Below are positions 1 to 22,857 of a stretch of DNA of 22,857 nt, piece by piece; the first letter of the stretch is position 1, and every line of letters starts with the position of its first letter. The stretch is from a virus, in IMG/VR virus record IMGVR_UViG_3300021963_000692, positions 1 to 22,857 of that record. One strand, written 5' to 3'. The translations under genes and the position numbers were made by a program. A model generated the notes under the pieces. The model saw nothing but the letters and a program-made list of their open reading frames with translations, did not search any database and was not told the origin of the DNA.

Positions 1-283
1 AAAACTGGATAATCTCTCTTTCAAAATCACCAGCTCTACCCTCTTTTACTTCGGATTTAATCCATTCGTTTGATGAATAGTATTTCTCCCAATCGGAAGC
101 ACTTCTAACAACTCTCTTTCTAGTCTTGCCTTTAAGGGGCTTCAATCTTCGAACTTGATTTAGGGATTTCTTCCCTATATAAAATCTACCAGTTGGTATG
201 TGTATCATTTTATAGACAAACCCAACCGCACCTTCCGGTGTGTTTTCCTCTGTAACAATATTTCCATTAAATTTCCAACTCAT
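1..283 (-). CDS. GIY-YIG nuclease-family protein, 3' end beyond the window
   Basis: Ninety-four codons are visible from an ATG at 281-283; the reading frame stays open to the window edge, so the C-terminus is missing. Near residues 18-34 the sequence reads GFVYKM, then about ten residues, then FYIGKK. This is the pair of short strands that defines the GIY-YIG nuclease fold. It is followed by a basic RRLKPLKGKTRKR stretch and then SDWEKYYSSNEW. Many tailed phages encode short proteins with this layout, a GIY-YIG core with a basic loop and a W..YY.S segment; they are usually annotated as GIY-YIG or homing-type endonucleases. Its role here is not known. The start lies three bases after the stop of the 63-aa gene, so the two are probably co-transcribed. 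The fold call is good; the biological role (homing, DNA repair or packaging) is open. Confidence 0.75.
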   Translation of the reverse strand, partial: MSWKFNGNIVTEENTPEGAVGFVYKMIHIPTGRFYIGKKSLNQVRRLKPLKGKTRKRVVRSASDWEKYYSSNEWIKSEVKEGRAGDFEREIIQF

Positions 284-286
284 TGA

Positions 287-478
287 TTATTTTTTAAATG
301 CATCGGAATACTTTTTTGAAGTATTCACTGCACCTTTCCTAGCTTTAGTAAGTCTAGTTTCATCTTTTGATAAATCTCTACCACCATCTGCGTTTATAGG
401 AGTTTTATCACCGCCTTTTAGGTTTGCTGCCCCTGTCTTAGGTCCAGTTGTACCATATAAATCTAATATTTTTGACAT
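287..478 (-). CDS. 63-aa basic protein of unknown function
   Basis: I do not recognise this protein. It is Lys/Gly/Thr-rich, with a TTGPKTGAANLKGGDKTP segment, then DGGRDLSKDE, and a basic C-terminus ending in SDAFKK. No membrane segment or Cys motif is visible. It looks largely unstructured in its first half and helical in its second. Support that it is real: it fills the gap between two genes on the same strand, has a clean ATG, is preceded by the ATATTTATA element at 500-508, and stops three bases before the GIY-YIG gene. No Shine-Dalgarno is present, as for its neighbours. A small virion or DNA-binding protein is possible, but nothing proves it. Confidence 0.6.
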   Translation of the reverse strand: MSKILDLYGTTGPKTGAANLKGGDKTPINADGGRDLSKDETRLTKARKGAVNTSKKYSDAFKK

Positions 479-499
479 TTTTTATATTGTTTATGTAAG

Positions 500-508
500 T
501 ATAAATAT
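500..508 (-). promoter_or_regulatory. ATATTTATA promoter-like element for the 63-aa/GIY-YIG unit
   Basis: The minus strand reads ATATTTATA followed by CTTACATAAA. The element lies in the 34-base gap between the stop of the 315-aa gene and the ATG at 478, with 21 bases to the start codon. It is an exact copy of the 9-mer found before four other units. Its ACATAAA tail is displaced by two bases compared with the copies at 15062, 18873 and 21804. Confidence 0.55.
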
Positions 509-512
509 AACC

Positions 513-1460
513 TTATGTATCAAAACGTATGATAAAATTTATTGGATAGTTTGGCTCTGATTTAATTGGTTGTGGTAATTTGGCTACCGCAACCATATTT
601 AATTCGTTATCATATAATCCAATTGTTGTAATATATGGTGCCAAATAAGAACCGGTTGGGTCTATTGAACCACTATATTCAAAATCATCAAAACTACCAT
701 ATTTATCATCATTTAATTTAGAAACATATGGATATTTTGAATTTCTTACATATTGTACACCACGTTCTGTTATTGTTTGTGTCACTAAATCATTTGGTTT
801 TGCTCTAACAACATTAGGTCTATTTACTAATTGTGTATATTTTCTACCACCATCTTCATATATTGCCGATGGATTTTGTGAGAAATTAAATTCACTTTCC
901 AATACTGAAATAAACACTTCGTTTTCAAATATTGTTTTAGTTGAACGAAAGTTTAAAGTAAATTGAGATAATACAGAACCACTAACTATATCTTTAGTTA
1001 TAACAATGAGCCCTCTATCATAAAATATGTTTCCTTTTATATTACTACCAGAATCAATAAGGTTTGAATATCCATCATCTGTATAAGTTCTACCCAATTG
1101 TTCATCTTCCAAACTAACTGTTCCAATTTTAATTCCCTCTCCATAGTATATTTGTGGTATTGATATTACTGCAATATCATCTTCAATTATTCTTTCATCT
1201 TTTGATGCATACGAATGTCTTTTACCAACTTCAGTTAATAATGAAGATGTCTCTGGATTTAAATAAAATTGAGATTTAATTGATTGATATACTAGCTTTT
1301 TTACTAATCCGTGACTTTTAGAATCGTTATCAACATCAATAAACGTATTATCTCCATTTTCGCCAAATACTGGATACACATCATTTTCATCTAATGTCCA
1401 TTCTTTATAGACCTTTAATGGTCTAACAATGATATCGGATTTTGGAATTTCTTTAAGCAT
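513..1460 (-). CDS. Virion structural protein, paralogue of the adjacent 404-aa protein
   Basis: This 315-aa protein shares landmarks, in the same order, with the upstream 404-aa product. They are FYDRGLIVI near residue 147 (FYPDRGIIIL in the other), NEVFISV..SEFNFSQNPS (HFFVRA..RQFNYSNNPT in the other), and a C-terminal YITTIGLYDNE..MVAVAKLPQPIK (FITTVGLLND..LIAVAKTSQPI). The protein is beta-rich, with no signal peptide or membrane segment. Proteins with this C-terminal pattern occur in the tail/baseplate regions of T4-like phages of marine and freshwater bacteria; I recall them as unnamed structural proteins. Compared with the paralogue it has a shorter N-terminus and a longer insert before the C-terminal motif. 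It is transcribed as its own unit, between a terminator (1497-1521) plus promoter element (1478-1486) upstream and another promoter element downstream. A fibre- or baseplate-attached role is inferred. Confidence 0.7.
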   Translation of the reverse strand: MLKEIPKSDIIVRPLKVYKEWTLDENDVYPVFGENGDNTFIDVDNDSKSHGLVKKLVYQSIKSQFYLNPETSSLLTEVGKRHSYASKDERIIEDDIAVISIPQIYYGEGIKIGTVSLEDEQLGRTYTDDGYSNLIDSGSNIKGNIFYDRGLIVITKDIVSGSVLSQFTLNFRSTKTIFENEVFISVLESEFNFSQNPSAIYEDGGRKYTQLVNRPNVVRAKPNDLVTQTITERGVQYVRNSKYPYVSKLNDDKYGSFDDFEYSGSIDPTGSYLAPYITTIGLYDNELNMVAVAKLPQPIKSEPNYPINFIIRFDT

Positions 1461-1477
1461 CTAATCTTTTGATTTTA

Positions 1478-1486
1478 TATAAATAT
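1478..1486 (-). promoter_or_regulatory. ATATTTATA promoter-like element for the 315-aa gene
   Basis: The minus strand reads GGAATATTTATATAAAATC. The copy lies 17 bases before the ATG at 1460 and directly downstream of the intrinsic terminator at 1497-1521. The terminator-then-promoter order is what an independently transcribed unit would show. The ACATA extension is not conserved in this copy (TAAAATC instead). Confidence 0.55.
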
Positions 1487-1496
1487 TCCACAAATG

Positions 1497-1521
1497 AAAA
1501 ACCCCCAATTAAGGGGGCTTT
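1497..1521 (-). terminator. Rho-independent terminator after the 404-aa structural gene
   Basis: On the minus strand the sequence is GCCCCC, TTAATT, GGGGG, TTTTT: a five-pair G:C stem with a six-base loop followed directly by five Ts, with three As before the stem. It starts about 20 bases after the stop codon at 1542-1544. In such AT-rich DNA a perfect C5/G5 inverted repeat stands out. It separates the 3391-1542 unit from the 315-aa gene. It is the only clear intrinsic terminator I see in the window. Confidence 0.85.
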
Positions 1522-1541
1522 CATATTATATTAATTTTTAA

Positions 1542-2756
1542 TTAGAATGATAATTTCACTTTAATCAAAACTTCTTTATCAAATGATTTAACAATTGGTT
1601 GAGAAGTTTTAGCTACTGCAATTAATTCGTTTGCATCATTCAATAAACCTACAGTTGTAATAAACGTTTGTGGGTCAGTTTCGAATGTCGGTTCAGTAAA
1701 GAATCCGTTTGCATCAATATATGTAGGATTGTTAGAATAGTTAAATTGTCTATTCGTTGCTCTTACAAAGAAATGCTGAGTAGAAATATTTTCAGTTCTA
1801 CGAGCTTCAAAATCTTTACCATTTTTAATTGCGTAATACAATCTCTTATGGTTTTCCATATCAGCTGCTATTGAATCAGATGGTACTAATGAACCTTGTG
1901 ATTGGAATACTTCATTCCAAACGTTTCCAACAGTTGTTCCAACTGCTTTAGCGTTAAGAATAATAATACCTCTATCAGGATAGAATTCACCATATCCTTC
2001 ACCAGTAGATGAGTCTGTGGTTGCTGTTATAGTTGCTTCAGCTTGAGTTCCTAAATTCAATGTACCTCTAACTACTTTAAATACATTACCACTTAATCCG
2101 TAAGAATCACCGAACTTCTTACCACTATTATCGATAAATGTAAATAAACCATTAGAACCAGAAAGTGATAATGACCAGTTACCAGCATCCATCTTTTCTC
2201 TATATCTTGCTCTAGCCACATTAATGATATAAATACCATTTGTATCAGTTGCTACTCCAGATGCATTATCAAATTGGAACTTAGTATCAGTTGGGTCTAA
2301 CAACATTGATTTATACTGAGCGTATGTTGCTTTTGTAGGTAACAATGCGTTATCATCAGTTGATAAACTAACAGAACCACTACCATCAACGTGTCCATAA
2401 GCTATAGCGAATTGAACTTCTTCAGTTTCACTTAACAAAGGATTTTGGTCATACACATTATAATAGTATTTACCACTTTGTGCAGTTGTTTGTGATGATG
2501 CGGTAAAGAATACGTTTAATGAACCAGAATCATTTGCCCATAATCCAGTTGTTACGATTTCTACTTTAGCGTTTACTTTATCAAATTCACCGAATCTCTT
2601 ATAGATACCAGTTATAGTTTCACCTACAGTTGATATTTGTTGCCCAGCAGGTAATGCTGAGTTTAAAAGGGTTACGATTTGATTAGTATCAATTGTACCA
2701 GAATTAGCTAAAGCTGCTATTTGGCTGGTTATCGATGGTGTGTTTATTAATGCCAT
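1542..2756 (-). CDS. Virion structural protein, 404 aa, probable baseplate or fibre component
   Basis: The protein starts MALINTPSITSQIAALANSG. It has a beta-rich body with many short Gly/Ser/Thr turns and a C-terminal region containing FYPDRGIIIL (about residue 260), RQFNYSNNPT, and FITTVGLLNDANELIAVAK. These C-terminal landmarks are shared with the 315-aa product of the next gene, so the two are paralogues. No enzyme motif, signal peptide or membrane segment is visible. The family recurs among unnamed structural proteins of T4-like phages. The gene starts 14 bases after the tail-collar-like gene and is followed by a terminator, so the two form one short unit. Its position after the giant baseplate-type gene suggests an exterior tail or fibre-attachment role. 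That role is inference; the virion-protein call is firmer. Confidence 0.7.
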   Translation of the reverse strand: MALINTPSITSQIAALANSGTIDTNQIVTLLNSALPAGQQISTVGETITGIYKRFGEFDKVNAKVEIVTTGLWANDSGSLNVFFTASSQTTAQSGKYYYNVYDQNPLLSETEEVQFAIAYGHVDGSGSVSLSTDDNALLPTKATYAQYKSMLLDPTDTKFQFDNASGVATDTNGIYIINVARARYREKMDAGNWSLSLSGSNGLFTFIDNSGKKFGDSYGLSGNVFKVVRGTLNLGTQAEATITATTDSSTGEGYGEFYPDRGIIILNAKAVGTTVGNVWNEVFQSQGSLVPSDSIAADMENHKRLYYAIKNGKDFEARRTENISTQHFFVRATNRQFNYSNNPTYIDANGFFTEPTFETDPQTFITTVGLLNDANELIAVAKTSQPIVKSFDKEVLIKVKLSF

Positions 2757-2770
2757 TTTATATTTCTATT

Positions 2771-3391
2771 TTATGCTTTATAAGTTACGATTACAGGGAT
2801 AGTTTGAGAACCTCCAGTTTCGTTTCCATAAACAGTGATTGTAGTTGATACATCCACAGTTAAGTTTGGATTTGGAGTAAATCTGAATTCTAATCCAGTA
2901 ACTACTTGTGCTGTTGTTGTTACTTCTTCACCTAAGAATAATGTAGTTCCAGTTCCAGCTGCTCCTCTACTTACAGTAATTGTACCAGCTCTTTGGTCTG
3001 CTAACAACATTGTGTATCCAGCGTTTGTATTCCCAGAAGGTGAAGTTGTTGGTAATAATCCCACAGCTCCTTCACTTTGGTTTACACTAATTGAAGGTAC
3101 GCCTAATCTTATAGTTGGGATTTGAGTTGTTCCTTTTGGTAAAGTAACTAACTTATATCTCAATACTTGAGTTTCATCAGGACTAGCTTCCGTAATAGGA
3201 ATTGCTCTTATTGCTGAATCATAATAAGCCGAACCCTTTGGGTGTGCTGGCTCATATAACGTATAATCAATCTCGTCATCACCTAAAGCGAACTTTGTAA
3301 TGTTCAATGATTGACCGGATGCTAACTTTTGTCTACCTTTTTTGGTAAGAATTGCATCTACTGTAATTTCGGTGTTATCTAAATATGCCAT
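2771..3391 (-). CDS. Tail-collar/fibre-like structural protein
   Basis: The N-terminus reads MAYLDNTEITVDAILTKKGR, then QKLASGQSLNITKFALGDDEIDY. The pattern 'T..G...LA.G..L.IT.FALGDD' resembles the N-terminal attachment domain of phage tail-collar and tail-fibre proteins (DUF3751-type), where it docks on the baseplate. The remainder is beta-rich, ending in a repeated VDVSTTITVYGNETGG / IPVIVTYKA Ig-like pattern. At 206 aa it is too short for a full receptor-binding fibre, so an adaptor or short fibre is more likely. It is the first gene after a 60-base gap that carries a degenerate copy of the ATATTTATA element, and it is followed closely by the 404-aa structural gene. Confidence 0.7.
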   Translation of the reverse strand: MAYLDNTEITVDAILTKKGRQKLASGQSLNITKFALGDDEIDYTLYEPAHPKGSAYYDSAIRAIPITEASPDETQVLRYKLVTLPKGTTQIPTIRLGVPSISVNQSEGAVGLLPTTSPSGNTNAGYTMLLADQRAGTITVSRGAAGTGTTLFLGEEVTTTAQVVTGLEFRFTPNPNLTVDVSTTITVYGNETGGSQTIPVIVTYKA

Positions 3392-3420
3392 TTGATATTG
3401 TTTTTTAATCTATTTCTTAA

Positions 3421-3429
3421 AATAAATAT
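3421..3429 (-). promoter_or_regulatory. Variant promoter-like element (ATATTTATT) for the 206-aa/404-aa unit
   Basis: The minus strand reads GTTATATTTATTTTAAG, matching the ATATTTATA element at eight of nine positions. It lies 29 bases before the ATG at 3391, in one of the few sizeable gaps of the window (60 bases). Because it is imperfect and AT-rich, this call is weaker than the five exact copies. Confidence 0.35.
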
Positions 3430-3451
3430 AACTATTTAATATTTTCAATTA

Positions 3452-6400
3452 TTAATCAACTTCCAAAATTGGTTCACCACTACCTCTACCAGTCTTAGCA
3501 ACTCTAAGAATGTTAGGATTAGTAGTAAATGTTTCTACTGGCGATAATCCATCAGGCGTTGTTAATGGCGTTTGCTGAGACCCCATAAAGTATGAACGTT
3601 TCATACCTTCTGATAAATTACTTACAAATTTATAGTGTGTTGGTAAATATCCATTTAATGTTTGTACTTCTACTACCCCATTTCCTAAAGAAACGCTGCC
3701 ACTCCAAGCCATACTACTAACTTTGTATTTATATTTTACAGTAGGTATTTTAACATATTTAACTCTTTCGCCCGGATATATTAATGAACGAGTTGTTGGA
3801 TATCCAGCTACTTGAGTATTGATTTTTTGTGTATATTGTTCTTTTACAATAAATACACTCTCTCTACTTCCAGTATGGTTTCCAAATACATCATCATAAT
3901 AATAAGTTTTAGAAACACCATGCTTTGCATACAATCCATATCCTCTATTAGCTAATGAATTTTTATCCATTCCAATTTCAGTAAATGTAAAAGAATCTGC
4001 TTCTCCAGATAAACTACTACCAGTAGGTACTTGAATTGCTACCGAATACATTGGTGCACTTGCTTCTAATGTTTGACTAGCTGCAGTTATGCTTGTTTCG
4101 TAATTAGGATTGGATGTTTCAAATGTAGTTTCTTCCAAATCAATAGTACCATTATTGTTACTAACCAATGTGTCAAATGAAGTTACATTTTGAATATCCA
4201 AATGTGCATCTTTTGGTATAGATTCGGAATCAACATATATATCATCTTGTGTATTGATTGATGTTGCAAAATCATTTTTTAAAGATTCTGGTTTATTCCA
4301 ACGAGTCTTGCTTCTTTCTAAATAATGTGGTTCAATCAATAATCCTTTTGATATATTCGTTCTAGCAGGTGCTAATTCTGCCAATACCTCAAATAAAGAT
4401 TTATCAATATATTTAACCAATCTAATATATTCGTAGATATCTCTATTATCCAATCTTTCAAAATAATATCCTCTTAAAATATCCAATTGTCTATATGAAT
4501 CTTTGTATTCATCCGATGGGTCACCAATATAATTATCAATATTAAAATCACCAAATGCTTTTAAGATATCCATATTTAACTCCTTAATTGGAGAAAAGAA
4601 TAATCCTAAACGATTTGAATCAACAGGAGCTCTATCAAATGATTTTTTAGTTGCTCTTTGTTTATATGATAAATCCGTTGTTAATGTTTGCGTTTCAAAA
4701 CGAATCTTATTAGAAACATTAAATCCTAAAGATGGAACATTTGCTGTTACAGTTCTATCATATGGAGTGTATTGATATGGATACGCAGATGCTGAATACA
4801 TATTACTTGCCGATGCAAATGGTTCTCCATAGTTATCACTAATAGCTACATTCTTAATTCCTTTATTTTCAGTTATAGTTCTATCTTTTGGATATTCAAA
4901 ATCCAAACGGAACATTAAATCCTTTGTAGATGAATCATAATCATTACCATTGATTGCATCAGGGAATAAAGTATGATTTTCAAATTTACTTCTTTGTAAA
5001 GGTACAGTCCATAATCTGAACTCATCCACATTACCATCATATCCGTTTCCACCAATTTGTAAATGAGAACCAGTTTCCCATTGAGTATCAACAGTTGCAA
5101 TAGACATACTAACCGAAGTTATTATTCTACTACCATTTGACGTTGCTAACCAAACTTCAAACCAAGATGATGAATCAGGATTGTTATGTCTATTAATTGC
5201 TACGTTTGAATAGTACTCTGTTGAAATTGGAAAATCTAAACTATTTGTTTTCCAATCAGGACCTAAAACGTATTCGATTGATGAAGTTATATATTCGTTA
5301 CCACTTGATGTTACTTCAAAATATGTACTAGTAGATTGGTCACCACCAAAATTTAATTCTATTCTACCAAAAGAACCAGTTGTTTGAACCAAATCTAAAC
5401 TCCATTCGCTTCCAGATATTAAAGAATATTTTGGCGATGGTATTTCTGAAGGTAGTACTCTAAATTCTATTGAATTTGGATAATCTCCAGTAGAACCAAT
5501 AACATGCCAAGGTACTTTTACATTAGAACTTCCGTTATTATTTAAATCTCCCTTTAAGTAAATTGCTGCAGTTCTATCATCAAATGTAAATTTGGAAACA
5601 CCGCCTGCTGTTGGGTCTTGTGGTCCACCAAATTCCATTATTGTCAACATAGATTGAGGTACACCATAGCAAGCCATAATAGCTTTCATAGCTCTAGCAG
5701 TACCTTTATGTTTTAATAAGTAAGGTAAATTATTTAATATTCTTCTCCAAACCTCATCATTTGCATCTGCCAAAGACATTTGGTATTTTTGGAAACCATC
5801 TTTGTATTGCCCAAACGCATATTCCCATAAGAATGGAGAATTAAATGCTTTTTTAGGATTCCAACCAAATGATTGTAACAAGTTTGAAACTAATTTGTTA
5901 CTAAATCCTTTAACCTGCTTATGCTCTAAATTTTTTGTTTTAGATAAATTTGTTATATAAGCCCACACAATATCAAAGTGTTGGCCTATCATATCTAAAA
6001 ATACTAAAAAATCATTATTATTATAATCTTCTCTGATAAATTCAGGTATATTATTTACTAAATAATCCGGATTGTATTTATCATACTCTGCTGCCAAATC
6101 AATTAAAGAGCCATACCAAGCAATTACTTCTGAATGGTTTGTTTGTCTTAATATATAAGTACCCAATCCAGTTATAGGATGTACATACATTTCTTTTGGA
6201 TATGCCAATGCATTAGTAGATTTATATAAGAAACTCTCAAATCCATCTAAACTTCTAATAAGACCATTAATAGTTTCCAACACCCTTTTAGCTTCATCTG
6301 CTCTAGCTACAGTTGTAAATTGAGCACGTTCCCATTGAATTTCAAAAATACCATCTTCAGTAATTGTTTGATATCCATCTTGTGTCAATATACCACCCTC

Positions 6401-8650
6401 TCCTTCCGAATATTCAGCATTATATGTAGTTGTTAATCCTTCATATTTTGCTTTATAATTTTCAAGTAAAGTTACTTTATAAAAGAAATTATTAACTCTT
6501 TCTTCAGCTGAACCGAAGTGTGAAAAATTATCAAACATATAAGTAGAGCCACTAACATATTCAATATTTAATATAGTAGTATCTATACCATTACCTTCCA
6601 AATATTTATTTATTAAATTGGTAGATGTTTGAGAACCACTAGCTATTAAATCATCAAATACCTGATATGCCACTCCATTACTTTCTTCTAATGTAAAATT
6701 AGGTCCTTTTAATGGTGGACAATACGATTCATCAAATCCGTTTATTGTTATAGTTTCTACGATTGGATTTGATTGTACTTTAGAAATCCAAACTTGCTGA
6801 TTTGGTTGTACTGATGTTGGTAATGGTTCGTATAATTTTAAAATTAATGAATTATCACTACCAACCCAAGTTGTTACTACTTTATTATCACCATTACCTA
6901 AGTGTAATAAATGCGTAAGATATTTTGAAGATTCATCATCAAAAATTTTATCATCAAATTGAGATATAAACCCATCGGCTATTCTAGATATTGCCGTATC
7001 TCTTGGTATTGTTATATCACCTTTATCTAATTGTATTGTGATAAATTCTTCCTTACCAATTACAACTTCTTTACCTTGCTCATTATACGGTACTAATTTT
7101 AATACCATACTCACCAAATCCTCACTTTGAGATGTTTGAGTGCCATCTAAACTTAATAATTGTAAAAAGTTTAAACTAACTTCACCACTTGCAGTTGCTT
7201 TAATAAAAGTACTACTACCTACTTTATATATTTTTACATAATCAGTATTAACCGATTCATAACTTATAATAAAATCTACGTTAGCACCAATATAATCAGG
7301 ACCTTTAATTAAAGAAGGGTATTGTATATTTCTAATATCAGGAACACCAACATAAACAGCATCTACAACATTTATTGAAAATTCAATTGGCTCTCCATCA
7401 GTTCCGTTTATACCAAATAGTCTAGCTGTTCCTGCTGATTTTGGTATTAATATAACTTTATAATTTCCAATTTTTGTGAATACCTTTGCTGGTATTAATA
7501 TTACAGCTCTATCACTATCACCTAAGTTATCAAAATTATAAATAATATTATTAATTCTTAATTCAATCGATGTTGTATTTGTATTTTTTAATATGCCAAT
7601 TGGAACATCTGCTTTTGAATTTATATTATATTCTCTCTTTTCATTATCAATTAATGATATTATTGGAGTGTTTACATTAACTGTTTCAAATGCTTCCGTA
7701 GATACAGATGCGCCAAATTTAGAACCATCTAATGTTAATTTTGTAGAAATACTTTCGGTATCGGATGCTGCTGATAATGTCTTTGTTTCAAATGCTTCTG
7801 ATTGGATTTGTATAGTTGTTATTCTATACGAATTGATATTGGCTGTTTGTATTGTAACAAAACTACCAGCTTCAGCTACTATATTATTTATTCCTGATTT
7901 TAAACTAATTCTTTCTGTTATACCATTTCCATCACTTATTATAGCTATCGCAGAATCATCATTTCCATCTAAAGATATAGTTGTAGATTGAACTACATTT
8001 GTATCTTCGATAGGCGTTACATTATTAGTTTCTAATTTAAAAGAAATATTTTTAATGTTTCCACCATTATTATCATAAGATTGCTCAATATCATTATTAA
8101 AATATTTTATATTAAGTTTATAATATGGAGTATTGGAATATATTGGTTTGTTCGTATCAATAGAAGGAATACTATTAAACATAGCCAATCCACTAACACC
8201 AAAGTTCCCACCCATTCCACCAAATATAGATGATGCCGGGTTTATATTAAAATCTACATTTAAATTATATTCAGAATTTGGTACTAATGTTACTATATAT
8301 TTTTCAGAAGATTTATATCCACTTTTTTCAATAGTGATTACTTTATCACCACCACTTAATATATCCGATAAATTAATGTTTATATTGTTTGGTGTAGTTT
8401 TAAATGTATTTTCACCATTGACTAAAATAGATGCATTTGATATGTTAGATGCAACACTTACTATATATGTATCATTTGATAGAGGTGTTCCTGGCGTATT
8501 GGTTATTACAACAGAACTTCCACCACCAGTTGATACAGAGCCACCACCCCCACCTCCTGTTGCATTCAGTACTTCTTGTGAAATGCCGCCGTTAAAGGAA
8601 TCGTTAGAACCAAATCCGCTATCAAATAATATTTCATCTATTGCTTTCAT
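3452..8650 (-). CDS. Giant baseplate/tail protein with PEGA-like and LamG-like domains, possibly gp7-like
   Basis: The protein has 1732 residues. In order: a Gly-rich N-terminus (G6 near residue 35); a PEGA-like repeat (about 55-135, ILVNGENTFKTTP then ITIEKSGYKSSEKY); a long run of beta-sandwich-like segments; and a central helical region (about 880-1030) ending in LPYLLKHKGTARAMKAIMAC then YGVPQS. That last motif is like the 'hKGT..a....l...yG' signature of P2 gpI-type and other wedge-to-fibre tail proteins. A LamG/concanavalin-type sandwich follows (about 1040-1240, with NVDEFRLWTVPL near 1205), and then a C-terminal region rich in Tyr. In T4, gene 7 (wedge initiator, about 1000 aa) follows gene 6, so a gp7-like role is plausible, but the size and extra domains exceed T4 gp7. 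PEGA and LamG domains commonly bind cell-surface polymers, so a host-contact role is inferred. The start ATG is 12 bases after the previous stop. Confidence 0.75.
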   Translation of the reverse strand: MKAIDEILFDSGFGSNDSFNGGISQEVLNATGGGGGGSVSTGGGSSVVITNTPGTPLSNDTYIVSVASNISNASILVNGENTFKTTPNNININLSDILSGGDKVITIEKSGYKSSEKYIVTLVPNSEYNLNVDFNINPASSIFGGMGGNFGVSGLAMFNSIPSIDTNKPIYSNTPYYKLNIKYFNNDIEQSYDNNGGNIKNISFKLETNNVTPIEDTNVVQSTTISLDGNDDSAIAIISDGNGITERISLKSGINNIVAEAGSFVTIQTANINSYRITTIQIQSEAFETKTLSAASDTESISTKLTLDGSKFGASVSTEAFETVNVNTPIISLIDNEKREYNINSKADVPIGILKNTNTTSIELRINNIIYNFDNLGDSDRAVILIPAKVFTKIGNYKVILIPKSAGTARLFGINGTDGEPIEFSINVVDAVYVGVPDIRNIQYPSLIKGPDYIGANVDFIISYESVNTDYVKIYKVGSSTFIKATASGEVSLNFLQLLSLDGTQTSQSEDLVSMVLKLVPYNEQGKEVVIGKEEFITIQLDKGDITIPRDTAISRIADGFISQFDDKIFDDESSKYLTHLLHLGNGDNKVVTTWVGSDNSLILKLYEPLPTSVQPNQQVWISKVQSNPIVETITINGFDESYCPPLKGPNFTLEESNGVAYQVFDDLIASGSQTSTNLINKYLEGNGIDTTILNIEYVSGSTYMFDNFSHFGSAEERVNNFFYKVTLLENYKAKYEGLTTTYNAEYSEGEGGILTQDGYQTITEDGIFEIQWERAQFTTVARADEAKRVLETINGLIRSLDGFESFLYKSTNALAYPKEMYVHPITGLGTYILRQTNHSEVIAWYGSLIDLAAEYDKYNPDYLVNNIPEFIREDYNNNDFLVFLDMIGQHFDIVWAYITNLSKTKNLEHKQVKGFSNKLVSNLLQSFGWNPKKAFNSPFLWEYAFGQYKDGFQKYQMSLADANDEVWRRILNNLPYLLKHKGTARAMKAIMACYGVPQSMLTIMEFGGPQDPTAGGVSKFTFDDRTAAIYLKGDLNNNGSSNVKVPWHVIGSTGDYPNSIEFRVLPSEIPSPKYSLISGSEWSLDLVQTTGSFGRIELNFGGDQSTSTYFEVTSSGNEYITSSIEYVLGPDWKTNSLDFPISTEYYSNVAINRHNNPDSSSWFEVWLATSNGSRIITSVSMSIATVDTQWETGSHLQIGGNGYDGNVDEFRLWTVPLQRSKFENHTLFPDAINGNDYDSSTKDLMFRLDFEYPKDRTITENKGIKNVAISDNYGEPFASASNMYSASAYPYQYTPYDRTVTANVPSLGFNVSNKIRFETQTLTTDLSYKQRATKKSFDRAPVDSNRLGLFFSPIKELNMDILKAFGDFNIDNYIGDPSDEYKDSYRQLDILRGYYFERLDNRDIYEYIRLVKYIDKSLFEVLAELAPARTNISKGLLIEPHYLERSKTRWNKPESLKNDFATSINTQDDIYVDSESIPKDAHLDIQNVTSFDTLVSNNNGTIDLEETTFETSNPNYETSITAASQTLEASAPMYSVAIQVPTGSSLSGEADSFTFTEIGMDKNSLANRGYGLYAKHGVSKTYYYDDVFGNHTGSRESVFIVKEQYTQKINTQVAGYPTTRSLIYPGERVKYVKIPTVKYKYKVSSMAWSGSVSLGNGVVEVQTLNGYLPTHYKFVSNLSEGMKRSYFMGSQQTPLTTPDGLSPVETFTTNPNILRVAKTGRGSGEPILEVD

Positions 8651-8662
8651 TAATTAATTCTT

Positions 8663-9877
8663 TTATCTTTGTGCCATATTATCAGGTCTGTCTGCAAAAA
8701 CTCTATTATTATATCCATTATATTCGTATAATGATTGGGTATCGAATTGTCCGCCGCCTCCGCCGCCTCCCCCATATGATGGTGGATTATATGGTGGTTC
8801 TTCCTTTGGTGTAACTATTATTACGTCTGGTTCTGGTAATTCTTTTTTAATTTTTTTCTCCAATTCCAATTCTACATCCGTTTGAATTAATTTTCTAACT
8901 ACTGCGGTTTTTATTATTGGAGATGTAGTATCTATTACAGTTTCTGATTCTAATTTTTGTAATACATTACCTACTTCATCAAATGATGTATCTATTTTTG
9001 TATCAAATGTAGCTTTATTAGTAATGTCTTGTTTAGGTAAATTATAATTAACAGATGATACTAAAAGTTTTTTGCATATTTCAATTATCTCTTTTCTAGA
9101 TAATGCTATTTTTTGTGCAGCTCCATTTGGTTTACCATAATTAATATCATTAAAATCAGATATTTTTCCAGTAAATTCATATATTGCGGATTCTAAAAAT
9201 TTTGTATGAATTAGAGTTAAAAAGTTTTCAAAGCTTTTTATTTTAAATTCTCCAATCATTTTATTCACCCAAGCTTCACTATATTTTTGTTTCATAAAAG
9301 TACCAATAACAGTTGGTGTTATTTTTTCTATAAAATTAAATGCCGAGTTTATTGTATCATCTCTAAATTCTTGTCCGCTTAAAAATAATCCAAATCGTTC
9401 TTCCAATTCTTTATTTATACCAGTTTTACTTTTTATTGGAAACAATCTTACTTCTGTTCTTGATGGAGATATTTCTGAAATCCATAATTTATCATCATCA
9501 TTTTCACTACCTACTCTTTTATTAAGTAGTGTAATTTGTGTTTTAAATATACCATTGTTATACCCCGCTTCTCGTAATAATCTTTCAACATCAATAAAAT
9601 ATTCGTTTGGTAATTTATATTTTTGAAATATAGTACCTTCAGCTATCATAAAATAATCTGCTATGCTTTGATTTGTTAATTGTATATATCTAACTAATTT
9701 ACCATCTCTTTGTGGTAATTGATTATCATTTACATCATAAACAACAAATTCAATAGCATCAGAATTACTTAATCCAAAAAAAGATTGAAAATTACCTTGC
9801 TCAAATATTTTTCTATCATTTGAGTTTATTCGATATCCTTTGTTATCCAGTATTTCTTTAAATGTTTTTATTGCCAT
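8663..9877 (-). CDS. Virion structural protein with C-terminal polyglycine, 404 aa
   Basis: It starts MAIKTFKEILDNKGYRINS. The first about 170 residues are beta-rich and end with LWISEISPSRTEVRLFP, an 'ISPSRTE(I/V)R' segment I recognise from unnamed structural proteins of marine T4-like phages. The middle (about 180-290) is helical, with KIISDFN-like and KEIIEICKKLL stretches. A Glu/Lys/Pro-rich linker follows, then a run of eight glycines (about residues 367-375) before a Tyr/Asn-rich tail ending in NMAQR. No enzymatic motif is visible. It lies between the coiled-coil gene and the giant gene with 12-13 base gaps. A baseplate-to-fibre connector is a reasonable inference; the exact T4 counterpart cannot be named from sequence alone. 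Confidence 0.65.
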   Translation of the reverse strand: MAIKTFKEILDNKGYRINSNDRKIFEQGNFQSFFGLSNSDAIEFVVYDVNDNQLPQRDGKLVRYIQLTNQSIADYFMIAEGTIFQKYKLPNEYFIDVERLLREAGYNNGIFKTQITLLNKRVGSENDDDKLWISEISPSRTEVRLFPIKSKTGINKELEERFGLFLSGQEFRDDTINSAFNFIEKITPTVIGTFMKQKYSEAWVNKMIGEFKIKSFENFLTLIHTKFLESAIYEFTGKISDFNDINYGKPNGAAQKIALSRKEIIEICKKLLVSSVNYNLPKQDITNKATFDTKIDTSFDEVGNVLQKLESETVIDTTSPIIKTAVVRKLIQTDVELELEKKIKKELPEPDVIIVTPKEEPPYNPPSYGGGGGGGGQFDTQSLYEYNGYNNRVFADRPDNMAQR

Positions 9878-9890
9878 TATATTATATTAT

Positions 9891-10991
9891 TTATCCGTGG
9901 TGGTATAATCTCATTTTAAATTCTTTGTTTTCCGTTTTACCTTCGGATGTTACTGATATAGTCATAGTGTAATCATACACAGTTGCTTTTGAACGAGAAA
10001 AGAAACTAGAACCATGTGAACCTTGTATTGTTCCCAAAAATGAAGATGGTTTACTCATATCAAATTTCTTAGTATCACCTCCCTTAACTTTTACAGGAAG
10101 TGTGAATCCAAAATCAAATGGCGATTGTGTCATTTTACCACCACTAAACTTAACATCCACTTCTATTTCTTTACCACCAGCTAAAGCCGATGATGCAATT
10201 ACTTCAAACGAACTTCTAAAAGTATTTGGAAATGGTCCACCAGATGCAGCAAATTTACCAGTAGTTGCAGTTGAACCGTATCCCCCACCATAATCCATAG
10301 CTATCATTATACCTTCAACAGGAGATTTAGTTGGGTCACCTGCGCCACCAAATAATATACTTGCTAATTGACCTGTTGAAAGTGCTCCAGCTGCCAATGC
10401 CTGCTCTTTTGCAGATACCGCTTCTCTTAGTGTACTTAACTCTTGTTCCAATGATTGGTTTCTAGCAAACAAAGAAACTCTTTGAATTGCTTCTAATGTT
10501 CCTTTTTGCATGGAATTTTGCAATTCAGTAATTGTACTAGTAACTTTAGATGTTAATTGGCTAGCTTGATTTTGAGAAGATGCTACATTTAAGTCTTTCA
10601 AATCCAATTGTACTTTTAAACTTTCTGATACAATTTCTACGTCTTGAACTTTTGCTCTTAGTGTAAAAACTTCAGTAGTCAATTGTTCTACTTGTGCAGT
10701 TAAATCAATTACAGATTGTGTTACTTGATTATATACAGGTCTTGGAATTCTATCATCAATTGGTGGTGGAGCCACAGGTAATAATTCAAATATTACTGTA
10801 TCAATTGATTTTATTAATTCATTTTGATTATATTTAGGTTTTACTAATTTAGCCGATATAACACCATCCGAATTACTTGTTTGCTCAAATGTATGAATAC
10901 CAAAATCATTTTTAGTTTTAATAGCAGACGAACCACTAACTAAAAGTTCACTTATCAATGCTTCATTTTGTAATCCAGTTTTCTGAGCCAT
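9891..10991 (-). CDS. Coiled-coil structural protein with C-terminal beta domain, 366 aa
   Basis: Residues about 85-205 form a long heptad-like region (VEQLTTEVFTLRAKVQDVE, then LQNSMQK, LEQELSTLREAVSAKEQAL), so a trimeric or dimeric coiled coil is likely. A Gly-rich hinge follows (MDYGGGYGSTATTG). The last about 110 residues look like a beta-sandwich (KEIEVDVKFSGGK, FGFTLPVKVKGGD, YDYTMTISVTSEGK). No signal peptide or catalytic motif is visible. A coiled-coil stalk plus beta tip is a common design for phage fibres, whiskers and connectors. The ATG lies one base after the TAA of the DNRLRE gene, so the pair is probably translationally coupled. I cannot assign a T4 homologue. Confidence 0.6.
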   Translation of the reverse strand: MAQKTGLQNEALISELLVSGSSAIKTKNDFGIHTFEQTSNSDGVISAKLVKPKYNQNELIKSIDTVIFELLPVAPPPIDDRIPRPVYNQVTQSVIDLTAQVEQLTTEVFTLRAKVQDVEIVSESLKVQLDLKDLNVASSQNQASQLTSKVTSTITELQNSMQKGTLEAIQRVSLFARNQSLEQELSTLREAVSAKEQALAAGALSTGQLASILFGGAGDPTKSPVEGIMIAMDYGGGYGSTATTGKFAASGGPFPNTFRSSFEVIASSALAGGKEIEVDVKFSGGKMTQSPFDFGFTLPVKVKGGDTKKFDMSKPSSFLGTIQGSHGSSFFSRSKATVYDYTMTISVTSEGKTENKEFKMRLYHHG

Positions 10992-10992
10992 C

Positions 10993-12063
10993 TTAATTTT
11001 TTACAATACTAAATGTTATATCTTCATCAAAATACTGAACGTTTCCGTTCATATTAATTTTAAATTCTATTTTATAAGTTCTACCAGCTTCCCAATTAGA
11101 AAGATTTAAATTTACATAATTACCAGTTTCATCACAGCTAATTTTTGAATAATCAGAAAACGGAATAATAATATCATCAGATGCAACATCTTTAATTTGA
11201 TAATATGATGATGTTGGTAGATAATGCGATGTACTATATGAAAATTGATTAGTAAACGTTTTAATAGGATACAATTCTCTAGCAAATATTCTTATCTTTG
11301 GGTTAGTTCCAAGTTTAACTTCTGTTTTTAAATTAGTAACTCCAACTTTTATATCCTCCGAAGTTAAAGCATTTAATGAACCCGTTACATACAATTGGTC
11401 ATCCCAACCTATTCTAATCTTTGGTTGATATATTGTATTTGTTTCTTTACTAAATACTTTTATAGTACCATAATCTTGTGTATCAATTTCTTTATCAACT
11501 GAATGTCTTAATATAATACCATCGTTTGGAATAGAACCGCTCATCCAACTTCTCAATAAAGATTTAACATCCATATTAATATCAGCTGTTTGGTAATTAA
11601 ATCCCTGCGATGATTGGTATCCAGTCCACCAAGTACCACCAACTCCATTATTTACAGTAGCCGTTGTACCAGGATTAAAGTTATTCTGAAGCCATTCTAG
11701 TTTAGAATCACCTTCTCTATAATTCCACGTTACACCAGTTGTTGATATGTTATCAAAACGAGTACCCTTACCCATTTCCCAAGCACCAGAAACTGCATTA
11801 GCATAAATTGTATATTCTAATGGAAGTTCTTCACTCTTTGTTTCTTTTAAAACAAGAGTTGCTTCGTTCATTTTTAATGTGTTATTAGATAGAGATGCCG
11901 ATAGGTATCCTACTTCAAATTTTAATAAAGCATGAGCTATATCTTTTATGTTACCATAATATAGTTTGCTTATTTCTAATATCTCATCCAAACCTGTATT
12001 TTGGTTTGGTTGTTGTAGATATACCGTTGCATCTTTTGATGCTGTCATAAAATAGTATGCCAT
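10993..12063 (-). CDS. DNRLRE-domain virion protein, 356 aa
   Basis: The N-terminal half matches the DNRLRE (CBM96-like) beta-sandwich pattern. It opens with KDATVYLQQPNQNTG.DEILEI, then LLKFEV, VTWNYREGDSKLEW, and DVKSLLRSWMSG followed by DGIILRHS near residues 165-190, with YQPKIRIGWDD at the end of the domain. In bacteria this domain occurs on secreted surface proteins and is thought to bind polysaccharide or stabilise shape. The C-terminal about 120 residues (LKTEVKLGTNPKIRIFAREL onward) form another beta-rich unit with many Tyr. Its ATG overlaps the gp6-like stop by one base (TAATG). In T4 the positions after gene 6 are wedge genes 7 and 8, so this may be a wedge or outer baseplate protein. 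The domain call is solid; the structural role is inferred. Confidence 0.7.
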   Translation of the reverse strand: MAYYFMTASKDATVYLQQPNQNTGLDEILEISKLYYGNIKDIAHALLKFEVGYLSASLSNNTLKMNEATLVLKETKSEELPLEYTIYANAVSGAWEMGKGTRFDNISTTGVTWNYREGDSKLEWLQNNFNPGTTATVNNGVGGTWWTGYQSSQGFNYQTADINMDVKSLLRSWMSGSIPNDGIILRHSVDKEIDTQDYGTIKVFSKETNTIYQPKIRIGWDDQLYVTGSLNALTSEDIKVGVTNLKTEVKLGTNPKIRIFARELYPIKTFTNQFSYSTSHYLPTSSYYQIKDVASDDIIIPFSDYSKISCDETGNYVNLNLSNWEAGRTYKIEFKINMNGNVQYFDEDITFSIVKN

Positions 12064-14099
12064 TATCTTACTCTACCTTTAATGTCTGCATCAGGAAACT
12101 TAATTTCAAAAACCGATGGGTCTAAAGATGGATAAACTATCTTATCTTTAGTAGCCGCATCTATATTATATGAATTTGGTGAATATTGTCCACCACATTT
12201 ATTTGTTATTTTTAACATTGGTACTGATTGTACACCTTCAATATTTGCTAGTAGTAATTCAACTTCATTTAAATTTATTGTTTGGTTAAATTGCCAATTA
12301 TTAATATCAAAATATTGTTTAAGTTCTATTATCGCCTTAGTAAGTGTTTCATTTTTATTATAATTTGGATAAACTATAATTTCAAATTCCAAACCTATAT
12401 TAATAACAAATCCATCATTTATATTAATACCATCAGTAAGCATTCTATATTCATTAAAATAAGTTTTGATGTTTTCTTTTACCGCTCTATTCAAATTTGT
12501 AATGTGTCCGTTTACATCATAACCTAACAAATATAAGTTAATTGCAAATGGATTATTTTTTTCATTTTCATTTGATGTTTTACCAATTAAAAATTTAGTA
12601 ATTTCACTTTGAACAGTAGCTTGAGTTGGTTCTTCGGAATCTGGTTTATTAACAAAACTCATAACCAAATCCGTAAATTCTTGCAAATGATTTGGAGATG
12701 CTAGTATAGATGATGGTGAATTATTATCCAATGTACCATCTGCAACTGCAAATGCTTTTGCAACAGAACCAAACTTAGTTGGCATTGATAAAGCTCTTAT
12801 TTGATAATCCTTTGCGGTTACTGCTCTATTTTGTGCACCAAAGTTTGCCAATGCATTCTGTCTAATTTCTTCAATTGTTTCTGCACCCCTACCACCAACA
12901 GCAGGTACTTCATTATCAACAGCTAATGAATTTTTTGATGAATTATATATAACTCTTTCAGCTGCGTTAAATAATGCTGTGTTTTCTTCAAATTCCACTG
13001 CGTTTATTTTAGTAAGTTCACCACTTGCAACATTTGAATTAACTCCACCACCTGTATAATATTTTACAGTTATTGTTGTATTGGCTGGTGATGTTCCGTA
13101 TGTTTTTGTTTTTAAGAAATTTGTTGGGTCAAATGATTCTTCTAATCTACTAATAGAGTTTGGTAATCCCAATCCAACGTTTTTAAGATTTGGAATTAAT
13201 TGTTCATCTGATGCAGTTGGGTCACCAGCTCCAAATTGAATAGTTGTTGTACTATCTTCATTTATTTTAACAGTAAATCTCTTTGGAGTTTTTATTGTTT
13301 TTAAAATATATGGAACTGTTGATTTAAACTGATATAAATCTGGGTCATTTGATTCGGTGTTTGGATAATCTAAAAATACCATTTCTTGTGCTAAGTATGG
13401 TACTTCATAGTATTTGTTACCATTACTATCTCTAACATCATATATCTCAATAACATTCGTTTCATCCAAATTTATAATTTGAAATGATTCATAATTACCA
13501 AAATCAATTTCTTTTAATTGTCTTTCTGCTGATATTACTTGAACATATTTTTTTATTAAATAGAATGTAGCTTCTCCAGTATTTATATCCCTTTCGTATA
13601 TTACAATCTCTCTATCCGATTCGTTTGAAAAATCAACAACATCTCTTGTTATAAATTGAACATCATTTTTAGTTGAACTAATAATCATACCTTCTTTAAT
13701 ACGAAGATAAAATCTTTCATCTGGTTCATTATTTACACCAGTTCCAATTGATGGAACTAATTGATAAACAGATAATGTTGATATTGCCGGAGATGTTACT
13801 TTTGGTTTATATCCTAAAAATTGAGATAATGCTATTACACTTTGAATATCTTCAGCGTATGGCATTAATGATTCTTTTAAAGTATCATCAGTATAGTAAG
13901 ATAATACATCACCTATATAAGATGCCATTTCTATGAACATCATACCAGGAGATGATTCGTTAAAATCAGAATATGTTTTTGGGAAATACGTTTTGCTAAA
14001 TTCAATTAGATTTTCTCTAAAGCTTGCAAAATCTTTATTAAGGTATTTTATATCCTTACCCTTATTCTTAAAGTTTTTATTTATTGTGTTTATAGCCAT
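12063..14099 (-). CDS. Baseplate wedge protein, gp6-like (BaseplateJ family)
   Basis: The protein has 678 residues, close to the 660 of T4 gp6. The N-terminus carries the family signature: KYLNKDFASFRENLIEFSK with TYFP, then ESSPGMMFIEMASYIGDVLS followed by YYTDD (about residues 18-72), then FLGYKP. A second hallmark near residues 402-435 reads GRGAETIEEIRQNAL, then NRAVTAKDYQ, typical of the Baseplate_J fold. In T4, gp6 dimers form the inner ring of the baseplate and lock the wedges together around the hub. The gp25-like gene is immediately upstream, three bases away, and the downstream gene overlaps by one base (TAATG), matching the wedge clustering seen in other contractile phages. No frameshift or missing segment is visible. 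This is the strongest T4-like anchor in the window. Confidence 0.93.
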   Translation of the reverse strand: MAINTINKNFKNKGKDIKYLNKDFASFRENLIEFSKTYFPKTYSDFNESSPGMMFIEMASYIGDVLSYYTDDTLKESLMPYAEDIQSVIALSQFLGYKPKVTSPAISTLSVYQLVPSIGTGVNNEPDERFYLRIKEGMIISSTKNDVQFITRDVVDFSNESDREIVIYERDINTGEATFYLIKKYVQVISAERQLKEIDFGNYESFQIINLDETNVIEIYDVRDSNGNKYYEVPYLAQEMVFLDYPNTESNDPDLYQFKSTVPYILKTIKTPKRFTVKINEDSTTTIQFGAGDPTASDEQLIPNLKNVGLGLPNSISRLEESFDPTNFLKTKTYGTSPANTTITVKYYTGGGVNSNVASGELTKINAVEFEENTALFNAAERVIYNSSKNSLAVDNEVPAVGGRGAETIEEIRQNALANFGAQNRAVTAKDYQIRALSMPTKFGSVAKAFAVADGTLDNNSPSSILASPNHLQEFTDLVMSFVNKPDSEEPTQATVQSEITKFLIGKTSNENEKNNPFAINLYLLGYDVNGHITNLNRAVKENIKTYFNEYRMLTDGININDGFVINIGLEFEIIVYPNYNKNETLTKAIIELKQYFDINNWQFNQTINLNEVELLLANIEGVQSVPMLKITNKCGGQYSPNSYNIDAATKDKIVYPSLDPSVFEIKFPDADIKGRVR

Positions 14100-14102
14100 T
14101 TT

Positions 14103-14531
14103 TTATACTTGTGCATTAAATGTTACAGTTTCCAAATTTGCCGTATCACCTACTCTAAAAGAAATAGAAACTTCTACGCTATTTGAATTTTTTAATTCGT
14201 TTGACTGATTTACATCAATATTCTCAACAGTTATATATGGTAACCATAAAGCCATAGTATCAACTATTGTATTTTCTATTTTATCAGCAAATTCTTCATC
14301 ATTTATTTCAAATAATAGTTCTTGTAGCCCACTACCAAATTCAGGTTGCATTAACCTTTCATATTTTTTAGTAAGTAACAAATTCTTTATATTAGACTTA
14401 GCTTGGTCTACTGTTTTAAAACTTTGATTAAACGCTGTATTACCTATTTGAATTGGCAAAGTGATACCAATAGCATATTCTTCATATTCTTTTGTATCAA
14501 TCAATATCTTTTTACCAAGTACAATAGCCAT
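14103..14531 (-). CDS. Baseplate wedge protein gp25-like
   Basis: This 142-aa protein has the GPW/gp25 family pattern: YAIGITLPIQIGNTAFNQSF at residues 19-38, the helix AKSNIKNLLLTKKYER, MQPEFGSGLQELLFE at 61-75, and IENTIVDTMALWLPYITVENIDV. In contractile tails gp25 sits at the sheath-baseplate junction and nucleates sheath assembly; despite an old annotation as a lysozyme, it is structural. The 132 residues of T4 gp25 are close in length. The ATG overlaps the preceding gene's TAA by one base (TAATG), and gp6 follows three bases after its own stop. The start is fixed by that overlap and by the family N-terminus. Confidence 0.92.
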   Translation of the reverse strand: MAIVLGKKILIDTKEYEEYAIGITLPIQIGNTAFNQSFKTVDQAKSNIKNLLLTKKYERLMQPEFGSGLQELLFEINDEEFADKIENTIVDTMALWLPYITVENIDVNQSNELKNSNSVEVSISFRVGDTANLETVTFNAQV

Positions 14532-15034
14532 TATTTCTTTTTAAATCTTTTTACAAGTTCTGAGTAATCTCTATTCAATGCTTTATCTATTTCAGCTACT
14601 CCAGTATTTACACCCAATCCAGTTGGTTGAGGTCCTTTAGCCATATCACCATATCCCATTTTTTCAGCCATTGCTGTTCCACCCAATATAGAACCCATAT
14701 CACCTTGTCCAAAATTCATTGTTCTAAATCCTCCATCCCCTTGAGGAATACCTCCTCTTGTTTCATTAAGGATTTGATTAATCATTGGATTTTTACTGTA
14801 TTGTTTTGTTGGTGTAGTTTGTTTGGTTTGAACTGATTCTTGAATTGGTTCATCACCCAAAATAGCCTTAGCCATTGAAATACCCTTTGATTGTGGTTTT
14901 GGCGCTACCTTTGATTCAGATAGCATTTTTTTCATTTCAGCCTTCACACCTTCCTTAATTAAAGCAGGTAATTGCTCTTTAAGCTCCTCTTTAATAAGAA
15001 TTTGAATGGCTTCTAATAGTTTATCCATGTCCAT
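14531..15034 (-). CDS. 167-aa protein preceding gp25, coiled-coil N-terminus, unknown function
   Basis: I do not recognise a named family. The first about 40 residues form a charged helix (MDMDKLLEAIQILIKEELKE onward). A flexible Pro/Gln/Thr-rich middle follows, then a Gly-rich segment (GGFRTMNFGQGDMGSILGG), and a helical C-terminus ending in NRDYSELVKRFKKK. The make-up, a short helix plus disordered linker plus conserved tail, resembles assembly factors or small structural proteins more than enzymes. It is the first gene of the gp25-gp6-wedge unit, preceded by an exact ATATTTATA element, and overlaps gp25 by one base. Co-translation with gp25 hints at a partner or chaperone role in wedge or sheath-initiator assembly; this is inference. 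Confidence 0.55.
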   Translation of the reverse strand: MDMDKLLEAIQILIKEELKEQLPALIKEGVKAEMKKMLSESKVAPKPQSKGISMAKAILGDEPIQESVQTKQTTPTKQYSKNPMINQILNETRGGIPQGDGGFRTMNFGQGDMGSILGGTAMAEKMGYGDMAKGPQPTGLGVNTGVAEIDKALNRDYSELVKRFKKK

Positions 15035-15061
15035 AATATTCTATTCTTTGTTTGTTATGTT

Positions 15062-15070
15062 TATAAATAT
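15062..15070 (-). promoter_or_regulatory. ATATTTATA promoter-like element for the wedge unit
   Basis: The minus strand reads CAAATATTTATAAACATAAC. It is an exact 9-mer with the ACATA extension one base after the core, 27 bases before the ATG at 15034. It lies in the 57-base gap after the GH19 gene and would drive the unit from the 167-aa gene through gp25, gp6 and the large structural genes. Confidence 0.6.
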
Positions 15071-15091
15071 TTGAATTAAGTATTTTAAGAA

Positions 15092-16048
15092 TTAAGTCCA
15101 AAGAGTAGGGTCTCTTTGTAATTCTGTCCAATATTTTGTGAATTTTCGTATTCTGTCATCCAATCCGTTATATCCACCATTTATTTTTTTAGTAACTACT
15201 TTAATAGTTGTTGTGGTAGAATCCGTACATCTTTTTGCTAATTTATTACTTTTCCAAAACATACATGCGGTATCTGCAAAGTATTGAGTTGCTACTATGG
15301 ATGGATTTCCTTCAAAATCAGCTCCAGCAACAGGTCCATACTTTCTATAATTTGCTCTACCTGTTAATTGGATATATCCTCGACCTTTATAACGTTTTCC
15401 ATCACCACTTTGTACATTTCCCAAATCAGACCTACCTTCATAAGCTGCCCCAGATGCTAATTCTTCTTTATAAATAAATCCACCAGATTCATGATCACAT
15501 TGTGCTATAAAATGTGCTCTTTCTAAATTATTAGTTCCAATACCATATTTTCTCATTGCTCTAACCAATTCATTTGGTACTTTAACTTTGGTTTTATAAT
15601 TTGGTATAGGTTCTATATCATTCTTTGGTTTATCTTCTTCTGATAATGGTGGGTCTGGTTCACTCTCTGCTTCAGATATAAATTCATTTTCTACAAACTC
15701 TATTTGTTCAAATGTTGGTGATTCTGTACTTTGTGGTACTTCAAATCCTGCAGCAGAAGCTTCGTTTATATCAGAACCTTCTAATGTAGCTGAATCGGAT
15801 GCCAATTGTTGGGCTTCAGTAAATTCTATTTCCGTTGTATCAACCTGCTCTACAACAACACCGCCAGCTTGTGCAGGCGTTACAGTATATCCTGTCCATA
15901 TAATAACACCAGGTCCAGGGGTTTGCAGAGGTGGATATAGTGATACAGTATTAATTACTCCACCGATTGTTGCTAAATGTGATGTTGCATAATTAATAAA
16001 ATCATCTATTATTAAGCTTGTATTATTATTTGGAGATATTATTGACAT
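15092..16048 (-). CDS. GH19 chitinase-type lysin (peptidoglycan glycosidase)
   Basis: This 318-aa protein has a C-terminal GH19 domain (about 155-318) with its hallmarks: IAQCDHESGGF with candidate acid Glu187, AAYEGRSDLGN with candidate second acid Glu204, the signature RYKGRGYIQLTGRANY at 219-234, and KINGGYNGLDDR at 278-289. Phage GH19 enzymes cleave the glycan strands of peptidoglycan. Residues 1-150 are not catalytic. A short structured segment (about 15-60, with GGVI, PP and PGPG) is followed by an acidic, low-complexity linker. There is no signal peptide. The gene sits six bases after the CHAP lysin and in the same unit as the spike. That position, plus the extra N-terminus, favours a tail-associated lysin that opens the wall during entry; a lysis endolysin is the alternative. 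Confidence 0.88.
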   Translation of the reverse strand: MSIISPNNNTSLIIDDFINYATSHLATIGGVINTVSLYPPLQTPGPGVIIWTGYTVTPAQAGGVVVEQVDTTEIEFTEAQQLASDSATLEGSDINEASAAGFEVPQSTESPTFEQIEFVENEFISEAESEPDPPLSEEDKPKNDIEPIPNYKTKVKVPNELVRAMRKYGIGTNNLERAHFIAQCDHESGGFIYKEELASGAAYEGRSDLGNVQSGDGKRYKGRGYIQLTGRANYRKYGPVAGADFEGNPSIVATQYFADTACMFWKSNKLAKRCTDSTTTTIKVVTKKINGGYNGLDDRIRKFTKYWTELQRDPTLWT

Positions 16049-16054
16049 ATTATA

Positions 16055-17197
16055 TTATTCGCTTGGTAGTACATATCCAACTATTCCTTTTTTGTTTGGT
16101 GTTTTTCTAAATACGCCAACTCCATTTCTGTTAAACCCACCCCCAGAAGTATTTCCTTCAATTGTTGTGATAATACCATTTTCAATTTTTTCAACAATAC
16201 CAATATGATGTGCATCCGATGATGAACCATATAAAATAGCCGCTCCTACTACTGGAGTTGTACTAAATAAATTATTTTTCTTTGCCCAACTCATCCAAAC
16301 ATCACAAGATGCGCTACCAGATTTTGGGTATCTTGCTCCCGCCGATTTATACCATGTGGTAACTGCGGCAGCACACCAAAACGCTGGTCCATTTATTCCT
16401 GTATTTCCTAGCATTTGTAAAACTCTAGTTCCAGAATTCTCAGGTTTATTTGGTGGTAATGGACTTTCAAGTGTACCTATATCTTTTTTAGCAAATTTTA
16501 CTATTTTTAAACCTATATTTAATAATTCTTCTTTATTTAGTTCTTCATTTGGTTCTTCTATTAAAGTTTCTTCTTCTACCTCATATGGTGCGGAAAAATT
16601 TTCACCTGTTTCCAATCTAGTTTCTTGAAATTGTATTTGTTCTTCAACAGCCTGTAATTTAAATTCAGTTTCTTCCGATGGATTGGATTGTATTTCTTCT
16701 TGCAAAAATTGTTTCTCTTGTTTTGCTGATTCTAAATCTTCTTTAGCTCCGGCAATTTCTTCTTGTGACATTATTTGAGAAGATTCAATTGCAAGTGAAA
16801 CTCCAAGTGAAAGTGGTGGTTGCCAAGTTCCCACATTATTTACTAAATTAGAAGTTATTGAAACATTTATAGTTGAGCCCGGTGCTGGTATTGTTGGTAT
16901 TGGAAATTCATTTAAAATTGCCCCACCCCAATATGCCAAAACTCCTTTGCCCATTTCACCAACTAAATCATAATCCGCCGTAGATGATAATCCTTTTTGT
17001 AAAGCTGCTTTAAATAATTGAGTCATAGCATCAACATTACCTTTCTTTACAGCTATTTTATTTAAAGTATCACCACCCCTTTTAACCGCTGCATCATATT
17101 CAATTGCATAAACCTTTGCAATAGTATCTATATCCTGAATTGCATCTGGATTATTTGCATATCTTAAAATGTTATCTTTGAATATTTGCCAAGACAT
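16055..17197 (-). CDS. CHAP-domain peptidoglycan hydrolase with N-terminal structural domain
   Basis: The protein has 380 residues. The C-terminal about 140 form a CHAP/NlpC-P60-like cysteine peptidase or amidase: PAFWCAAAVTTWYKSAG with candidate nucleophile Cys275, VVGAAILYGSSSDAHHIGIV with His330/331, and TTIEGNTSGG with candidate third residue Glu347. Such domains cut peptide cross-links or the amide bond of peptidoglycan. Residues 1-130 form a separate domain (WQIFKDNILRYANNP, AIEYDAAVKRG, YWGGAILNEFPIPTIPAPG) of a type I recall at the start of unnamed T4-like phage structural proteins. An acidic helical linker (about 145-235, Glu/Gln-rich) joins the two. It starts one base after the spike gene stop (TAATATG), supporting a coupled, virion-associated role. 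There is no signal peptide. Confidence 0.85.
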   Translation of the reverse strand: MSWQIFKDNILRYANNPDAIQDIDTIAKVYAIEYDAAVKRGGDTLNKIAVKKGNVDAMTQLFKAALQKGLSSTADYDLVGEMGKGVLAYWGGAILNEFPIPTIPAPGSTINVSITSNLVNNVGTWQPPLSLGVSLAIESSQIMSQEEIAGAKEDLESAKQEKQFLQEEIQSNPSEETEFKLQAVEEQIQFQETRLETGENFSAPYEVEEETLIEEPNEELNKEELLNIGLKIVKFAKKDIGTLESPLPPNKPENSGTRVLQMLGNTGINGPAFWCAAAVTTWYKSAGARYPKSGSASCDVWMSWAKKNNLFSTTPVVGAAILYGSSSDAHHIGIVEKIENGIITTIEGNTSGGGFNRNGVGVFRKTPNKKGIVGYVLPSE

Positions 17198-17198
17198 A

Positions 17199-18452
17199 TT
17201 ATGCTGTTTGGTTTAATTTACTCAATATATTATCTAATTTAGATTGTATTGATGCAAATGTTGCTCTATTAACAGGACCTATTGCAGTTGGTCCTGATGG
17301 TGTAAGGTATTGCTGGTCTAATATTGCCTGAAGTAATTCATTTAATAATTCTACCAATTTTTTACCTTTAACCATTGCTTCTAAGTCTTCACTTCCCAAA
17401 AATATAGAACCCTTACCACTTACTATATTAACATCTCTATCAGCAGTTACAATATTAATATCATCACCAACACTAATATCCATTCCTAATTTAGTATCAA
17501 TAGAAACTGCGCCATCGGATACTATTCCAAAATTCTTTTTAGAATATATTAATGTTTCTGCATTCTTTGATGAAAGAATTATTCTACCAGAACTCAATAA
17601 CATCTGGTCTCCTATTAATTTTGGTAAATCACCAAATGAATCAGGCTGTGTTTTGAAATCAGATTTTCCTTTATCATCAACAGTACCAGGAATGAATCCA
17701 GATTGATGTTGCCCAGATGTCATAGCTATAATACTACCATCACGATTTACATCTTCCTCTATACCAACTCCTCTTTCTTTTTTATTATTTTCCGAAGATT
17801 CTCTATTTCTTATTATTAATGTTGGAGCAAACGCTGGTTTTCTATTACCAGTTTCATCTTGCTCTCCATTTGAATTATTATAAGCTGAGAATCTTATTGA
17901 TTGTCCAAATCTACTTTCTATTAAGGTATCACCTTCATACAACTTTAATTTGTGTACGCCTGTTTGAGGTTGGTAATACGTTCCAAAAGAACCCCCATCT
18001 TTTGATTCATCTTGATTAGTACCTACAATTTTAGTTTGTGAGGTAGATTGATAATTATTTACAGTTTGTTTTTCATCCTTTTCAGGAGAAAAGTTTTTTG
18101 CATTTGAATTTATAAATGCTGTTTCTGTGGGATTATCATCCAAACCTATTCTTCTATAATAAAAATTACCTTGCTCACCTTCATAAATTTCAACTTGTTC
18201 ATTTAAAATTGGTAAACTTTTAAAATTTTTATCAAATGGATTTGCTTTTGGTAATTGTTGAGCTGGGATTGATAAATCACTACTTTGTCTATATCGTATT
18301 TGCCCTATTGATTGAGAACCTAATTTATCTGCTTTAGCAAGAGAATCGTTTTCATCAAGTATTATATGAGCAACAAAACCTACTTTTTTAGTTAAATCTT
18401 GCTTTTGTACATCTACATTATTATTAGCCGATATCCTACTTAGCCTATCCAT
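17199..18452 (-). CDS. Baseplate hub/spike protein gp5-like, without lysozyme domain
   Basis: This 417-aa protein starts with an OB-fold-type region (KKVGFVAHIILDENDSLA, then SIGQIRYRQSSD, LPILNEQVEIYEGEQGNFYY). The second half of the fold is near 165-255 (VHKLKLYEGDTLIESRFGQS, APTLIIRN, EDVNRDGSIIAMTSGQ), a pattern characteristic of gp5 spike proteins in T4-like phages of marine bacteria. Residues about 300-370 look like a short beta-helix (DGAVSIDTKLGMDISVGDD, DRDVNIVSGKGSIFLG), as in the T4 gp5 C-terminal needle. T4 gp5 carries a lysozyme domain between these parts; here there is only a linker rich in Asn/Glu/Lys. The C-terminal LLNELLQAIL...LDNILSKL segment is helical. The two genes that follow encode the wall-degrading domains instead. 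Confidence 0.85.
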   Translation of the reverse strand: MDRLSRISANNNVDVQKQDLTKKVGFVAHIILDENDSLAKADKLGSQSIGQIRYRQSSDLSIPAQQLPKANPFDKNFKSLPILNEQVEIYEGEQGNFYYRRIGLDDNPTETAFINSNAKNFSPEKDEKQTVNNYQSTSQTKIVGTNQDESKDGGSFGTYYQPQTGVHKLKLYEGDTLIESRFGQSIRFSAYNNSNGEQDETGNRKPAFAPTLIIRNRESSENNKKERGVGIEEDVNRDGSIIAMTSGQHQSGFIPGTVDDKGKSDFKTQPDSFGDLPKLIGDQMLLSSGRIILSSKNAETLIYSKKNFGIVSDGAVSIDTKLGMDISVGDDINIVTADRDVNIVSGKGSIFLGSEDLEAMVKGKKLVELLNELLQAILDQQYLTPSGPTAIGPVNRATFASIQSKLDNILSKLNQTA

Positions 18453-18453
18453 A

Positions 18454-18846
18454 TTATTTCATTTTCTTTTTTAACTCCTCCATTTCAAATTCCAAATCAT
18501 CCACTCTTTCAACTTCTTCTTTAGTGTTTTCTAAATCTCTAAGTAATTGCTCTTTCTCAAATGGTGATAAGAATCCTTCTTGTCCTTCGGTCTTTTTATC
18601 AGCGGCCACAATCTTAGTTGCAATAGCTGCTAATTTAACCAAGTGGTCATCGTTCTTAATCGAACTATCTATTAATGAATTAATCAATGGTCCTAGGTTT
18701 CCCATATCGCTTGGACTTCTAACCATATTTTTTAAATCATTGATTAAATCGCTGATTCTTGCTTTCTTATGTACTTGGTTGTTGTATATATCCTGAAATA
18801 ACCCATTTAGGGATTTACCTGGAAATAATTCGAAATCGTTTGACAT
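18454..18846 (-). CDS. 130-aa helical protein preceding the spike gene, unknown function
   Basis: I do not recognise a named family. It is largely helical: LFQDIYNNQVHKKARISDLI at the start, a central LGPLINSLIDSSIKNDDHLV, and a strongly charged coiled-coil C-terminus (KEQLLRDLENTKEEVERVDD onward, ending KKKMK). It is the first gene of the spike-lysin unit, 26 bases after an exact ATATTTATA element, and its TAA lies one base before the spike ATG (TAATATG), so the two are likely translated together. Coupling to the spike suggests a hub-assembly or small structural role, which is inference. Confidence 0.6.
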   Translation of the reverse strand: MSNDFELFPGKSLNGLFQDIYNNQVHKKARISDLINDLKNMVRSPSDMGNLGPLINSLIDSSIKNDDHLVKLAAIATKIVAADKKTEGQEGFLSPFEKEQLLRDLENTKEEVERVDDLEFEMEELKKKMK

Positions 18847-18872
18847 ATTAATATATTTACATTTTGTATGTA

Positions 18873-18881
18873 TATAAATAT
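18873..18881 (-). promoter_or_regulatory. ATATTTATA promoter-like element for the spike-lysin unit
   Basis: The minus strand reads ACCATATTTATATACATAC. It is an exact 9-mer with ACATA one base after it, 26 bases before the ATG at 18846, in the 56-base gap after the Ntn-hydrolase gene. Confidence 0.6.
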
Positions 18882-18902
18882 GGTTCTATTAAAATGTTGA
18901 AA

Positions 18903-19718
18903 TTAAACTGGGATTACTTCAATAGTAATTTTAGGTTGGTATCCTTCAGGTAGTTGTCTATTAATACCTTTGAATTCGTTTACTTTATTCTTAAAGTATG
19001 TTATTTGTAATATACGGTCTGTCAAATTCATTACCGTTTGCGAAGAAGTAGACATTTCTTCAGTGTCTCTTTTCATATTCAATTGAGGTTTTGTTGGGAA
19101 GTATTCCTTTCTCATAGCTTGTGCTATTTGTTTCCAATCTTCCACTTTATCAACTGACTTCTCAGCTGATATCTTTCTCATTTTTGAACTTAGATATTTC
19201 TCACCATTTGTGTATCCAGCATCGGTGAACATGTGTCCGTGGTTTGTACGAACAACAGGCGATTCGGAGTTTTGAAGTTTAACATCAGGCTTATGCTTTG
19301 ATGTAGTTTCGATACTAACCATGTGTTTTGGTGATGATACAAATGTATGACCTTTCAAAGATAATCCACTCTTACCCTTATATGATAGTGCAGCTCGTAC
19401 CGCATCCATTAGGGTAGGTTGTTTGATGATGTTTCTCATCTTATCTCCATCAGGTCCTGGCTTTCCACCTTTCTTTACAATCTTATGTTCCGCTTCATCA
19501 TGTCCAACTAATAGTGCAGAGTTTACTACACCAATTCCGTTCTCATTTAATCCTTCACTCCAATCAGTTATTAAATCATGCAGATATGCAACTTCTACAC
19601 CATCGATGATAGTGTGTACAATTTCTAAAGATGGGTTATAAGCTCTATCTCTATTTTTAGCTAGGATAAATTTATCTTTAATTTCCTTAGATACAATGAT
19701 GCACTCTGAAAGTTTCAT
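18903..19718 (-). CDS. Ntn-hydrolase (choloylglycine hydrolase / C45 / NRDE-like superfamily)
   Basis: This 271-aa protein shows the core motifs of N-terminal-nucleophile hydrolases of the choloylglycine/C45/NRDE type: Cys6 followed after 15 residues by KNRDRAY (compare GRNMD in bile-salt hydrolase and NRDE in TANGO2-like proteins), DWSEGLNENGIGVVNSAL with Asn58, VVRTNHGHMF with Asn159, and STSSQTVMNLTDRILQITYF near 223-242. These enzymes hydrolyse amide bonds of small molecules after the residues before the Cys are removed, which leaves it as the N-terminal nucleophile. Here the leader is MKLSE, five residues, and it matches the (L/I)xE cleavage consensus of T4-type prohead proteases. The substrate is unknown: a host acyl-amide, signal, lipid or peptide bond is possible. 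It is the last gene of the 21787-18903 unit, and its ATG abuts the preceding TAA (TAAATG). Confidence 0.82.
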   Translation of the reverse strand: MKLSECIIVSKEIKDKFILAKNRDRAYNPSLEIVHTIIDGVEVAYLHDLITDWSEGLNENGIGVVNSALLVGHDEAEHKIVKKGGKPGPDGDKMRNIIKQPTLMDAVRAALSYKGKSGLSLKGHTFVSSPKHMVSIETTSKHKPDVKLQNSESPVVRTNHGHMFTDAGYTNGEKYLSSKMRKISAEKSVDKVEDWKQIAQAMRKEYFPTKPQLNMKRDTEEMSTSSQTVMNLTDRILQITYFKNKVNEFKGINRQLPEGYQPKITIEVIPV

Positions 19719-20360
19719 TTAGTTGATATAGCAATTAAGTTCATATTCGTTTTGCCCACCATGTAAACTTCTTGTTTTAGAACCATCTGAATTTCTCTTA
19801 TAAGTTCCCATACCATAAACTTGGATATGTAACATTTTCTTTTGAGGTTTACCATTTTTAGTTAATTCAACAGAGAATCTATTTGTTTTACCGTCCGATG
19901 GTTTTCTAGGGCCCATGCCAATTTTTCTAAATGCATCTTCATCATCAACTTCATATCCTTTCTTTTCTGCATATTCTTTAGCAGTATTGATAGCTGTTGT
20001 ATATGTTTTATGATAAACCATATACTCAGATTTTGCTTCGGTTATGGATTCATTAACTCCTTCAAATAATCTAACAGAAAGAATTACATCTTTACCTATA
20101 TTTAAATTTCTTACTTTATGTCTTTCCAAATCATAAGATGGGTTACCAATTGTATTTGCTTTAGCAACTACACCATTCTTAATAAAGTGTGGTTGTAATC
20201 CAGAGTAGTTATCATCTCTAAATATGAAAACATTATTAGGTAATTCTTTAGATATTTTAATTATCTTCTTTAAACCTTCTTTACCCATAAAGCAACCACC
20301 CTTACAAGCAGTTCCTCCGTAAGTTTGTCCTTTTATAAATGCTTCTTTTAAACTTATCAT
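19719..20360 (-). CDS. 213-aa two-part protein of unknown function with (L/I)xE motifs
   Basis: I do not recognise a named family. Residues 1-6 read MISLKE, followed by a Cys/Gly-rich patch (GTACKGGCFMG, two Cys four apart). A first module (to about 104) has IIKISKELPNNVFIFRDDN and ILSVRLFEG. A second module (about 109-213) runs from YMVYHKTYTTAINTAKEYA to NRFSVELTKNGKPQKKMLHI and ends in QNEYELNCYIN; similar endings occur in unnamed proteins of T4-like phages. LKE|A at residues 4-7 and ITE|A at 106-109, the latter right between the modules, fit the T4 prohead-protease consensus (L/I)xE. The ATG is one base after the previous TAA (TAATATG), and the stop abuts the Ntn-hydrolase start. Virion or internal protein status is inferred. 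Confidence 0.6.
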   Translation of the reverse strand: MISLKEAFIKGQTYGGTACKGGCFMGKEGLKKIIKISKELPNNVFIFRDDNYSGLQPHFIKNGVVAKANTIGNPSYDLERHKVRNLNIGKDVILSVRLFEGVNESITEAKSEYMVYHKTYTTAINTAKEYAEKKGYEVDDEDAFRKIGMGPRKPSDGKTNRFSVELTKNGKPQKKMLHIQVYGMGTYKRNSDGSKTRSLHGGQNEYELNCYIN

Positions 20361-20361
20361 A

Positions 20362-20631
20362 TTAAAATGCTATTGAAATGTAATCACCATCAGCTTCAAT
20401 CCAACGAACTTTTAAAGATAATAATTTTTTCAAATCATCAGCTTCGAATCTATAATTACCATGCCCACCACTTACTTTTATATCTACAATGAACCCATGT
20501 ATTCCATCAAATATAGAATCTACTTTACCACCAATTAATTTTTCAAAAGCCATTACTTGCTTTTGTTGAGTTGGCTGTAAATCTTTTAATTGTACTTCCG
20601 ATGCTTCGTTTAGTTGCGATAATTTTATCAT
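20362..20631 (-). CDS. 89-aa protein of unknown function
   Basis: I do not recognise a family. The N-terminus MIKLSQLNEAS resembles the short leader peptides of its neighbours and contains LNE|A, a fit to the T4-type prohead-protease consensus. The rest is a compact alpha/beta pattern: helix QKQVMAFEKLIGGK, strands GFIVDIKVSGGHGNYRFE, helix ADDLKKLLSL, and strand YISIAF at the end. There is no signal peptide or Cys motif. The ATG abuts the TAA of the membrane-protein gene (TAAATG), and the downstream ATG lies one base after its TAA, so it is embedded in a coupled operon. Confidence 0.6.
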   Translation of the reverse strand: MIKLSQLNEASEVQLKDLQPTQQKQVMAFEKLIGGKVDSIFDGIHGFIVDIKVSGGHGNYRFEADDLKKLLSLKVRWIEADGDYISIAF

Positions 20632-21279
20632 TTATTTTTTTAATTTAATTTTCCAATAAACACCACCTCTAACATATGGAGTAAATCCACCATTTGTACC
20701 ATCAGTTGTTTGATTATTAACACCTAATCCTAATTGGTATATCTTATCTTTCTTAGTATTGATTAGAACACCAGCTCCTACTGAACTTACAAAATCTGCT
20801 TTATTAAATCCACCTTCTAAACCATAGAATACTTTAGTCTTAGGTAATTCCTTTACGATTGTAGTTTCTTTGATAGTTCTTTGTTTAACGTTTGCATTAA
20901 AAGTTCTACCTAAGATTTTGTTTTGTGAAATAGTATCAGTTACAGCCACAGTTCCTAATGAATCAGGCAATACTAGCACATCCTTATATAATACCTTTGA
21001 ATAGTAATCTTTTAATAGAGCCATAGTATCAATAACAGCTGGAATGATTACTTCTTTCTCCACAATTGTTTCATGGTAGATATCTTCACCCTTTTTAGTT
21101 ACTACTTTAGTCTTTACGATATCAACCGTATCGATTTCGTGCTTAATTACTTCATATGCTTTACCAGCTATGAATACTTTCTTACCTGGCATAACTCCAC
21201 CTGGGTTAAACCACTCCAATAAAACGAATATAATCAATACTGCGATTACTATATTCTTAAAGTTCAACAAATTTTTCAT
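20632..21279 (-). CDS. Single-pass membrane protein with C-terminal beta-hairpin domain
   Basis: The 215 aa start with a short basic N-terminus (MKNLLNFK), then one hydrophobic helix (about residues 9-25, NIVIAVLIIFVLLEWF). A periplasm-type region rich in Val/Thr/Lys strands follows (VDIVKTKVVTKKGEDIYHET, VEKEVIIPAVIDT). The C-terminus has alternating strands typical of small beta-barrel or OM-like domains (FYGLEGGFNK, SSVGAGVLIN, YQLGLGVNNQT, TPYVRGGVYWKIKLKK). No lipobox is present, so a classical o-spanin or u-spanin is not supported, but an inner-membrane anchor reaching toward the outer membrane fits the layout. A role in lysis, host-envelope change or DNA entry is possible and unproven. 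It is preceded by a 12-base gap after a candidate small ORF. Confidence 0.65.
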   Translation of the reverse strand: MKNLLNFKNIVIAVLIIFVLLEWFNPGGVMPGKKVFIAGKAYEVIKHEIDTVDIVKTKVVTKKGEDIYHETIVEKEVIIPAVIDTMALLKDYYSKVLYKDVLVLPDSLGTVAVTDTISQNKILGRTFNANVKQRTIKETTIVKELPKTKVFYGLEGGFNKADFVSSVGAGVLINTKKDKIYQLGLGVNNQTTDGTNGGFTPYVRGGVYWKIKLKK

Positions 21280-21291
21280 AATGTATTTTTT

Positions 21292-21411
21292 TTAATTTAT
21301 TTCGTGATTATCATCGTTACTCAAATACTTAAATTGCTTTTGCATACCATTCCAATAATTATCATCATCAGGATTTTCATGTTTATTAAAAATGTTTATT
21401 TTATTTAACAA
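21292..21411 (-). CDS. Possible small ORF, non-ATG start, in the gap after the 117-aa gene
   Basis: The 154-base gap between the 117-aa stop and the membrane-protein start contains an open frame that ends at TAA 21292-21294 and stays open back to 21456. Read from a TTG at 21409-21411 it gives 39 residues, LLNKINIFNKHENPDDDNYW then NGMQKQFKYLSNDDNHEIN, with a normal hydrophilic composition. An internal ATG would give only 17 residues. The frame is +1 relative to the 117-aa gene, so it could also be a shifted C-terminal extension or a decayed gene. An AGGA lies nine bases before the TTG, but other genes here do not use Shine-Dalgarno sequences. Low confidence. Confidence 0.25.
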   Translation of the reverse strand: MLNKINIFNKHENPDDDNYWNGMQKQFKYLSNDDNHEIN

Positions 21412-21433
21412 TCCTTTTAATCCTTTTTCATCT

Positions 21434-21787
21434 TTACTTTTTTTGATAGTCCGCTTTTAATTTATCATATTCTTTCTTTCTATCTTTGTAAAATTTATCC
21501 ATATCATTCTCATATCCTTTAAGTCCATTTTGAGTAGCCAATACCATTGCCGCTTTTCTAGCAGGATGTGTGATTGGATATCCCATAGCTGTTTTTACAG
21601 ATATTTCATTTCCAGTTTCAGAATTTTTTACTTTTAATTTTTCAAATTTATCTCTTAATTCTTTATTCTTTTTTACCAATTCAAGTCTTTTTGCTCTTGC
21701 AGCTGGGGTTTCTCTACGATGAGTCCCACCCAATACTGCAGCAAATATGAATTCGTTTAATAAAGATTTTAATTTAATATCTGCCAT
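21434..21787 (-). CDS. 117-aa basic helical protein of unknown function with leader-like N-terminus
   Basis: I do not recognise a named family. The start MADIKLKSLLNEF contains LNE|F, fitting the (L/I)xE cleavage pattern of T4-type prohead proteases, followed by a short hydrophobic FIFAAVLGG. The rest is a strongly basic helix-rich chain (TPAARAKRLELVKKNKELRD, NDMDKFYKDRKKEYDKLKAD) with a central GYPITHPARKAAMV. High positive charge and small size are what T4 internal head proteins look like, so a DNA-binding, packaged protein is one reading; the virion-assembly reading is equally open. It is the first gene after the ATATTTATA element at 21804-21812. Confidence 0.55.
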   Translation of the reverse strand: MADIKLKSLLNEFIFAAVLGGTHRRETPAARAKRLELVKKNKELRDKFEKLKVKNSETGNEISVKTAMGYPITHPARKAAMVLATQNGLKGYENDMDKFYKDRKKEYDKLKADYQKK

Positions 21788-21803
21788 TTAATTGTTTTAT
21801 GTG

Positions 21804-21812
21804 TATAAATAT
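21804..21812 (-). promoter_or_regulatory. ATATTTATA promoter-like element for the small-protein/Ntn-hydrolase unit
   Basis: The minus strand reads TCAATATTTATACACATAAA. It is an exact 9-mer with the ACATA extension one base after it, 16 bases before the ATG at 21787, inside the 34-base gap after the beta-barrel gene. Confidence 0.6.
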
Positions 21813-21821
21813 TGATTTATT

Positions 21822-22857
21822 CTAAAATATCATTTTTGACCCGATTTGGATATTATTTAATAAAGAAAAACTATCCCCAAAGGACATTGCTGCTTTATAA
21901 GATGCTGAAAATCCGAATCTTTTGCTTAATTTGTAATCATATCCCAATCCTACCATTGCTCCCGGTGTTCTACTTACAGTACTTCCACCAGTCACAGTAT
22001 TCCAAGCTAATGGGGATTGCATTACGAATACTTGCGGAGTTAGAGTTACTTTTCTACTATAAGGAAATGGTTTCATCCAAAATCCTACCAATGATGAACT
22101 TAAACTAACATCATATCCACCAGTAACTGCGTTTTGCATCATTAAAGTAATCACACCTACATTGTATCCAAATGTTCCGTATTTAGGATGTGGTTTAATC
22201 CAAGTATATCCGTTAAGGTTCATTATAGTTCCTTTAAGATATGCAAATGTAGTTCCGTATGAATGTATTGCGTTTAATTGTCCGTTCTCAAAATTCATCT
22301 TTGTAATACCACCACTTAATGCGAATTGATTTAAGGTACTCCATATAAGTGCGGTAGCTGAATATGATTTATCTCCCATCATTGAAGATTTAGAAACACC
22401 AACACTCATCATTACTGCATATCTACCTTCCGCATCTTCCGTACCAGCCAAATCAGATGCTAACATCATTGGATTAGCTGCTACTTTCTTTTTTTCTTCT
22501 TTTTTCTTTTCTTCCTTCTTCTCCTCTTTCTTTTCTTCTTTAGATTCTTCCTTCTTCTCCTCTTTTTTCTCCTCTGACTTTGATTCCTCTTTCTTTTCTT
22601 CTTTGCTTTCCGATTTTGTTTCTTCTTTCTTTTCTTCAGTCTTACTTTCCGATTTACTCTCCGATTTTGATTCAGATTTGGTTTCAGTTTTAGTCTCCGT
22701 TTTGGTTTCAGTCTTTGTTTCCGTAGATGAAGATGAACCACTACCAGAACTGCTCCCAGAACCTCCAGAACTACTGCTTCCTGATGAGGAAGTCGGTGGT
22801 GGGGTAGAACTACTACTTGATGGTGGTGGAGGGGCTGATGCGGTTGGTGGAGGTGGT
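21822..22857 (-). CDS. Repeat-stalk plus beta-barrel protein, 5' end beyond the window
   Basis: The frame is open from the window edge to the stop at 21822, giving 344 visible residues; an internal Met at 22467-22469 is not the real start. Order: Pro/Ser runs (PPPP, SSSSS), a Ser/Gly stretch, four TETK then three SESK tetrapeptides, a long KKEE-type Lys/Glu-rich segment, a VAANP junction, and then about 215 residues of alternating strands. Those strands (YAVMMSVGVSKSS, FGYNVGVITLMMQ, LTPQVFVMQSPLAW, MVGLGYDYKLSKRFGFSASY) end in GSKMIF. Alternating hydrophobicity with a terminal Phe is the hallmark of outer-membrane beta-barrels. A phage gene with an OM-barrel-like domain on a charged stalk could act at the host envelope or be a virion protein that inserts in membrane. 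No signal peptide can be judged because the N-terminus is absent. Confidence 0.75.
   Translation of the reverse strand, partial: PPPPTASAPPPPSSSSSTPPPTSSSGSSSSGGSGSSSGSGSSSSTETKTETKTETKTETKSESKSESKSESKTEEKKEETKSESKEEKKEESKSEEKKEEKKEESKEEKKEEKKEEKKKEEKKKVAANPMMLASDLAGTEDAEGRYAVMMSVGVSKSSMMGDKSYSATALIWSTLNQFALSGGITKMNFENGQLNAIHSYGTTFAYLKGTIMNLNGYTWIKPHPKYGTFGYNVGVITLMMQNAVTGGYDVSLSSSLVGFWMKPFPYSRKVTLTPQVFVMQSPLAWNTVTGGSTVSRTPGAMVGLGYDYKLSKRFGFSASYKAAMSFGDSFSLLNNIQIGSKMIF
22641..22724 (-). repeat. In-frame 12-bp repeat encoding TETK and SESK units
   Basis: Seven consecutive tetrapeptides are encoded in the beta-barrel gene, four TETK followed by three SESK. Codons vary between units at third positions (for example ACT/ACC/ACG/ACA for Thr), so selection appears to hold the peptide pattern rather than an exact DNA repeat. 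The region downstream (22485-22640) continues as irregular KKEE/ESK units. The peptide is likely an extended charged linker or stalk. Confidence 0.8.

Follow-up and report, generated by a model that had tools for sequence, protein, structure and literature searches.

A variable cassette of probable internal head proteins with a putative protease-activated zymogen in a T4-like myovirus fragment

Internal proteins are the means by which T4-like phages deliver ready-made proteins at infection. Outside T4 they are hard to recognize because their bodies share no sequence. In T4, the prohead protease gp21 cuts after L/I-x-E, and within the IPIII leader MKTYQEFIAE residues 4 and 7 serve targeting and residues 8 and 10 serve processing (PMC9026906). 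The shortest propeptide of a T4 virion protein, that of Alt, has 7 residues according to the same review (PMC9026906). Together, a leader register and an [LIV]xE rule would allow such cargo to be listed from sequence alone across large uncultured phage groups.

The window analyzed here is the whole 22,857-base stretch of a virus fragment (IMGVR_UViG_3300021963_000692) and represents a piece of the genome of a T4-like myovirus, a virus of bacteria. Its minus strand encodes a gp6-like (12063-14099) and a gp25-like (14103-14531) T4-type baseplate wedge protein as well as two cell-wall hydrolases. By the gp6-like protein, the closest named relatives are Microcystis phage Mel-JY01 and Flavobacterium immuto phages, and the near relatives are uncultured IMG/VR contigs. 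PHROGs and Pfam searches with the window's small proteins returned no significant match, and a search of the window for an S77 protease, uninformative in a fragment, found none. The cassette of interest adjoins endolysin and baseplate genes and a membrane protein gene. A 215-aa protein (20632-21279, minus strand), encoded inside the gene run, has an N-terminal membrane segment and no leader, and is possibly a spanin-like envelope protein; in relatives its gene is conserved upstream of the cassette and marks the boundary of the variable part, the gene set changing between it and the hydrolase gene. Judged from gene spacing, the small leader genes and the Ntn-hydrolase gene plausibly form one transcription unit. 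We also noticed a frame at 21822-22856 with a long S/T/E/K/P low-complexity stretch that runs off the window end.

The original prediction held that three small proteins of 117, 89 and 213 aa begin with leaders ending in LNE|F, LNE|A and LKE|A, and that the last of them has a further site, ITE108|A, between its two modules. All of these features were confirmed, all on the minus strand, and a fourth leader-bearing member beyond that list was recognized in the adjoining 271-aa Ntn-hydrolase, which starts MKLSE|C. The 117-aa basic protein (pI 9.9; 21434-21787), a putative internal protein, starts with MADIKLKSLLNE followed by F13; its leader (residues 1-12, 21752-21787) ends in LNE and places hydrophobic residues at E-6, E-3 and E-2, which is the T4-type register. 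The single homologue found (78%, in L412) starts with MAHIKLRDLLNE followed by F, and its gene immediately precedes that of the S77 prohead protease in a head-gene cluster, within a run from portal to scaffold in which two further MIKLK-leader genes stand behind the protease. The 89-aa protein (20362-20631) has the leader MIKLSQLNE (residues 1-9, 20605-20631) followed by A10, nine residues long and without the T4 register. Its homologues retain LNE|A or INE|A, occur also as internal modules (ESINE|ASEV, NLIKE|ASEI), and lie near head genes in two contigs (L020 and L243). The 213-aa basic protein (pI 9.4; 19719-20360) carries the leader MISLKE (residues 1-6, 20343-20360) followed by A, an N module (7-108) and a C module (109-213).

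We compared these leaders with the T4 targeting register (10-19 residues; 7 for Alt). The leader of the 117-aa protein and most leaders of the relatives fit, whereas the leader of the 213-aa protein, with 6 residues, and that of the Ntn-hydrolase, with 5, are too short. Because these two are shorter than T4 propeptides, a cleavage site is better supported for them than a targeting role, and it is doubtful that they serve as targeting signals; a leader of only 4-6 residues may undergo cleavage and yet play no part in targeting. A membrane or secretion signal was considered and set aside, as the leaders are short and have no hydrophobic core.

Comparison with relatives indicates that the leader is portable. 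In their cassettes, MIKLKDLLNE, MISLKKILSE, MIKLKDILKE and similar leaders are followed by unrelated bodies. Enrichment of the motif at N-termini over a shuffled control, proposed earlier as a check, was found: a strict leader pattern picks out 74 distinct proteins, whose bodies fall into at least 24 unrelated kinds, where shuffled N-termini give 0.69, the counts being of related sequences and not of independent events. A pattern-free scan of 1034 protein families gave a concordant picture, with glutamate at residue 10 combined with hydrophobics at 4, 7 and 8 in 29 families, compared with 2-18 families for glutamate at other positions. This peak at residue 10 is the register of the T4 IPII/IPIII leader (MKTYQEFIAE), and leaders of the MIKLKDLLNE type equal the IPIII targeting sequence in length and spacing. 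In another lineage (L397, L399), about ten proteins with unrelated bodies share a different leader, MKLSELRQLIRE or a near variant of it, which suggests that leader types are particular to each phage lineage. The head-gene cluster of L200 encodes, at 5026-7374, a very large protein with homologues in G005, G008 and G001 (about 780-1490 aa); it contains a nucleotidyltransferase-like GRFQPFHKGHYATY motif and further INE joints, and its family, too, has such leaders at the N-terminus (MNRLAQFLIE|S, MNELSQFLVE|S).

By sequence comparison, the 213-aa protein is a fusion of modules with an [LIV]xE site at their joint (ITE108|A109, 20037-20045). Its N module stands alone in two relatives (L051, L066) as MKSLKE|AFVKG, its C module alone in another (L112) as MIKLKDLITE|AKSDYQ, and in other relatives both are joined to further modules. 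Across such fusions, [LIVM]xE lies no more than 3 residues from internal module boundaries in 81 of 98 contexts (12.8% background). In 66 of 121 it coincides with the boundary itself (1.9% background), with Ala most often next, these junctions again being related sequences and their p value not to be taken literally. The structural model of the 213-aa protein shows two domains and a disordered linker (101-111) that contains the ITE108|A site; a fold search with this model, whose pLDDT is only 72, gave no match below E 0.001.

Larger related contigs place these proteins in the company of a head-maturation apparatus. The suggestion that a gp21-like protease should exist in such genomes was substantiated, as Pfam Peptidase_S77 is present in 8/17 and 10/16 larger related contigs. 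The four records of named phages that were searched all have it too: T4 (positive control), immuto, Melnitz and, weakly, MA9V-1. The weak MA9V-1 match (OR050627.1, 126606-126944) lies inside a 1349-aa open frame, which suggests that the protease of this phage is fused or embedded. In the relatives, the order of portal, core proteins, protease, scaffold and capsid resembles that of T4, and the capsid protein matches T4 gp23 (E 4e-30). All five distinct capsid copies carry LLDE|A near the expected propeptide cut, where the T4 counterpart reads FLTE|A. The N-terminus of the protease in the relatives reads MKGLLIE or MRNLLIE, resembling LIE-9 of T4 gp21. Cassette genes are also found among the head genes: in L020 the stretch from protease to scaffold contains modules of the 89-aa and 213-aa proteins, and in L411 the Ntn-hydrolase gene lies between the protease gene and the scaffold and capsid genes.

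Ntn-hydrolases need a free N-terminal cysteine, and C45 enzymes usually mature by autoproteolysis. The 271-aa Ntn-hydrolase (C45/AAT type; 18903-19718, minus strand) is encoded as a precursor, MKLSE|C, with Cys6 as the predicted catalytic residue, the propeptide MKLSE (residues 1-5, 19704-19718) being delimited by homologue comparison and by the model. Among 118 distinct homologues, the cysteine follows the initiator Met in 6 and a leader ending in [LIV]xE in 112, of which two have non-ATG starts. These leaders take 35 different, otherwise unalignable forms, some only 4 residues long (MINE), in which P1 is always Glu, P3 is Leu, Ile or Val, and P2 is free. A tree built from 117 sequences requires at least two changes between the M|C and [LIV]xE|C states. 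The hydrolase of the isolated Chryseobacterium phage MA9V-1 (43% identity) has the leader MTSANNNEFLNE followed by C, ending FLNE|C, and neighboring proteins in that phage start MSNYINE|A and MKGFFINE|A; the MA9V-1 hydrolase used as a query in viral contigs yielded no confirmed relative, nor were bacterial relatives of the hydrolase confirmed in the genome contigs searched. In three relatives the hydrolase frame is split into pieces (L126 and L021, 2942-3530; L023, 3534-4204), either a real disruption or an assembly error.

Since a sequence search of solved structures with the hydrolase gave no match, its class is read from fold comparison and from the family models of its homologues. The C45 proenzyme model NF040521 matches 29 of 39 homologues (best 3.8e-12) and the AAT model PF03417 matches 7 of 39 (best 5.5e-6); the window's own protein matched neither significantly. 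Its structural model (pLDDT 86) has a predicted four-layer Ntn fold with residues 1-4 disordered. In it Cys6 aligns with Cys1 of penicillin V acylase and Cys2 of bile salt hydrolases (best Z 18.9 overall), as well as with Cys126 of human NAAA and Cys143 of acid ceramidase. Cys6 is thus predicted to occupy the nucleophile position and, by inference, to form the mature N-terminus. A prohead-protease cut after [LIV]xE would activate the hydrolase, because such enzymes need a free N-terminal Cys.

Could the tripeptide simply be a chance match? Bare (L/I)xE is common: 2.9 of the 20 window genes are expected to carry it in the first 12 residues in shuffles, and the 7 observed are a modest excess (P 0.008, a value we do not take literally). 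Among 962 genes of relatives, the excess by position is weak, with about 2.6% per position near the N-terminus and about 2% further in. We therefore dropped the bare-tripeptide statistics as evidence, being too weak. The caution voiced originally, that such matches arise easily by chance, was well founded, in that the bare tripeptide says little within one window. The two proteins named in that caution do not conserve the tripeptide as a site: homologues of the 1732-aa protein lose the glutamate (MKAIDD, MRVVED) or the hydrophobic residue (MVANNE), and the tripeptide of the 315-aa protein lies inside conserved sequence, where an LKD variant also occurs. The leader signal turns strong only when relatives are compared, and these comparisons already contradict chance as an explanation for the cassette proteins: 74 strict leaders stand against 0.69 in shuffles, 66 of 121 exact junctions against a 1.9% background, and [LIV]xE is present in 112 of 112 propeptide-bearing hydrolase homologues. 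We regard chance as having next to no likelihood. It is also very improbable that the leader is a docking or localization peptide of non-virion proteins, for example of a replication or lysis complex, with the glutamate as an uncut part of the motif. The position of the cassette next to endolysin, baseplate and membrane protein genes would suit such a role. Docking, however, leaves the recurrence of the sites at internal module joints unexplained, and the register identical to T4 targeting sequences, the linkage to protease and scaffold genes, and the alternation of M|C and [LIV]xE|C in the hydrolase all argue against it.

For the hydrolase, a more specific alternative is that the enzyme, in the autoproteolytic manner of the C45 family, cleaves off the propeptide itself, and that its [LIV]xE is unrelated to the prohead protease. 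The family assignment, C45 'autoproteolytic', favors this, and the best fold matches include the fungal acyltransferase, NAAA and acid ceramidase in precursor form. Self-cleavage would, however, not be expected to keep P3 and P1 as the exact gp21 consensus over 35 unalignable leaders. The same site, moreover, is present on unrelated neighbor proteins, and the hydrolase gene lies within the head operon in L411. Autoproteolysis by itself is in our estimate unlikely, and it could act together with a prohead-protease cut.

The reading first proposed from the window, a T4-like internal-protein set, is supported by the comparative evidence from the relatives' protease, the portable leader and the capsid site. 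We consider it probable that these genes encode a variable set of internal head proteins together with a zymogen that the prohead protease switches on. On this reading they would belong to a T4-like myovirus cassette of changing content whose products are packaged in the core of the head, and in which an N-terminal leader ending in (L/I/V)xE would direct the longer-leader members into the prohead core. A gp21-type S77 protease would then cut behind the glutamate as the head matures, proteins of two modules, the 213-aa one among them, would be split at the second site in the linker, and the mature cargo would be ejected along with the DNA. The Ntn-hydrolase would be made inactive, its nucleophile Cys6 capped by MKLSE, and the S77 cut would free Cys6 as the N-terminus, such that the enzyme would be active only in the maturing head. 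We thus infer cleavage, packaging and ejection, as well as a role of the hydrolase in the next host. Against this stand the six M|C homologues, which need no cut, even though the protease is present in G001, the source of one of them. With somewhat less assurance, we favor the view that head maturation is an on-switch by which the zymogen is activated and packaged polyproteins are split, so that the cargo would be inactive in the cell that makes it and ready to act in the next host. The hydrolase is a clean test case, as its activity would hinge on one protease cut, and its activation would couple the moment at which the enzyme acts to the assembly of the head.

Several described systems share parts of this arrangement. 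The C45/AAT enzymes (isopenicillin N acyltransferase, NAAA, acid ceramidase) and the choloylglycine hydrolases resemble the phage hydrolase in predicted fold, in nucleophile position and in that the residues before the Cys must be removed, but the phage family has [LIV]xE|C or M|C and shares only about 10-19% identity with them. Among packaged enzymes of this fold class, the literature searched yielded PBCV-1 A284L alone, a virion-packaged chlorovirus protein annotated as a choloylglycine hydrolase (PMC3281028); it belongs to an algal virus and is likened to the phage hydrolase by annotation only. The ejection (E) proteins of the giant phages SPN3US and phiKZ are likewise packaged in the head and trimmed after glutamate by the phage's own protease (PMC10052503), but their propeptides are mostly 111-254 residues long (two of 20 and 24) and their sites are A-x-E; the text searched mentions no activation of an enzyme. 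Nor did the literature searched include a paper naming both a prohead protease and an Ntn-hydrolase.

The closest counterparts are T4 IPI, IPII, IPIII and Alt, which are cut by gp21 and share with the window group the short N-terminal leader ending in (L/I)xE. The MIKLKDLLNE type further shares their 10-residue register with hydrophobics at 4, 7 and 8; unrelated bodies stand behind a common leader in both, and S77 and gp23 occur in the same phage group. The window group differs in that its bodies are unmatched to T4 internal proteins by Pfam or PHROGs, in having many more bodies per group and two- or three-module fusions with joint sites, in that some leaders have only 4-6 residues, and in counting a predicted catalytic precursor among its members. 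On sequence grounds, we would place it as a variant of the T4 internal-protein system, whose testable features are all seen in the 117-aa protein and in part in the others. As far as the searched literature extends, three things are new: a cassette of this breadth, fusions with cleavable joints, and an enzyme that a protease apparently activates.
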